In this document: positions 1 to 64,000 of the stretch, in pieces
Layout of the letters: every line of letters begins with the position of its first letter
How positions within the stretch are numbered: the stretch's first letter is position 1
Assembly (NCBI GenBank): GCA_951828585.1
Contig: OX639991.1
Coordinates: 4,136,001-4,200,000 of the forward strand
Direction: 5' to 3'
Source: Longimicrobiales bacterium
GTDB taxonomy: Bacteria > Gemmatimonadota > Gemmatimonadetes > Longimicrobiales > Gaopeijiaceae
Length of the DNA: 64,000 nt
Position numbers and translations under genes: made by a program
The notes under the pieces: generated by a model
The model's input: the letters and a program-made list of their open reading frames with translations, nothing else
The model's database searches: none
Told to the model about the DNA's origin: nothing

Positions 1-1122
1 CATGGCCACAATGACCGCTTCCACCGCAACCGCCGTGTCTCGCTCATAGAGCCGGGTCACAAGTTCGGCGCTGCCGAAGCCGAACCCCACTCCGAGAATC
101 CCCCCCAGGAAACAGAGCACCAGCGCTTCAATCAGGAACTGGACGAGGATCGCCTTGCGGGTGGCGCCCAGCGCCTTGCGGACCCCGATCTCGCGGGTCC
201 GTTCGGTGACGCTGACCAGCATGATGTTCATGATGCCGATGCCGCCCACCAGCAGACTCACGCCGGCGATGCCCACCAACAGCATGGTAAAGGTCTCGGC
301 GGTCTCGCCCAGGGTCTCAAGAAAGTCGGAGGCCTGCTGGATCCTGAAGTCGGCGTCCTCGGTGGCCCGAATGCGGTGTTCGCGCCGGATGATCCGGTCG
401 ATTTCGCCCCAGGCCGGTTCCAGCTCCTCCGGCGAAGGCGCGGCAACGTACACGGCGCGAAGCCAGTCGCGGTTGCCCATCACTCGGTACAGGGCCGTCG
501 AGAGCGGAATGTAGACCTGCTCGTCCGGATTCTCCCACCCCATGCTGCCCTTTTCTTCGAGCACGCCGATCACCTCGAAGCGGATACCGCGAATCTGGAT
601 TTCGCGACCGACGAGAAGCGCGGCCGGGGTGCTCAGTGCTTCCGGAATCGAATAGCCCAGCACGGCGACCCGCCGACGGCCCTGGAGTTCTCCTTCGTTG
701 AAGACGCGGCCGTGCTCAAGGTGCCGCTCGTGCATGTCGAAGAAGGAGGGCCAGGTCCCGACCACCTGATTGGAGGAATTCCACCTCAGGTACGAAATCT
801 GCAGACGGGTCTCGGCCTCCGGGGCGATGTCGTACATGGCCCCCATCTGGTCGCGAAGAGCCAGCGCATCGCTCTCTTCCAGGCGTGTACTTCCACCACG
901 CACACCGCCCCACATGTTCTGCCCGGGACGTATGGTGAGAACGTTGGTCCCCATACGCTCGATCTGCGCCTGCACCGCCCGCTGTGCGCCCTCGCCCAGG
1001 GCGACCATCGTGATAACGGCACCCGTGCCGATCACGATGCCCAGCGTGGTGAGGCCGGAGCGCAGCAAGTTGGCCCGAATCGACGCCAGCGCGACGTTGA
1101 TGGTTTCTCTGAAGATGAACAT
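1..1122 (-). CDS. MacB-type ABC transporter permease (3' end outside window)
   Basis: Inner-membrane permease of a MacAB/LolCDE-like exporter. Reading from 1122, 374 codons are open and the gene runs off the window start. Family members are about 400 residues, so only a short C-terminal piece is missing. A first membrane segment lies at about residues 24-46 (after the motif LLRSGLTTLGIVIG), followed by a large periplasmic MacB-core domain. The C-terminal FtsX domain has clustered membrane helices and the family motif TREIGVRKALGA. It is last in an operon with the membrane-fusion protein (57 bp upstream), the ABC ATPase and TolC, so it most likely exports a substrate or performs mechanotransmission through a tripartite channel. 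The substrate cannot be read from sequence. Confidence 0.93.
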   Translation of the reverse strand, partial: MFIFRETINVALASIRANLLRSGLTTLGIVIGTGAVITMVALGEGAQRAVQAQIERMGTNVLTIRPGQNMWGGVRGGSTRLEESDALALRDQMGAMYDIAPEAETRLQISYLRWNSSNQVVGTWPSFFDMHERHLEHGRVFNEGELQGRRRVAVLGYSIPEALSTPAALLVGREIQIRGIRFEVIGVLEEKGSMGWENPDEQVYIPLSTALYRVMGNRDWLRAVYVAAPSPEELEPAWGEIDRIIRREHRIRATEDADFRIQQASDFLETLGETAETFTMLLVGIAGVSLLVGGIGIMNIMLVSVTERTREIGVRKALGATRKAILVQFLIEALVLCFLGGILGVGFGFGSAELVTRLYERDTAVAVEAVIVAM

Positions 1123-1179
1123 GGAGGAAACCCCTTCTGGCTATGTTGTCAGGTGCGAACGAAGCGGACGTTCATGGGA

Positions 1180-2925
1180 TCAGAAGGGCCGCATGCGTTG
1201 CCGCATCCGCTCCATCTGGGCCTGCTGCCGGGCCTGCAACTGGGCGGCTCCGATGAGGGCCAGCTGTTCGCCCGTCTGCAGTCCCGCGAGGACTTCGACG
1301 TAGTCCCAGTCGCTCAAACCGATAACCACCGGACGCGGCTCGATGTTGCCGGCATCGTCGATCACGAAGACGACGGCAGGCCGGTAGGGCAGGTCGTTGC
1401 CTCCGCCCATGGCAGCCATCATCCCGCCACCGAAGCCACCGCCAAAACCACCTGCACCGCGACCGGCCCCGGCACCCTGCCCTCCCATGCCGGCAGGCCG
1501 GTCTCCGCCCGCGGCAGCGCCCGCCTGTGCTCCGCCGCCGTCCGCTCCGGCATTCATTCGCCCCGCACCACCGCCGGCGCCACCGGAGCGACCCCCCGAC
1601 TGCCCCTGCATCTGACTCCACAGCGCGCGAACGGAATCCTGGGAGATCTCACCGGACATCATCTTTTCCCGTATCTCGTCCATCGACGGCATGCCATTCG
1701 ATTGCGCGGACTCCGTCTCCGCGGCATCGGCCCCTGCTTCTCCGGATTCCGCCTCTCCGTCGTCCGTCGCCGAACCCTGCGCTCCACCACCCGCCCCACC
1801 CCCAGCACCACCGCGACCGCCCGGGAATCCACCCGCGGCCATCCTCCCGCCTCCCGAGTTGGCGCTTTCCAGCTCGGCAAAGCGGGCGGCGGCCTGCCCC
1901 ATCAGGGGCCCGAACGCCCGGAAGTCGACCGACACCGCTTCCGGATCCATGCCCAGCACCTCGGCCGCGGCCGCTACCTCCTGGGGCTGCACGATCGCGT
2001 TGTTGGGCACGGCGAGCGTCTCTGCCCGCTCGTCCACGAGCACCTCGACCTCGGCGTTCATGCCCGGCTTCAGAAACCCCGACCTGTTGTCCAGCAACAC
2101 GATCACCGGGAACATGGTAACGTTCTGCGTCGCGACCGCCTGCGGCTCGATCTTCTCGATGTATCCCTGGAAATCACGATCCGGGAACGCCTCCACGCTC
2201 ACGGTGGCCGGCAGTCCCGCCTCGAGCTTGCCCACGTCGGTCTCGTCGACCAGGGTGCGCACGCGCATGTTGTCAAGGTTGGCCATGATGAAGAGCGTGG
2301 TGCCGCCCGAAACGTTCTGCGTGGCCGACTGGATCACCTGGCCGTATTCGACCTGCTTTTCCAGGATCGTGCCCGCCATGGGCGCCGTGATCGTCACGTC
2401 CGCGCGTTTGAGCGCCGCCAGCTCGCGGTTGGTCGTGGCACGAACCAGAGAGGCCTGGGCGTTGGCATACTCGAGCTCCCGCGATTCGTTTTCCTGCTGG
2501 GAGATCACCTCCGCGGCGAGGAGTTCCTTGCTGCGTTCCAGCTGTTCCTCGGCGAGGTCCATCCGTACCTTAGCCACGCCGTGGTCGGCGACCGCCTGAT
2601 CCCACGCGTTCTCCACGTCACGGGGATCGACCTTGGCCAGCGTGTCGCCGAGCTCGACCTCGTCGCCCGAGTCCACGAAGAGCTCCAGGATCTCGCCGGA
2701 GGCCTTGGACTTGACCTCGACCTTCAGGACCGGCTCCAGTTGCCCGCTGGCTTCCGCGGTGATCCGCATGCTGCGGAGTTCCGCCGGAGTCGACTGAATG
2801 GAGATGCCTTCGGTTTCTTCCGCCGTCTCGCAGGCCATGGTGCCGAGCAGGACCAAAACCGCCCCGGCCCGGGCAGCCGCCGGTAGTCTTCGGCCAAGGG
2901 CCGTGTCTCGCTTCAGATTGCGCAT
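1180..2925 (-). CDS. Periplasmic adaptor (HlyD/MacA-like membrane fusion protein) with long Gly/Ala-rich insert
   Basis: Adaptor linking an inner-membrane ABC pump to TolC. The N-terminus is a signal sequence ending in LLGTMAC, possibly a lipoprotein signal although Leu at -3 is missing. The biotinyl/barrel-sandwich halves and a short coiled coil occupy about residues 50-330. At 581 residues it is much longer than MacA (about 370-400). The extra length is a low-complexity Gly/Ala/Met-rich stretch at about residues 345-505, in which a short helical motif (MDEIREKMMSGEISQDSV) is embedded. The usual membrane-proximal domain follows and the protein ends RMRQRMRPF. The start overlaps the ATPase stop by one base (TGATG), so translation is probably coupled. 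Confidence 0.92.
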   Translation of the reverse strand: MRNLKRDTALGRRLPAAARAGAVLVLLGTMACETAEETEGISIQSTPAELRSMRITAEASGQLEPVLKVEVKSKASGEILELFVDSGDEVELGDTLAKVDPRDVENAWDQAVADHGVAKVRMDLAEEQLERSKELLAAEVISQQENESRELEYANAQASLVRATTNRELAALKRADVTITAPMAGTILEKQVEYGQVIQSATQNVSGGTTLFIMANLDNMRVRTLVDETDVGKLEAGLPATVSVEAFPDRDFQGYIEKIEPQAVATQNVTMFPVIVLLDNRSGFLKPGMNAEVEVLVDERAETLAVPNNAIVQPQEVAAAAEVLGMDPEAVSVDFRAFGPLMGQAAARFAELESANSGGGRMAAGGFPGGRGGAGGGAGGGAQGSATDDGEAESGEAGADAAETESAQSNGMPSMDEIREKMMSGEISQDSVRALWSQMQGQSGGRSGGAGGGAGRMNAGADGGGAQAGAAAGGDRPAGMGGQGAGAGRGAGGFGGGFGGGMMAAMGGGNDLPYRPAVVFVIDDAGNIEPRPVVIGLSDWDYVEVLAGLQTGEQLALIGAAQLQARQQAQMERMRQRMRPF

Positions 2926-3653
2926 CAGATTTCCATCCCTTCGTTCATGAAGTCGCGCTCCACTAGCCCATCCTTGAGATGGACCTGGCGGAACGCCGCG
3001 GACGCGATGTCCGATTCGTGTGTTACCAACAGTATCGTTTGGCCGGCGTTGTTGAGCGCGGCCAGGGTTTCCACGATCTCGGCCGAGGTCTGCGAGTCCA
3101 GGTTCCCCGTGGGCTCGTCGGCGAGGAGCAGCGCCGGATCGTTGACCAGCGCCCGCGCGATCGCCACCCTCTGCCGCTGCCCCCCCGACAGCTCCGGCGG
3201 CTTGTGATGCATCCGATCCCCCAGACCGACCCGCACCAGCTTCTCTTCGGCGCGCTTCTTGCGATCCTTTGCCCGCATGCCCGCGTAGATGAGCGGCAGC
3301 TCGACGTTGTGGAGCGCCGACGCCCGCGGAAGCAGGTTGAAGGTCTGGAAGACGAACCCGATGTCGCGGTTCCGCACCCGGGCCAGCTGATTGTCCGAGA
3401 GCTCGGAGACCTCGCGGTCGTTGAGCCAGTAGCTTCCGGCCGTGGGCGTGTCCAGACAGCCGATCAGGTTCATGAAGGTGGACTTGCCGCTCCCGGAGGG
3501 ACCCATGATCGCGACGAATTCGCCGCGGTGCACCGTCATGTCCACGCCCCGCACGGCGCGCACGGTCTCGGCGCCCAAGACGTAGTATTTTCGGAGGTTC
3601 TCAGTGCGGATGATGGCGCCGTTGCGCACCGAGCCGTTCGTTGGGGGCGTCAT
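2925..3653 (-). CDS. ABC transporter ATP-binding protein, MacB/LolD type
   Basis: 242-residue ATPase of the same exporter. Walker A is GPSGSGKST (about residue 51), the Q-loop lies in [12 protein letters not shown], the signature is [15 protein letters not shown], Walker B is [12 protein letters not shown] and the H-loop is LLVTHE. The protein is free-standing, not fused to the permease as in E. coli MacB. It is separated from tolC only by the intergenic repeat at 3690-3931, whose internal open frame runs a few bases into this gene. The export role is well supported by family and neighbours; the substrate is unknown. Confidence 0.96.
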
Positions 3654-3689
3654 GGCGCCCCTCCCATTCCCGCGTTCCTCATCTGGCAG

Positions 3690-3931
3690 TCCGTGGATAA
3701 AGCCGGCCGAGCACCGAGAGCGGTGAGGCGCCGGGCTGGCAAGGAGCGACGTGAGGTGAATAGCAGAGCAATTCGCCCGAGGAGCGACGCAGAGCGCCGC
3801 CGTGGAGTCGCAGAATGTATGCTATACATGACATATTGTAATGTTGTCTTTACGTCGTGAACAGGCGAAGCGAAGCGTCCAGCGCGGATGCATCGCCGCT
3901 CGAATGCCGGGGGGATTTTGTCCATGGGCTG
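3690..3931 (-). repeat. 242-bp intergenic repeat, copy A
   Basis: This stretch is about 90% identical by eye, and equal in length, to 47395-47636 (reverse orientation). Read on the minus strand it starts with CAGCCCATGGACAAAATCC, on the base after the TolC stop codon, and ends with the complement of TCCGTGGATAAAGCC shortly before the ABC ATPase gene. The two ends are imperfect inverted repeats (CCGTGGAC-AAA type). The middle holds an AT-rich segment with TTACAA and TATAGCATACAT that could act as a promoter. An open frame on the minus strand starting with ATGGACAAAATC spans the entire element without a stop. It resembles a MITE or another non-autonomous intergenic repeat; no transposase of matching ends is seen here. 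Confidence 0.85.
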
Positions 3932-5236
3932 CTAAAGTTCCCTTCCGACGATTGATTCGAGTTCGGCCTTGGCGAGCGCGTAGTCGTACCGGGCCGCCAC
4001 CAGATTGGCGTCGGCCTGGTCCAGCGCCACCTGGCTGGCGAGGAAATCGAGGATGGTACCACCGCCGGCTTCATAGCGCACCCGGTTGATTCTCAGGTCC
4101 TCCACAGCAACGTCGAAGGCCTCCTGCGCGATGGCGATCGCCTGTTCCTGGGTCTCGATGGTTCGGAGCGCGGCGTCCACTTCCTGCCGCACACCCCGAC
4201 GGGAGTCCTCTTCGGTCAGGCGGGCCACGCGCCGGCTCTCCGTCGCTTGGCTGAGGCTCTGTTCGCGGCCGAAACCGTCGAAGAGCGTGTAGCTGCCCGA
4301 TACCCGGAAACTCCAGCTGGTGTTGCCACCCGTGAACGACCGGTCCTGGTTCGCCCAGGAATAGTTGGATGTTGCCGAAAGAGACGGAAGGTACGAACTC
4401 CTGGCACTCCCCAGAGAGGACCTGGCCACGGAGGCCGCCGCCTCGGCGGCGCGGACGGCGGGCGATACCGACACGGCAAGAGCGATGATCTCCGACTCGG
4501 ACAGCGCAAGGGGCGCCGGGGACAGGTCGCCCATGTCGGCCGGAGCGACGGGACCGTCCATGCCTACCTGCCGGCCCAATGCAAAGTGCGCCGCCCGCAG
4601 CTGGTTCTCCGCCTGCAGGAGTGACTGGCGTGCATTCGCCAGCTCGAGGCGTGCACGCAGAGTATCCGAACGTGTGGCGGCAAGCCCGCTCAAGCGGGCC
4701 CTGGTGATTTCCAGACTCTCTTCCGCGCGTTGTCGGCTGGCTTCCGCCACCCTCACCAGGTCACGCTGGCGCAACGCGTTCATGTAGAGGGTGGTGGTCT
4801 GCAGCACGATAGCATAACGCTGGCTCTGCAGGCGCGCCTCCGCTTCCCGGCGGGCCGAAGCCGTACGGTCCAGCTCGTGGTACTTGCGGCCGCCCTGGAA
4901 GAACTGGTAGTTCGCGCTCATGCCCGCGCTGTACGAATCGCTGCTGCCCTCGACGATGCGCTGAGTATTCTGATCGAAGCGGCTCGAACTGTTCACCGAG
5001 GCGCCCGAACTCATGCTGACGGTGGGCAGAAATGACCCCAGAGCGCGGCGGCGACCGCTGCCGGCGTTGATCACGCTCGCCTGGGTCTGGGCCAGCTGGG
5101 GACTGTGGATCTGGGCCAGCTCGATCGAGCGCTGGAGCGACACCGTCTGCATGCCTTCCTGCGCGGCGGCTCCAGTGTCCAGAGCGGGCGCCAAGAGCAC
5201 CATGGCACACGCCATCCAAATCGACTTCTGTCTCAT
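3932..5236 (-). CDS. TolC-family outer membrane efflux protein
   Basis: Outer-membrane channel of the tripartite system. The start at 5236 (MRQKSIWMACAMVLL) is preferred over the longer frame from 5266: it gives a clean signal peptide ending near GAAAQ, lies one base after the stop of the upstream gene, and has GGGAGAG as ribosome binding site. The mature protein (about 410 residues) has two OEP repeats with long amphipathic helices (for example LDRTASARREAEARLQSQ) and ends LAKAELESIVGREL. It lies between the Spy-like gene and the ABC ATPase in one transcription unit, with the intergenic repeat starting directly after its stop codon. Confidence 0.93.
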   Translation of the reverse strand: MRQKSIWMACAMVLLAPALDTGAAAQEGMQTVSLQRSIELAQIHSPQLAQTQASVINAGSGRRRALGSFLPTVSMSSGASVNSSSRFDQNTQRIVEGSSDSYSAGMSANYQFFQGGRKYHELDRTASARREAEARLQSQRYAIVLQTTTLYMNALRQRDLVRVAEASRQRAEESLEITRARLSGLAATRSDTLRARLELANARQSLLQAENQLRAAHFALGRQVGMDGPVAPADMGDLSPAPLALSESEIIALAVSVSPAVRAAEAAASVARSSLGSARSSYLPSLSATSNYSWANQDRSFTGGNTSWSFRVSGSYTLFDGFGREQSLSQATESRRVARLTEEDSRRGVRQEVDAALRTIETQEQAIAIAQEAFDVAVEDLRINRVRYEAGGGTILDFLASQVALDQADANLVAARYDYALAKAELESIVGREL

Positions 5237-5237
5237 G

Positions 5238-5750
5238 TTATCGTTCTCTCCCATCATCCGGACCACCTCTGTCGCGCCCGTCTCCAGACCCGTCGCGATC
5301 GCGATCCCCGTTTCCGTATCTCACGGCCAACAGCGAGTCGTAGAGGACGCGATGTTCGGGCGCCAGGATGGATTTGATCGAGTCCCGTGTCTGGCGGAAG
5401 AGCTCCCGCTGCCTCGGCCGGTACGTCTGCTGGTACTCGTCGTTCAACTCCTGCACGCGGACCCGCATGGGCTCGAATTCGCCATACAGCGCCCGCATGC
5501 GGACCATGAAGTGTTGAATGATCTCCTCGACTTCGGTGCGTTTGCCGGGCTCCAGCCCCAATTCGTCGATCACCATGCGGCGTTCGCTCCGGTCGCGCCT
5601 GGGCTCGGCCTCTCCCTCATCCGACTGATCGGAGACGACCTGGCTCCTCTGCCACGCCACGCCCCCGAAAAAGCCGGCGGCCAGGGTGACGACAAGGAGC
5701 GCGATCGAAAGAACGCTGGCTTTTCTTGCACCCGCCATATTACGGAACAT
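5238..5750 (-). CDS. Membrane-anchored Spy/CpxP/ZraP-like periplasmic protein
   Basis: 170 residues: one membrane segment at about residues 13-33 (VLSIALLVVTLAAGFFGG), then a charged, helical periplasmic region (GLEPGKRTEVEEIIQHF, LNDEYQQTYRPRQRELF) and an Asp/Arg/Gly-rich tail. Size and layout resemble heavy-metal-sensor or CpxP-type proteins, which buffer envelope stress signals, but no exact family motif is visible. It overlaps the anti-sigma-like gene by 11 bp and is followed by tolC after one base. This suggests that it helps sense the stress that the sigma factor answers. The function is inference. Confidence 0.7.
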   Translation of the reverse strand: MFRNMAGARKASVLSIALLVVTLAAGFFGGVAWQRSQVVSDQSDEGEAEPRRDRSERRMVIDELGLEPGKRTEVEEIIQHFMVRMRALYGEFEPMRVRVQELNDEYQQTYRPRQRELFRQTRDSIKSILAPEHRVLYDSLLAVRYGNGDRDRDGSGDGRDRGGPDDGRER

Positions 5751-6192
5751 TCCCTTCCACCAGGGCCATGAAGGCCACCGGGTTCGCAGGGACCTGGCCG
5801 CCCACTACCCCCTGCAGGGCCCCGTCTTCGATTTCGGCTGCGAGCACATCCTCCAGAACCAGGGGCGGCGCGGCATCGGCCGCGTAACGCACCTCGCTGC
5901 CGACCAGGAAGGCAGCAACAACAGCCGCCGCGGCGGCCACCGGGATCAGACTTCGGGACCAGCCGGAGAGCACCGCGGCCACCGACTCGCGGGCGAGCCT
6001 GCGCCGCCTTGCCAGCTCGAAGGCCGTGCGCTCCATGACCGTGGCGTGGAACCGCTCCCAATAGCCTGGCAACCGGTACCCCGGGTCCACGATCTCCAGC
6101 GAGGCGCGCACCTCGCGCGTGCGACTCGCGTTCGTGTCGCCAACCGGGGGGGAGCCCCGGCCCGCCTTCCGATCTCTGTCTTTCGTGTTCAT
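5740..6192 (-). CDS. Putative anti-sigma factor, single-pass membrane protein
   Basis: 150 residues with a charged N-terminal cytoplasmic part (about 80 residues), one Ala/Val-rich membrane helix at about residues 82-98 and a short periplasmic tail. No zinc-binding HxxxCxxC motif is present (the protein has no Cys), so it is not a classical ZAS-type anti-sigma factor. The call rests mainly on position: its ATG follows the sigma-factor stop after one base, and this gene order is the usual sigma/anti-sigma arrangement. It could instead be an unrelated membrane anchor. Confidence 0.55.
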   Translation of the reverse strand: MNTKDRDRKAGRGSPPVGDTNASRTREVRASLEIVDPGYRLPGYWERFHATVMERTAFELARRRRLARESVAAVLSGWSRSLIPVAAAAAVVAAFLVGSEVRYAADAAPPLVLEDVLAAEIEDGALQGVVGGQVPANPVAFMALVEGNVP

Positions 6193-6193
6193 C

Positions 6194-6751
6194 TCAGAGG
6201 CCCTTTCCGTAGTCTTTCCACTCGGACAACTGAACTCGTAACGCCTTGCGCGCGAAGTGCAGGTGGGACCTGACGGTGCCGGAGGGCATGCCGAGCCTTT
6301 CGGCGATCTCGGCGTGCTTCCACCCCTCCAGGTCGTGAAGGAGAACGATCTCCCGCTGCACCTCGCTCAATGTACTCAAAGCCTCCGTAAGCCTGCCCCG
6401 CAGGGCTGATATGTCGGCGGCGCGCTCCGGACTGGGGCCGGAAGAGCTCGCGCTCGCCGGTATCTCGTCCCCTCTCCGCAGGCTCTCCCTGCGTATGAGG
6501 TTGCGAGAGCGGTTCCGCACGATCGCCAGAAGCCAGCCGGCGAACCGGGCCGGGTTCCGGCACTCGTCGAGCCGCTCCAGAGCGACCATGAAGGACTCCT
6601 GGGCCGCGTCCTCGGCGTCCTGATGTCGGCCGATGACGGACAGCGCCACGGAGTAGGCCGGCCGCTGGTACCGCAAGACCAGCTCTCCGAAAGACTCCCC
6701 GTCGCCGGCGCGCGCCTGGCTCACCAACTCGGCGTCCGAGTGATCCTTCAT
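6194..6751 (-). CDS. ECF RNA polymerase sigma factor (RpoE-like)
   Basis: 185-residue sigma-70 family ECF factor. Region 2 contains IGRHQDAEDAAQESFMVAL and region 4 contains EVQREIVLLHDLEGWKHAEI followed by the helix-turn-helix LGMPSGTVRSHLHFARKALR. The start at 6751 (MKDHSDAELV) is chosen over a frame reaching 6946 because the extra 65 residues are Pro/Arg-rich and unlike the family. A weak AGGTG lies 14 bases upstream. It heads the minus-strand efflux operon (anti-sigma-like, Spy-like, TolC, ATPase, adaptor, permease), so it probably drives its own operon in response to envelope stress. Confidence 0.92.
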   Translation of the reverse strand: MKDHSDAELVSQARAGDGESFGELVLRYQRPAYSVALSVIGRHQDAEDAAQESFMVALERLDECRNPARFAGWLLAIVRNRSRNLIRRESLRRGDEIPASASSSGPSPERAADISALRGRLTEALSTLSEVQREIVLLHDLEGWKHAEIAERLGMPSGTVRSHLHFARKALRVQLSEWKDYGKGL

Positions 6752-6860
6752 TACTTGGAACAAGACACCTGTAGCACGTTTCCCGTTGAGCACTTCCGGG
6801 GCTGCCACAAGGTGGACAAGAGCCAGGGACCTGGTGTTAGCGCCGCCACGCGGGGGCTGT

Positions 6861-7448
6861 TCAACGGTATCGGCGCCGGAAACGCCCGCGTCCCCGAGGC
6901 TTCCCGGCCGAAGAGGCGGACGCCCGCACTGCGTCAGGGTTGTCAATCGCCTTCGTCACCAATTCCCTGAGCGCGCTTTCGTCCACATCGTCGAGGGCCG
7001 ACGCTACCAGATAGTGGGTACCCTCGGGATTCGGGTGGTCACCGGGTGCTTCCAACCCGACGCTGAGCAGCCGGGCCCCCGGTGTGTTTCCGGCTCCTAC
7101 CGTGGACGACCCCTTGACCAATACGTTCCATACCTCGTTCCCGACCTCGACCTCGCGGGAGGGGATCTCTGCAACCGCACCATCGGTAAGTTCGCGGGCG
7201 GGCGCCGGAACACGGCCTCCCGGAGGGGTTGGCCTTCGCCGACGCACCGGAGTACGTGGCGCGGGTCCGGGGTTGTACCTCCGACTGCGCTGCATGGCTT
7301 CCCGCACCGACGCCGGGCGCTCGGACGCCGGCGGGGACGCGCCCGCGGCGTGTTCGTCGTCCGCTTCGGCCTGCCCCTCGTCCGACCGGGTCGGCGGAGG
7401 CTCCGGTTGCCGCCGGTCGGCAGCGCCGTCGTTCACGTGCTCTTCCAT
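6861..7448 (-). CDS. Hypothetical protein, disordered N-terminus with conserved-looking C-terminal domain
   Basis: 195 residues, no recognised family. The first 80 residues are charged and Pro/Arg-rich (probably disordered). The second half looks folded (EVEVGNEVWNVLVKGSSTV, then LLSVGLEAPGDH, HYLVASALDDVDESALRELV) and the protein ends in a basic tail. It overlaps the HNH gene by 16 bp and is read in the same direction, which supports a real gene co-transcribed with the nuclease. It may act with the HNH protein, but that is only positional inference. Confidence 0.6.
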   Translation of the reverse strand: MEEHVNDGAADRRQPEPPPTRSDEGQAEADDEHAAGASPPASERPASVREAMQRSRRYNPGPAPRTPVRRRRPTPPGGRVPAPARELTDGAVAEIPSREVEVGNEVWNVLVKGSSTVGAGNTPGARLLSVGLEAPGDHPNPEGTHYLVASALDDVDESALRELVTKAIDNPDAVRASASSAGKPRGRGRFRRRYR

Positions 7449-8044
7449 CCGGTCGTGGAGCTGCCACCCGTCCCCACCGGCACTACATCTTCACCGAAGA
7501 ACATGCGGATGTACTTGGCCTGGATGGGTGTCACCCTTCTGACGGCCCAGACCAACTCGACGTGGTTCGGCTCGACGGGACGTGCCAGCAAACGCAAGCC
7601 GGCCTCCTGGGGCAAACGGTTCCCCTTGCGGTGATTGCAGGTGGAGCACGCGGTGACGACATTCTGCCAGGTGTTGTCTCCGCCCCGCGAGATCGGGAGG
7701 ATGTGGTCGCGCGTGAGGAACTCGCGGTTCTTCAGCTGCCGCTTGTGGCGCCGACAGTACTGGCAGGCGTAACCGTCACGAGCGAAAAGGAAGGTGTTCG
7801 TGACCTGCCTCCGGAAGCGGCGCGGGACGTGCACGTAACGCACCAGCCGGATGACCACCGGGCAGGGGTGGTGCACCCGGACGGAGCGGAAGGCCCGGTG
7901 CGCATCCTCTTCGAGCACCTCGGCCTTGCGGTCCAGCACAAGGCGGATCGCCCTTCGGGAAGGGACGATCATCAACGGCTCGTATGACGCGTTCAACGCC
8001 AGACAGCTCACGCCTGCCTCCTCAATGAAGAACCAAAGCCTCAA
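7433..8044 (-). CDS. HNH endonuclease domain protein
   Basis: 203 residues of the bacterial HNH family that begins with LALNASYEPL. The zinc-binding and catalytic motifs are complete: CQYC, then RDHILPISRGGDNTWQN and CSTCNHRKGN. This is the common chromosomal HNH lineage of unknown cellular role, not a recognisable restriction or homing enzyme. It lies directly upstream of the hypothetical gene it overlaps. Confidence 0.9.
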   Translation of the reverse strand: MRLWFFIEEAGVSCLALNASYEPLMIVPSRRAIRLVLDRKAEVLEEDAHRAFRSVRVHHPCPVVIRLVRYVHVPRRFRRQVTNTFLFARDGYACQYCRRHKRQLKNREFLTRDHILPISRGGDNTWQNVVTACSTCNHRKGNRLPQEAGLRLLARPVEPNHVELVWAVRRVTPIQAKYIRMFFGEDVVPVGTGGSSTTGWKST

Positions 8045-8148
8045 CGCTCGCGGGACCTACCATAACGAGAATAACGCCAAGCAGGGCGCGGTGAAATTGC
8101 CGCGGGCGGCAAGAGCGGCGGAGACGCAGCATTGGCAAGGCGCCGCAG

Positions 8149-10422
8149 TCACATGAGATGCAGGGGGTCGCGGTCGAGCGAGACGCGCACATCGGATCCC
8201 CTGGCCCGGAAGTTCGCCGCGACCGACCGAAGCGTCCGCCCGATGCCCGCGACCCCGCCCCGAAGCAGAACGTGCCAGCGGTAGCGCCCATGAAGCCTTT
8301 CAATCGGGGCTGGGGCCGGCCCCAGCACTTCCACGCCCTCGAGGCGACGGTCCCGCAACCACTTGTCCAGCGATTCGGCCGCGGCCAGCGCGTCGGCCTG
8401 GACCGGGCTGTTCAGAAGGATCCTGGCCATGCGAAGGTGCGGCGGATAGGGAGGATCGGTCCTCGCCCCCAGTTCGCGCTCAACGAACCCCCGGTAATCG
8501 TGGGCAACCGCCGCGCGCACCACATAGTGGTCCGGCACGTAGGTCTGAATGACCACCTCGCCCGGCAGACTCCCCCGCCCCGCCCGCCCCGCAACCTGGG
8601 ACAGCAGCTGGAAGGTCCGTTCACAGCTCCGGAAGTCGGGCAGATGCAACCCGGTATCGGCGTTGATGACCCCCACCAGCGTCACCCGGGGGAAATCGAG
8701 GCCTTTGGCGATCATTTGCGTCCCCAGGAGGATGTCCACCTCCCCCTTGCGAACGCGTTCCAGGATGTTCCGGTGCGACCACTTCCCCCGTGTCGTATCC
8801 ATATCCATGCGCGCGACCCGCGCGCCCGGTAAGCTCTCGAGCAGGACGCGCTCGACCTGCTCCGTACCGAGCCCCCCGTAAGTCATCTCGCGGGAACCGC
8901 AGCGGGGGCAGCGCGTCGGCGGGTCCTCGGCGTGGCCGCAGTGGTGGCAGATCATGCGCCGCCGCGCCCGGTGCAGCGTCATGGACACCGAGCAGTCTAT
9001 GCACTCGCCCACGGCGCCGCAGCTCTCGCACAGGGCGAAGGTCGCGTAGCCGCGGCGGTTGAGCAGAAGGATCGTCTGTTCCCGGCGCGACAGCCGCCGC
9101 CGCACCGCGTCCGCGAGCATTGGCGACAGGATGCGCGGGGGGGGAGGGGGCGGGGTGGGGCCGTCATCCGGGGCCGGCCGGAGACCGCTGGCCGCCGGTG
9201 GCGCCTCGGGCGGCCGCACCCTGAGGTCGACGACACGCACTCCGGGAAGGACACCGCCGCCGACCCGGTCGGGCAACTCGAGGAGCGCGTATTTCCCCGA
9301 GCGCGCGTTCAACCAGCTTTCGAGCGAGGGGGTGGCCGAGCCCAGCACGCAGACCGCGCCTGTGCGCCGGGCGCGCACCACGGCCACGTCGCGCGCACTG
9401 TACCGCGGTGCTTCGGACTGCTTGTAGCTGCCGTCGTGCTCTTCGTCCACCACAATGGCGCCCAGGGCCGAGACGGGGGCGAAGACGGCCGAGCGGGCAC
9501 CCACCGCGATGCGCTTTTCGCCGGATCGCAATTGCCGCCAGGCGTCTTGGCGTTCGCCGTCGGAGAGCCCCGAGTGCAGCACGGCCACCAGGTCGCCGAA
9601 GGCCTGCCGGAAACGGGCGACGGTCTGAGGGGTCAGCGCGATCTCGGGCACCAGCACGACGGCGCCCCCACCCCCCCCAACCACCCGCCGGATCAGCTCA
9701 ATGTAGACCAGTGTCTTCCCCGAACCGGTCACCCCATGCAGAAGAAAGGCCCCGCCCCCGTCCCCCAGGCCGGCCCCGAGCCGCGCCAGAACCTTGCGCT
9801 GGGCCGGCGTGGGAGCGTGCGCCGGCTCCTCCTCGACCTCCTCGTCCCGGAAGGGGTCCCGCACGACCACCTCCTTCCTCACCCGCACGAGCCCCTTCTC
9901 CTCCAGCCCCCCGATCACACCGCGGCTGAAACCGCCTTCCAGCAGCGCGGCCAACGCCTGGCTTCCACCGGCGCCCACGAGCTGTTCGTACGCCTCACGC
10001 TGCCGCCTCGCCCGGCCGAAGATCCGGTCCAGTTCTTCAAGGGTTCCCATCGAGTGGGCAACGCGGACCATCGCTCGACGCGCGGGCGCCGGCTCCGTGG
10101 CGGTGGGGTTGGTCATGCGCGCGGGGAGCATCGCGCGCAGCACGACTCCGAGGGGCACCACATAGTACTTCGCGACCCACTGCGCGAGATTCCACAGCTC
10201 GGTGTCGATGGAGGGTTCCTGCTCGAGTACCGAGACCACATCCCTCAGGCCCGGCACCTCCGACCCGGGACCCAGGACCCAGCCCACCACGGTGCGGTTC
10301 CTGAAGGGCACGCGAACGCGTGTGCCCGGCCGGGGAACCGGTCCTGCCAGGCGATAGTTGAAGGCCCGCGGCAACGGGACCGGCAGCGCCACCTCCACGA
10401 GCGAACCGCGGCTGGGCGGCAT
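8149..10422 (-). CDS. priA: Primosomal protein N' (replication restart helicase PriA)
   Basis: 757-residue superfamily 2 DNA helicase that restarts stalled replication forks. It has an N-terminal DNA-binding domain (ALPVPLPRAFNYRL), Walker A GVTGSGKT at about residue 235, the DEEH box in VDEEHDGSYKQSEAPRYSARD, and the paired zinc motifs CESCGAVGECIDC and CHHCG...CPRCG. Helicase motif V/VI is seen in GTQMIAKGLDFPRVTLVG and SQVAGRAGRG. A Pro-rich insert (TPPPPPPRIL) lies before the zinc domain. Length matches the family. Confidence 0.97.
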   Translation of the reverse strand: MPPSRGSLVEVALPVPLPRAFNYRLAGPVPRPGTRVRVPFRNRTVVGWVLGPGSEVPGLRDVVSVLEQEPSIDTELWNLAQWVAKYYVVPLGVVLRAMLPARMTNPTATEPAPARRAMVRVAHSMGTLEELDRIFGRARRQREAYEQLVGAGGSQALAALLEGGFSRGVIGGLEEKGLVRVRKEVVVRDPFRDEEVEEEPAHAPTPAQRKVLARLGAGLGDGGGAFLLHGVTGSGKTLVYIELIRRVVGGGGGAVVLVPEIALTPQTVARFRQAFGDLVAVLHSGLSDGERQDAWRQLRSGEKRIAVGARSAVFAPVSALGAIVVDEEHDGSYKQSEAPRYSARDVAVVRARRTGAVCVLGSATPSLESWLNARSGKYALLELPDRVGGGVLPGVRVVDLRVRPPEAPPAASGLRPAPDDGPTPPPPPPRILSPMLADAVRRRLSRREQTILLLNRRGYATFALCESCGAVGECIDCSVSMTLHRARRRMICHHCGHAEDPPTRCPRCGSREMTYGGLGTEQVERVLLESLPGARVARMDMDTTRGKWSHRNILERVRKGEVDILLGTQMIAKGLDFPRVTLVGVINADTGLHLPDFRSCERTFQLLSQVAGRAGRGSLPGEVVIQTYVPDHYVVRAAVAHDYRGFVERELGARTDPPYPPHLRMARILLNSPVQADALAAAESLDKWLRDRRLEGVEVLGPAPAPIERLHGRYRWHVLLRGGVAGIGRTLRSVAANFRARGSDVRVSLDRDPLHLM

Positions 10423-10510
10423 CAGGCGGCCATGGTCGGGAACAAACGCCCTGGCCGCCCAGGACGCCGGACGGGCGGGCGGTTAGCCGGCTTGCGAACT
10501 CCGCAGGGGA

Positions 10511-11719
10511 TCACAGCAGCAGAAACACATCCTGCTGCGGCTTCGTGACCGTGACCTCCGGCCCGCCCGGACCCATGAACACATTGATCTCGGTTCGGAG
10601 CCCCACATCGTCCGGGATGTAGATGCCCGGCTCGACCGAGAAGCCCACGCCCGGCACCAGCACGCGGTCGTCGCGGGTCTCGAGGTTGTCCAGGTTGGGG
10701 CCGCGGCCGTGGATGTCGAGATCGATCGAGTGGCCGGTGCGATGGATGAAGTACTCGCCATACCCCGCATCGGTGATGATGCGGCGGGCCACGTCGTCGC
10801 CCTCGAAGCCGCGCAGCACTTCGCCCCGGGCCCAGCGCGCCTGCAGCGACTCGACCACGCCGTCGCGCGCGGCCTTCACCGTTGCCCACAGCTCGGCGAT
10901 CCTTGGCGGCAGCTCGCTGCCCAGGTAGCCCATCCACGTCTGGTCGGCGGGCACGGAGTTCTCGTGGAAACCGCCCCACAGGTCGATCAGGAGGAGGTCG
11001 CCGGCCTGGATGGGTTCACCTGTCTCGCCGGGGTCGTAGTGGGGATCGGCCGCCTTTGGGCCGATCGCCACGATGCAGTCCGCGTGAATGGGCGCGCCGC
11101 GCCGCGCCAGCTCGTCGCGGATCCAGGTGGAGAGCGCGCCCTCGGTGATGGTCTCGCCCCGGGACACGTGGTCGGCGGCGCGTGCGAAGGCCTCCCGGGC
11201 CAGGACCTTGACCAGCTCCGACGCGCGGCCGTGTTCCTCGCGCTGAACCGGGGTCCACACCGCGTAGAAGGTCGAGACCAGGTCGCCGGAACTGTGAAGC
11301 TCGACACCCATGTCGACGATCACGTCGCGGATGCCGGCGGGGAGGAGGTCGAGGTAGGGGACGTCGGCCCGCGCCGAGGTCTCGGTGGCCACCCGCGCGC
11401 ACCCGTCCAGCAGGTCGCGCAGCCGGTCCACCATTTCAATGCGGCTCGAGTAGCTCTCGCGGGGCCAGTCCAGGTGGCGCCAGGACGAGTGCTCGATGGC
11501 GTGGATGAGGAGGCGCGGGGGACCCGACGCGGGGACGAGGGCGAAGCCGCGCCGGGTGGTCCACTCCAGTCCGAGCAGGGCGCGTCCGATCGGGTTGCGG
11601 TCCTTGAAGTCGTAGAGCAGCCAGCCGTCCAGTCCCATGTCGCGGAGCGCGGCCTGTACCCGGGCGACGCCCTCGTCCGTGGTCAGCAGAGCCCGCGAGT
11701 CACCCGCCTCCGGCTTCAT
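10511..11719 (-). CDS. M24-family Xaa-Pro aminopeptidase-like metallopeptidase
   Basis: 402 residues. The N-terminal creatinase-like domain is followed by the pita-bread catalytic domain with metal ligands in LLIDLWGGFHENSVPADQTW (two Asp), HRTGHSID (His) and VEPGIYIPDDVGLRTEINVF (two Glu). The start at 11719 overlaps the CcmH-like stop (ATGA), which identifies it against a longer upstream frame made of Gly/Arg-rich antisense sequence. Such enzymes remove N-terminal residues preceding proline; here the substrate is unknown. Confidence 0.92.
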   Translation of the reverse strand: MKPEAGDSRALLTTDEGVARVQAALRDMGLDGWLLYDFKDRNPIGRALLGLEWTTRRGFALVPASGPPRLLIHAIEHSSWRHLDWPRESYSSRIEMVDRLRDLLDGCARVATETSARADVPYLDLLPAGIRDVIVDMGVELHSSGDLVSTFYAVWTPVQREEHGRASELVKVLAREAFARAADHVSRGETITEGALSTWIRDELARRGAPIHADCIVAIGPKAADPHYDPGETGEPIQAGDLLLIDLWGGFHENSVPADQTWMGYLGSELPPRIAELWATVKAARDGVVESLQARWARGEVLRGFEGDDVARRIITDAGYGEYFIHRTGHSIDLDIHGRGPNLDNLETRDDRVLVPGVGFSVEPGIYIPDDVGLRTEINVFMGPGGPEVTVTKPQQDVFLLL

Positions 11720-12246
11720 AGTTGCGCTTCCTCCATCTCTTCGAGTTCCGCGAGGGCCGCGTCCAGCCGGTCCCGCTCGTCTTCGGTGATTGCATCGGTC
11801 CCCGCCACCGCCATCGACGGCCGCTTCAGCCGGCGCAGCGCGATCACGACCAGGCCGAGACCCAGCAGCAACACCGCCGGAGGCACCACCCAGGCCAGCA
11901 GGCCGGATCCGCTCGCTTGCGGCAGCGCCCGGTACTCCTCGCCCCAGGCCGCCACCATCCACTCGACCAGGCTGTCCGCGCTCAGGCCCGCCCGCGCTCC
12001 GGCCTGTAGGCTGTCGCGCAGCGCCTCGGCATCGCTTGTCGGGCAGACTTCGAGCATGAACCCGGGACAGAACGGAGAGCGGAGCTTCGAAATCGCCTCG
12101 CTCGCCTCGGGGTGGAGTTCCTCGGCAACCGCCGCCGCTTCGCGTGAAGCGAGTTCAGCGGCTTCCGGCGGGAGGTCCGCTCCGCACGCCGACACGAGCA
12201 CCGCGAACAGCGGCGCGAACCATCGTCCGCCTTCGACTTCCTTCAC
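11716..12246 (-). CDS. CcmH/CycL-like protein, probable lipoprotein
   Basis: 176 residues: a signal ending VLVSAC (lipobox), a helical domain, a membrane helix at about residues 121-141 (LLAWVVPPAVLLLGLGL) and a short cytoplasmic tail. The layout matches the cytochrome c maturation protein CcmH, including the conserved position LRSPFCPG, but the usual LRCxxC redox pair is altered: the first Cys is Ser and the next Cys lies farther on (LEVC). No other ccm genes are in the window. It may use a different Cys spacing, or may have lost the thiol role. Confidence 0.7.
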   Translation of the reverse strand: MKEVEGGRWFAPLFAVLVSACGADLPPEAAELASREAAAVAEELHPEASEAISKLRSPFCPGFMLEVCPTSDAEALRDSLQAGARAGLSADSLVEWMVAAWGEEYRALPQASGSGLLAWVVPPAVLLLGLGLVVIALRRLKRPSMAVAGTDAITEDERDRLDAALAELEEMEEAQL

Positions 12247-12249
12247 TGT

Positions 12250-13299
12250 TCAGACATCCATCGCGACCCCCGCAAGCGCCCGGATCACGGCCACGCATCC
12301 CGCACCCGTGCGCTGCGGGTCGTAGCCTCCCTCCAAGAATACCACAACGCGACCCCCACAGCAGTCCTCCGCGGCCTCCATCACCATGAGCGTCGTCTCG
12401 TGGAGGTCCCCGGGCTCCAGCAGCTGGCCGCCCAGCGGATCCCCGGCCAGAACGTCGAAGCCGGACGACACCAGGATGAAGTCGGGCTCGCAGCGCGCAA
12501 CCGCCGTTTCCAGCGCCATGCGGAAGACCCGCAGATAGTCGGGCCGGGGCGTCCTCGGGCTCAGCGGCACGTTCAGGGTGAACCCCTCCCCCTTCCTCCG
12601 CCCCGTCTCGTTCGCGGCCCCCGTACCCGGGTAGTGCGGGTACTGGTGGAGCGACAGGAAGAACACGTCGGCGTCCTCGTAGAAGGCGTCCTGGGTCCCG
12701 TTGCCGTGATGAACGTCCCAGTCCACGATCAGGACGCGTTCGGCCTCGCCCCGCGCCCGAAGGCTCGCGGCAGCGATCGCGATGTTATTGAAGAGGCAAA
12801 ATCCCATTGCGCGGCCCGGCGTCGCATGATGCCCGGGAGGGCGCGCGGCCACGAATGCGTTGCGATACCGCCCCGCCACCACCCCGTGCACCGCCTCCAA
12901 CCCCGCCCCCACCGTCCCCAGCGCCGCCTCCCACGACGCCCCCGACACGCGCGTATCCGCGTCGATCGCCACCGGCTGGCCAAACTCCCGAGCCTGGTCC
13001 ACCACCTCGCGCACCGACTCGATCAGCGCGGCGTCGTGCACCAGCGCCACGTCCTCCACGCTCGCCACCTCCGGCGCCACCTGTTCCACCCGGCCGTGCA
13101 GCGCCACCAGGTCCTCCTTCAGCGCCGACGCAATCGCGCGAAGCCGCCCCTGGTGCTCGGGATGCCCCCAGCCCGTGTCGTGCAACACCGCCGAGGGGTG
13201 CATGAAGAAGGCGGTGGGGGGTGACTCTGGCGCAGCGCCGGGATCGCCGGCGGGATCCACGCGGGGCGAGCCGGAATCGTCCAGTACGTGCCCCCGCAC
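12250..13299 (-). CDS. Histone deacetylase family hydrolase (AcuC/HDAC-like)
   Basis: Zinc amidohydrolase of the arginase-deacetylase fold. Active-site signatures are RPPGHHA, the charge relay and zinc site DWDVHHGNGTQDAFYEDADV, SSGFDVLAGDPLGG and LEGGYD. A GTG at 13299 directly follows the carB stop codon; an internal Met (MHPSAVLHDTGWGHPE) 32 codons later matches the usual family start and may be the true one. Bacterial members act on acetylated small molecules or acetyl-lysine; the substrate here is unknown. Confidence 0.93.
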   Translation of the reverse strand: MRGHVLDDSGSPRVDPAGDPGAAPESPPTAFFMHPSAVLHDTGWGHPEHQGRLRAIASALKEDLVALHGRVEQVAPEVASVEDVALVHDAALIESVREVVDQAREFGQPVAIDADTRVSGASWEAALGTVGAGLEAVHGVVAGRYRNAFVAARPPGHHATPGRAMGFCLFNNIAIAAASLRARGEAERVLIVDWDVHHGNGTQDAFYEDADVFFLSLHQYPHYPGTGAANETGRRKGEGFTLNVPLSPRTPRPDYLRVFRMALETAVARCEPDFILVSSGFDVLAGDPLGGQLLEPGDLHETTLMVMEAAEDCCGGRVVVFLEGGYDPQRTGAGCVAVIRALAGVAMDV

Positions 13300-16200
13300 C
13301 TACTCCACCCCCACCGGCTCCGCCACCCGCGCGATCCGCTCCTGGATGCTCAGGATCTCGGGCCGGCGCGTCCGCATGGCCGTCACGGCGTCCACCGCCG
13401 CGCTGGTCGCCGACATCGTCGTCAGGTACGGCACCCCGTACGCGATCGCCGCGCGCCGCATGGCGTAGTCGTCGTACTGCGACTTCTTGCCCAGCGGCGT
13501 GTTGATCAGCAGCGCCACCTTCCCGCTCACGATCCGGTCGACGATGTGGGGCCGACCCTCGCCGACCTTGTGAATTCTTTCACAAGGGATGCCCAGCTGC
13601 GTGAGATGGTTGCGCGTGCCACCCGTCGCGAGCACCCGGAACCCCAGATCCGCCAACCGCCGCACCAGCGGCGTCACCGTGGGCTTGTCCGAGTCGTTCA
13701 CGGTCACGATCACCGACAACCCGTCCTCCCCCTCCGGCAGCCGGTTCCCCGCCGACACCTGCGCCTTGGCGAACGCCATCCCGAAGGAGTCGTCCACGCC
13801 CATTGCCTCGCCCGTCGAGCGCATCTCCGGTCCGAGCAGCGTATCCACGTCAAACCGGTTGAACGGGAACACGGCCTCCTTCACCGCGACCCCGTTCACC
13901 TCCGGCTCCGACGGCACGCCCAGATCCGCCAGCTTCTCCCCCGCCATCACCCGCGCCGCCAGCCGCGCCAGCGGCACCCCCGTCGCCTTACCCACGAACG
14001 GCACCGTCCGCGATGCCCGCGGGTTCACCTCCAGCACGTACACCTGACCGTCCTTCACCGCGTACTGCACATTCAGCAGCCCCACCACCCCCAACTCCAA
14101 CGCGAACCGCCGCGTCAGCCGCCGCATTTCGTCCAGCTCGGCACGGCCCAGCAGATACGGCGGCAGTACGCAAGCCGAGTCGCCCGAGTGCACCCCCGCG
14201 TCCTCGATGTGCTGCATGATCCCGCCGATCACCACCTCGGTCCCGTCCGACAGCGCGTCCACGTCGGCCTCAAAGGCGTCCTCCAGGAAGCGGTCGACAA
14301 GCACCGGGTGGTCCGGCGACGCCTTGACCGCCCGCGCGAAATACCCCTTCAGCGACTCCTCGTCGTACACGATCTCCATGGCGCGCCCGCCCAGCACGTA
14401 CGACGGCCGCACCAGCACCGGAAACCCGATCTCCCGAGCAATCACGAGCGCCTCGCCCTCGCTCATCGCCGTCCCGTTCGCCGGCACCCGCGCCCCGATC
14501 CGCCGGCACACCTCCTCGAAGCGCCGCCGGTCCTCCGCCCGGTCGATCGCGTCCACCGAAGTCCCCAGGATCGGCACCCCCAGCTCGGCCAGCGCGTACG
14601 CAAGATTCAGCGGCGTCTGCCCCCCCAGCTGCACGACCACCCCCATCGGCCGCTCCCGCTCCACGATCTCGACCACGTCCTCCAGCGTCAGCGGCTCGAA
14701 GTACAGCTTGTCGCTCACATCGAAGTCGGTCGACACCGTCTCCGGATTCGAGTTCACCATGATCGTCTCGAATCCCGCCTCGCGGAGCGCCAGCACCGCC
14801 TGCACGCAGCAGTAGTCGAACTCGATCCCCTGCCCGATCCGGTTCGGCCCGCTGCCCAGGATGACGATCTTGCGCCGGTCGGTGGGGTCGGATTCGTCTT
14901 CGGATTCGTAGGAGGAGTAGTAGTAGGGGGTCGCCGCGGGAAACTCCCCCGCGCAGGTGTCGACCACGTTGTACGTCGGCCGGATCCCCCACTTCCAGCG
15001 CCGCGACCGTATGGCGGCCTCGTCCACCCCGCGCAACGCCGCGAGCTGCGCGTCCGCGAACCCCTCGCGCTTCATGCGCCGCACCGAGGCCGCATCGAGG
15101 GACGGCAGGTCCCTGAACCAGCGTTCCATTTCGAGGATCTGCACGAGCTGGTCGAGGAACCACGGGTCGATCCCGGTCGCGCGGTAGAGCCGTTCGATCG
15201 AAATCCCCGCCTCCAGCGCGCGCTTCAACTGGTACTTGCGCAGCGTCGTGGGTCTCCGCACCGCGGCGAGCAGCGCCTCCGGGTCATCGGAGTCGAGACC
15301 GTCGTCCTCCAGAGTCTTCCCCGTCACCCACCCGATCCGCCCCACCTCCATCCCCCTCAGCCCCTTCTGCCACGCGCTGCGGAAGGTGCGCCCGATAGCC
15401 ATTGTTTCGCCCACCGCCTTCATCTGCACCCCCAGCGTGTCGTCCACGTCCGGGAACTTCTCGAAGGCGAAGCGCGGGAACTTCACCACCACGTAGTCGA
15501 GCGCGGGCTCGAAGGATGCCGGCGTCGTCTTCGTGATGTCGTTGGGCAGCTCGTACAGGTGGTACCCGACCGCCAGCTTCGCCCCCACGCGCGCGATAGG
15601 GAACCCGGTCGCCTTGGACGCCAGCGCCGACGACCGCGACACGCGCGGGTTCATCTCCACCACCAGCATCTCGCCGTTCTCGGGGTTCACCGCAAACTGG
15701 ATGTTGCACCCCCCCGCTTCGACCCCGATCTCGCGGATGATCGCGATCGCGTCGTCGCGCATGCGCTGGTACTCGGCGTCGGAGAGCGTCTGCGCGGGGG
15801 CCACGGTGATCGAGTCGCCCGTGTGCACCCCCATCGCGTCGAAGTTCTCGATCGAGCACACGATGATCACGTTGTCGAGGCCGTCGCGGACCACCTCGAG
15901 CTCGTATTCCTTCCACCCGATTACGGAGCGGTCGATCAGGACTTCGCCGATCGGGCTGGCGTCGAGCCCCTTGCGCACCTGGGCCTCGAACTCGGCGAGA
16001 TTGTACGCGGTGCCGCCGCCCGTGCCGCCCAGGGTGAACGAGGGGCGGATGATCGCCGGGTAGCCGGTGTCCTCGATGATCGTGAGCGCGTCGTCCAGGC
16101 TGCGCGCGAAGCCCCCGTGGGGGACCGCGAGACCGATCCGATTCATCGCCGCGGTGAACTCCTCGCGGTCCTCGGCCATCTTGATCGAACGCTCGTCGGC

Positions 16201-16551
16201 GCCGATCAGCTCCACGCCGTGCGCGGCCAGCACCCCTTGCTTGTGAAGATCCATCGCGATGTTGAGCGCTGTCTGTCCACCCATCGTGGGGAGCAGCGCG
16301 TCGGGCTTTTCCCGCTCGATCACCCGCTCGACCCACTCGGGCGTCAGCGGCTCGATGTAGGTCCGGTCGGCCAGATCCGGGTCCGTCATGATCGTCGCCG
16401 GATTGGAGTTGACCAGGACGACCCGGTACCCTTCCTCCTTGAGCGCCCGCACGGCCTGGGTGCCGGAATAGTCGAATTCGCAGGCCTGCCCGATGACGAT
16501 GGGACCCGACCCCAGGATCAGGATCGAGTCGATGTCTGTGCGTCTAGGCAA
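13300..16551 (-). CDS. carB: Carbamoyl-phosphate synthase large subunit
   Basis: 1083 residues, the normal length for CarB, which makes carbamoyl phosphate for pyrimidine and arginine synthesis with the small subunit CarA (not in the window). Two homologous ATP-grasp halves are seen, beginning [20 protein letters not shown] and [19 protein letters not shown]. The oligomerisation domain lies between them, and a C-terminal MGS-like allosteric domain contains [15 protein letters not shown]. The start is TTG at 16551. A TATACAT box and a 17-bp palindrome lie just upstream, inside a partial copy of the intergenic repeat. Confidence 0.98.
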
Positions 16552-16560
16552 GGTGGATCC

Positions 16561-16669
16561 AATGTATACTACACTTTACATTATGTAAAGCAATGATTAC
16601 ATTGTGGTGAACCGAGCGAAGCGCGGATGCACGGCCGCGCGCATGCCTGGGGGTTTTGTCCACGGGCTG
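16561..16669 (-). repeat. Intergenic repeat, partial copy C
   Basis: On the minus strand it begins with CAGCCCGTGGACAAAACC on the base after the stop codon of the MetS-like gene, as copies A and B do after their upstream genes. The match to copy A continues through the segment complementary to GAAGCG...CGCGGATGCA, then diverges at the AT-rich centre, and the second half is missing. What remains ends at the carB start region. Confidence 0.7.
16562..16593 (-). promoter_or_regulatory. Probable carB promoter and palindromic operator
   Basis: On the minus strand, TATACAT (16568-16562) is a good -10 box 11 bases before the TTG start. TTTACA (16589-16584, spacer 15) or TTGCTT (16593-16588, spacer 19) could be the -35. 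The perfect palindrome CTTTACATTATGTAAAG (16574-16590) covers the -35 region and may bind a repressor. All of this is within repeat copy C. Confidence 0.45.
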
Positions 16670-16783
16670 CTACTCGGCGCTCTTGGCGGATTCCTTCCGA
16701 ATCGCGGTGCGGAGGGCCACGGCGAGGCCTCCCCATACGAACGCCATGATGACGATCATGGTGATCCAGGTTGCGGTGGTCAT
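16670..16783 (-). CDS. MetS-like small subunit of an NSS transporter (37-residue membrane microprotein)
   Basis: Single-helix protein starting MTTATWITMIVIMAFVWGG and ending in a basic, polar tail (IRKESAKSAE). Length, the single N-terminal helix and the VWGG exit motif match the MetS/MaAIMP small subunits that accompany methionine/alanine NSS transporters. A GGGAG ribosome site lies 12 bases upstream. The only NSS permease in the window is 12 kb away (28951-30438), so it may serve that one or another elsewhere. It is placed just upstream of carB with repeat copy C between. Confidence 0.65.
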   Translation of the reverse strand: MTTATWITMIVIMAFVWGGLAVALRTAIRKESAKSAE

Positions 16784-17062
16784 TCTCGGACCGGCTCCCT
16801 TCGACTGCGCGGTGGGCATTCTGGATGGAGGCCGCGGAAGAGGGCCCGTCGTGAGGACCGGACGGGGGGGCTGTTCCGGGGCCGGACTAAGGTGCGCGAA
16901 GGGGGGCGGCGGGGCAAGGCGGGTAACGATGATCCAGCAGTGACGGGAGGGGGCACCTTTGAATTGTACCAGGTCTTCAAGGAGGCGGAGAATGGTGAGA
17001 TCCAAATCGGGATTGTTGGGCGGTCCTTCCATCAACAACGCAGTCTACGTATCGTTGAAAAC

Positions 17063-17383
17063 GTGCTGTTCGTAGAGACCACGGTCTTCACCAGGCACCT
17101 GTCGACACACCTTGACGACAACGGTTTCGCGGCCCTGCAGGCTTTCCTCAGCGTTCACCCCGATGCCGGCCCGATTGTTCGCGGGTCGGGGGGCATCAGG
17201 AAGCTCCGCTGGAGGTCGAGGGGACGTGGCAACCGCGGTGGAAGCCGGGTCATCTACTACTGGCTGCCGCGCGAGGACCACATCTACTTGCCGACGATCT
17301 ACGGCAAGGGGGTGAAGCAGGACCTGACGGCGGAAGAAACCGCGGCGTGGCGCAGAGTAGTCAAGGAGATCGAGAATGGGTGA
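17063..17383 (+). CDS. RelE/HigB-like toxin
   Basis: 106 residues from a GTG at 17063 (VLFVETTVFTRHL). The fold pattern of RelE/HigB toxins is visible: ALQAFLSVHPDAGPIVRGSG, then the basic strand GIRKLRWRSRGRGNRGGSRV, YYWLPREDHIYLPTIYGKG and a C-terminal helix. Such toxins cleave mRNA on the ribosome. The ribosome binding site is weak and the start is uncertain; the open frame continues far upstream through repeat copy C. The stop overlaps the next ORF by 8 bp, the standard toxin-first HigBA order. Confidence 0.78.
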   Translation: MLFVETTVFTRHLSTHLDDNGFAALQAFLSVHPDAGPIVRGSGGIRKLRWRSRGRGNRGGSRVIYYWLPREDHIYLPTIYGKGVKQDLTAEETAAWRRVVKEIENG

Positions 17384-17687
17384 ACGGAAAATCGCCAACG
17401 AGGTGCTTGGAGCGCTTCGGGAGGTCCAGGAGCACAGGGCCGGGAAACGTACGTTGCGAACGACCAGGGTACCGAAACCGATGCCGGGACTCTCTCCGGA
17501 TCGGATCAGGGGGATCCGGAAGGAACTCAACCTGTCGCGGGCCGTGTTCGCATCCATGCTCCGCACGCCGGTCCGGACGCTGGAGGGCTGGGAACAGGGC
17601 AGGTCGAAACCGCCTTCTTCCGCCACCGCGCTCATCCTGATGGCGCGCAAGTACCCCGACACCTTCGAGCGGCTGGCGTCTCTGTAG
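17376..17687 (+). CDS. XRE-family antitoxin (HigA/NadS-like)
   Basis: 103 residues. The C-terminal helix-turn-helix reads IRGIRKELNLSRAVFASMLRT followed by VRTLEGWEQGRSKP, typical of NadS-type antitoxins that bind both toxin and operator. The N-terminal 45 residues are likely the toxin-neutralising part. It overlaps the toxin gene by 8 bp and is presumably translated from the same mRNA. Confidence 0.85.
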   Translation: MGERKIANEVLGALREVQEHRAGKRTLRTTRVPKPMPGLSPDRIRGIRKELNLSRAVFASMLRTPVRTLEGWEQGRSKPPSSATALILMARKYPDTFERLASL

Positions 17688-17722
17688 CCGGAATCACCGA
17701 CTATCACAGAACGAGGTACAGG

Positions 17723-18082
17723 ATGGCTATCAGCCGACGCGATGTGGACCGGAGGGCGGTGGACTTTTCTGACGTGGCTGCCCGGGGCCGGCTGCCACCG
17801 GTTCATCCTGGCGAGATCCTGAGGGAGGAGTTCCTGAGACCGTTCGGGCTGAGCGTCTATCGGCTCGCCCAAGCGCTCCGGATTTCCCGGCCACGCCTCA
17901 ACGAAGTCGTCCGGGGCAGGCGGCGCGTCACGACGGATACCGCGCTTCGCCTGGCACGCTATTTAGGGACGACGGCCGAGTTCTGGATCCGACTTCAGGT
18001 TCGCTACGACCTCGATCACGCCGAATGGAAGCGCCGGGAGATAGAACGCGAGGTAGAGCCTCACTCGTTGCCGGCCGTCTGA
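17723..18082 (+). CDS. HigA-family antitoxin, no own toxin beside it
   Basis: 119 residues with the HigA start signature PPVHPGEILREEFLRPFGLS, the helix-turn-helix YRLAQALRISRPRLNEVVRG and the tail TTAEFWIRLQVRYDLDHA. A HigA of this type normally follows its own small HigB gene. Here it follows, by 35 bp, a different toxin/antitoxin pair, and no second toxin is seen. It may be an orphan regulator or a remnant of a second module. Confidence 0.9.
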   Translation: MAISRRDVDRRAVDFSDVAARGRLPPVHPGEILREEFLRPFGLSVYRLAQALRISRPRLNEVVRGRRRVTTDTALRLARYLGTTAEFWIRLQVRYDLDHAEWKRREIEREVEPHSLPAV

Positions 18083-18205
18083 ATCCAGCAAATCGGTTCA
18101 CCACCCTGAAGCGCCTGTTGACATTCACGACACTGTGTCGTTACGATTGATTGTCGTGCCCCGGAACAGGAACTCGAACCCGCAAACCCAGGGATCCGCC
18201 AAACG

Positions 18206-18574
18206 ATGCTCCCACTTCCCAACGCCGAACTGGCGGTCATGGAGTTGCTGTGGAGGAAGGGCCGCCTGACGTCCCGCGACATCATGGACGAGCTGTATCG
18301 GGATGCCACCAAGCCCCAGCACGGCACGGTGCAGCGCCTCCTGCAGCGGCTCGAGGACAAGGGATACGTGGCGCGAGACCGCGACCTGGGCGTGAACGCC
18401 TTCGCCCCCACCCTCTCCAGGGAGAGCTACGCGACCGGTCAGTTGGAGGTGCTTGCGGAACGGCTGACCGGGGGCTCACTTGCGCCGATGCTCACGCGGC
18501 TGGTCGAGCACAACAAGCTGCCCCGCACCGAGATTGAGAGGCTTCGACGGATTCTGGAGGATCACGATGAGTGA
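18206..18574 (+). CDS. BlaI/MecI/CopY-family transcriptional repressor
   Basis: 122 residues: winged helix LPNAELAVMELLWRKGRLTS and HGTVQRLLQRLEDKGYVARD, then the C-terminal dimerisation helices ending in IERLRRILEDHDE. Such repressors are cleaved when the partner M56 membrane protease is activated. The partner gene starts inside its last codons (8-bp overlap), so the pair forms a sensor-repressor unit. Confidence 0.93.
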   Translation: MLPLPNAELAVMELLWRKGRLTSRDIMDELYRDATKPQHGTVQRLLQRLEDKGYVARDRDLGVNAFAPTLSRESYATGQLEVLAERLTGGSLAPMLTRLVEHNKLPRTEIERLRRILEDHDE

Positions 18575-19985
18575 CATTCTGCTTCAGATCGGCGGGACCA
18601 AGCTGGTCCTCTCGGGCGTGCTCGGCTGCGCGGCGTGGGTGGTGCACCGGCGCTTTCGCCTCCCTGGCATCTCCTACCTGATGTGGCTGCTGGTGCTGGT
18701 GATCCTGCTGGTTCCCGCGGTCATGCCGGTTCCGGTGCTGCCTGTTGCGGCGGGCGTGGAGACCGGGTTGGGGCTGGTGTCGGCCGGATCCTCCGAGGCC
18801 GCGGGCAGTTCCGGGTTCTACGGGACGGCCCTGGGATCCTGGCTCGATGCAATCGGCAAGCGGGGACTGGTGTTGGCATGGCTCCTGGGCACCGCCGCGC
18901 TCCTGGGCTGGTCGCTCTGGCGGGCAGTCCGGTTTCGGCGGACCCTCACGCAGGCGCTGGAGCCCGCCCCACCGGAACTGCAGCGTCAGGCTGCCCGGAT
19001 CAGCCGGCGGCTGGGCCTGTCCCGGGTCCCCGAAATCGACACCACGCATGCGCGCATATCGCCCATGGTGTGGTGGACGGGCGGGCGGGTCCGCGTACTC
19101 ATCCCCAACTTCCTGCTGGCCGAGTCGAGCGACGAGGAAGTCCGTTCGATCCTGGCACACGAACTCGCCCACGTGCGGCGGCGGGACCACCTTGTGCGAT
19201 GGCTCGAATGGGCCGCCTGCTCGGTGTTCTGGTGGAACCCGGCGGCGTGGTGGGCGAGTCGTCAGCTCCGCGCCGCCGAGGAAGCCTGTTGCGACGCGCT
19301 CGTTCCAGCTGCCGCCGGATCCAGACCGAAATCCTACGCGAGCGCGCTGCTGCGCGTCGTTGATGCCGCAAATGAATCACCCATGCTCCGCGCGCCGGTT
19401 ATGGTGAGCCCTGCCAGCGGTGTCGGACAGACCGGATCTCTCGAAAGGAGAATTAAGATGATCGTTGAAAGCAACACAGCCACAGCCCCGCGATGGCTGC
19501 GCACGGCGGCCTGGATCGCGGTGATCTGCGCGCTGCCGCTCGGCCTGGTGTACTGTGGCCAGCCGGACACGGCCGCCACACCCGACGGCGAGACGACGGA
19601 GACGGCCGATGTGGTGGCCGATGACGCCGCCCAGGCCGACGACTCCGACGACGCGTCCGAGGATAGGCGGACGGCGAGGATCAACCAGCTCGGCCGCGAT
19701 CTTCGCGCCAGGGTCGCAGCAGGCGAAATCACCGAAGAGCAGGCCCGCCAGCGCATGTCCAGGATGCGCCAGCGCATGGCAGCTGCCGGGGGCGGGACGG
19801 CCGGCGACCGGGAATCCGCGGATCAGCCATCCGAGGCGGACATCACAGACAGGATCAACCAGGCGCTCCAGGATCTGCGCGCCAGGCTCGAAGCGGGCGA
19901 AATCACCGAAGAGCAGTACAACGAGCGGCTTGCCGGGATCCGGCGGCGCCAGGAAGCCGCGCGGAGCGAGGGACGGGGGTCATGA
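18567..19985 (+). CDS. BlaR1/MecR1-type M56 membrane metallopeptidase with helical C-terminal repeats
   Basis: 472 residues from the ATG at 18567 (GGAGG upstream, overlapping blaI). N-terminal membrane helices are followed by the zinc protease site LAHELAHVRRRDH (HExxH) and EEACCDALV. After a further membrane helix (about residue 315-335, ending VYCGQ) there is an acidic linker. The C-terminus holds two copies of a short helical motif, RARVAAGEITEEQARQRM and RARLEAGEITEEQYNERL. No penicillin-binding sensor domain is present, so the signal is probably not a beta-lactam bound covalently. Likely it cleaves the BlaI repressor on an envelope signal. Confidence 0.88.
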   Translation: MSDILLQIGGTKLVLSGVLGCAAWVVHRRFRLPGISYLMWLLVLVILLVPAVMPVPVLPVAAGVETGLGLVSAGSSEAAGSSGFYGTALGSWLDAIGKRGLVLAWLLGTAALLGWSLWRAVRFRRTLTQALEPAPPELQRQAARISRRLGLSRVPEIDTTHARISPMVWWTGGRVRVLIPNFLLAESSDEEVRSILAHELAHVRRRDHLVRWLEWAACSVFWWNPAAWWASRQLRAAEEACCDALVPAAAGSRPKSYASALLRVVDAANESPMLRAPVMVSPASGVGQTGSLERRIKMIVESNTATAPRWLRTAAWIAVICALPLGLVYCGQPDTAATPDGETTETADVVADDAAQADDSDDASEDRRTARINQLGRDLRARVAAGEITEEQARQRMSRMRQRMAAAGGGTAGDRESADQPSEADITDRINQALQDLRARLEAGEITEEQYNERLAGIRRRQEAARSEGRGS

Positions 19986-20419
19986 CCATGCCGACCCACT
20001 CACGCCTGCTCCGCTCGGCCCTGTCCGTCGCGGTCCTGCCCCTCCTGTCGCTCGCCCTGGTGTCCTGCACATCGGATGTGGAACCGGAAGAGGAGATGCT
20101 CGACATCGAGGCGCTGCAATCGGCCCTCGACGAGGCTCACGCCGCCCACGACGACCAGGCAGACGAGACCCTGGACGACATCGAAACTGCCGCCCACAGG
20201 CAGATCCGAGCCGAAGTGTCACGCGGAGCCCTCAGTGGAGAGGAAGCCCGGCGGCTGAGCGGCACGATCACCCGACTGAAGGCGCGCTTCAATGGAGCGG
20301 TCGAATCCGGACGGCTTACGTTGGAGGACGCCTGCGCTCATTTCCGCGCGGAAATCGTGCGCCTATTCGAGGCGTTGCGCGCCGAAAGAGAGCGCCGACG
20401 ACGCGAAGGCCGCGGGTAG
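19982..20419 (+). CDS. Small lipoprotein with helical hairpin motifs
   Basis: 145 residues. The signal ends LALVSC with Cys at the lipobox, then comes an acidic segment (EPEEEMLDIEALQ) and charged helices. Two segments, VSRGALSGEEARRLSGTI and VESGRLTLEDACAHFRAEI, resemble the AGEITEEE repeats at the C-terminus of the adjacent M56 protein. It overlaps that gene by 4 bp, so it probably belongs to the same signalling unit. No family recognised. Confidence 0.75.
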   Translation: MTMPTHSRLLRSALSVAVLPLLSLALVSCTSDVEPEEEMLDIEALQSALDEAHAAHDDQADETLDDIETAAHRQIRAEVSRGALSGEEARRLSGTITRLKARFNGAVESGRLTLEDACAHFRAEIVRLFEALRAERERRRREGRG

Positions 20420-20461
20420 CGCGCAGAATCCCGGTCCAGCCCGGGGCAAAGTAAACTTAAC

Positions 20462-21397
20462 TTAACCTTCGTCCCGGATCCCGAAGAACGACTCCCGCCG
20501 GGCGAGCGCGCTGCGCAGCACATCGGGCTCGGCGCGGACGAAGCGGACAGGCGTGCCGGGCCGGGCCTGCGCGAGGTCGTCGAGCGCGATTGGATCGACG
20601 GAACCGAGCTTCGCGTAGCCGCCGATGGTCGGGCGGTCCCGCATGAACACCAGCGGAAGGCCATCGCCGGTTACCTGAACGGTGCCGTCCACGAGGGGGG
20701 TCGAGTCGAGGACGCGCGGACCCGTGGTCAGGGGAGGACCGGCCAGACGGCACGCGGTGCGGTCGCTCGCGGAATCCACGGTCCATGTCGAATCGAATAC
20801 CCGCATGCGGTCGTCGCGCGAGAACTCGGCCCACTCGTAGCCGCTGACCAGGGGTATCGTGAGCGAATCCGAGACCGGGGGAATCAGTTCGCCGGGCAAA
20901 CGCCGCACCGGACACCGGTGGCCGGGCGCGCGCCAGCGCAGTGGTTCGCCCGGACGGATGCACCGGCCCAGCAACCCGGGCAGGCCGTCCCGTGCCACGG
21001 CCGACGCGGAACCGAACGCCGTGGCGACGTCCAGCCCGCCGGGGAAGGCGAGGTAGGCGCGCAGCCCCACCGCGCCGTATCCGAGGCGGAGGAGCTGGCC
21101 AGGCTGAACGCGAAGGGTGCGCCACGCGCCCGTCTGCAAGCCATCAAGGGTGGCCGCGCACCCCGCCCCGGCGATCGCCACAACGGTTTCAACTGCGAAG
21201 CGCAGCGAGAAGCCGCCCAGCGTGATCTCGAGCGCGGCCGCCGCAGGGTCGTTGCCGAGGAGCCGGTTGGCCCACAGGTATGCCCGTTGATCCATGGCCC
21301 CCCCGGGAGCCAGACCGGCGCGGCGCCCGGTCCGCCTCCCCAGATCCTGGATCGAGCAGAACGGCCCGGGGCGATTCACGACACCGTGCGCGCTCAT
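20462..21397 (-). CDS. pxpC: 5-oxoprolinase subunit C (biotin-dependent carboxyltransferase fold)
   Basis: 311 residues. PxpABC hydrolyses 5-oxoproline to glutamate with ATP. Family motifs: GPFCSIQDLGRRTGRRAGLAPGGAMD, NRLLGND, ALEITLGGF, RAYLAFPGGLDV, FSRDDRMRVF and MRDRPTIGGYAKLGSVD. The ATG at 21397 overlaps the PxpB stop (ATGA); a GTG two codons earlier is also possible. It is third in a pxpA-pxpB-pxpC operon. Confidence 0.94.
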   Translation of the reverse strand: MSAHGVVNRPGPFCSIQDLGRRTGRRAGLAPGGAMDQRAYLWANRLLGNDPAAAALEITLGGFSLRFAVETVVAIAGAGCAATLDGLQTGAWRTLRVQPGQLLRLGYGAVGLRAYLAFPGGLDVATAFGSASAVARDGLPGLLGRCIRPGEPLRWRAPGHRCPVRRLPGELIPPVSDSLTIPLVSGYEWAEFSRDDRMRVFDSTWTVDSASDRTACRLAGPPLTTGPRVLDSTPLVDGTVQVTGDGLPLVFMRDRPTIGGYAKLGSVDPIALDDLAQARPGTPVRFVRAEPDVLRSALARRESFFGIRDEG

Positions 21398-22065
21398 CCG
21401 CACTGCGCCTCGTAACTATCGCGATCGATCATGCGGAACTCGACCGTGCCACCCGGGCGGAAGCGGGCGATCCGCTCAGTAGGGTCCTCGAACAGCGCCG
21501 ACGGGACGCGACCGACGAGACGCCAGCCACCCGGGCCCGCCGCCGGATAGATGCCGGTGCGCCGGTCCGCGATCCCCACCGAGCCCACCTCCACCCGTCG
21601 GCGCGGCGTGCGCAGGCGCGGCATGGCGATCCGCGGATCCACGTCGCCCAGATATGCGAACCCCGGCGCGAAGCCGGTCGCCAGCACGACGTAGGTGGTG
21701 CGGCTGTGGAGCCGTGCGACCTCCGCCACGCTCAGTCCCGCGCTCACTGACAAGTCCTCGAGGTCCGGCGCCAACTCCGGGTCGTAGCAGACGGGAAGCG
21801 AAACGGGATCGCCCCCGTCGATCTCGGGGACCTTCACAACGCACTCCTTCAAAGCGGCCGACAGGCGGGCCTCAACGTCCACCGGGTCCCAGCTGTGGGG
21901 CGAGCCCTCGATCAGCAGCCGGTTGAACGCCGGGATCGTCGCGCGCACATCCGGGAGGGCGTCACGGGCCAGGCGCTCCAGGCCAAGGACGCGCGCGATG
22001 CCGTCCCGGTCGGCGGACACCGGCAGGGTGACCAGCGCGCTGACCGGGCCCGGGAAGGTGATCAC
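21394..22065 (-). CDS. pxpB: 5-oxoprolinase subunit B (KipI-like)
   Basis: 223 residues starting from a GTG at 22065 that overlaps the PxpA stop (GTGA). The open frame continues upstream only as antisense to pxpA. Family motifs: IPAFNRLLIEG, LPVCYDPELAPDLEDLS, VLATGFAPGFAYLGDVDP, MPRLRTPRRRVEVGSVGIAD and GGWRLVGRVP. Length matches PxpB (about 220-230). The C-terminus overlaps pxpC. Confidence 0.94.
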   Translation of the reverse strand: MITFPGPVSALVTLPVSADRDGIARVLGLERLARDALPDVRATIPAFNRLLIEGSPHSWDPVDVEARLSAALKECVVKVPEIDGGDPVSLPVCYDPELAPDLEDLSVSAGLSVAEVARLHSRTTYVVLATGFAPGFAYLGDVDPRIAMPRLRTPRRRVEVGSVGIADRRTGIYPAAGPGGWRLVGRVPSALFEDPTERIARFRPGGTVEFRMIDRDSYEAQCG

Positions 22066-22793
22066 TCGCCGCGGGGCAACAGCTCCCGGATGCGCCGCAG
22101 GACCTCGCGCGCCGACGGGTTGTCGCCGTGTACGCACAACGTCTCGGCCTGCACGGGGAGTGTTCCGTCGGGTGTCTCCACAAATCTGTCGAGAAGATTC
22201 GCCACGTGCGCTGCGACCGCCTCGTGGTCGCTCAGAACCGCCCCCTGCGTCGAGCGCGGCTGGAGGCGTCCGTCGGAAGCGTAGGCCCGGTCGGCGAAGG
22301 CCTCGAAGGCCAGTTGCAGCTCCGTGTGTCCGAGCATGGCCGCGTGCCGCTCCCGGTCCGGCGTCGCCTGCAGAACGAAGGTGAGCGATGGATCCACGGC
22401 GGCGACGCCTTCGGCCAGCCGCGTGAGGAGCCGGTCGTCGTTCATCATGGCAAGGTACAGGGCGCCGTGCGGCTTGACGTGGTGGAGGCACGTCCCCAGT
22501 GCCACCGCAACCGCTTGAAGCGCCCCGATCTGCGCCTGGATCTCGCGCACGAGCGATTCGGGTGGCCAGTCCAGTCTAAGACGCCCGAAGTTGCGACGGT
22601 CGGGATACCCGGGGTGCGCGCCCGGCTGAACGCCGTGTTCGGCCGCCAGCGACAGCGTGCGCGCCATCGTGTCCGGGTCTCCCGCATGGCCTCCGCACGC
22701 GATGTTGGCCCAGTCGATGAGCGGCATCACCGCCTCGTCGGTCCCCTTCTCCCAGGGCCCGTAGCCTTCCCCCATGTCGCAGTTGATCAGCAT
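22062..22793 (-). CDS. pxpA: 5-oxoprolinase subunit A (LamB/YcsF family)
   Basis: 243 residues beginning MLINCDMGEGYGPWEKGTD. Conserved motifs: ANIACGGHAGDPDTM, GAHPGYPDRRNFGR, HVKPHGALY, FADRAYASDGRLQPRS and ETLCVHGDNPSA. The start is fixed by the family N-terminus; longer frames extend into the divergent neighbour. First gene of the pxpABC operon, divergent from the small gene at 22862 with a 68-bp gap that must hold both promoters. Confidence 0.95.
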   Translation of the reverse strand: MLINCDMGEGYGPWEKGTDEAVMPLIDWANIACGGHAGDPDTMARTLSLAAEHGVQPGAHPGYPDRRNFGRLRLDWPPESLVREIQAQIGALQAVAVALGTCLHHVKPHGALYLAMMNDDRLLTRLAEGVAAVDPSLTFVLQATPDRERHAAMLGHTELQLAFEAFADRAYASDGRLQPRSTQGAVLSDHEAVAAHVANLLDRFVETPDGTLPVQAETLCVHGDNPSAREVLRRIRELLPRGE

Positions 22794-22861
22794 GCGGTAA
22801 GATACTCGCTTCGGAACCACGTCCGCACCCGCCCCCCAACGACGCTCCGATGGAGACCAGC

Positions 22862-23078
22862 CGTGACGACTTCCACCACGCCACACCAAGCGCACACGCC
22901 CATTTCCCTCCTGGCCATGGCTATCCGCCAGGCTCTGCGCGGAATCCGGTTCCGCATCGCGGCCGCGGAGATCCGCAAGGGCATCGCCGCGGGCGAAATC
23001 ACCGAGGAGGAAGGCCGGGGGCGGCTGGCTGCACTGCGCCAGCGGACGGCGGAGGGCCGCGGCGAGGGCGGACTCTAG
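22862..23078 (+). CDS. Small helical protein with SHOCT-like AGEITEEE motif
   Basis: 71 residues from a GTG at 22862 with GGAGACC just upstream. The N-terminal 18 residues are polar; the rest is helical with RKGIAAGEITEEEGRGRLAA. This resembles the two C-terminal motifs of the M56 protein (19670-19960) and short C-terminal (SHOCT-type) domains. It lies alone between divergent pxpA and the convergent HD gene. Real expression is plausible from the ribosome site and shared motif, but not proven. Confidence 0.5.
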
Positions 23079-23111
23079 AAAAAACACCCCCGAGAGGGTC
23101 CCACCGTCCCG

Positions 23112-23708
23112 TCACGGGGTGCGGCGGGCCCTCCGCCGCGCCGCCATGTCCTCCCCGCGAACCTCCAGCACATCCCCCACTGTCCGGAGCCCGTCGATCA
23201 CGTTCTGGATGTGCTCGGCGCGCGGCAGCCCGATCAGTTCGACGCCGAGGTGGACGGCCTCCCTGTGGACCCCGCGTGCGAACGCCTTGTCCTTCAACTT
23301 CTTGGCCACCGACCTGGGCTTCAGGTCGTCGATGCCGTTGGGGCGGACCAGGCAGCAGGCGTAGACCAGGCCGCTGAGTTCGTCGCACGCATAGAGGACG
23401 CGCTCAAGGGGCGTTTCGGGGGCTATGTCGGTGCGGTCGGGGTAGCCGTGGGTCAGGATCGCGTGGACGACCTCATCGGGATAGCCGAGCTCGCGCAGCC
23501 GCGCGACGCCGATGTGGGGATGCTCGTCGGGGTGCTTCTCCCAGTCCAGGTCGTGCAGCAGCCCGGCCAAGCCCCATAGCTCCTCGTCCTCGCCCATCAG
23601 ACGGGCGTAATGGCGCACCGCCGCCTCGACGGCGTACATGTGCTTCCGGAGCGCTTCGCTGTCGACCCATTCCTCGAGCAGGGCGACGGCATCGGATCGG
23701 GTGGGCAT
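23112..23708 (-). CDS. HD-domain phosphohydrolase
   Basis: 198 residues starting MPTRSDAVALLEEWV with AGGA eight bases upstream; a longer frame to 23759 has no better start. HD motif: LHDLDWEKHPDEHPHIG preceded by the conserved His in VEAAVRHYARLM, and the later conserved part YACDELSGLVYACCLVRP. Related proteins are widespread HDIG hydrolases of unknown nucleotide or phosphate substrate. Monocistronic. Confidence 0.88.
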   Translation of the reverse strand: MPTRSDAVALLEEWVDSEALRKHMYAVEAAVRHYARLMGEDEELWGLAGLLHDLDWEKHPDEHPHIGVARLRELGYPDEVVHAILTHGYPDRTDIAPETPLERVLYACDELSGLVYACCLVRPNGIDDLKPRSVAKKLKDKAFARGVHREAVHLGVELIGLPRAEHIQNVIDGLRTVGDVLEVRGEDMAARRRARRTP

Positions 23709-23880
23709 TGCGGATCCTTTCAGTGTATGAGAGAAGCGGGAGATGCCGCTAAGCGCCATCGAGAACGATTCAACGGTGGCACGGACCGAGGACGACAGTC
23801 AACCATGCCCCCCCATTGGACGACGAACCCGCAATCCGCCATTAGTTTTCAACGGCGCTACACCAGAGGACCCAGGCCCG

Positions 23881-26800
23881 ATGTCACCCAGACCCCACCC
23901 AAGAGACCCACCGCGAACATCGTGGCGCCCTACATCCTGGATCCGCCCCGCCCCCCTCCTCATCCCCTTCCTGGCCGCCCTGGCCACCGCCCTCCCCCTC
24001 TCCGCCCAGAGCGCCTCGACCGGCGGCCTGCGCGGCCGCATCCTCGACCGGGACGGCACCCCCGTCGAGGCCGCGCTCGTCACGCTCATCCACACCCGGA
24101 CCGGCGTCGCCAGCACCGCGCTCAGCGTTGCCGACGGCCGCTACACGCTGCGCGGCCAACGCCCCGGCGGCCCCTACCGGGTCACCGTCACACGCCTCGG
24201 CTTCCGCGAGTTCACCCGTGAGGACATCGAACTTCTGTTGGGACAGTTCGTGGATCTCGACGTCACCCTGGTCCCGGACGCAATCGAGATCGAGGCGCTC
24301 GTCGTCGAAGCCGAGCCGGACCCGGAGTTCAACCCGGGGCGTATCGGGATCTCCACCCTCGTGACCTCCGAGGTCCTGCGCGAACTCCCCACCCTGACCC
24401 GCAACTTCCTCGATTTCGCGGCGCTGTCCCCCCTGGTCCGCACCTCCAAGGAGGGCGTGTCGGTGGCCGGCGCCAGCTACCGCTTCAACACCCTCAACAT
24501 CGACGGCGCGCTCAACCAGGACGTCTTCGGACTGTCCACCAACAGCATCGCGGGCGGACGCGCCGGGGCCCGGGTCATTCCGCTCGAGGCCGTCGAACAG
24601 TTCCAGGTCGAGGTCGCGCCCTTCGACATCCGCCAGTCGGGGTTCACCGGCGGCGCGCTGAACGCGGTCACCAAGTCGGGAACCAACGAGTTCGAGACCT
24701 CGGCCTTCGGCTTCTATCGCGGCAGCGGACTGGTCGGCGAACTGGTGATCGACGACGTTTCGACCGTGCCGGAGCTGTCCACCGCGCGTGCGGGTTTCAC
24801 CGCCGGCGGACCCATCCGCCGCGACCGCGCACACTTCTTCATCGCCGGCGAATGGGAGCGGGTGCGCGAACCGCCCAGCGGTTTCCACGTGGGCGAGTCC
24901 GATCCGTTCCGGCTGTCGCTGGTGCCCGACTCGGTGGCCCGCATGAGGTCCCTGCTGCAACAACTGGGGGCGGACCCGGGGACGTCCGCGTCATTCTCGC
25001 TGGAGAACCAGCTCGCGAACCTCTTCGCGCGCGTCGACTGGAAGCTCGGCGACCGTCACGACGCCATGCTGCGCTACAGCTTCGCCTCGGCCGACGACGA
25101 CCCGGATCCCAACCGTCTTCCCGACGCCGCCTACGAGTTCTCGTCGGGCGGCAGCGAGATCCGGTCTCGCAGCCACTCCGCGGTCGCCAGGCTCGTCTCG
25201 TCGCTCGGCAACCGCATCTCGAACGAGTTCGCGGCCAATGTGCAGTTCCTGAGCGACAACGAGACCGCGCGGTCCGCCTTCTCCCAGGTGGAAGTCAGCG
25301 TGGACGGCAAGGTCGGCGATCACTGGGTGACGCGGGACGTGCGGGCCGGGGCCGACTTCTTCGCACAGGACAACGGGCTCGAACAGCGGATCATCCAGCT
25401 CTCCAACAACCTGAGCTACGATGTGGGGACCCATCAGCTGCTTTTCGGCGCGGCCGGCACCTGGTTCAACTTCGACCGCCGCTTCGTGCCCGGCGCTTTG
25501 GGCTCCTACGAGTTCCACAGCCTCGAGGATCTCGCGCTGAACCGGCCGGACCGCTACGAGGTCACGATCCCGCTGACGGACCAGGGCGCGGCCCCGACCT
25601 TCGGCGTGCGGGAGCTGGCGCTCTACGCCCAGGACGAATGGGAGGCCCACGACCGGCTCACGTTGCGTGCCGGGGCGCGCGTGGACATCCCGACCTTCGC
25701 GGGCCGCCCCGAGGCGAACGAGGAGCTGGAGCGGGAACTCGGGATCGATGTCTCGCGGCTCCCCGACAACCGTCTCAACTACTCGGTGCGCGCGGGACTC
25801 AACTGGCGACCGTTCGAGGGGACACAGCTCAGGGGGGGGACCGGTGTGTTCTCTGGCCGGCCGGCCTTCTCCTGGCTGGCCAACGCCTTTCAGAACAACG
25901 GGCTCGCGGTCACGACGATCCTGTGTAGGGGCGACCAGGCGCCGGCCTTCGATCCCTCCGGACCAACGCCTACGGAGTGCGTGGGCGGTTCGGGGCTGGG
26001 CGAGTCGCCTCCCATCATCAACTACTTCGATCCGGATTTCCGATTCCCGCAGGACTGGCGCACGACCTTCGCCGTCGACCAGCGGCTTCCGGGCGGTGTC
26101 GTGCTCTCCGCCAGCTGGATCTCCAACATCGCGCTCCGGCAGATCTTCATCACGAACGAGAATCTGAGTCCTGAACCCCACCCGGGAGGTCCAGAAGACG
26201 GCTTCGGGTTTGGGCTGCGCGACGTGTGGGGAAGCCCGGTGACGGGCAACGACGAGCAGCTGTGGGTGGGAGGCAGGATCAGCGACCTGTTCGGACCGGT
26301 GCTGCGGGTCGGCAACCGGGACGGCAACTATTCCTACGCCGCCACGATGGAACTCCGAAAGGACTTCGGTAGCGCCCTGGCGCTGCGGGCTGGCTACTCC
26401 CTGACACGATCCGCCAACCTTCAGGACCTGCTGTCCATCGACGTCACGTCGAACTACGCGACGACGCCGATCGGCCGCCATCCCAATGAACCGGTTTCAC
26501 AACGATCGAGATTCGACCGGCCGCACAAGGTGGTCGCCAGCGCCCGGACGAGGCTCCTTCCGCGTCTCGGCGGAACGGAGGTCAGCATGATGTACGTGGG
26601 TCAGTCGGGCGTTCCCTACTCCTACGTGTACGACGGCGACCTGAACGGGGACGGCTTCAACGGGCCCCGCGCCGCCCGTCTGGCCAACGACCTGATCTAC
26701 ATCCCGCGCGCAAGCCGTGAACTCCCGTCTCTCATCGTGAGCCAGATTCTATGGGAGGGCTTTCTCCAGGAGGAGGAATGCCTGCGCGAGCAGTGGGCCC

Positions 26801-27147
26801 GCATACTTGCGCGGAACACCTGCCACACGCCCTGGTCGCATCGGCTGGACCTGCGGGTCTCGCAGACGGTCGAGGTCCGTACCTTCAAGGCCGACCTTAC
26901 GCTCGACATGCTCAACGTCCTCAACTTCCTGAATCCGTCATGGGGAGTCGTCCAGGTGGCCAACCCGGTGGTCCAGTTGTTCCGGGTACGCCGGGACCCC
27001 GACGACGGTCTGCGGGCCCGCTACATCGGCGCGCTGCGGAGGGACCGGGAGACTGGCAGGGTGCGGGCGGCGCGACCGTTCGCGCCGGAGGTGCCCACGT
27101 CCCAGTGGCGGGCCCAGTTGGGCGTGCGGGTGTCGCTGCGGCGCTGA
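23881..27147 (+). CDS. TonB-dependent receptor with carboxypeptidase-regulatory-like N-terminal domain
   Basis: 1088 residues from the ATG at 23881. Signal sequence PLLIPFLAALATALPLSAQ, then a CarboxypepD_reg-like beta-sandwich (about residues 45-130, LRGRILDRDGTPVEAALVTL). The plug domain contains IPLEAVEQFQVEVAPFDIRQ and GALNAVTKSGTNEF, followed by a long outer-membrane barrel (for example ELALYAQDEWEAHDRLTLRA). It is of the oar-like type seen in Gemmatimonadota and Acidobacteriota. It would import a large or scarce substrate with TonB energy; no substrate-specific neighbour is present. It ends RVSLRR, not the usual aromatic residue. Confidence 0.93.
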   Translation: MSPRPHPRDPPRTSWRPTSWIRPAPLLIPFLAALATALPLSAQSASTGGLRGRILDRDGTPVEAALVTLIHTRTGVASTALSVADGRYTLRGQRPGGPYRVTVTRLGFREFTREDIELLLGQFVDLDVTLVPDAIEIEALVVEAEPDPEFNPGRIGISTLVTSEVLRELPTLTRNFLDFAALSPLVRTSKEGVSVAGASYRFNTLNIDGALNQDVFGLSTNSIAGGRAGARVIPLEAVEQFQVEVAPFDIRQSGFTGGALNAVTKSGTNEFETSAFGFYRGSGLVGELVIDDVSTVPELSTARAGFTAGGPIRRDRAHFFIAGEWERVREPPSGFHVGESDPFRLSLVPDSVARMRSLLQQLGADPGTSASFSLENQLANLFARVDWKLGDRHDAMLRYSFASADDDPDPNRLPDAAYEFSSGGSEIRSRSHSAVARLVSSLGNRISNEFAANVQFLSDNETARSAFSQVEVSVDGKVGDHWVTRDVRAGADFFAQDNGLEQRIIQLSNNLSYDVGTHQLLFGAAGTWFNFDRRFVPGALGSYEFHSLEDLALNRPDRYEVTIPLTDQGAAPTFGVRELALYAQDEWEAHDRLTLRAGARVDIPTFAGRPEANEELERELGIDVSRLPDNRLNYSVRAGLNWRPFEGTQLRGGTGVFSGRPAFSWLANAFQNNGLAVTTILCRGDQAPAFDPSGPTPTECVGGSGLGESPPIINYFDPDFRFPQDWRTTFAVDQRLPGGVVLSASWISNIALRQIFITNENLSPEPHPGGPEDGFGFGLRDVWGSPVTGNDEQLWVGGRISDLFGPVLRVGNRDGNYSYAATMELRKDFGSALALRAGYSLTRSANLQDLLSIDVTSNYATTPIGRHPNEPVSQRSRFDRPHKVVASARTRLLPRLGGTEVSMMYVGQSGVPYSYVYDGDLNGDGFNGPRAARLANDLIYIPRASRELPSLIVSQILWEGFLQEEECLREQWARILARNTCHTPWSHRLDLRVSQTVEVRTFKADLTLDMLNVLNFLNPSWGVVQVANPVVQLFRVRRDPDDGLRARYIGALRRDRETGRVRAARPFAPEVPTSQWRAQLGVRVSLRR

Positions 27148-27246
27148 GATGGACCAGATTTGTGGTCCGGCACTCGCAGTGCGACTGTGACCGGTTGATG
27201 TCGGCAATGCTTGCCGCGGGCCTGCTCGCGTCGACGAGACCGCGTC

Positions 27247-27900
27247 TCAGACCACGCTCGAAGGGCAGAGATGCGAAACCGCGCACCGGTTGCAGCGCGG
27301 CCGGCGGGCGTTGCACACCTGTCGGCCGTGAAAGATCAGCAGGTGGGCGAGCATGGTCCACACGCGCTGTGGAAAGAGCACCATCAGGTCCTTCTCGATC
27401 TTCACCGGGGTCTTCTCGGCGGTGAAGCGCATCCGCCGCGACAGCCGCTTGACGTGGGTATCCACGACCACCCCTTCGTCGATCCCGAAGGCGTTGCCAA
27501 GGATGACATTGGCCGTTTTTCGCCCGATCCCCGGCAGCGCGGACAGTTCCTTCATGTTCCTCGGCAGCTCGCCGCCGTGTTCCTCGATCAGCGCGTCGGC
27601 CATGCCGATCAGGTTGCGGGTCTTGATGCGGAAGAACCCTGTCGAGCGGATCACCTCTTCCAGTTGCTCCGGTAGGGCCGCGGCCAGGGATTCGGGGTCG
27701 GGATAGCGACGGAACAGCTCGGGCGTGACCATGTTCACGCGAACGTCGGTGCACTGCGCGGAGAGGATGGTGGCGACCGCCAGTTCGTAGGGGGACGCGT
27801 GGTCGAGCGCGCATTTGGCGTCCGGGTACTCGGAGAGGAGAATGTCGTAGATCTCGCGGGCGCGGGCGGTCCGTTTTTTCTTTGATTCGCGTGGGGTCAT
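27247..27900 (-). CDS. nth: Endonuclease III
   Basis: 217-residue base-excision repair DNA glycosylase/AP lyase for oxidised pyrimidines. Helix-hairpin-helix with catalytic Lys in LPGIGRKTANVILGNAFG, catalytic Asp in VVVDTHVKRLSRR, and the [4Fe-4S] Cys set C-x6-C-x2-C-x5-C in CNARRPRCNRCAVSHLC. The N-terminal basic extension (MTPRESKKKRTARAR) is slightly longer than in E. coli. Confidence 0.97.
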   Translation of the reverse strand: MTPRESKKKRTARAREIYDILLSEYPDAKCALDHASPYELAVATILSAQCTDVRVNMVTPELFRRYPDPESLAAALPEQLEEVIRSTGFFRIKTRNLIGMADALIEEHGGELPRNMKELSALPGIGRKTANVILGNAFGIDEGVVVDTHVKRLSRRMRFTAEKTPVKIEKDLMVLFPQRVWTMLAHLLIFHGRQVCNARRPRCNRCAVSHLCPSSVV

Positions 27901-27926
27901 CGGGGGGTCGGAGAAATCACAGTGGG

Positions 27927-28003
27927 ATGGCGGATGGCATATGGGGCATGGCGGAGTATATCCGGGGCATGGCGGAGTATATCCAGGGCATGGCGGATGG
28001 GTT
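27927..28003 (+). repeat. Short tandem repeat, about 24-bp unit
   Basis: Three near-identical units built on GGGGCATGGCGGAGTATATC follow each other downstream of the divergent nth start. Units differ at one or two bases, and a degenerate fourth unit is at each end. Unit length is a multiple of three, so one forward frame reads as repeated MAEYI(R/Q)G, but no start signal or coding context supports expression. Probably a slippage repeat. Confidence 0.7.
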
Positions 28004-28020
28004 TAACGGATACCACCGGG

Positions 28021-28932
28021 TTAGAGGACGGTGGAAGGAAGCGTCGTCGGCCGCGGGCCCGCGTCATTGGGCTGGGGATCGCCGTCCGAGGTGGAGGGTG
28101 GCGGCGGCGAAACCGGCTCCGGCCTTTCCCGCGCGAACCGGCCGAGCACCAGCGCCACGAGCTTGAAGACCTCCGCGGGCGTGCGGATCCCCACGAGACC
28201 ATCCAGCTCGGCGCCGGGCAGCGAAGTCGAAAAGTCGCCGCCACCTTCCCGCGCGGGGCCCGACGCCCACCCGGGGAGCGCGTCGAGGGGTTGGGGGGGG
28301 ACGGAGACAACCACGTATCCGGGGCGGTCCTTTCGCATGCCGGCCACCATGGCCACATGAAGCGCTCCCTGTTCGTCGCCGTGCCAGAAGAAACCGTCCA
28401 CGGACTCCGGCGGCTCATCCGGGGTATCGATCCAGGCCAGATGCTGGGGAAGCTGAACGTACCCGGCGCGTCCGGCGAGGGTTTCCGTCCAACCGGGCCC
28501 GGTGTCTTCCTCCACGTCGGCGGTGTCTCGCGACCGCTCGGACCCGCCGTCCCCCACCCCACCCTCCCCCCGCGGGGCGGAGGAGGGTTTCGGCATCGGA
28601 CAGGCCCCCGCTCGCGACCCCACACCGAGCAGTTCACGCAACGTCTTCCGCCCGGCAAGCACCACCCCCCCGCCCGTCCGCCACAAGTGGTACGCGAAGA
28701 ACACGATGCCCGCATGGTCGTGGGCCGACTCGGGCCCGGCGTCCTCCTCGCGCAACTCCGCAACCGCACCCTGTACCGCACCCATCAACACGAACGCGGC
28801 CGGGTTGCCTGCATCCACCCCGCGTTCCTCCGCTTCGCGCGTGATCGCCGTGAAGCACCGGTCCGGAATCTCCGGGTCCGGGAGCAGGAGCTCGTAGGGG
28901 GTGAACCGGGCGTAGGCGTCGTGGATGGCCAA
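28021..28932 (-). CDS. Hypothetical protein downstream of the NSS transporter
   Basis: 303 residues, no family recognised. Ordered-looking N-terminal half (ARFTPYELLLPDPEIPDRCF, HDHAGIVFFAYHLWRTGGGV) and a central segment (AGYVQLPQHLAWIDTPDEPP, VDGFFWHGDEQGALHVAMV), separated by a Gly/Ser/Glu-rich linker and followed by a Pro-rich tail. It starts 18 bp after the transporter stop in the same direction, so it is probably co-transcribed. No signal peptide; likely cytoplasmic. Confidence 0.72.
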   Translation of the reverse strand: MAIHDAYARFTPYELLLPDPEIPDRCFTAITREAEERGVDAGNPAAFVLMGAVQGAVAELREEDAGPESAHDHAGIVFFAYHLWRTGGGVVLAGRKTLRELLGVGSRAGACPMPKPSSAPRGEGGVGDGGSERSRDTADVEEDTGPGWTETLAGRAGYVQLPQHLAWIDTPDEPPESVDGFFWHGDEQGALHVAMVAGMRKDRPGYVVVSVPPQPLDALPGWASGPAREGGGDFSTSLPGAELDGLVGIRTPAEVFKLVALVLGRFARERPEPVSPPPPSTSDGDPQPNDAGPRPTTLPSTVL

Positions 28933-28950
28933 GGTGCGGCCCCGTGAAGC

Positions 28951-30438
28951 CTATCCGCCGCCGCCGCCGGGATCCGCCGCGGCCTCCCCACCCCGAGCGG
29001 CCTGGATCCGGCGCACCATCCACCCGTTCAGCGCGAAGAGCGCCAGCAGCACCACCGCCCACTGGATCAGCACCGAACCGACGTTGTACGACGAGAAGAG
29101 GGTCCAGGTCTCGGCCGACCAGAAGTCATCGCCCCCGGCCTGCACCAGCCACCACACCATGAGCACGGCCGCCTCGACCAGCACCAGTCTTATGGCCCAG
29201 TCCCACCACTTCCCGATCCGGACATCCGAATCCGCGGTGTTGATGAACTTCTCGCGCCACTTCGTCACGCCGTACTTCATCACGGCGAAGGCGAAGAAGA
29301 ACCCCGAGAGCATCAGGCCCACGCCCCAGACCCAGTCCTGGTTCTGGAAGACCCCGATCCGCATCGCCGAGGGAATGCCAAGCAGGAAGCCGGCCGAGCC
29401 CACCATCATGATCGCGCGGCGCCGGGTCAGCCCCAGGTCGATCAGGATCCGGGACGCCAACTCGATCATCGCCACCAGGCTGGACCATGCGGCGAAGACC
29501 AGCGCCAGGAAGAAGAGCCCCATGAAGAACTGCCCGGCCGGGATCTGCGCGAAGAGCTGCGGCACCCAGATGAAGGTCAGGCCCTCGTTCCCCGCGCCCA
29601 CGATTTCGTTCGCCGCCTCCGGCATGACGGAGAAGATCGTGCACAGCACCATGATCCCCGCCAACAGCGACATCGAGTTGTTTCCGAAGCCGATCACGAA
29701 GGCGTTGAGGGCCGTGTCTTCGCGCGCCCGCATGTAGACCGCATAGGAGAGGACCAAACCCCAGCCGGCACCGGTATCCCACGCGTTCTGGGTCAGCGCC
29801 TCGAGCCAGATCTTCACGTCGCCGAGCTGGCTGAAATCGGGGGTGAAGAGGAAGGCCAGCCCGTCGGACGCGCCCGGCATGGTCAGCGCCTTCACCGCCA
29901 GAACGATCACCAGAACCACCAGCGAGGGGATCAGGAAGCGGGCTGCGGTCTCGATGCCGCGCACCCCCTTCGACACGACGAATATGCCCAGCCCGACCGC
30001 GATCGCGTGGAAGAGTACGGCCTGCGGGGTGGAGTTGAAGGCGTCCCAGAACCGGCTCGGCATCGCCGTCGGGATCTCGCCGCTCACCGTCGCGAAGAAG
30101 AAGCGGATCGTCCACCCCATCACCACCGAGTAGTAGAACATGATGGCGACCGCGACCCACGCCACCCACGCCCCCATCCAAGCGAACTTCGGCCCGATCG
30201 TCTTGATGAAAGACCCGACCGTGCCGCGCCGGGTGGCCTTCCCCATGCCGAATTCGAGGATCAGCAGCGGGATCGACCAGAGGAGCAGGAAGACGACCCA
30301 CGCCACCAGAAAGCTGCCGCCCCCGTTGGAGGCCGCGATGCGGGGGAAACGCCAGATGTTTCCGGTGCCGATCGCCATGCCGAGCATGGCCAGGAGCATT
30401 CCCCAGCGGGTGGTGAAGACCTGGGATCGGGTGGACAC
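28951..30438 (-). CDS. Sodium-dependent transporter, NSS/SNF family
   Basis: 495 residues, about 12 membrane helices. The helix 1 sodium/substrate site is intact (LAMLGMAIGTGNIWRFPRIA), followed by GGGSFLVAW and LILEFGMGKATRRG. The family imports amino acids or related compounds with sodium. Bacterial members of this size often work with a MetS-type single-helix subunit; one is found at 16670-16783, not adjacent. The gene downstream (28021-28932) is probably in the same operon. Confidence 0.94.
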   Translation of the reverse strand: MSTRSQVFTTRWGMLLAMLGMAIGTGNIWRFPRIAASNGGGSFLVAWVVFLLLWSIPLLILEFGMGKATRRGTVGSFIKTIGPKFAWMGAWVAWVAVAIMFYYSVVMGWTIRFFFATVSGEIPTAMPSRFWDAFNSTPQAVLFHAIAVGLGIFVVSKGVRGIETAARFLIPSLVVLVIVLAVKALTMPGASDGLAFLFTPDFSQLGDVKIWLEALTQNAWDTGAGWGLVLSYAVYMRAREDTALNAFVIGFGNNSMSLLAGIMVLCTIFSVMPEAANEIVGAGNEGLTFIWVPQLFAQIPAGQFFMGLFFLALVFAAWSSLVAMIELASRILIDLGLTRRRAIMMVGSAGFLLGIPSAMRIGVFQNQDWVWGVGLMLSGFFFAFAVMKYGVTKWREKFINTADSDVRIGKWWDWAIRLVLVEAAVLMVWWLVQAGGDDFWSAETWTLFSSYNVGSVLIQWAVVLLALFALNGWMVRRIQAARGGEAAADPGGGGG

Positions 30439-30771
30439 GGTGGGCGGCTCCTGGGTTGGGGGGTGCGTGGGACCGCCGACATACTACCGCGTGGCGGGGC
30501 CGGGCGCACGGGTCATCGACGGCCTGCGCGAACCTGCCGGGAGATGATCGGCAACCGAGAGCGTGGTCGGACTGGTCGACCGGGGCCCCCTGACCCTGCC
30601 GCAAACCGCCACGAACGCCGGGGGAACCGAGGGACCGCCGGACCGACATCGCCCAAGGTGGCGGTGCTACGTTACTCTCTTCCTCCCTCATCAACTTGGC
30701 GTGGAACGCGTTCTGTAGTGGTCAGCACCAGTTCCGGGGTCAACCCCCCATCGAGGATCAGGTGCCCGCCG
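30439..30771. other. Intergenic region of 333 bp
   Basis: Upstream of the transporter start and downstream of the propeller lipoprotein gene. No RNA gene or terminator could be identified. After the lipoprotein stop at 30772 a second minus-strand frame stays open for about 35 codons past a run of seven T (LILDGGLTPELVLTTTE), which could be the original protein end after a one-base slip. Confidence 0.4.
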
Positions 30772-31758
30772 TCAAAAAAACCGGGCATTCCTATTGCGTA
30801 GCCATCCCCAATTGTCGTCGACGACGATGGGGCTCGCCGTGACGGACGCTGGATCCAGAACATATCCAACGGTAGTGCCGTGTCTCACACTCACAAATAC
30901 CCGCCCGTCAACGAGAATCCCGACGTGGTTTACCATACGCACGAGCAATAGCTCTCGTCCCCCAAACGTGCCTCCCAGCTCACGTTGTTCCTCAAGTAAT
31001 GGATCTCGCAGTTCCCTGGGAAGAAACGCGATTCTGACGGGCGATTCGTCCAGATCGTAACTGACAAGCGCCAAGTGGCGCCCGTCAAGAACGTGCACGA
31101 TACCGTCCTGCGTGATGGCCACGAGATTGGATGTCATGCCCGCCAGACCTGCGGGTCCCTGGATCTCAGGCCGAAAGTCAACCGGTATTGGCGCAACTAG
31201 CCACCGCCTATCTTCGGCGGCGCGCAGCAGGTAGTGTCCTCGGGAGAGGATTGGGAAGAACTCTCCCAGGTCCGAATGAACTGCAAACGCCATAGCGTAG
31301 CGACCGGCGGGTTCGGAGACCCGCAAGAGGTCTCCTTGGGGGCCCAAGTAGGAGACTCGCCCGGTGGACATGTCGAAGATGCCCATCGTATCTCCCAACA
31401 TCGACAATTGTGAAGGTGCCTGGAATTCACCTGGCCCCTCGCCGACGCGTCCCACAACACGTAACGGATTCAGGACGCTGTCCAAGAGCACGATGTGACG
31501 GTTCAGGCCGTCAACGACCGCCCAGCCGGATGGGGTCTTGTCGACGTCAAGAATCGACCCGAATAGGATCTGCGTTTCATCGTATCCGTCCTCGAATTCA
31601 CCTTGACCGAAGCGGGCCTCAACCCTGCGGATCACATATGCGGAGTCGCTTGCCTGGAAGTATACGGGCTGCGCAAACCGAGGCGAAGAGCCTTCACACG
31701 CACCGCAGAACGCGACGGCAAATGCGGCCAAGCTCAGTCGGGAAAGCACTTCCCGCAT
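30772..31758 (-). CDS. 6-bladed beta-propeller-like secreted lipoprotein
   Basis: 328 residues from MREVLSRLSLAAFAVAFCGAC, a probable lipoprotein signal. The body shows repeated strand patterns with propeller spacing (GWAVVDGLNRHIVLLDSVLNPL, GVGEGPGEFQAPSQLSML, GIFDMSTGRVSYLGPQGDLL, NLVAITQDGIVHVLDGRHL, GRVFVSVRHGTTVGYVLD). It is last in an operon that once read sigma factor, short peptide, secreted protein, propeller. The upstream genes are broken by insertion sequences. It ends next to a T7 run and may be slightly truncated by a frameshift. Confidence 0.7.
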   Translation of the reverse strand: MREVLSRLSLAAFAVAFCGACEGSSPRFAQPVYFQASDSAYVIRRVEARFGQGEFEDGYDETQILFGSILDVDKTPSGWAVVDGLNRHIVLLDSVLNPLRVVGRVGEGPGEFQAPSQLSMLGDTMGIFDMSTGRVSYLGPQGDLLRVSEPAGRYAMAFAVHSDLGEFFPILSRGHYLLRAAEDRRWLVAPIPVDFRPEIQGPAGLAGMTSNLVAITQDGIVHVLDGRHLALVSYDLDESPVRIAFLPRELRDPLLEEQRELGGTFGGRELLLVRMVNHVGILVDGRVFVSVRHGTTVGYVLDPASVTASPIVVDDNWGWLRNRNARFF

Positions 31759-32151
31759 AGCAACAGGACCACACATGGGATGTTGAAATCTAAGGCCACA
31801 CCTGTTGGTAGGTATCACACCTAATCATATATGTTCGCCCGTTCGACATAAGGTAATGGGGTGGTCCTACTTCGTTGGACAGTTCGAGGGCAAAGTTAAG
31901 GTGGATTCCGGCTGAGTTTGAGAGCCCTCGGGAACCTTTGCTTCGTGAATCGTAAGCCCCGCTCGCCGGGAGGGGAACCCGACCGGCGAGCGGGGCTTGG
32001 TAGCGGTCGGGGAGCGCGCGCCCAGCGGGCGGACTGTCCGCTGGGCCTCCGGCCCGCGGCCTCATGGGTGTGCGCTCCGGTGCGCGGACACATGGACGGA
32101 CGGGAGCCTGCGGGCGCTCGGCACCGGCCGGCTGGACGCAACGCGGCTTGG

Positions 32152-32973
32152 TCATGCCGCCCTCGCGCTGTTGCGGTAGGTCTCGCCCGGCGTCCGCCCG
32201 CCCAGCGACGAGTGCGGGCGCACCTCGTTGTAGAAGTCGATCCACGAGCCGATGATCCGCTCGGCATCCAGCCCGTTGCGGAGTTCATGCAGGTACACGG
32301 CCTCGTACTTCAGCGACCGCCACAGCCGTTCGATGAAGATGTTGTCGAGGAACCGGCCCCGGCCGTCCATCGAGAACGCCACGCCTGCCTCCAGCACCCG
32401 GTCGGCGAAGGCCGCGCTGGTGAACTGCGCACCCTGGTCGGTATTCAGGATCTCCGGAGTCGCCCGGATGAGCGCGTCGTCCAGGGCCCCGGTGCAGAAC
32501 GACGCGTCCATTGTGTTGGACAATCGCCAGGAGAGGACGTGCCGCGTCGCCCAGTCCATCACGGCCACGAGGTAGAAAAACCCTTGGCTGACAGGGATAT
32601 AGGTGATGTCCGCGCACCAGACATGGTCCGACCGGGAGATCTCGAGGTCGCGCAGCAGGTAGGGGAAGATCCGGTGCTCCGAGTTCGCCACGCTCGTGCG
32701 CGGCCGCCGGTAGACCGCCTCCATCCCCATGAGCCGCATGAGCCGCCGGACCCGGTGCCGGCCGGCCGTGACACCCTCGCGGCGGAGATGCCGCATCATC
32801 TGCCGGCTCCCGTAGAACGGATAGTCCATGTGGAGCTCGTCCATCCGCCGCATCACCGCCAGGTTCTCCGCGCTCTCCCCCTTCGGCCGGTAGTAGAGCG
32901 ACGATCGGCTCACACCCAGCAGCACGCTCTGCCTCGACAGGCTCAGCGGTCCGTCCGGCTCGATCATCCCCAT
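32152..32973 (-). CDS. IS3-family transposase OrfB (element a)
   Basis: 273 residues, DDE integrase core: first Asp in VWCADITYIPVSQ, second in ILNTDQGAQFTSAAF, Glu in IFIERLWRSLKYE. HTH_21 region at the N-terminus (YGSRQMMRHLRREGVTAG). A -1 slip on the run of seven T near the end of OrfA (33007-33013) would give a continuous OrfAB product (FFSARVEALSRTERMGM), the usual IS3 expression mode. All catalytic residues are present, so it may be active. Confidence 0.93.
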   Translation of the reverse strand: MGMIEPDGPLSLSRQSVLLGVSRSSLYYRPKGESAENLAVMRRMDELHMDYPFYGSRQMMRHLRREGVTAGRHRVRRLMRLMGMEAVYRRPRTSVANSEHRIFPYLLRDLEISRSDHVWCADITYIPVSQGFFYLVAVMDWATRHVLSWRLSNTMDASFCTGALDDALIRATPEILNTDQGAQFTSAAFADRVLEAGVAFSMDGRGRFLDNIFIERLWRSLKYEAVYLHELRNGLDAERIIGSWIDFYNEVRPHSSLGGRTPGETYRNSARAA

Positions 32974-32987
32974 CCGCTCCGTCCGGC

Positions 32988-33275
32988 TCAGCGCTTCAAC
33001 CCGCGCCGAAAAAAATCCCGCTCCACCGTCAACTCTCCGATCTTGGCGTGCAGCTCGTGGATCTTCGCCTCATGCTCCTTGGCGAGCTTCCGTCTCCCGC
33101 CCTTGGCGAACACCTCCGGCACGGCATCCAGCAGCTGCCGCTTCCAGGCGCTCACCTGATTCGGATGAAGCTCATGCCGTGCCGCGATCGCCTGTACGCT
33201 GTCGCGCTCCTGGAGCGCCTCCAACGCCACTCGGGCCTTGAACTCCGCCGTGAATCTCCGTCTCTTTCTGGCCAT
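32988..33275 (-). CDS. IS3-family transposase OrfA (element a)
   Basis: 95 residues: helix-turn-helix (RRRFTAEFKARVALEALQE, AIAARHELHPNQVSAWKRQL) followed by a leucine-zipper helix ending VERDFFRRGLKR. It binds the IS ends and forms the N-terminal half of the OrfAB transposase after frameshifting. Confidence 0.92.
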   Translation of the reverse strand: MARKRRRFTAEFKARVALEALQERDSVQAIAARHELHPNQVSAWKRQLLDAVPEVFAKGGRRKLAKEHEAKIHELHAKIGELTVERDFFRRGLKR

Positions 33276-33493
33276 CTCGGTGCCTCCTGTTCCATAATGG
33301 AATCCACCTTAACGACCTGTCCTGGACCTACCCCGCTTTCACGGACGGTTATGTTTTGGTGTTGATGGTGTCTGATAATGGTTTCTTTTTCTCGCTCTTT
33401 CAACGGTGGAGAGGGGTAACGAGCGACCCCGACGAAGCGAGCAGGCCGGAGAAGCCCGGAGAGCTTCGGCCGCCCCGGAGCTGCAGGTTCGCT

Positions 33494-34345
33494 TCAGGCC
33501 GCATGGTTGAGTTTCTCGAAGTCCGCCGGCGATTCGTAGCCGAGCGCGGAGTGGAGTCGGCGGGTGTTGTAGAAGCCCTCGATGAATTGGAAGACTTCAC
33601 GCCGCGCCTTGGCCACCGTCGGAAAACGCCGCCGGTCGATGAGTTCGCACTCGAGCGTGGCGAAAAAGCTCTCACACATAGCGTTGTCGTATGCGTCGCC
33701 CACCGAGCCCATCGACTGCGCGATGCCCGCCTCGCGACAATGCTCCCCGAACGCCAGCGACGTGTACTGCGAGCCTTGGTCGGAGTGATGGACGACTCCA
33801 CCCCTCGGCTGGCGGCGGCGGACCGCCATCTCCAGCGCGGCCCCGACCAGCTCGGCCTTCATGTGGGGTGCCATCGCCCAGCCGACGATCCGCCGGCTCC
33901 AGGCATCGAGCACCACGGCGAGGTACAGCCAGCCGGTCCAGGTGGGCACGTACGTGATGTCCGCCACCCACAGTTGGTCGGGACCCTTGGCCGAAAAGTC
34001 CCGGTTCACCAGGTCCGGCGCGGGCTCGGCCTTGGCGTCCCTCTTCGTCGTGCCCGTCTTGAATCGCCTCCGCGTCACGCCCTCGATGTCCAGCTCCCTC
34101 ATCAGGCGTGCCACTCGCTTCCGGCTCACACGCTCGCCGTCGGCCAAGAGCGCCGCGTGGATCCGCGGGCAGCCGTAGGTCTCGTCGCTGTCGCGCCAGA
34201 TCGCCTTGATCCTGACCTTGAGCTCGGAGTCTCGCCCCGCTCGCGCCGAGGGCGGACGGTTCAGCCAGCCGTAGTACCCGCTGGGGGAGAGACCCAGCAC
34301 CCGGCACATGGCTGCAAGCGGAAAGGTTGCCCGGTTCGCCTTCAT
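33494..34345 (-). CDS. IS3-family transposase OrfB (element b)
   Basis: 283 residues with HTH_21 (YGCPRIHAALLADGERVS) and complete DDE core: DQLWVADITYVPTWTG, VVHHSDQGSQYTSLAF, MCESFFATLECELID. It ends near YNTRRLHSALGYESPADFE, typical of the IS3/IS150 type. A -1 slip at the A7G run in the OrfA 3' end would fuse the two frames. Confidence 0.94.
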   Translation of the reverse strand: MKANRATFPLAAMCRVLGLSPSGYYGWLNRPPSARAGRDSELKVRIKAIWRDSDETYGCPRIHAALLADGERVSRKRVARLMRELDIEGVTRRRFKTGTTKRDAKAEPAPDLVNRDFSAKGPDQLWVADITYVPTWTGWLYLAVVLDAWSRRIVGWAMAPHMKAELVGAALEMAVRRRQPRGGVVHHSDQGSQYTSLAFGEHCREAGIAQSMGSVGDAYDNAMCESFFATLECELIDRRRFPTVAKARREVFQFIEGFYNTRRLHSALGYESPADFEKLNHAA

Positions 34346-34659
34346 GAACGCATACCCCCGCCAGGGATCGATTCGCTCTCCCTCGCGAACCAGGCCGCGG
34401 CTTTTTTTAGGATGTCCCGCTCCATCCTGAGCCGCTTGACTTCCCGCTTCAGCTCCCTCATCTCCTTGCGTGCCTCCGTCGTCAGACCGTCACTGCGCCG
34501 GCCCTCGTCCAGGTCCGCCTGCTTGACCCAGTTCCGGATCGTCTGCTGCGAAGGCTCGAACTCGCGTGCGAGAGACCCCGGACTACGCCCGGCTCTCACC
34601 AGCTCGACGATACGTTCCTTGTACTCGGGCGGATACCGCCCTCGTCTTCTTCCCGCCAT
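34342..34659 (-). CDS. IS3-family transposase OrfA (element b)
   Basis: 105 residues: helix-turn-helix (YPPEYKERIVELVRAGRSPG, LAREFEPSQQTIRNWVKQA) and a coiled segment RELKREVKRLRMERDILKKA. The codons for ILKKA contain the A7G slippery run used by IS3 elements. It overlaps OrfB by 4 bp. Confidence 0.92.
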   Translation of the reverse strand: MAGRRRGRYPPEYKERIVELVRAGRSPGSLAREFEPSQQTIRNWVKQADLDEGRRSDGLTTEARKEMRELKREVKRLRMERDILKKAAAWFARESESIPGGGMRS

Positions 34660-34937
34660 GACTCACCTCCTTGGTTGAACCCAATGGAAAGGTGTCCGTC
34701 ATAGCGGGGCAACTCCAGTCCAAAAAACCGGGACCACCTCATAATGGCCAACCCAGGCATCGAGAGAATAGGAATACCCTTGGGAGACAAGCGTTCCCGT
34801 CATCGGGGGATCGTCTTCTCCAGACGAGACATACGGTGAACACGGCCCGCCCTGGCTATGGAGCGCCTTCGGCTGGCCGACAACCACGGCAACTAGAATC
34901 ACCACCGGTGCGAGACGGGCGAGAACTCTGGAGAACA

Positions 34938-35150
34938 TTATGATACCTCCTTTAGGGTGAGGGAACCTTCTTGGGCAGTTGATGGGATTTGCTGGGCCTG
35001 CGCCCCCGGCGGGGAACTTATCAGGACCGCAACAAGAGAGACGTTCACGGCCATCAGAGCAACCGTGGTCATCCATGGTTTCGCGAACAGCCCGGCACCG
35101 GGCGTGTCTCCTGTCCGTTTCGGTGATCGATGGATCAGTCGTGAGTACAT
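34938..35150 (-). CDS. Short secreted or membrane peptide, 70 residues
   Basis: MYSRLIHRSPKRTG is followed by a hydrophobic segment (WMTTVALMAVNVSLVAVLI) and a probable signal cleavage after PPGAQAQ, leaving about 20 residues. GAGGAG lies upstream of the start. Its stop overlaps the start of the interrupted secreted-protein gene (TAATG), showing tight coupling. It lies 68 bp downstream of the broken sigma factor. No family recognised; it could be a signalling peptide or merely a leader frame. Confidence 0.5.
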   Translation of the reverse strand: MYSRLIHRSPKRTGDTPGAGLFAKPWMTTVALMAVNVSLVAVLISSPPGAQAQQIPSTAQEGSLTLKEVS

Positions 35151-35218
35151 CCTGTCTTCTCCTCATTTCTCTGGAGGTGTTCGGTCTCGGGCTCCCGCCG
35201 CTGACGGGGAAGCGCCCT

Positions 35219-35833
35219 CTACCCATAGAGTGCCATGAACGCCCAGATCTGTTCAGTTCGATCAAATCCGACTCCGTAGGCCGCTCCCCCGACCCTCGGC
35301 ACTCCAGGCGAAGAAGTCATGGAGGAGTCTCCCCCCCCCGCTTGGAACATATGTTCCCTGAGCTTCCGAATCGCGGCCGCCCGATGCCGTCGCACCGTCG
35401 CTGGCTTCACCCCCAGCTCCCGGGCGATCTCCCCATCCTCCGTTCTCTCGCACACCAGGCGAAACACCTCAAGTTGCCTCTTCGTCAGCACTCGCGGCGC
35501 GGCTTCCAGAACCCGCTCGGCTCGCGCATCCTCGTCTCTTCCCGCGCCGGGGTCCGGAAACAGGTTCTCCCGAATCTCGTCCCCGTTCTCCCGGCGCAGC
35601 CGACGCCGGCGTGCCTCCATCCTCAACAAGCCGGACACCAGATTCCGGGTGATCCGGACCATCCACGCCCACGGATTCCGGACCATGTCCACCGCGGCCG
35701 GGTCCGAGCGGGCTATGGAGAGCGCCGTCACGCACGCCTGCTGCACGATGTCCTTCGCAGCGTCCCGGTCATCCAAAACGACTCACGCCGCTCTCATCAT
35801 CGTGTCCCACCACCTACCCGCCCATTCGAAGCG
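35219..35833 (-). pseudogene. ECF-like sigma factor, 3' part (split by an insertion)
   Basis: Minus-strand reading gives RFEWAGRWWDTMMRAA, an in-frame TGA at 35783-35785, then VVLDDRDAAKDIVQQACV, which is sigma region 2. Region 4 is in LTKRQLEVFRLVCERTEDGE and IARELGVKPATVRRHRAAAI. Codons before the TGA continue the sigma fold up to 35833, where the inverted repeat of the integrase-type element begins. The N-terminal start is found on the far side at 38670-38585. A TTG at 35776 could still initiate a 185-residue fragment. The gene is therefore broken twice: by insertion and by a nonsense codon. Confidence 0.72.
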
Positions 35834-35963
35834 TTGTCCAATGAGAAATGATCATGAGCGGGGAGCCGGTTTCCAACGGGAAGTGAGTATCCATGTCGCA
35901 AGCCGGCGGGGCGAGTCGCAGCTCCAGTGCGAGCGGGTCCGGGGCAGAGGTATGACGTAGCCA

Positions 35964-37116
<1,153 letters not shown>

Positions 37117-37126
37117 ATGAGCGGGG

Positions 37127-38413
37127 GTGCGAGCAGATCATGGGAGCATGATCGTGACACTCAGCACCGAACGGATTCGCACCGTCGACGACATCCGCGC
37201 CTTCCTCGGCGGGAGCGAGGGGGCGGACATCGCCCCCCACGACCGTGAGGCGGCGTACGCGTTCATTGAGCGGACGCTGGTCCGGTTCCGCTACCACTTC
37301 GGCCTGTCGAGGGCCGGGAAGGGCCTGGTCAGGAAGTACGTCGCCAAGGTCACCGGCTACTCGGACGCCCAGCTGACGCGGCTGATCAGGCAGCAGCGCC
37401 GCACGGGCCGCATCCGCGACCACCGGCTGCGCCCTCCTTTGCGTCCCTTCGCCACGGTCTACACGACCGCCGACGCGATACTGCTGGCGGAGGTGGACGA
37501 GGCCTTCGGCCAGCTCTCGGGACCGGCGACGAAGAGGATCCTGTGGCGCATGTACCATGTCTTCGGCGACAAGCGCTTCGAGCGCCTGGCGGGGATTTCG
37601 AACGGCCACATCTACAACCTGCGTGCCCGCCGGGCGTACCGGCGTGCCCGGACCACGTACCGCGCGACGCGGGGCTCGTCGTCGCCGATCGGGCAGCGGC
37701 GCAGGCCCCGGCCGGAGGGCCGCCCGGGCTTCGTGCGGGTCGACACCGTGCACAGCGGCGACCGCGACGGCGAGAAGGGGGCCTACGTGATCAACATGGT
37801 CGACGAAGTGACGCAGTACCAACAACTTGCGTCGGTTCGGCGGATCACCGAGCAGTTCATGGTCCCCGTGCTCGAGGAGCTCGTCGGCGCGTTCCCCTTC
37901 CGCGTCCTGGCCTTCCATTCCGACAACGGGTCGGAGTACATCAACCACCGGGTCGCGGAGATGCTGAACAAGCTGCACGTCGAAGAGTTCACGAAGTCGC
38001 GGCCCCGGCGCTCGAACGACAACGCGCTGGTCGAGTCCAAGAACGGCAACGTCGTACGCCGGTGGCTGGGGCGCAGCCACATCCCGGAGTCTCTGGCACC
38101 GGATGCCGACGCGTTCCTGCGCGACCATCTCTCGCCCTTTCTCAACCATCACCGCACCTGCCTCTTCGCGGTCGAGGTCGAGGATGCGAACGGGCACCGC
38201 CGCAGGAAGTACCCCCAGGAGCTGGTCATGACCCCGTACGAAAAGCTCGGATCGCTGCCCGGGGCCGACGGCTTTCTGAAGCCCGGCATCACCTTCGAGC
38301 AGATTGACGCCGCGGCGCACGCCGTGGACAGCCTCAAGGCGGGCCAGGAGGTCCAGCGGGCCCGCAAGGCGCTCTTCCACCTCATCGCCAAGGCGCTGAA
38401 CCCCGCAGCATGA
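37127..38413 (+). CDS. DDE integrase-type transposase (ISNCY/IS481-like)
   Basis: 428 residues from a GTG at 37127; ATG at 37148 (MIVTLSTER) is an equally good start. N-terminal helical DNA-binding part (LVRKYVAKVTGYSDAQLTRL, LAGISNGHIYNLRARRAYRR), then an rve-type core: Asp in GFVRVDTVHSGDRDG, Asp in LAFHSDNGSEYINH, Glu in NDNALVESKNGNVVRRWLG. The C-terminal tail MTPYEKLGSLPGADGFLKPG matches a remnant at 50656-50854. It belongs to the element 35834-38584; the nested IS110 ends 11 bp upstream of its start, so expression may be altered. Confidence 0.88.
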   Translation: MRADHGSMIVTLSTERIRTVDDIRAFLGGSEGADIAPHDREAAYAFIERTLVRFRYHFGLSRAGKGLVRKYVAKVTGYSDAQLTRLIRQQRRTGRIRDHRLRPPLRPFATVYTTADAILLAEVDEAFGQLSGPATKRILWRMYHVFGDKRFERLAGISNGHIYNLRARRAYRRARTTYRATRGSSSPIGQRRRPRPEGRPGFVRVDTVHSGDRDGEKGAYVINMVDEVTQYQQLASVRRITEQFMVPVLEELVGAFPFRVLAFHSDNGSEYINHRVAEMLNKLHVEEFTKSRPRRSNDNALVESKNGNVVRRWLGRSHIPESLAPDADAFLRDHLSPFLNHHRTCLFAVEVEDANGHRRRKYPQELVMTPYEKLGSLPGADGFLKPGITFEQIDAAAHAVDSLKAGQEVQRARKALFHLIAKALNPAA

Positions 38414-38584
38414 CCGGCCCCGCCCGCCCCTCGGCTCGCTCCGCTCGCCTCGGGGCTGGCGGCCCTTGCGCCGCCCCCTCCCCCACCCCACCATCCCAAC
38501 CTCCATCCACCCCTCACCATCACACCCCCCAACCTCGGCCCCTCCCCCCCGGCTCGTTCATGATCATGTCCGGGTTGGAAAACA

Positions 38585-38670
38585 CTTTCGACCACCTTCG
38601 CCTCCACGCCGGACGCCCCGCGCCCGTACCGACCTAGACCCGGCTCGTCCCCGTCGTGTCGTCCCGTCAT
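38585..38670 (-). pseudogene. ECF-like sigma factor, 5' part
   Basis: From ATG at 38670 the minus strand reads MTGRHDGDEPGLGRYGRG and then GVEAKVVES up to the right terminal repeat of the integrase-type element. Beyond it the frame becomes element sequence. Joined to the fragment at 35833 it gives VVES-RFEWAGRWWDTMMRAA, a plausible N-terminus and region 2.1. The join cannot be placed to the base because the target duplication is unclear. Confidence 0.55.
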
Positions 38671-38794
38671 GGTAGCCTCTCCGGCTCTCCAACGACGAGT
38701 CGCACCCGGCACCACCATTTCCCATCGTCGGACGGCGATCCGCTTACCGTCGCCTCAATTCAATTCAAGCACGCTACGCGCCGCGCCCGCGCGC

Positions 38795-38934
38795 CGCAAG
38801 GGTACGATTCCGATGCGGTTTCGATGCGGTGTACGCTTTCGGTGCGGCGCTTCATTCATCTCTCGCCGCGCCTTGCCGGCCCTACGCCTCGCCGCCCTTG
38901 GTGCTCGAGCTATCCGCGTACCACCGCGGCCCTC
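38795..38934 (-). repeat. Diverged partial copy of the intergenic repeat (copy D)
   Basis: Downstream of glyS. The segment reading GAGCACCAAGGGCGGCGAGG and then GGCCGGCAAGGCGCGGCGAG on the minus strand aligns with the distal half of copy A (GAGCACCGAGAGCGGTGAGG, GCTGGCAAGGAGCGACG). It begins right after the glyS stop, so again it abuts a stop codon, but in the opposite orientation to copies A-C. Identity is clearly lower. Confidence 0.5.
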
Positions 38935-40257
38935 CTAAAGCCGCTCCCGGATCCAGCCCACCACGTGGTCGAGCCCCACGCGCTCCTGCGCCAGTGTGTC
39001 CCGGTCGCGAATCGTCACGGTGCGGTCCTCGGAAGTCTGCCGGTCGATGGTGACGCACCACGGCGTCCCCGCCTCGTCCTGCCTGCGGTAGCGCCGCCCG
39101 ATCGACCCGGCCTGGTCGTAGCCGGCGGGTATCCTTGCTGCGCGCAACGCCTTCAGCAGCTCCTGCGCGATCTCGGGCTGGCCGAACTTCTTCATCAGCG
39201 GGAAGACCGCGGCCTTGATCGGCGCCAGCCGCGGATCGAGCCCCAGCACCACGCGCGGCTGCCCCTCCACCTCTTCTTCGCGGTACCCGTCCACGAGCGC
39301 CACCAGCGCCGCCCGGCCCACCCCCATCGCCGTCTCCACCACGTAGGGCACGAAGCGCTCGCCCGAACCCGGGTCGATGTACAGCAGACGCTTGCCCGAG
39401 AACTCCTGGTGGCGCGACAGGTCGAAGTCGGTGCGGTTGTGGACCCCTTCGAGCTCCTGCCACCCGAAGGGGAACTCGTACTCGAGGTCCACGGCGGTCT
39501 TGGCGTAGTGGGCCAGCTCGTTCGGCCCGTGGGCGTGCTGCCGCAGCTTTTCCGGACGGATGCCGATCTCATGGTGCCAGGCGATGCGCCGGTCGAGCCA
39601 GTAGTCGAACCACTCGTCGTCGCTGCCGGGCTTGACGAAGAACTGCATCTCGGCCTGCTCGAACTCGCGGGTGCGGAAGATGAAGTTCCCCGGCGTGATC
39701 TCGTTGCGGAAGGCCTTGCCCAGCTGGGCGATCCCGAAGGGGACGCGTTGGCGGGAGGTCTGCTGGACGTTGAGGAAGTTGACGTACGATCCCTGGGCGG
39801 TTTCCGGTCGCAGGTAGACCACCGAGGCATCCTCCTCGACCGGCCCCATGAAGGTCTTGAACATGAGGTTGAAGAGGCGTGGCTCGCCCAGATCGCAATC
39901 CTTGTGGGTGCCGGGGGCGACCGAAGGCTTGCGTGGGCAGCCCGCGTCTTCGATGTGGTCCGCGCGCCAGCGCTTCTTGCAGGTCTTGCACTCCAGCAGG
40001 GGGTCGGTGAAGCCGGAGACATGCCCCGAGGCCTCCCAGACGCGCGGGTGCATGAGGATCCCGGCGTCCAGGCCCTCGATGTCGTCGCGCGCGTGCACCA
40101 TGGTGGACCACCACGCGTCGGCGACGTTCTTGCGCAGCTCCACGCCGAGCGGCCCGTAGTCCCAGACCGACGCGGCCCCTCCGTAGATCTCCGAAGACTG
40201 AAACACGAATCCCCGCCGCTTGCACAGCGAGACGATCTTCTCCATGCGGTCCGGCAC
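38935..40257 (-). CDS. glyS: Glycyl-tRNA synthetase (dimeric, class II)
   Basis: 440 residues. Charges tRNA-Gly. Family motifs: MEKIVSLCKRRGFVFQSSEI, YGPLGVELRKN, class II motif 2 region IAQLGKAFRNEITPGNFIFR, FEQAEMQFFVKPG and motif 3 METAMGVGRAA-type (VVETAMGVGRAALVALVDGY). The anticodon-binding domain is at the C-terminus. A zinc-like pair (CKTCKKRW...C) follows motif 1. The GTG at 40257 is favoured over the ATG four codons later because GGGGA lies 6 bases before it. Confidence 0.97.
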   Translation of the reverse strand: MPDRMEKIVSLCKRRGFVFQSSEIYGGAASVWDYGPLGVELRKNVADAWWSTMVHARDDIEGLDAGILMHPRVWEASGHVSGFTDPLLECKTCKKRWRADHIEDAGCPRKPSVAPGTHKDCDLGEPRLFNLMFKTFMGPVEEDASVVYLRPETAQGSYVNFLNVQQTSRQRVPFGIAQLGKAFRNEITPGNFIFRTREFEQAEMQFFVKPGSDDEWFDYWLDRRIAWHHEIGIRPEKLRQHAHGPNELAHYAKTAVDLEYEFPFGWQELEGVHNRTDFDLSRHQEFSGKRLLYIDPGSGERFVPYVVETAMGVGRAALVALVDGYREEEVEGQPRVVLGLDPRLAPIKAAVFPLMKKFGQPEIAQELLKALRAARIPAGYDQAGSIGRRYRRQDEAGTPWCVTIDRQTSEDRTVTIRDRDTLAQERVGLDHVVGWIRERL

Positions 40258-40357
40258 GGCCTGTCCCCGATTGTGTAGTTGGTGTGTAACCCGCAAGCGG
40301 GCTCTGGTGGAGCGGCCCGGCAGTCGAGCAGCGCGGCTCCTCGCAGAGCGTCTAAAG

Positions 40358-41308
40358 TTACCGAAGTGGCATTTCGGGGGAATCGGTGAGGACGGAACCC
40401 AGTTCCCTCTGGTCTCCGGACCCCGGACCCGCGCCCGCCTCGCCACCGGCCGGTACAGCCTCCAGCCCCGTTGCCTCGGCGCTCCAGCTCCACAGCCGCT
40501 CCTGCGCCCTCGTGTCGCGTCCCGTCGCAGAGGGCGCGGCCCGCGCGCCCTTATGAAAGTACAGACCGTTCAGGTCCTCGTCGCGCCGTCCCACCGCCAG
40601 CTCCGCGACGACCGGACCGGCCTTCTCCGTACGCGACGTTCCGACTCGCGCCGCGACCCCGCCACCCGGGATCCGGCCCAGGTAGTTGCGCAGCAGCCCC
40701 GTGTCGTACACTCCCGGATGCAGCGCCGCCGCCTGCACTCCGGTCCCGGCCACTCGCCGGGCCAGCCCCGCCGTGAAGAGTACGTTGGCCAGCTTGCTCT
40801 GCTGATAGGCCTGCCGCCTCCGGTAGCGCCGACGCTCGAAGTTGGGGTCGCGGAAGTTGAACGGCGGGCCCGAGTGGGCGGCCGACGCTACCGTCACGAC
40901 CCGGCTCGGCGCGGGTGCATCCCGGAGCTGGGGGAGCAGGAGGTTCGTCAGGAGAAAGTGACCGAGGTGCGTCACCGCAAGTTGCAGCTCGAATCCGTCA
41001 CGGCTTTCGACCCGCTTCGGGGGAAGACTGGCAGCGTTGTTGACCAGAGCGGAGATGGGCGCCCCCGTCCCGGTGATCCGTCGTGCCCCCTCCCGAACGG
41101 ATTCGAGCGAGGCCAGGTCCGCGACGACAAGACGGTGATTCCCCTGGCTCACGGGTGAGTGCAACGATTCGAGCGCCGCCCGGCCGCGCTGCTCGTCGCG
41201 GCACACCAGGATCAGGTTGTACCCCCGGCCCGCCAGATGCCGGGCCGTGGCCAGCCCGACGCCCCGGTTGCCGCCGGTTACGATCACCGTCCTCATCGCG
41301 TCTCGCAT
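40358..41308 (-). CDS. Short-chain dehydrogenase/reductase (retinol dehydrogenase-like)
   Basis: 316 residues. Rossmann motif TVIVTGGNRGVGLATA, Arg in LILVCRDEQRG (NADP preference is likely), ADLASLESV, VNNAA and the catalytic YQQSK. An additional C-terminal segment of about 70 residues is Pro/Gly/Arg-rich. A second Met at codon 5 is an alternative start. Substrate unknown; single gene between glyS and the divergent nfuA. Confidence 0.92.
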   Translation of the reverse strand: MRDAMRTVIVTGGNRGVGLATARHLAGRGYNLILVCRDEQRGRAALESLHSPVSQGNHRLVVADLASLESVREGARRITGTGAPISALVNNAASLPPKRVESRDGFELQLAVTHLGHFLLTNLLLPQLRDAPAPSRVVTVASAAHSGPPFNFRDPNFERRRYRRRQAYQQSKLANVLFTAGLARRVAGTGVQAAALHPGVYDTGLLRNYLGRIPGGGVAARVGTSRTEKAGPVVAELAVGRRDEDLNGLYFHKGARAAPSATGRDTRAQERLWSWSAEATGLEAVPAGGEAGAGPGSGDQRELGSVLTDSPEMPLR

Positions 41309-41444
41309 TCAGTTGTGAGGTCCGCGGGGTGTCGTCCCATGTGGACACCCCGGCCATGGTCGGGACATATTTCACATTGACCCCGCAACTTGAAGCATCC
41401 GGACGGTCGGCCGTCCGGTTTCATCGGTATCCACGAGGAATGAA

Positions 41445-42035
41445 ATGAAGCTGAACTTTTCGGACAAGGCCCGCGACATGGTGACGTCCTTCATGGATCT
41501 GGAGGAGGACGGGCTGCAGGCGCTCAGGATCGCGGTGGAAGGAAGTCCTTTCGCGCCCAACTACGAGCTTACCCTGGTGGATTCCGACAGCCGCGCCGAG
41601 TCCGACCTGGAGGTGGACGCGGGATCCTTCACCGTGCTCGTGGACAAGGCGAGCGCGGAGCGGCTGAACGGCGCGAACGTGGACTTCGTCGAGACCATCC
41701 AGGAGAGCGGCTTCCAGATCACGCCGGATCCGGAGGCCGTCAAGGAGGCCATGGATGACGCGGGCCCGGCGGGCAAGTTGGCCGACCGGGTCACACATGT
41801 GCTGGAAACCGAGATCAACCCGGCGATCGCGGCGCACGGCGGCGTGATCAACCTGGTGGACGTGCAGGGCACCGAGATCTTCATCGAGATGGCGGGCGGC
41901 TGCCAGGGGTGCGCCATGTCACGCATGACCTTGCGCCAGGGGGTAGAGCGAATGGTGTCGCAATCGGTTCCCGAGGTTACGGCGATCCATGACGTGACCG
42001 ATCACGCCAGCGGGGACAATCCCTATTTCACGTGA
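41445..42035 (+). CDS. nfuA: NfuA-type iron-sulfur cluster carrier
   Basis: 196 residues. N-terminal degenerate HesB/IscA-like domain (residues 1-100, MKLNFSDKARDMVTSF) and C-terminal NifU domain (about 105-180) with the cluster-binding pair in MAGGCQGCAMSRMTLRQGVE. Delivers Fe-S clusters to target proteins. Domain order and length match E. coli NfuA. Confidence 0.92.
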   Translation: MKLNFSDKARDMVTSFMDLEEDGLQALRIAVEGSPFAPNYELTLVDSDSRAESDLEVDAGSFTVLVDKASAERLNGANVDFVETIQESGFQITPDPEAVKEAMDDAGPAGKLADRVTHVLETEINPAIAAHGGVINLVDVQGTEIFIEMAGGCQGCAMSRMTLRQGVERMVSQSVPEVTAIHDVTDHASGDNPYFT

Positions 42036-42135
42036 CCGGGCTTTGGGGGTCCGCAGACTCCTGTTGGAGGCCGGGAGAGGGCGGGCCGGGACGGCGGCGG
42101 GCGCGGGGCCGGGCGCTGCCGCGGGCTGACGAGGG

Positions 42136-43482
42136 GTGCCGCACCGCACGCTGATCCGTGACGCCGCGGTGGTTCTGCCGGGGGAGACCGCGCGGACCCC
42201 GGTGCTGATCGTAGGAGGGCGCATCGCGGCGGTCGGCGCGGCTGCGCACACCCGCGCCGACGAGGTGGTCGACGCGACCGGGCTCCACCTCATGCCCGGA
42301 GTCATCGACGACCAGGTGCATTTTCGCGACCCCGGCCTCACCCACAAGGAGGATCTGCGCACGGGCAGCCGGGCGTGCGCCGCGGGGGGAGTGACCTCGT
42401 TTCTGGAGATGCCGAACACGGATCCCCAGACGGTCACCGTGGAGGCGCTCACGGAGAAGCTGGCGCTTGCGGCGCGGCGGTCGGTGGTCAACTACGGCCT
42501 CTACATCGGCGCCACGACCGACAATCTGGCCGAGCTGCGGCGCGCATCCCGCACCCCCGGCATCAAGATCTTCATCGGGTCGAGCACGGGCAATATGCTG
42601 GTCGACGACCAGGAGCGCCTCGAGGAGATCTTCGCCGAAACCACGCTCCCGATCACGGCCCACTGCGAGGACGAGGCCACCGTGCGCGCCAACCGGGCCG
42701 CATTGAAACCACCGCTCACCGTCCACGACCATTCCCGCATCCGCGACCACCGCGCGGCCGCGACCGCCACCCTGCGCGCCATCGATCTGGCCCGTCGCCA
42801 CGACCACCGCTTCCACGTCCTCCACGTGTCCACCGCGGACGAGGTCGAGATCCTGGCCCGCCAGCGCGACGGCCTCATCACCGCCGAAGCGTGCCCACAC
42901 CATCTCCTCCTCGACGTGACCGACTACAGCCGCCTCGGCACCCTCGCCCAGATGAACCCGTCACTGAAGACGGCGGAGGACAGGGAGGCGCTCTGGCGCG
43001 GCCTCGCCGGGGACGCCATCCAGATCATCGCCACCGATCACGCGCCCCACACCCTCGAGGAGAAGGCGGCCCCCTACCCCGATTCCCCCTCCGGGGTGCC
43101 CGCGGTCGAGGTGGTGCTGCCGCTCATGCTCAACGAGGTCAACCGGGGGCGGTGCACGCTGCAGGACCTGGCGGCGTGGATGTGCGACCGTCCGGCCCGC
43201 ATCTGGGACATCGTTGGGAAGGGGCGGATCGAGGAGGGGTGGGACGCGGACCTGGTGCTGGTGGACATGTCGGCCGGGCGGACGGTGCGCAACAGGGAAC
43301 AGCGGACAAAGTGCGGGTGGAGTCCGTGGGACGGGACCGTGCTCGAGGGATGGCCGGTGCGCACGTGGGTGGGGGGCAAGACGGTCTTCGCGGGGGGGCG
43401 GGTGGAGCGGGAGGCGGTGGGGCGGGAGATCGTCTTCGATCACGCCCGGGGGGGATACCGGGCTACGCGGGGTTCTACCTGA
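42136..43482 (+). CDS. pyrC: Dihydroorotase
   Basis: 448 residues from a GTG at 42136. Catalyses dihydroorotate formation in pyrimidine synthesis. Zinc/carboxylate motifs: [20 protein letters not shown], the lysine in [18 protein letters not shown]-type [18 protein letters not shown] and [12 protein letters not shown]. In the first metal motif Gln replaces the first His of the common HxH, as also seen in Bacteroidota-type dihydroorotases. carB, the earlier pathway step, is on the other strand in the same window. Confidence 0.93.
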
Positions 43483-44179
43483 AGATCGGGTAGAGAATGC
43501 CGGCCTGCAGGGTAAGCACCCTGTGCTTGAGCGCGCTGCCGAAGTCCCCCGAAACGTCCAGAAACCCCGATGTGTACAGCACGCCCAGCGAAATCCCGCG
43601 GCCCGCCCACATGCCGACCTCGACCGCCCCTCCCAACGCCATGCCCAGGTCGACGTTCGACCGCTGGGACGCCAGTGGACCGCGCGCGTCACAGTTCCTG
43701 ATCGCCTCGTACTGTTGGCCATGTATGTAGCCCGATTCCTTCACCCCGCAGCCCAACTCCCAGCTGAGCGCGGGACCCGCCAGCAAGACGACCGAGACCT
43801 CGTCCGGCGACTTGACGCGCAACCTTCCCAGCGCCGTGAACTCGAGATAGTCGGTTTCCAGGAGGACATCGGAATTCCAGTCATAGGTACCGAATTCCCG
43901 CCGCCCTCCCTTTTTCGAGTACGCCCCACCCACTTGAAGGCCCCAGCGGTTCGACAACTGGAAAGCGACCGCCGCGCCGGCCGCGAATCGCGTGATCCCC
44001 AGCGACTCGGTCCACTCCGGTGGGACCGCGACGCCGAGGAAATCATTGAGCGAACTCCCGAAGTCCATGGACGCCGAGTTCACGCCCCCCGTGAGGATAA
44101 GAGTGGTCTGACCGGCGGCGGGCGTCCCGGACAGCAGGAGAAGGGCGAAGGCCAAGGTTGGTGTTGCGGCAACTTTCAT
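43475..44179 (-). CDS. Outer-membrane beta-barrel protein of unknown function
   Basis: 234 residues: signal peptide ([14 protein letters not shown]), then alternating amphipathic strands ([40 protein letters not shown]) and a C-terminal strand ending in IFR. The pattern fits the porin/OmpA-like 8-strand barrel families. It overlaps pyrC by 8 bp tail to tail. Its start overlaps the stop of the upstream EEP gene (4 bp), so they are co-transcribed. Confidence 0.8.
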
Positions 44180-45162
44180 CGGGCTGTCTTCCTTATACCC
44201 CCCACCAGCGGATAGTGATCCGACCCGAAGGTGGTGTCCAGTGTACGATAATCACCCCGCCAGCCGGGCGGGAGCCGGAACATGAGGTAGTCCGCCTGGC
44301 GCAGCCAGCCGCCGATCTCAAAATGGTGGGTGGGCCGGGGGTCGGGGTGTTCCGGCTGCGGGAACCCGGTTCTGGCAAGGGTGTAGGCACCTTCGCGGCG
44401 ACCTCGCACCCAGGTGTTGAGGTCGCCGCCCAGCGCGAAGGCGTCGGCTTCCGAGCAGTCCGGGAAAACTCCCAGCAGCCCTGCCATCTGTCTCCTCCGC
44501 CCACTTCCGAGAGTACGCCATGCGCGGCCCCACGGGGCACGGTTTTCCAGATGCACCGAACACAGCGCCACTCGGCGGCCGCCGATGTCCACCTCCGCCG
44601 CCACCGCCACCCTTCGCTGCCGCTCGAACGGGAGTTCCATGGCGCACGCCGAGGAGAGCGGCACGTTGGCGAGGATTGCGTTGCCCCGGTCCTCCGGCGG
44701 GCCGCCATCCGGTCCCCCGTTCCTCATGGACGGGACGTAGAGCAGGGACAGCGAGGCTTCCCGCGCGAAAGACACGATGTCGGTGCGGTCCTCACCCCGC
44801 GACGTGCCCGTGATGCGGGAGGCCCAGGCGCTGCCGGCGGCCACCTCCGGAAGATCGGGGCCACTGGAGAAGACCTCCTGGAGAAGCAGCACGGTCGGGA
44901 CCGCCTCCGCGCCGGCGTCGGGAGCGATGCGATTCCACAGCGCCCGGATCGCCCCGGCCCCCACCTGCGCATTCCAGACGGCCACCGTCAAGGGCAGGTT
45001 CGGGGTGCCGATTGCGGTGGCATTGCGCATCCGGACCGGCCCGACCGCGGCCCGCCAGCGCGCGAGTTCGGCCTCGTCGCGGCCCGTCGCCGCAGGGATC
45101 CACCGGACCGGCGGCGCCGGTTGGCCGCGTGGGTCCAGGCTTTCCTGCCATCGGTCGCGCAA
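44176..45162 (-). CDS. Endonuclease/exonuclease/phosphatase (EEP) family hydrolase
   Basis: 328 residues. Motifs of the EEP fold: VAVWNAQVG, the metal ligand Glu in VLLLQEVFSSG, VHLENRAPWG, LGGDLNTWVRG (Asp/Asn) and the catalytic GSDHYPLVGG. Substrate may be nucleic acid, phospholipid or inositol phosphate; no secretion signal is apparent. Divergent from gpmI with an 82-bp intergenic gap. Confidence 0.88.
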   Translation of the reverse strand: MRDRWQESLDPRGQPAPPVRWIPAATGRDEAELARWRAAVGPVRMRNATAIGTPNLPLTVAVWNAQVGAGAIRALWNRIAPDAGAEAVPTVLLLQEVFSSGPDLPEVAAGSAWASRITGTSRGEDRTDIVSFAREASLSLLYVPSMRNGGPDGGPPEDRGNAILANVPLSSACAMELPFERQRRVAVAAEVDIGGRRVALCSVHLENRAPWGRAWRTLGSGRRRQMAGLLGVFPDCSEADAFALGGDLNTWVRGRREGAYTLARTGFPQPEHPDPRPTHHFEIGGWLRQADYLMFRLPPGWRGDYRTLDTTFGSDHYPLVGGIRKTAR

Positions 45163-45244
45163 GTGCAGCCACGCCTTTCGTTAGATTGTTCAGCGCCGCC
45201 CCCGCCCCGCCGAGCGTCAATCCGCGTACAAGAATCGCCACTTC

Positions 45245-46813
45245 ATGAACGATAGCAGGAAGCCTACCGTCCTGATCATCCGCGACGGCTGGGGTGTCGG
45301 CCCGTCGGACCCCGCCGGGATCGAGCGGCAGGGCAACGCGGTGGCCATGGCCCGGACGCCCGTCCACGACCGGCTGCTGGCGGAGTGCCCGTGGAGCCTG
45401 CTCCGGACTTCGGGTGAAGCGGTCGGTCTGCCGCCCGGCCAGATGGGCAACTCGGAGGTCGGGCACCTGAACCTGGGCGCGGGGCGGATCGTGCATCAGG
45501 ACGTGACGCGGATCTCGAAGTCGATCTCGGACGGGTCGTTATTCGGCCTCGGCGAGCTGGCCACCCTGGCCGCGACGCTTCGCCGGACGGGGGGCGCCCT
45601 CCACCTGATCGGGCTGTGTTCGGACGGGGGTGTCCATAGCGAAATCGGCCACCTGCACGCACTCCTGGACTGGGCCGACCGCGCCCGTATTCCGGTCCGC
45701 GTGCACTGCGTCACCGACGGGCGCGACACCTCGCCTACCTCGGGGATCGGGTGGATCGAGGAGCTGGCCGCGCGGACCGCCGCGGGGCACGACGCGAGGA
45801 TCGCTACCGTGTCGGGTCGCTACTTCGCCATGGACCGAGACAGGCGGTGGCCGCGCACGGAACAGGGTTACCGGGCGATCGTCGAGGGGTACGGGCCACC
45901 CGTGGACGACGCCGCCGGGTACGTCGCCCGCTGCTACGCGGAAGGCATCACGGACGAGTTTCTGCCGCCGGTGGTGGTCGGAGAATCCACCGGCATCCGC
46001 CCGACCGACGGCATCCTCTTCTTCAACTTCCGAGCCGACCGCGCCCGCCAGCTGACGGCCGCGCTCACCGACCCCGTCTTCCCCCACTTCCCCCGGCCCC
46101 GCGGCACCTTCGACACCTTCGTGGCCATGACGCGCTACGAGGACGACTTCCCCCACCCCATCCTCTTCCCCCCGCGCACCCTTCACAGCACCCTTGGCGA
46201 GGTCCTTGCACGCACCGGCCACCCCCAGCTCAGGATGGCCGAAACGGAGAAATACCCGCACGTCACCTACTTCTTCAACGGCGGCGTCGAGGAGCCCTTC
46301 CCCGGCGAGGAACGCCACCTCGTCCCTTCGCCCAGGGTCGCCACCTACGACCTCCAGCCCGAGATGAGCGCGCGGGAACTCACCGACGCGCTCCTCCAGC
46401 ACCTCAACGAGGGACGGCACGACTTCGTGCTGGTCAACTATGCAAATGCGGACATGGTGGGCCACACCGGCAGCATCCCGGCGGCGATCCGGGCGGTGGA
46501 AACGGTCGACACCTGTGTCGGCCAGCTGCTCGAGCGCATCGACCGAGCGGGCGGCACCGCGCTGGTCACCGCCGACCACGGCAACGCCGAGAAGATGCTC
46601 GACGAGCACGGCAACCCCTTCACCGCGCACACCACCTTCCCCGTGCGTCTCATCCTCGCCGGCGACGGCCCCACCACCACCACACTGCGCGACGGCATCC
46701 TCGCCGACGTGGCGCCCACCATCCTCGACATCATGGGCATTCCCCAGCCGCCGGAGATGACCTGCCGCTCCTTGCTCGGGGCGCCGCCCCGGGATAGTCT
46801 GGGCGGGTCATGA
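45245..46813 (+). CDS. gpmI: 2,3-bisphosphoglycerate-independent phosphoglycerate mutase
   Basis: 522 residues. Glycolytic conversion of 3- to 2-phosphoglycerate. Metal and phosphoserine sites: VLIIRDGWGVG (Asp), GQMGNSEVGHLNLGAG (catalytic Ser), DGRDTSPTSG, FRADRARQL, NYANADMVGHTG and VTADHGNAEKM. Length and order of motifs are normal. Its stop overlaps the dctQ start (ATGA). Confidence 0.97.
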   Translation: MNDSRKPTVLIIRDGWGVGPSDPAGIERQGNAVAMARTPVHDRLLAECPWSLLRTSGEAVGLPPGQMGNSEVGHLNLGAGRIVHQDVTRISKSISDGSLFGLGELATLAATLRRTGGALHLIGLCSDGGVHSEIGHLHALLDWADRARIPVRVHCVTDGRDTSPTSGIGWIEELAARTAAGHDARIATVSGRYFAMDRDRRWPRTEQGYRAIVEGYGPPVDDAAGYVARCYAEGITDEFLPPVVVGESTGIRPTDGILFFNFRADRARQLTAALTDPVFPHFPRPRGTFDTFVAMTRYEDDFPHPILFPPRTLHSTLGEVLARTGHPQLRMAETEKYPHVTYFFNGGVEEPFPGEERHLVPSPRVATYDLQPEMSARELTDALLQHLNEGRHDFVLVNYANADMVGHTGSIPAAIRAVETVDTCVGQLLERIDRAGGTALVTADHGNAEKMLDEHGNPFTAHTTFPVRLILAGDGPTTTTLRDGILADVAPTILDIMGIPQPPEMTCRSLLGAPPRDSLGGS

Positions 46814-47394
46814 ACGGCAACCTCTTCACCCGCGTCGTCGACCGCATCACCGGCCGCCTCGGCCGCTTCATCTCCTGGCTGACTCTGGCCATGGTCCTGA
46901 TCGGCGCCTACAACGCCATCGCGCGCTATCTGGGGCGGTTCATCGGGGTCAACCTGAGTTCCAACCTCTACCTGGAGCTCCAGTGGTACCTCTTCTCGCT
47001 GATCTTCCTGCTGGGGGCCGGGTACGCGCTCAAGGAGAACGCGCATGTGCGGGTGGACGTGCTGTACGGGCGGCTGCGTCCGAAAGCGCGCGCGAAGATC
47101 GACGTGATCGGTTCGGTGCTCATGCTGATCCCCTTCTGCATCTTCGTGCTGTGGGTCTCGTGGCCGTCGATCCTCAACTCGTGGCTGGTGCGGGAAGGGT
47201 CGCCCGACCCCGGGGGGCTGCCCCGCTATCCGCTCAAGGCGGTGATCATCGTGGCGTTCGTGCTTCTGCTCGTGCAGGGCGTTTCGCAGTTCATCAAGGA
47301 CCTCCAGGTGCTGCGCGGACGGGACGGGGACGACGACGACGTCCGGGACGAAGACACACGTTCCGGACCCCACGCCGGCGGGGTCGGCATTTAA
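46810..47394 (+). CDS. dctQ: TRAP transporter small permease (DctQ)
   Basis: 194 residues, four membrane helices (for example MVLIGAYNAIARYLG, LQWYLFSLIFLLGAGYAL). The DctQ signature ELQWYLFSLIFLLGAGYALK and NAHVRVDVLYGRL are clear. Partner of DctM and the DctP binding protein for sodium-driven uptake of an organic acid or related solute. Overlaps gpmI by 4 bp; repeat copy B begins on the base after its stop. Confidence 0.94.
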   Translation: MNGNLFTRVVDRITGRLGRFISWLTLAMVLIGAYNAIARYLGRFIGVNLSSNLYLELQWYLFSLIFLLGAGYALKENAHVRVDVLYGRLRPKARAKIDVIGSVLMLIPFCIFVLWVSWPSILNSWLVREGSPDPGGLPRYPLKAVIIVAFVLLLVQGVSQFIKDLQVLRGRDGDDDDVRDEDTRSGPHAGGVGI

Positions 47395-47636
47395 CAGCCC
47401 GTGGACAAAATCCCCCCGGCATTCGAGCGGCGATGCATCCGCGCTGGACGCTTCGCTTCACCTGTTCAAGACGTAAAGACAACATTACAATATGTCATGT
47501 ATAGCATACATTCTGCGACTCCAAGGCGGCGCTCTGCGGTGCTCCTCGGGCGAGTAGCGCTGCTATCCCCCTCTCGTCGCGCCTTGCCAGCCCGGCGCCT
47601 CACCGCTCTCGGCGCTCGGGCGGCTTCATCCACGGA
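47395..47636 (+). repeat. 242-bp intergenic repeat, copy B
   Basis: Full-length match to copy A (3690-3931, opposite strand). Begins CAGCCCGTGGACAAAATCC on the base after the dctQ stop and ends CATCCACGGA eight bases before dctM. Orientation relative to the host operon is the same as copy A. An open frame GTGGACAAAATC... crosses it and stops at TAG directly before the dctM ATG. Confidence 0.88.
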
Positions 47637-47643
47637 CCGCTAG

Positions 47644-48966
47644 ATGGAAGCCAACATCCTCGCTCCGCTGATGTTCGTGGTGGTCTTCCTGATCATCTTC
47701 AGCGGGTATCCGGTCGCATTCGCGCTGGGCGGGGCGTCGCTGCTCTTCGCCTTCATCGGCGTCGAGCTGGGCATCTTCGACTGGAACCTCCTGTACGCCA
47801 TGCCCGAGCGGATCTTCGGGGTGATGTCGAACTACGTGCTGCTGGCGGTGCCGTTCTTCATCTTCATGGGACTGGTGCTGGAGAAGGCGAGGCTGGCCGA
47901 GGACCTGCTGACCACGATCGGGACGCTCTTCGGGCGGCATCGTGGGGGGCTGGCGCTGGGGGTCGTGGTGGTGGGTGCCATGCTGGCGGCGGCCACGGGG
48001 GTGGTGGGCGCCTCGGTGGTGGCGATGGGGAGCATTTCGCTGCCGGTCATGCTGCGCTACAAGTACTCGGCGCGGCTGTCGTCCGGGGTGATTCTGGCGT
48101 CCGGGACGCTGGGGCAGATCATCCCGCCGAGCATCGTGCTGGTGGTGCTCGCGGACCAGTTGGGGATCTCGGTCGGCAACCTGTTTGTCGGGGGACTGAT
48201 CCCGGGGCTGATGCTGGCCGCGATGTACGCGATGTACGTGGGCGCGGTGGCGATCGTGAAGCCCGAGGCCGCGCCCGCGCTTCCCCGCGAGATGACCGAC
48301 ATCCCCTGGCGGGAGCTGCTGACGAAGGTGGCGGTGGTGATGCTGCCGCCGCTGGCGCTGATCCTGATCGTGCTGGGGTCGATCTTCATGGGTGTCGCGA
48401 CCCCCACCGAGGCCGGCGCGATCGGGTCGGTGGGCGCGATCGCGCTGGCCGGGGCGCGCGGGCGCATGTCGATGAAGGTGCTGCGCGAGGCGTCCGTGGG
48501 CGCGACCAAGCTGACCACCATGGTCATGTTCCTGCTGATCGGGTCGACCGCCTTCGCGCTGGTCTTCCGCGGCCTCTACGGCGACATCTGGATCGAGGAC
48601 CTGCTGACCGGCCTGCCCGGCGGTAAGATCGGCCTCTTACTGGTCGCCAACCTGACGATCTTCATCCTCGGGTTCTTCCTCGACTTCTTCGAGATCGCCT
48701 TCATCATCATACCGCTGCTGGCCCCCGCGGCGGCCATGCTGGGGATCGACCTGGTGTGGTTCGGCGTGATGATCGGGATGAACCTGCAGACTTCGTTCCT
48801 GACGCCGCCGTTCGGGTTCGCGCTGTTCTATCTGCGCGGGGTGGCGCCGCCGGAGGTGAAGACGACGGACCTTTACCGCGCGGTGATCCCGTTCATCATC
48901 ATCCAGTTGATCGGGCTGCTGCTGATCATCCAGTGGCCGGTGCTGGTGACGGGCCTGGTGGACTGA
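47644..48966 (+). CDS. dctM: TRAP transporter large permease (DctM)
   Basis: 440 residues with about 12 membrane helices. Motifs: VVFLIIFSGYPVAFALGGAS, YVLLAVPFFIFMGLVLEKA, SGTLGQIIPPSIVLVVLADQ, MGVATPTEAGAIGS and LQTSFLTPPFGFALFYLRGV. Forms the ion-coupled channel with DctQ. Its ATG follows repeat copy B; no strong ribosome site is visible, so the repeat may influence its expression. Confidence 0.95.
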   Translation: MEANILAPLMFVVVFLIIFSGYPVAFALGGASLLFAFIGVELGIFDWNLLYAMPERIFGVMSNYVLLAVPFFIFMGLVLEKARLAEDLLTTIGTLFGRHRGGLALGVVVVGAMLAAATGVVGASVVAMGSISLPVMLRYKYSARLSSGVILASGTLGQIIPPSIVLVVLADQLGISVGNLFVGGLIPGLMLAAMYAMYVGAVAIVKPEAAPALPREMTDIPWRELLTKVAVVMLPPLALILIVLGSIFMGVATPTEAGAIGSVGAIALAGARGRMSMKVLREASVGATKLTTMVMFLLIGSTAFALVFRGLYGDIWIEDLLTGLPGGKIGLLLVANLTIFILGFFLDFFEIAFIIIPLLAPAAAMLGIDLVWFGVMIGMNLQTSFLTPPFGFALFYLRGVAPPEVKTTDLYRAVIPFIIIQLIGLLLIIQWPVLVTGLVD

Positions 48967-49020
48967 GGGGAGCCGGGGAAATCCCCGCTGGACCGCATGA
49001 ACCTTGCGATACCGGCCAAT

Positions 49021-49046
49021 ATACATCATGATACATACATCATGAT
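49021..49046 (+). promoter_or_regulatory. Direct-repeat operator candidate before the RHH antitoxin
   Basis: TACATCATGAT occurs twice (49022-49032 and 49036-49046), each with the palindromic core ATCATGAT. The second copy contains the start codon. Spacing of 14 bp and position fit autoregulation by a ribbon-helix-helix antitoxin dimer. Confidence 0.5.
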
Positions 49047-49281
49047 GACACGCACCCAATTGTCCTTTGAGCGGGAGATGTTGCGCGACGCGCGACGCCG
49101 CGCCGCCGACCGGGGGATTTCCCTGGCGGAGTACGTGCGGCGGCTCGTTGCGGCGGACCTCGAAGGGGACGAAACTCCGGCGGATCCCAGCGCCATCTTC
49201 AACCTCGGGCGGTCGCAGGTCTCGCACATCGCCCGGCAAAGGGATTCCATGGTCGCGCGGGCGTACCGGGGAGGGCAGTAG
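49045..49281 (+). CDS. Ribbon-helix-helix antitoxin (VapB-like)
   Basis: 78 residues from MTRTQLSFEREMLRDA (ATG at 49042 also possible). RHH pattern: a short N-terminal strand TRTQLSF, helix EREMLRDARRRAADRG and ISLAEYVRRLVAADL. The C-terminal half would bind the toxin. The partner PIN-domain gene begins 68 bp downstream. The sequence after its stop, TCCGTGGATGAATCCCC, resembles the end of the intergenic repeat. Confidence 0.82.
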   Translation: MTRTQLSFEREMLRDARRRAADRGISLAEYVRRLVAADLEGDETPADPSAIFNLGRSQVSHIARQRDSMVARAYRGGQ

Positions 49282-49349
49282 TCCGTGGATGAATCCCCGC
49301 GAGCACAAGGACCGGCGAGGCGGCGGGCGTCCAGGGGCCGCCCGGGACA

Positions 49350-49763
49350 GTGACGCTCTTCGTCGACACCACGGTGTGGTATGCGGCGGCCGACAGCGCC
49401 GACCGGAGCAACGCACGCGCATGCGAAATCCTGAGCGCCGGGGACCGGTTGATGACCACCGATCACGTGCTTGTCGAGTGCTGGACGCTGCTTCGGTCCC
49501 GCATTCACCGAGCCGCGGCCGAGACGTTCTGGGACGGACTGCGCACCGGGATTGCACAAATCGAGTGTGTAAAGACCGCGGACCTGCACGCCGCGTGGGC
49601 CATCGGGCGGGCGTTCAAGGAGCACGATTATCCGGTTGTCAACCGGACAAGCTTCGCTGTCATGGAACGCTTGGGCGTCGAACGCGTTGCATCATTTGAC
49701 AACGGCTTTGCGATTTACCGGTATGGGCCTCGGCGCGGGCGGGCTTTCAAGGTTGTGCGCTGA
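49350..49763 (+). CDS. PIN-domain toxin (VapC-like), one active-site Asp replaced
   Basis: 137 residues from a GTG. PIN ribonuclease fold: Asp in TLFVDTTVWYAAAD, Glu in TDHVLVECWTLLRS, then VNRTSFAVMERLGVERVASF and final Asp in FDNGF. In relatives the third acidic position reads TDCxSFAVM; here it is VNRTSF, so Asp is replaced by Asn. The nuclease may be weakened or dead. It forms a module with the RHH antitoxin upstream. Confidence 0.85.
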   Translation: MTLFVDTTVWYAAADSADRSNARACEILSAGDRLMTTDHVLVECWTLLRSRIHRAAAETFWDGLRTGIAQIECVKTADLHAAWAIGRAFKEHDYPVVNRTSFAVMERLGVERVASFDNGFAIYRYGPRRGRAFKVVR

Positions 49764-49771
49764 CTGCGGTC

Positions 49772-50655
49772 CTATCCTACCGCGTCCTCCAGACCCCGCG
49801 CGGGGTCGAGGGCCAACAGGAACGGCTCGACCGGCAAGCACAGGATGCCCCGGCGGACCAGCCGGTGTTCACCGCAATACAGGAGGATCCGGCGGGCCTC
49901 GGGATACTCGTCCCCGAACGCGGCCAGGCCTCGGAGATCGGCTGGGCGCACACGGTTGGCGTTCATGACATCGAAGGCCCAAAGGCCCGGTGTTCCGTAG
50001 AGCACGAGGTCCACCTCGGCGCCTCCGCGTGTGCGCCAGTAGTGGAGTTTCGCATCGCTACTTGAATACGAGAGCCAGGCGCGAAGGTGTTGCGCCACCA
50101 GACCCTCCAGTGCGGGTCCGGCGATCTCGGCCGGCCGGTCGAATGGGCCCGCGGGACGGAGACTTCGGAAGACGCCGCAATCGAAGTAGAAGAACCTGGG
50201 GTGCGATACGAGACGACGTTTGGCGCGCCGGGTGAAGACCGGCAGCCGGTAGGACAGCAGCAGGTCCTCGAGGAGTTCCAGGTATCCCGCAACGGTGCTG
50301 CGGCTCGTCTCGCATTCCCGTGCGACTTCGCTGACGTTGAGCGTCGCCGCGTGTGAGAAGGCGGCGGCTTCCAGAAACTGGGAGAAGCTCCCGATGTCGC
50401 GCACCAGGCCCTCGGCCCGGACCTCCTGTTCCACGTAGAGGGCGGCGTAGGCGGCCAGCGCGGCCTTCGGATCGTCCGATGAAACCACCGTCGCGACGTT
50501 GCCCCGCTGCAGGCTCCCATCGAGATCGAACCGGTTCCCCAGTTCGCCGGCCATGAATGGATGCATGGAGCACATCACGGCGCGGCCCGCGAGCAGGTTC
50601 ACCCCTCCACGGCGGAGCTTGCGGGCGCTGGAGCCCGTCAGGACGAACCGGTGCC
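49772..50655 (-). pseudogene. DUF4143 AAA-type ATPase, N-terminally truncated
   Basis: The C-terminal two thirds of an ATPase of the AAA_14/DUF4143 type. The sensor segment is RFVLTGSSARKLRRGGVNLL, then the winged-helix part VARECETSRSTVAGYLELLE and DUF4143 motifs FYFDCGVFRSLRP, LEGLVAQHLRAWL, YWRTRGGAEVDLVL. Walker A and B are missing. At about 50655 the sequence changes to a remnant of an integrase gene read from the other strand. It is probably non-functional. Confidence 0.8.
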
Positions 50656-50854
50656 CCTGGAAGACGTCACCACGCCCTACGAACGCTTCAAGGCCCTGCC
50701 CGACGCCGAAACCCTCCTCCGCCCCGGCGTAACTCTCGACGCCCTCGACCAACACGCCGCCGCAACAACCCACCTCGCCGCCGCCCAAGCCGCCCAACAC
50801 GCCCGCGACGAACTCTTCCGCGCCATCGGCCAGGCTCGCAACTCCGTGGCATGA
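50656..50854 (+). pseudogene. Remnant of an integrase-type transposase, C-terminal end
   Basis: The frame reads TPYERFKALPDAETLLRPGV and later RDELFRAIGQARNSVA. It aligns with the C-terminus of the intact transposase at 37127-38413 (TPYEKLGSLPGADGFLKPGI, ending KALFHLIAKALNPAA). Only the last 65 or so residues are left. The remnant is distinct in sequence, so it comes from a related rather than identical element. Confidence 0.75.
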
Positions 50855-51023
50855 CCCGCCTCGCGCCGACCGCTGCCCGCCCGGAGACCCTCCCGCAAAC
50901 CGGCCTCTACCAACTCGCCGGTTGCCCCTCTCCCCTGTTCGAAGAGATAATGAAACACCCTCAACCACTACCTGCCCCTTCCCCGGGCCTCGCCCCTCAC
51001 CCTTCAGAGCTCCCCGAGTTCAG

Positions 51024-52178
<1,155 letters not shown>

Positions 52179-52273
52179 TGGCTACTTCATACCTCTGCCC
52201 CGGACCCGCTCGCACTGGAGCCGCGACTCGCCCCGCCTGCTTGCGACATGGATACTCATCTCCGCGTTGGAAA

Positions 52274-52663
52274 AGACTCTCTCTTTCTTTGCTTTTTGGG
52301 CCAGCTGTCCGTCGGACGAATTTGGCCCGATTCCCAGTGTGAGGGTTCCAACTTGTTGTTTCAGCTTGGTTTACGGGAATCGGTGAAGATGCCGGGATCC
52401 GCTGAGTGTGCGACTCTACCCGAACCCGAGAGTCCCCCGTCCGGCGGCCGCGCACCCCCGCCGGGAACCTGGCAGCCTGTGCCGCCGAAAACCGTCGCCG
52501 CTTATCTTGGGCCGAAGTCCTGCTCCGGTGAGGTTGGCAAGCGATTCCGGCGCGGTGACATCGTTGGAGCCCCGGGGTGTACGTCATTGGGCACGGGTCA
52601 TGGGCGGACGCGGAGGAGGTGGAGTGCCTTGGCCTGGATCGGTGTGGGGCGGGCTAGCCCAGC
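52274..52663. other. Non-coding stretch between IS110 copy 2 and decayed elements
   Basis: 390 bp. A forward frame is open through much of it but has no start signal or recognisable protein. Probably decayed mobile DNA. Confidence 0.4.
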
Positions 52664-52915
52664 CTAGCCTGGAGGGTGTCGGCGGTCATGGCGCCGAGGA
52701 CGGCGGGCCTGACGCCGTTGCGGGTCAGGGTGGCGAGATCGCCGAGCAGGGTCTGGGAGCTGTGGACCGGCAGACCGTGTGTGGCGGCCGCCTTGTCGCG
52801 GGCGGCCTTCGGGCGAGGCGCGTGCGGCTTCGGCGGCGGCTGGCTCGTCGTCGGCGAAGAGCACGTGCGCCAGCGAGCGGTGCATGTGCCACTCGACGTA
52901 GTAGGCCTGAACCAC
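52664..52915 (-). pseudogene. Degenerate DDE transposase C-terminus (IS1634/IS4-like)
   Basis: The minus strand reads VQAYYVEWHMHRSLAHVLFA, then, after a frameshift, HSSQTLLGDLATLTRNGVRP and ends DTLQARLG. These match the C-terminal YVEWHMR...F and LATLTRN segments of IS1634-type transposases. The catalytic part is absent. It is joined directly to reverse-transcriptase remnants at about 52915. Confidence 0.6.
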
Positions 52916-53300
52916 TGTCGTGGCCGCCGGGTGGCGTGCATGTCCACCGCCCTGCAGGCCGGGCTCACCTGCCGAGGGTGAAGTAGTTCGCCTATCCCGT
53001 CATCATCCGGTTCAGGCGCGCTACAACCTCCTCCGCGGACCGGCCCATGTACCGTCGGGCCGTCTGCTCGCTGGTCCTGTAGCAGATCTCCGAACGCTCA
53101 CCCTGCGCGGCCGGGGTGCCGATGTGTCGGCTCCCGTCTGCGGGGCGATGGTTCCAGCCGATCTGATACCCAAGGAAATCACAGGACTCCTCCGAATCTG
53201 GACATCGGAGGCATCGGGTGTTCCGGGCGGCGACCGGGTGGCTTCAGTTTGCCCATGAGCCGATTGACCACCGCCAACATCATCTGCGCCGGGGCTTTTC
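52916..53300 (-). pseudogene. Decayed group II intron reverse transcriptase/maturase remnant
   Basis: The minus strand, in more than one frame, gives MLAVVNRLMGKLK, CDFLGYQIGW, RRYMGRSAEEVVARLNRM, then TG-stop-ANYFTLG and RAVDMHATRR. These match the C-terminal RT and maturase X segments of group II intron proteins (FLGY, ...VVxRLNxxLxGWxNYF, AYRAVDxH). The Trp of GW-NYF is a TAG stop. The gene is clearly dead. Confidence 0.7.
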
Positions 53301-53349
53301 CGACCATACAGGCGGCACTCGCGTACCCGCTTGGGTAGTCCGCGCCCCC

Positions 53350-54537
53350 CTACAACTCGAACGCGAACCCCGCGTACCTCAATTCAGCCGTGCCGAACCA
53401 GCGGTATGACGCCTCCTTGAAGTTGCGCCAGTGGTCGTACACCTGGCGGTACTGCGCGTCCGCCGCCGCGTACTCCTCGAGGATCTCCTTGATCGTGGTC
53501 CGCGCCCGCCCCATGATCTCGTCGGAGAAGGGGCGCAACTGGGTGCCGCCCGCGATGAGGCGCTGGAGCGCGGCCGGATTCCGGGCATCGTAGGTGTAGA
53601 GCATCCGGCGCGCCGACGCTTGCGCCGCGACCTCGAAGACGGCCTTGTAGTCGGCGGACAGGCTGTCCCACGCGGTCTGGTTGACTTCGAAGGAGACCGA
53701 GGCCGACGGCTCCCACCAGCCCGGGTAGTAGTAGTACTGGGCGGCCTGGTGGAGACCGAGCTTCTCGTCGTCGTAGGGCCCGACCCATTCGGTGGCGTCG
53801 ATCGCGCCCCGCTCCAGCGCCTGGTAGATCTCGCCACCGACAAGGACTTGGACGGTCACCCCCATACGGTCCATGACGTCACCGCCCAATCCCGGGATCC
53901 GCATCTTGAGGCCGACCAAGTCCCCGGGCGAGTTCACCTCCTTGCGGAACCACCCCCCCATCTGCGCGCCGGTGTTCCCGCCCGGGAAGGTGATGATGTT
54001 GAAGTCGGCGAAGACGCCGCGGACCACGTCGAGGCCGCCTCCCTCGTTCAGCCAGGCGTCCTGCTGGCGCGCGGTCATGCCGAAGGGGACACCGGCGTCG
54101 AAGGCCAGCGCCTGGTTCTTGCCCGTGTAGTAGTAGCTCGTGCTCTGCCCAACCTGCACGGTCCCCTGCTGCACGGCGTCCATGACCTGGAGACCGGGGA
54201 CGAGTTCGCCCGCGGGATACGCACGGATTTCAAAGCGGCCGCCGGTCAGCGCCGATGTGAGCTCGCCGATCATCTCGGCCGAACCGTAGATGGTGTCGAG
54301 GCTGCGCGGGAAGCTCGAGGCGCACCGCCAGCGGACGCGCTCGGCGGTCTGGACGGCGGGGGCGCCCTCGAGGGTGTCGTCGGTGTCGGCGCCGCATGCG
54401 GCGAGGAGGCCGGCACCGGCGGCACCCGCGGCGGCGTGCGAGAGGAAGGCGCGGCGGGAGGGGGGGTCGGGGGGGGTGGCGGGGGGCGGAGGGGTGGCGG
54501 GGGGCGGGGAGGTCTCTTTCGCGGTCTTCTTGCTCAT
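53350..54537 (-). CDS. dctP: TRAP transporter substrate-binding protein (DctP), Tat lipoprotein
   Basis: 395 residues from MSKKTAKETSPPP. A Pro-rich leader is followed by the twin-arginine signal SRRAFLSHAAAGAAGAGLLAAC with lipobox Cys, so it is exported folded and lipid-anchored. DctP motifs: QQGTVQVGQSTSYYYTGKN, LVGLKMRIPGLGGDVMDRMG, ATEWVGPYDDEKLGLHQAAQ. It resembles binding proteins for alpha-keto acids, including YYYYPGWWEPS. Partner permeases DctQ/DctM lie 4.4 kb away in opposite orientation, separated by mobile DNA. Confidence 0.93.
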   Translation of the reverse strand: MSKKTAKETSPPPATPPPPATPPDPPSRRAFLSHAAAGAAGAGLLAACGADTDDTLEGAPAVQTAERVRWRCASSFPRSLDTIYGSAEMIGELTSALTGGRFEIRAYPAGELVPGLQVMDAVQQGTVQVGQSTSYYYTGKNQALAFDAGVPFGMTARQQDAWLNEGGGLDVVRGVFADFNIITFPGGNTGAQMGGWFRKEVNSPGDLVGLKMRIPGLGGDVMDRMGVTVQVLVGGEIYQALERGAIDATEWVGPYDDEKLGLHQAAQYYYYPGWWEPSASVSFEVNQTAWDSLSADYKAVFEVAAQASARRMLYTYDARNPAALQRLIAGGTQLRPFSDEIMGRARTTIKEILEEYAAADAQYRQVYDHWRNFKEASYRWFGTAELRYAGFAFEL

Positions 54538-54747
54538 CGGTGTGCTTTCGAGGGGTTGGGGGACTCGCCTGGGCCGCCTGGCGGGGCCGAATCGGTGACG
54601 GTGTAGAGTAGCACGGGGGCGGGGGGCGGGGCGAGTGGGGGGCGGTTCTGGGCGGGGTTCTGTGGGTGTTGTGGGTGGGGCCGATGGTGTTGCCTTGAGG
54701 GGTCGCAACCCAGGGCAATCACTCGGTGGTCACTTGGAACCCGGCGC

Positions 54748-55065
54748 TCAACCCCTTTCGTAGCGCTCCCGCTCAGTCTCTCGGGCAGTGTGAACTACAT
54801 CGACGATGGTCACGACACGGGCGGACTCATCGACGAAATAGTAGAGGACATGCCGCATGACAAAACGGGCGCGGATGTCCTCGAGCTCGAACTCACCGAC
54901 GACCGAGAAGGCGTATGGGTGGCTTTCGAGCGTGACGGCGCTATCCATGACCCTTGTCAGCCATTGGCCAGCCCGACCGCGGCCCGAATCCCGGGTGATG
55001 TGGCGGGTGATCCGCCTCATTGACCCGAGTGCCCCTGGGGAGAAAACAACCTCATAGTGGCTCAC
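54748..55065 (-). CDS. RelE/ParE-family toxin
   Basis: 105 residues from a GTG at 55065 that overlaps the antitoxin stop by one base (TAGTG). ParE/RelE pattern: HYEVVFSPGALGSMRRITRH, AGQWLTRVMDSAVTLESHPY, IRARFVMRHVLYYFVDESAR, VVTIVDVVHTARE. May cleave ribosome-bound mRNA or poison gyrase. Second gene of a Phd/RelE operon. Confidence 0.88.
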   Translation of the reverse strand: MSHYEVVFSPGALGSMRRITRHITRDSGRGRAGQWLTRVMDSAVTLESHPYAFSVVGEFELEDIRARFVMRHVLYYFVDESARVVTIVDVVHTARETERERYERG

Positions 55066-55340
55066 TACTCCAAGCCGAGCTCGTCCGCCAGTCCGCGAAT
55101 GGCTTCCTTGGCGGGGACGCCACGCTCACCAGCCCGGTGAGCCCGGATCGCCTCGCGCCACAGGTGTCCGCGCTCGGCCGAGTGGACCAGAAAGTCGTAG
55201 CGCTCGGGACTCATGACGACCATTGCGGCCTGGCCGTTCTGCGTGATGGTCTCGACCCGACCCTCTCGGATCCGATCGAGGTGCTCGCCCGTGCGCTGCC
55301 GGAAATGGCTCAGCGGGTAGGTGTCCTTGGTGCGGTGCAT
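55065..55340 (-). CDS. Phd/YefM-family antitoxin
   Basis: 91 residues: YPLSHFRQRTGEHLDRIREG, VETITQNGQAAMVVMSPERY and a C-terminal toxin-binding helix (AIRGLADELGLE). It neutralises the following toxin and represses the operon. Confidence 0.9.
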   Translation of the reverse strand: MHRTKDTYPLSHFRQRTGEHLDRIREGRVETITQNGQAAMVVMSPERYDFLVHSAERGHLWREAIRAHRAGERGVPAKEAIRGLADELGLE

Positions 55341-55362
55341 TCAAGTCTCCGTACGTAATTTG

Positions 55363-55376
55363 TATTGAATTCAGTA
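55363..55376. promoter_or_regulatory. Imperfect palindrome upstream of the Phd/RelE operon
   Basis: TATTGAATTCAGTA, a 14-bp imperfect palindrome centred on GAATTC, 22-36 bp before the antitoxin start. Position fits an autoregulatory Phd operator. Confidence 0.4.
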
Positions 55377-55559
55377 TGACACCATTGAGCTGACGTGTCC
55401 AGTCGAACGCGCCACCTCTGGCCAGGCGCACGTCCCCCCCTATCCGATTCACCAACGAGGAATAGAGAGAGAAGAAACAGTAGTCTACGGTTTACAAAAG
55501 TAGGGTCAGGGGGTGGCGCGGTGCCCTTAGGGTCCGGTGCGTCAATTCCACTCGCTTTC

Positions 55560-56387
55560 GCGGCGGTGCTCAGTCCGGCTCCCGTAGGTCCGTTTCCACC
55601 CCCTGCCCTCCGAACCGGACGTGCGGATTTCCCGCATCCAGCTCTCCAGTGGGATCATGCCACTCGCACGCGGAACGCCGGTTCGGGGTCACACTCACGG
55701 TGCCGGTGGCTTGCGTTCCTCCGGCTGCCAGAGGCTGCACGGCTTCACCCGCGCGGTGTCCCTCGCCGTCGCGCCGCCGGGCCTGTTCACGCCCCGGCGG
55801 CACCGAGCCTCCATTCGGCCCGGCCCCTTCGCTTACGCATGTGATGCTTCGGAACTCTCCGCCCCTTCACGCGGGGTTCGTAGGCAAAGCCACTCCCGCA
55901 GGCTTTCGCTCCTCCGTCATCCCTCCACACCTGAGGCCCCTTTCCTCGACGGGCACTACCCCGCGTCTCCAGTACTACGGGCCTCTCCGCCACCCTGCCG
56001 GCCCGGCCTGCCCCTCGCGGGGTCCCGGTTGCCGCGTGCACGGCACCGGCAGGGCTTCCCGTGTTGCTACGCTTTCCATCTTCCATGCATGCCGACGCCA
56101 TTACCCCGGCGGAAACCGGCCGGTGCTCTCGTCGCTCTCTTCCCGGCCGGTCGGCGGCCTTCCCCTGTTTCCAGGAGGGTCGACTTCCGCAATAACCGTT
56201 TCGAGGTCTGCTCGGCGTTCACTCGCGTTCCGGCCTGCATGGTCGCTGAGCCGCCCAAGGCGGCCCTTCTACCGGAGTGCTTCAGCCCATGTCGTTACCT
56301 CCATGAACCGCTCTGGCCGCTACCAGCCGGAGCGATAGCTGGGTGGGATTCGCACCCACCAGGAAAGCGCGCCTTTCCACGGCGCAC
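55560..56387 (-). ncRNA. Group II intron without an encoded maturase
   Basis: Read on the minus strand, the element starts with GTGCGCCGTGG (56387), a group II 5' end (GUGYG). Domain I-like hairpins follow, including the stem GGTGGGTGCGAATCCCACCC and GCTCCGGCTGGTAGCGGCCA. About 740 nt later comes a canonical domain V (55644-55612). No reverse-transcriptase frame lies between them, so it would need a maturase from elsewhere. The 3' end (domain VI) is not resolved and lies near 55520-55580. It lies just upstream of the LVIVD-protein gene, antisense to it. Confidence 0.65.
55612..55644 (-). ncRNA. Group II intron domain V
   Basis: The minus strand carries GAGCTGGATGCGG-GAAA-TCCGCACGTCCGGTTC. 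It has the AGC triad, a GAAA tetraloop closed by a G-C-rich stem, the two-base bulge and a distal helix returning to GGTTC, matching the bacterial domain V consensus in length (33 nt) and form. Confidence 0.82.
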
Positions 56388-56471
56388 TGTCATGTCTGGT
56401 TTACAGTGTTTGCGCTTCGCAACCGGGGCATCGATCTTGAGGGAAACTCAAGCACTGGAGCGAGGAAAGTC

Positions 56472-58904
56472 ATGAAGATCACACGCAATTCGACAATCAC
56501 GAGCACCGTCGCGGCCGCACTCCTGACCGCCCACGGGCTCCTGGGCCTTCACGTTCCCCTTGGCGCCCAGTCCTTCTCCCCCGACCGGGAAGCCGTGTGG
56601 GCGGCCGCCGGCTTCGGGGCGGCGATCGCGATCGGTGACGGCGAGATCTTCGTGGGACGGACCGGTGGCGGGGTGGCGGGCGCGATCTACCCATCGCCGG
56701 GGAGCATCTACGTGTTCGAGCGTGCGGGGGACGGTTGGGAGTTCGCGTATGTCATCAACGGGGACGATGTCGAGATCGGCGACGAGTTCGGGGCGGCGCT
56801 GGCGGTCGATGGGGACCGGCTGGTGGTGGGATCGCCTGGGCGTGGTGAGGGGCGGGGTGGTGCCTATCTCTTCGAGCGGGGGGACGAGGGGCGGTGGGCG
56901 CAGACGGTCGGATTTTTTCCACCGGCTGAAGGGATTCGGGGCGCGGGTACCGCGGTCGCGCTTTCCGGCGACGCGGTCTTTCTCGGGGCGCCCTCCGACG
57001 CCGGTCCGGGCGCGGTGCTTCGGTTTTCGGCGACTGGCGGTTCCGCTGCTGTCCTCCCCTCCCCCACCCCCACCACCCCCGACCGTTTCGGCGCGTCCCT
57101 GTCGCTCGACGGCCGCCACCTCTTCGTCGGCGCGCCCGGGACTGATGGCGATCGTGGCGCGGCCTACATCTTCGACGCCGACTTCCCGGCCGGCGGCGGC
57201 GCCCCAACGGTCACCCTGGCGCTCGACGACGGTCGAGGCGGCGATGTCCTCGGCACGAGCCTCGCCGCGTCGGGCACCTCCGTGCTCATCGGCGCACCCG
57301 GCGCGGATGCAGGAGCCGGCACGGCGGCCCTCTTCAACCGGGATGCCAACGGCGCGTGGAACGAGTCATCCCGCCTCTCCTTCCCCGAGGAGGGCCCGGC
57401 AGGCTACGGCTCGGCGGTCGCCTTCGACGGTCGCAGCGCGTGGGTCGGCGCGAGCGGAGTGGGCCAGGGCGCGGGCGGCGCGCAGGTCTTCCACGTCGCC
57501 GAAGCCACCATGTCGCTGGAAAGCGAAAACACCATCCCCGCCCCCGGCTTCAACAGCGGCGCCCTCTTCGGCTCCTTCGTCGCCCTGCGTGACGACGTGG
57601 CCGTAGTCGCCGCCTCCAACGCCGACATGCGGCTCGGCGCCGCCGTCGTCTTCGAGCGCGAGGACGGATCCTGGGTCGAGGGCACGACCCTGCGCGAGAC
57701 CACCCGCACCCTGGCCGCGGTCACGGGCGGGGAGGCCCCCTGCACCGACGGCGCGACCGGTCCCTTCGACTGCTCGCAGATCGACCTGGTCGCCTTCGTG
57801 CCGCTCGACGCGCTGGGCGCCGATCCGGGCACCATCCTCAACGACATCTGGGGCTGGACCGACCCGGTTACCGGACGGGACTGGGCGCTGGTGGGACGCT
57901 CCGACGCCACGGCCTTCGTCGACGTCAGCGACCCCGCCAACCCCCGCTACGCCGGCGAGCTGCCCCTGACCGAAGGCGCCACCGAAAACCTCTGGCGCGA
58001 TATCAAGGTGTACCGCGACCACGCCTTCATCGTCGCCGACGGCGCCGGATCGCACGGCGTGCAGATCTTCGACCTCACTCAGCTAAGGGACGCCTCGGGG
58101 CCACCCGTCACCTTCGCCGAGACCGCCCGCTACGACGGCATCCACAGCGCCCACAACATCGTCATCAACGAGGAGACGGGGACGGCGTACGCGGTCGGGA
58201 GCAGCATGGGCGGCGAGACCTGCGGCGGCGGCCTCCACATGATCGACGTGCGCAACCCCGCCGAACCCGCCTTCCTGGGCTGCTTCGCCGACGGCACCAC
58301 CGGCCGCGCGCGCACCGGCTACTCCCACGACGCGCAGTGCGTCATCTACGAGGGCCCCGACGAGGACTACCAGGGCCGCGAGATCTGCTTCGGCGCCAAC
58401 GAGACCGCGCTGAGCATCGCCGACGTGACCGACCGCGAAAACCCCGTCGCCATCGCCCGCGGCGAGTATCCCAACGTGGGCTACGCGCACCAGGGCTGGC
58501 TGACCGAGGATCACCGCCATTTCTTCATGGGCGACGAACTGGACGAGGTGCAGGGCGGCGTGGAGCGGACGCGGACGCTGGTCTGGGACGTGGCCGACCT
58601 GGACGATCCGCTGCTGCTCAAGGAGCACTTCGCCGAGACGGGCACAATCGACCACAACCAGTACGTGCGCGGGAACCGGCTGTACCAGGCGAACCTGATG
58701 AGCGGGCTGCGGGTGCTCGACATCAGCGATGTGGAGAATCCGGTGGAGATCGGGTTCTTCGATACCGTGCCGGATGATTCGGGGCTGCCGGCGTTTGGGG
58801 GGGCGTGGAGCAACTACCCGTTCTTTGAGAGCGGGATTGTGGTGGTGTCGAGTTGGGGGGAGGGGTTGTTTGTGGTGCGGGTGCGGGGGAGGGCGGTGTC
58901 GTAG
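56472..58904 (+). CDS. Secreted FG-GAP plus LVIVD-repeat surface protein
   Basis: 810 residues from ATG 56472 with GAGGAAAG upstream. Signal peptide ends near GLHVPLGAQS. The N-terminal half has about seven FG-GAP-like beta-propeller repeats (for example EFGAALAVDGDRLVVGSPGR, RFGASLSLDGRHLFVGAPGT). The C-terminal half has LVIVD repeats (SDATAFVDVSDPANPRYAGE, GLHMIDVRNPAEPAFLGCF, SGLRVLDISDVENPVEIGFF). It is of the choice-of-anchor-B type common in Gemmatimonadota and marine bacteria. Likely extracellular or outer-membrane-associated; role unknown. Confidence 0.9.
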   Translation: MKITRNSTITSTVAAALLTAHGLLGLHVPLGAQSFSPDREAVWAAAGFGAAIAIGDGEIFVGRTGGGVAGAIYPSPGSIYVFERAGDGWEFAYVINGDDVEIGDEFGAALAVDGDRLVVGSPGRGEGRGGAYLFERGDEGRWAQTVGFFPPAEGIRGAGTAVALSGDAVFLGAPSDAGPGAVLRFSATGGSAAVLPSPTPTTPDRFGASLSLDGRHLFVGAPGTDGDRGAAYIFDADFPAGGGAPTVTLALDDGRGGDVLGTSLAASGTSVLIGAPGADAGAGTAALFNRDANGAWNESSRLSFPEEGPAGYGSAVAFDGRSAWVGASGVGQGAGGAQVFHVAEATMSLESENTIPAPGFNSGALFGSFVALRDDVAVVAASNADMRLGAAVVFEREDGSWVEGTTLRETTRTLAAVTGGEAPCTDGATGPFDCSQIDLVAFVPLDALGADPGTILNDIWGWTDPVTGRDWALVGRSDATAFVDVSDPANPRYAGELPLTEGATENLWRDIKVYRDHAFIVADGAGSHGVQIFDLTQLRDASGPPVTFAETARYDGIHSAHNIVINEETGTAYAVGSSMGGETCGGGLHMIDVRNPAEPAFLGCFADGTTGRARTGYSHDAQCVIYEGPDEDYQGREICFGANETALSIADVTDRENPVAIARGEYPNVGYAHQGWLTEDHRHFFMGDELDEVQGGVERTRTLVWDVADLDDPLLLKEHFAETGTIDHNQYVRGNRLYQANLMSGLRVLDISDVENPVEIGFFDTVPDDSGLPAFGGAWSNYPFFESGIVVVSSWGEGLFVVRVRGRAVS

Positions 58905-59259
58905 GGTGGGGGTCTCCGACACGAAGCTGCCGCCGGAGCGAGCGGCGAATGAGCGAGATCATCTTCGAGGTGATTGAGGACGAAGTCGATGGCGGTTACT
59001 CAGCCAGTGCGATCGGATACGGGATCCACACGCAGGGCGATTCGGTGGAGGAAATCCGCCGGAACGTCCGGTGCTGATTCCGGCCCATGCCGATCAGTGA
59101 TTCCATTTCATGCCGATCACCGATTCCAGAGTATGCCGATCAGTGATTCCAGAGCATGCCGATCACCTTGGAGTGAGCGAGTAGGAGCGCTGGAGAACCT
59201 GCTGTAGCGACACCCTCTTCCATCCTCGCCAGAGGTTCCTTGAGACGAGGAGAAAGAGG

Positions 59260-60819
59260 GTGTCACAGAAGAGGTTGTCCATGCGGAAGATTCGAGAAGT
59301 GCTGCGTCTGAAGTACGAGGCCGGGCGCAGCCACCGGGAGATCGCCAGATCGCTCGGCATCGCCAACAGCACGGTGAGCGATTACGTGCGGCGGGCAAGC
59401 GCCGGGGGCTTCTCCTGGCCGTTGCCGGAGGGGCTGGACGACGCCGCGCTTGAGGCGGCGCTGTTCCCGCCCCTGCCACCGTCGCGGGTTCCCCGGCCGG
59501 AGCCGAACTGGGAGCAGGTTCACCGGGAGCTTCAACGCCACAAGGGCGTGACGCTGCAGCTGTTGTGGCTGGAGTACCGGGCGGCGCATCCGAACGGCTA
59601 CGGGTACAGCTGGTTCTGCGAGCGCTACAGGGCGTGGCGGGGACGGATCGACGTGGTCATGCGGCAGGTGTACCGGGCGGGCGAAAAGGCGTTCGTGGAC
59701 TACGCGGGCCCGAAGTTCGAAGTCGTGGACCGGAAGACCGGCGAGGCGCGGGACGTCATGGTCTTCGTCGGTGTCCTCGGCGCGTCGAACTACACCTTCG
59801 TGGACGTGACCCGGAGCCGGTCCCTGCCGGACTGGACGATGTCGCATGTCCGGATGTTCGAATTTTGGGGCGGGGTGCCCGAACTCGTGATCCCGGACAA
59901 CGAGAAGGCCGCGGTCCACAAGGCCAGCCGCTACGAGCCGGACTTGAACCCGACGTACCAGGAACTGGCCACCCACTACGGAACCGCAGTGCTGCCGGCG
60001 CGGCCCCGGGCACCTCGGGACAAAGCCAAGGCGGAAACCGCAGTCCAACACGTCGAGCGCTGGGTCATGGCGCCGCTGCGCAACCATACGTTCTTCTCGC
60101 TCGGCGAACTCCGCGACGCCATCGCGCCGCTGCTGGCCGCGCTGAACGAGCGGCCGTTCGACAAGACCGATGGGAGCCGCCGCAGCTGGTTCGAGGATCT
60201 CGACCGGCCGGCGCTCAAGCCGCTTCCGGCCGAGCGCTACGAATACGCGGAGTGGCGCAAGGCGCGGGTCAACATCGACTACCACATCCAGGTCGAGCAC
60301 GCGCTCTACAGCGTCCCCCACCCGCTGGGCCGCTGCGAGGTCGACGTTCGGCTCACGGCCCAGACCGTCGAGATCTTCCACAAGTACCGCCGGGTGGCCG
60401 CGCACCTACGGGTCCACAGGAAGGGCGGATACGCGACCGAACCGTCGCACATGCCCGCCTCGCACCGCGCCCATGCGGGTTGGACGCCGTCCCGACTGAT
60501 CGCCTGGGGACAGAGGACCGGATCGCACACGGCCGCGTTCGTCGAACAACTCCTCGACAGCCGGCCCCACCCCGAACAGGGCTACCGCAGCTGCCTCGGG
60601 CTCAAGGCACTGCTGCGGGCCTACGGCGCCGAGCGCCTGGAGGCCGCCTGCCGCCACGCGCTGGACATCGGCACGCTGAGCTACAAGTCCGTCAAGTCCA
60701 TCCTCGCGACCGGCCTCGACCAGGCCGACGACCAGCAGTACACGCTCTCCCTCCCCGGCCACCACGCCAACATCCGCGGGCCCGGGTACTACACTCCCCA
60801 GAATGGAAAGGAGTCCTGA
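59260..60819 (+). CDS. istA: IS21 transposase IstA
   Basis: 519 residues from a GTG with GAGAAAGAGG upstream; ATG at 59281 is an alternative. N-terminal helix-turn-helix (GRSHREIARSLGIANSTVSD) and DDE core: Asp in AFVDYAGPKFEVVD, Asp in LVIPDNEKAAVHK, Glu in KAKAETAVQHVERW. Normal length. All catalytic residues present. Confidence 0.95.
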   Translation: MSQKRLSMRKIREVLRLKYEAGRSHREIARSLGIANSTVSDYVRRASAGGFSWPLPEGLDDAALEAALFPPLPPSRVPRPEPNWEQVHRELQRHKGVTLQLLWLEYRAAHPNGYGYSWFCERYRAWRGRIDVVMRQVYRAGEKAFVDYAGPKFEVVDRKTGEARDVMVFVGVLGASNYTFVDVTRSRSLPDWTMSHVRMFEFWGGVPELVIPDNEKAAVHKASRYEPDLNPTYQELATHYGTAVLPARPRAPRDKAKAETAVQHVERWVMAPLRNHTFFSLGELRDAIAPLLAALNERPFDKTDGSRRSWFEDLDRPALKPLPAERYEYAEWRKARVNIDYHIQVEHALYSVPHPLGRCEVDVRLTAQTVEIFHKYRRVAAHLRVHRKGGYATEPSHMPASHRAHAGWTPSRLIAWGQRTGSHTAAFVEQLLDSRPHPEQGYRSCLGLKALLRAYGAERLEAACRHALDIGTLSYKSVKSILATGLDQADDQQYTLSLPGHHANIRGPGYYTPQNGKES

Positions 60820-60824
60820 CCATC

Positions 60825-61589
60825 ATGCTTCGCCAACCCACCCTCGACCTGCTTCACGAACTCCGGCTCTCCGGCATGGCCGAGGCCTTCCAGGAACAGG
60901 CCGCCATGCCCGACATCGCCGAACTGTCCTTCGAGGACCGCCTCTCCCTGCTCCTCGAACGCGAGAAGACCGAACGGAAGCAGCGCCGCTACCAGCGACT
61001 GAAAGGCCACGCCAAGCTCCACCTCGACGCGACCATCGAAGACATCAACTTCAAGGCCCCTCGCGGACTGGACAAATCCCTCGTGCTCCGCCTCGCCTCC
61101 GGGCAGTGGATCCGGGACGGCCAAACCGTGCTCGTCAGCGGTGCCACGGGCTCGGGAAAATCCTACTTGGCGTGCGCGCTGGGCCACCAGGCCTGCCGCG
61201 CCGGAATCTCGACGCGCTACTACCGCGTCTCCCGCCTGCTTGACGAACTCACCCTCGCCCGCGGCGACGGGTCGTATCCCAAGGTCATCCAGAGGCTCGC
61301 CCGGACGTGGCTCCTCGTCCTCGACGACTGGGGGCTCGCTTCGCTCTCGGGACAGGGACGGCACGACCTCCTCGAGGTCCTCGACGACCGCTACGCCCGC
61401 CGCGGCACGCTGCTGGCCAGCCAGGTCCCCGTCGAGCACTGGCACGAGGTCGTCGGCGATCCCACCTTCGGCGACGCCATCCTCGACAGACTGCTCAACA
61501 ACGCGCACCGCATCGCCCTCAAGGGCGGATCGATGAGAAGGCTCTACGACTCGACGAAGGAAGCCGACGCCGTCCCCGGCGACGCCTGA
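60825..61589 (+). CDS. istB: IS21 helper ATPase IstB
   Basis: 254 residues, six bases after istA, with AAGGAG upstream. AAA+ ATPase: Walker A SGATGSGKSYLACALG, Walker B LVLDDWGLASL, and arginine-finger segment TLLASQVPVEHWHEV. It selects the target and activates IstA. Confidence 0.95.
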   Translation: MLRQPTLDLLHELRLSGMAEAFQEQAAMPDIAELSFEDRLSLLLEREKTERKQRRYQRLKGHAKLHLDATIEDINFKAPRGLDKSLVLRLASGQWIRDGQTVLVSGATGSGKSYLACALGHQACRAGISTRYYRVSRLLDELTLARGDGSYPKVIQRLARTWLLVLDDWGLASLSGQGRHDLLEVLDDRYARRGTLLASQVPVEHWHEVVGDPTFGDAILDRLLNNAHRIALKGGSMRRLYDSTKEADAVPGDA

Positions 61590-62132
61590 TCCGCCGAGAG
61601 ACCGGGCTCAAGCATGCCTCTGGAAGCGCGTCTCTCCCTGCGATCGGGGGTGAAAAGACGGAAAGACAGCTCTGAGCGGGCCGTGCGGCCGTCCGGGCGT
61701 TCCGTTGCGGCCGGCCCGGATCCGTCCGCACCCCCCAATCCGGGACAAATGGCCCGGTTCCCTCGCAAAACCGCTCTCCAGAGCGCCGTAGAGGCCGTCC
61801 GAAGACCTTCGCCCTACCTACACCCCTCCGGAAAAACCGGCCCGCCGGCCGTCCCAGCAACACACTGCCAACGGTCCCTTCACACTCGACGACTACCCCC
61901 TCCAACCCCTAAACTTCAAACCCGTAACCCGACCCCAGCGCCCCTATGGACCTCCGCTCTCCTCCAAGGTGATCGGCATGCCCCGGAATCGGTGATCGGC
62001 ATGGCGGAATCGGTGATCGGCATCGGCGGAATACGGATCCGGGAAGCTGTTGACTGCTACTTCGATGAGACGATGGAGCGGCCGGGGATCATCCGCTTGC
62101 AATTTGTTCGAGATGAAGTTCTTGTCCCGTGA

Positions 62133-62304
62133 AGCTGCCTCGGAACGTCAGCGGACGAAAGCTGACGGTGGGTCGCCTGGGGTGCAGACTGGAGTGGCCA
62201 TCGATGATCGGTAGCTGACCCGCCCAGCGTTATACTACGGCGAGACGCTCCGGTCCAACCCCTCCGGGAGACCGGAGGAACCCCCCGACCCGCAGGTAGC
62301 CCTA
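62133..62304. other. Short intergenic stretch before IS630
   Basis: 172 bp between the hicB-like 3' end and the IS630 element. No gene seen. It should contain the continuation of the Ig-like gene cut by IS630, but no matching frame is recognisable. Confidence 0.4.
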
Positions 62305-63525
62305 GTGTAGTGTCCGAAACATAATGCACCTATGCTGAGGCGGCTGCGAGCGCCTTCCGGGCCCGCTCCACCTTCTCCAGAATCTGCGCGGCCGACTTCG
62401 TCCAGACGAACGGCCGGGGGTCTTGGTTGTAGGTCTCGAGGTACTCCTTCAGACACGATTCGAGGTGGGCGACGGAGTGGAAGACGCCGCGGCGGATCTG
62501 CTTCTCGGTCAGCGTGCTGAAGAAGCGCTCGACCAGATTCAGCCACGAAGAGCTGGTCGGGACGAAGTGGAAGTGCACGCGCTTCGTGCCCTCGGCCCAC
62601 TCCCTGACCTTGCGGTGCTTGTGGGTCGAGTAGTTGTCCAGGATGATGTGGATCTGCTGCCCCTTCGGCACCTCCTTCACGACCTTGCGGAGGAACCGGA
62701 GGAGCTCCTGGTGCCGGTGCCGCCGGTAGGTCTCGCCGATCACCTCGCCCGACGCCACGTCCATCGCGGCGAAGAGCGATGTGGTCCCGTGGCGCTTGTA
62801 GTCGTGCGTCATCGTCCCGCAGCGGCCCGGCTTCGGCGGCAGTCCCGGCTGCGTCCGGTCGAGCGCCTGCACCGAACTCTTCTCGCCAAAGCTGAACACC
62901 ACCGCGTTGTCCGGCGGGTCAAGGTACAGCGCCACAACGTCTTGCAGCTTCTCCTCGAAGCGCGGATCCGTGCTCACCTTGAAGGTGCGCCACAGATGGG
63001 GCTTCAGCCCCGCCGAGCGCCACACCGTGTTCACGAAGCTGTGCGTCGTGCCCACCGCGCTGGCCATCGACCGGCACGACCAGTGCGTCGCGTCCGGCGG
63101 CTTCTCCCGCGTCGTCCGGCGGATGATCTCCGTCCTCAGCGCCGCCTGCGCCTTCGGGCACCGGCCCCCGTGGTTGCCACCCCGGGGACGCTCCTTCTCG
63201 ATCCCCTCGATCCCCTCGTCCGCGTAGCGCCGCCGCCAGCGGCCCACCTTGTCCGTATGCGTCCCCAACTCCCGGGCGATGGCGACGTTCGTCATCCCGC
63301 CGGCCGCCATCAGCACGATCCGCGACCGCTCCCGCAGCCGCACCGTCGCGCTCCTCGACCGCGACCAGCGCTCCAGAACCTCCCGGTCCCCCTCCGCAAG
63401 CTCGATCCTGACCGCCTTCCGCATTTGGCTCCCCCTCGTTTGCTCAAGGTCTCCCGATCCCGCACGAAGATGGACCATAACCCAAGCCAGCCCGGATTAA
63501 CAGGGGTATATCACGGACACTACAC
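62305..63525 (-). mobile_element. IS630-family element
   Basis: 1221 bp with 12-bp perfect inverted repeats GTGTAGTGTCCG (62305-62316) and its complement (63514-63525), flanked by TA on both sides (62303-62304, 63526-63527), the usual IS630/Tc1 target duplication. One transposase gene. Confidence 0.92.
62330..63424 (-). CDS. IS630-family transposase, first catalytic Asp replaced
   Basis: 364 residues from MRKAVRIELAEGDREVLERW with GGGGGAG upstream. N-terminal helix-turn-helix domains (TNVAIARELGTHTDKVGRWR) and DDE domain. The second Asp (IHIILDNYSTHKH) and Glu (SSWLNLVERFFSTLT) are present. The first motif reads VVFSFGEKSSVQALDRTQP where the family has VDEK, so Asp is Gly. The enzyme is probably inactive unless another copy acts on it. 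No frameshift. Confidence 0.93.
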   Translation of the reverse strand: MRKAVRIELAEGDREVLERWSRSRSATVRLRERSRIVLMAAGGMTNVAIARELGTHTDKVGRWRRRYADEGIEGIEKERPRGGNHGGRCPKAQAALRTEIIRRTTREKPPDATHWSCRSMASAVGTTHSFVNTVWRSAGLKPHLWRTFKVSTDPRFEEKLQDVVALYLDPPDNAVVFSFGEKSSVQALDRTQPGLPPKPGRCGTMTHDYKRHGTTSLFAAMDVASGEVIGETYRRHRHQELLRFLRKVVKEVPKGQQIHIILDNYSTHKHRKVREWAEGTKRVHFHFVPTSSSWLNLVERFFSTLTEKQIRRGVFHSVAHLESCLKEYLETYNQDPRPFVWTKSAAQILEKVERARKALAAASA

Positions 63526-63527
63526 TA

Positions 63528-64000
63528 GCTTGGCCACCCGGCCCTGTCTGTCCGTATCCACCCCATACCACTCCCCCAGCGGCGCATCCGTCAGCCAGTT
63601 GGTGTTGTCGACCCAGTTCGGACCGTCCGTCGCGTTGTACAACGCCACCAGCGCCGTCCGGTCCGCCGACTGCATGACGGTCACACGCGCTTCACCGGCC
63701 GCGTCCCCCGCCGTCGCCGTGACCGTCACCGCACCATTGCTCACCGCCGTGACCAACCCGGACGTGTCCACCACCCCGACGGTCGTATCAGCGCTCGACC
63801 AGGCAACCGGAACCTCTCCATCGCGCGCCCGGCCTGATCGCGCACCTCGGCGGTGAGCTGCGTGGTTTGTCCCAGCGCGATGAGCACCACCGAGTCGGGG
63901 GTGACGGCGACGGTCGTGGGCACCGGAGCCACAATCGTCAGCTCCGCGCGGCCCGTGAGCCCTGCCGCCGTAGCCGTCACCTGCACCTCTCCCGCACCAA
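63528..64000 (-). pseudogene. Ig-like (BIG2) surface protein, C-terminal part truncated by IS630
   Basis: Minus-strand frames show bacterial Ig-like repeats: TVAVTPDSVVLIALGQTTQL, AEVRDQAGRAME, then in another frame VPVAWSSADTTVGVVDTSGL and VTATAGDAAGEARVTV. LVALYNATDGPNWVDNTNWL and GVDTDRQGRVAKL follow, which normally lead into leucine-rich repeats. The frame changes near 63820 (one base missing or two extra), and IS630 cuts the protein after RVAKL. The gene begins outside the window. Confidence 0.78.

What the first reader, a model, noticed from the sequence alone, without database searches (positions are those of the whole stretch)
3690..3931. A 242-bp repeat anchored to stop codons of envelope genes
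Copies A (3690-3931) and B (47395-47636) have exactly the same length, are about 90% identical by eye, and start on the base after the stop codon of tolC and dctQ. Partial copy C starts in the same way after the MetS-like gene, with CAGCCCGTGGACAAAA. All three have the same orientation relative to transcription of the upstream gene. A short relative of the other end (TCCGTGGATGAATCC) follows the VapB-like stop. The ends are imperfect inverted repeats. A MITE that recognises stop-codon context, or a post-transcriptional element between operon genes, would explain this.
Basis: seen in the sequence. Interest (0 to 1): 0.72.

Follow-up and report, generated by a model that had tools for sequence, protein, structure and literature searches.

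The report
Non-coding transposon that lands at CTAG
The repeat is a short, gene-less "hitch-hiker" transposon present in dozens of copies in one genus of Gemmatimonadota; it inserts at the rare four-letter site CTAG, which in these genomes often overlaps a stop codon, and it is itself the landing site of a second transposon whose predicted guide RNA matches its end.

Summary
A and B are two of about 34 full-length copies (81-93% identical to B) in a 4.47-Mb Gemmatimonadota genome; all 22 other genomes searched in the genus carry the family. The element is a ~245-bp MITE: imperfect inverted repeats CAGYCCGTGGAYARARYC, no gene, and a 4-bp target duplication, consensus CTAG. Both window sites are empty in relatives, which read plain CTAG there. 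A likely autonomous partner was found in five relatives: a ~1.5-kb IS1182/IS5-like DDE element with matching ends (up to 17/20) and CTAG on both sides; the host keeps only a decayed transposase fragment. Stop-codon anchoring follows partly from the target: CTAG is 17-fold depleted and 27% of its non-genic occurrences are gene ends. Copies flanked by CTAG are anchored in 56%, so some excess remains. Further: (1) copies lie co-oriented with flanking genes 72:16; (2) the strand antisense to those genes keeps its pairing better (G-U rather than A-C); (3) six copies are interrupted at one base by an IS1111-type IS110 element whose predicted guide RNA matches the MITE end plus its CTAG. Points 1 and 2 are not explained. 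Verdict: a new MITE family, a known kind, with an instructive RNA-guided parasite.

The parts
47395..47639 (+). Copy B, full-length MITE (CAG...CCG), between dctQ and dctM
   Evidence: dctQ and dctM by Pfam
47391..47394 (+). left copy of the target duplication of B, now TTAA (contains the dctQ stop)
   Evidence: relatives read CTAG at the empty site
47640..47643 (+). right copy of the target duplication of B, CTAG
3687..3931 (-). Copy A, full-length MITE, between tolC (OEP) and an ABC-transporter ATPase gene
3932..3935 (-). 5'-side copy of the target duplication of A, TTAG (contains the tolC stop)
   Evidence: relative L094 reads CTAG at the empty site
3683..3686 (-). 3'-side copy of the target duplication of A, CCAG
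16548..16669 (-). Copy C, internally deleted derivative, between a small ORF (stop TAG) and carB; followed by CTAG 16544-16547
49280..49328 (-). decayed 3'-end fragment after the stop of the VapB-like ORF, upstream of a PIN-domain gene
38854..38916 (+). decayed fragment of the 3' half

Best explanation
The repeat is a miniature inverted-repeat transposable element (MITE), about 245 bp, non-coding, moved in trans by an IS1182/IS5-like DDE transposase that inserts at CTAG and duplicates 4 bp. Shown: the copies, the ends, the duplication, the empty sites, and full-length ISs with matching ends and CTAG flanks in related genomes. Inferred: that this IS moves the MITE. Stop-codon anchoring arises because CTAG is strongly depleted, many of its remaining non-genic occurrences are the last base of a gene plus its TAG stop, and insertion there leaves the gene intact since the duplication restores the stop; insertions inside genes are lost. 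The orientation bias is most likely selection on the transcript, because the antisense strand would give a markedly more stable hairpin if it lay in the sense of an operon (inferred, not shown). In addition, an IS1111-type element of the IS110 family carries a predicted guide RNA that matches the MITE end plus its CTAG duplication and inserts there.
For: About 34 full copies and many derivatives in one genome, genus-wide. Empty sites at both window loci read CTAG in relatives. Target duplication: 18 of 65 pairs of non-CTAG flanks identical, shuffles mean 3.7, maximum 10; no preference beyond 4 bp. Five ISs of ~1.5 kb with CTAG on both sides and ends 13-17 of 20 identical to those of the MITE; transposase DUF772 + DDE_Tnp_1; near-full-length open frame in G001, G016, G005, only fragments in G000. 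CTAG depletion 11 observed against 193 expected; 31 of 115 non-genic CTAGs are gene ends. Orientation 72:16, p=1e-9. Antisense strand folds better in all 26 copies tested (z-scores). IS110-family insertions at one base in six copies, guide loop matching the target, and a relative in which target and loop both differ and still match.
Against: MITE and IS share only the terminal ~20 bp; no movement was observed. NCBIfam scores of the transposase are below the curated cut-offs for IS1182 and IS5. Stop anchoring (34 of 61 copies with a CTAG flank) exceeds the 27% that the target alone predicts. At many stop-anchored copies the left flank is GTAG, ATAG or TTAG and the right one CTAG, so the exact length of the duplication there is not proven. 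The cause of the orientation bias is not shown.
Confidence: 0.88

Rival explanations
1. The element is (also) a domesticated post-transcriptional element of operons: a structured RNA after the stop codon that protects or uncouples messages and is kept by selection in one orientation.
For: Co-orientation with flanking genes 72:16; compensatory changes in the stem above shuffles, 15 pairs against 10 at most; orthologous copies 80-98% identical while fourfold sites of the upstream gene are 61-87% identical.
Against: The better-folding strand is antisense to the genes. Both window sites are empty in most relatives, half of the copies are not at stops, many copies are decayed, there is no Rfam match and no consensus promoter or terminator. 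Covariation may reflect paired evolution of transposon ends.
Confidence: 0.12
2. The orientation bias is set at insertion (for example by transcription or replication direction at the target) and not by later selection.
For: The bias is as strong in copies near the consensus (36:6) as in distant ones (36:10).
Against: CTAG is a palindrome and no asymmetric preference lies beside it; immediate strong selection would look the same.
Confidence: 0.3
3. The repeat is a REP/REPIN-type sequence spread by a RAYT (Y1) transposase.
For: Extragenic, palindromic, in head-to-tail arrays and a target of an IS110-family element, as REPs are (PMC11187229).
Against: No Y1_Tnp match in the genome; target duplication present; a DDE partner with the same ends exists.
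Confidence: 0.02

Closest known systems
Bacterial MITEs (e.g. MITEAba12, PMC6382973; MITEs of Coxiella burnetii, PMC5896051; from memory ERIC, Correia, RUP)
   Same: Short, non-coding, terminal inverted repeats, target duplication, many copies between genes, foldback structure, autonomous IS with similar ends.
   Different: Target CTAG with a 4-bp duplication; frequent placement exactly at stop codons; strong co-orientation with flanking genes; new sequence family restricted (as far as searched) almost wholly to one Gemmatimonadota genus.
IS1182 / IS5 families of DDE insertion sequences (candidate autonomous partner)
   Same: DUF772 + DDE_Tnp_1 domains; best NCBIfam models are IS1182 and IS5.
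   Different: Scores below both curated cut-offs, so the family assignment is only approximate; CTAG target recalled from memory for some IS5 members, not confirmed in the papers searched.
[quoted passage not shown] ISPa11 on REPs; ISKpn4 on attC (PMC11187229, PMC11208160)
   Same: The element inserted in six MITE copies has an IS110-family transposase, 11-bp subterminal inverted repeats, a downstream non-coding region and target-matching loops in the IS1111 order; like IS4321 it targets the end of another transposon.
   Different: The host element is a MITE, and the guide also covers the CTAG duplication beside it.
REP / REPIN elements with RAYT transposases (PMC2817692)
   Same: Extragenic palindromes, arrays, targets of IS110-family elements.
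   Different: No RAYT in the genome, target duplication present, DDE partner.

Membership tests
MITE | terminal inverted repeats, no transposase gene, length of a few hundred bp | tested here: met
   245 bp; ends CAGCCCGTGGACAAAATCC / CAGTCCGTGGATAAAGCC
MITE | target-site duplication | tested here: met
   4 bp, consensus CTAG; 18 of 65 non-CTAG pairs identical against at most 10 in shuffles; empty sites
MITE | autonomous partner with matching ends and target | tested here: met
   ~1.5-kb ISs in five relatives, ends 13-17 of 20 identical, CTAG on both sides; only fragments in the host itself
MITE | mobilised in trans by the partner's transposase | not testable with these tools
   needs a transposition assay
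IS1182 family (partner) | NCBIfam IS1182 equivalog cut-off (270 bits) | tested here: not met
   192.5 bits; IS5_4 92.6 bits against cut-off 140
IS1182 family (partner) | DUF772 + DDE_Tnp_1 domain pair | tested here: met
   PF05598 68 bits, PF01609 46.6 bits
REP/REPIN | RAYT (Y1 transposase) in the genome | tested here: not met
   no PF01797 match
IS1111 group of IS110 (the element inserted in six copies) | IS110-family DEDD transposase | tested here: met
   NF033542 320 bits, cut-off 140; PF01548 and PF02371
IS1111 group of IS110 (the element inserted in six copies) | subterminal inverted repeats and downstream non-coding region | tested here: met
   GTGGACGCCCC at both ends; ~300 nt after the gene
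IS1111 group of IS110 (the element inserted in six copies) | guide sequences match both strands of the target and change with it, top-strand complement first | tested here: met
   CTAGCAGTCC then TCCACG for the MITE end; ACTTGACGGA then CAAGTCCG in the relative L312 with another target; order as in PMC11187229
IS1111 group of IS110 (the element inserted in six copies) | guide RNA expressed and bound by the transposase | not testable with these tools
   needs co-purification; the 304-nt region as a whole does not fold better than shuffles

The most novel reading that the evidence does not exclude
The element acts in the cell as a strand-specific RNA structure. The strand antisense to the operon keeps its pairing (C to T tolerated, G to A not, although unpaired sites show no such bias), and the element is kept in one orientation after stop codons, so that it modulates operon messages or acts as an antisense hairpin. 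This would be a genus-wide, recently dispersed layer of post-transcriptional control.
Probability: 0.1. Interest if true: 0.65.

Novelty: new member of a known kind. Interest (0 to 1): 0.42.

Why it matters
It explains a striking pattern, a long repeat that starts exactly after stop codons, largely by a transposon's target preference in genomes where that target is rare elsewhere. It also offers a compact three-player system: an autonomous IS, its MITE, and an RNA-guided IS1111-type element whose predicted guide matches the MITE end plus the duplication. The 72:16 co-orientation with operons is an open and testable question about how small repeats coexist with transcription.

Tried and rejected
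RAYT/REPIN origin: no Y1_Tnp. IS701-type DDE_5 transposase as partner: only weak overlaps. The 3.6-kb region 3018593-3022240 as an autonomous transposon: its ends are one MITE split by a 3.4-kb insertion. Known RNA family: none in Rfam at E<=1. Promoter or terminator in the element: no consensus match. Integron attC: considered because attC sites also follow stop codons and are IS1111 targets; rejected by eye because the ends lack RYYYAAC/GTTRRRY and no genes alternate with the repeats. A short chance resemblance of the AT-rich centre to loxP was noted and not pursued. The first version of the copy table mislocated the 3' ends and was redone. Gene calls come from my own codon-usage model, not from an annotation; the first version of that model was poor and was retrained. 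Paper searches for the target of IS1182 or IS5 gave nothing useful.

Full report
Observation. The two copies are as described: 93% identical over 242 bp, same orientation relative to the upstream gene, starting on the base after the stop of tolC and dctQ. Ends defined by the inverted repeats give 245 bp (3687-3931 minus; 47395-47639 plus). Copy C (about 16548-16669, minus) is an internally deleted copy after the TAG of a small ORF; the fragment after the VapB-like ORF (49280-49328) is the other end of the element and so has the opposite orientation; a fifth fragment is at 38854-38916.

Family. The window is G000:C1:4136001-4200000 of a 4.47-Mb single-contig genome. The genome has about 34 full copies and 68 matches in all. 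A 171-bp form without the AT-rich centre (positions 64-135) forms head-to-tail arrays, as does the full form (three units, period 249). Minimal forms of about 56 bp consist of little more than the two ends. The end pattern occurs 304 times with up to 3 mismatches, against 33 for the reversed pattern. All 22 other genomes searched in the genus are positive; outside the genus matches are few and weak. Named records with an exact internal 29-mer are Gemmatimonadota MAGs and one Longimicrobiales chromosome, plus one MAG labelled Vicinamibacteraceae that may be a binning error. That several of these MAGs come from sponges is my reading of the isolate names, not a tool result.

Mobility. In relatives the dctQ-dctM junction reads ...CTCTAGATGG and the tolC junction ...GGGAACTCTAGATGAGG, without the element. 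In G000 these are TTAA[element]CTAG and TTAG[element]CCAG. So CTAG was duplicated and the copies have drifted. Over 126 non-redundant copies of the genus the flanks show CTAG-like 4-mers on both sides and no preference beyond them. Where neither flank is CTAG, 18 of 65 pairs are identical, against 3.7 on average and 10 at most in shuffles; identical pairs include CTGG eight times, CTAT three times, CTAA and CCAG twice. A caution: at stop-anchored copies the left flank is often GTAG, ATAG or TTAG with CTAG on the right; drift of a wobble base is the simplest reading, but a shorter duplication there is not excluded.

Partner. Searching DDE transposases of the genus and scanning their flanks gave five elements of about 1.5 kb in G001, G005, G007, G015 and G019, each with CTAG on both sides and ends such as CAGGCCGTGGAAGAAGTGG / CAGGCCGTGGATAAAATCC, 13-17 of 20 identical to the MITE ends. 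The transposase (476-486 aa) has DUF772 and DDE_Tnp_1; the nearest NCBIfam models are IS1182 (192 bits, cut-off 270) and IS5 (93 bits, cut-off 140), neither met. A near-full-length, uninterrupted open frame occurs in G001, G016 and G005; G000 has only fragments around 1373839-1374210 among close relatives of this protein. That this IS moves the MITE is inference from ends and target.

Why stop codons. CTAG is strongly depleted: 11 in the window where composition predicts 193. In about 1 Mb of genus sequence outside the elements I found 74 CTAGs in genes, 84 between genes and 31 formed by the last base of a gene and its TAG stop. Insertion there leaves the gene intact because the duplication restores the stop. 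This predicts 27% anchoring; copies that keep a CTAG flank show 34 of 61 (56%, p=3e-4 by Fisher test), so the target explains part, and loss of insertions into regulatory spacers may explain the rest (inference).

Orientation. Relative to the element, both neighbours run with it in 72 copies and against it in 16 (p=1e-9); a stop abuts the 5' end in 51 copies and the 3' end in 12. The bias is as strong in copies close to the consensus (36:6) as in distant ones (36:10). The target offers no asymmetric signal. The strand antisense to the genes folds better in all 26 copies tested (mean -125 against -104 kcal/mol; mean z -7.4 against -5.2 in a sample of 24). In the outer stem that strand shows G-U far more often than A-C (9.3% against 0.8% of cells), compensatory changes exceed shuffles, and C-to-T changes are 2.3 times as frequent per site as G-to-A in paired columns but equal in unpaired ones. 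The structure was derived from the same alignment, two of the G-U pairs are fixed in the family, and paired transposon ends may evolve together, so this is suggestive only. My preferred reading is that the opposite orientation is removed because it puts the more stable hairpin into the message; setting of the orientation at insertion is the main rival.

Conservation. Among ten pairs of orthologous copies the element is 80-98% identical, while fourfold sites of the upstream gene are 61-87% identical. This may be constraint, gene conversion or recombination; it is not resolved.

The parasite. Six full copies are interrupted at exactly TCCACG|GACTG by a ~1.4-kb element (98-100% identical to each other) with an IS110-family transposase (NF033542, 320 bits). 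It has perfect 11-bp subterminal repeats GTGGACGCCCC and its long non-coding region lies downstream, as in the IS1111 group (PMC11187229, PMC11208160). In that region a stem GGATC...GATCC carries CTAGCAGTCC, the complement of the top strand right of the insertion point including the MITE's CTAG, followed by TCCACG, identical to the left side; the order agrees with that reported for IS1111 seekRNAs. A relative with 87% identity sits in another target (ACAAGTCCG|TCAAGTCC), and its loop carries ACTTGACGGA and CAAGTCCG at the same places. So guide and target change together. The other relatives in the genome are not in MITE ends. IS4321 and IS5075, which target the ends of Tn21 transposons, are the closest precedent (cited in PMC11208160 and PMC11187229).

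Verdict. A new MITE family of a known kind, with a clear target, a likely autonomous partner and an RNA-guided parasite. The orientation bias and the strand-specific pairing remain open.

Noticed in passing
L050:1592-5242 (G000:C1:3018591-3022241): A full MITE copy is split in its AT-rich centre by a 3.4-kb insertion with a few bases repeated at the junction; the insert holds lipoprotein-like ORFs and no obvious transposase.
   Followed up: partly
window 35879-37127 and 51013-52263: Two copies, 94-95% identical and in opposite orientation, of about 1.25 kb with an IS110-family transposase (Pfam DEDD_Tnp_IS110, Transposase_20); distinct from the element that targets the MITE.
   Followed up: partly
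window 59076-62004: An IS21-type element (Mu-type transposase C-terminal domain plus IstB) flanked by multiple 23-bp terminal repeats GATTCC...ATGCCGATCA in inverted orientation.
   Followed up: partly
whole window and about 1 Mb of genus sequence: CTAG is depleted about 17-fold (11 observed, 193 expected in the window), far more than composition explains; cause unknown.
   Followed up: no
window 16544-16551: The called start codon TTG of carB lies inside the end of MITE copy C, so the insertion may have supplied or shifted the start.
   Followed up: no
L069:1243 and L054:1496 (G000:C1:3043243 and 3059996): Two genes with EF-Tu-like C-termini each carry the element right after the same stop codon; one element is deleted to ~25 bp, which suggests gene conversion between tuf copies.
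   Followed up: no
L372 (JAAXGQ010000014.1): A MAG labelled Vicinamibacteraceae holds an exact internal MITE sequence: horizontal transfer or a misbinned contig.
   Followed up: no
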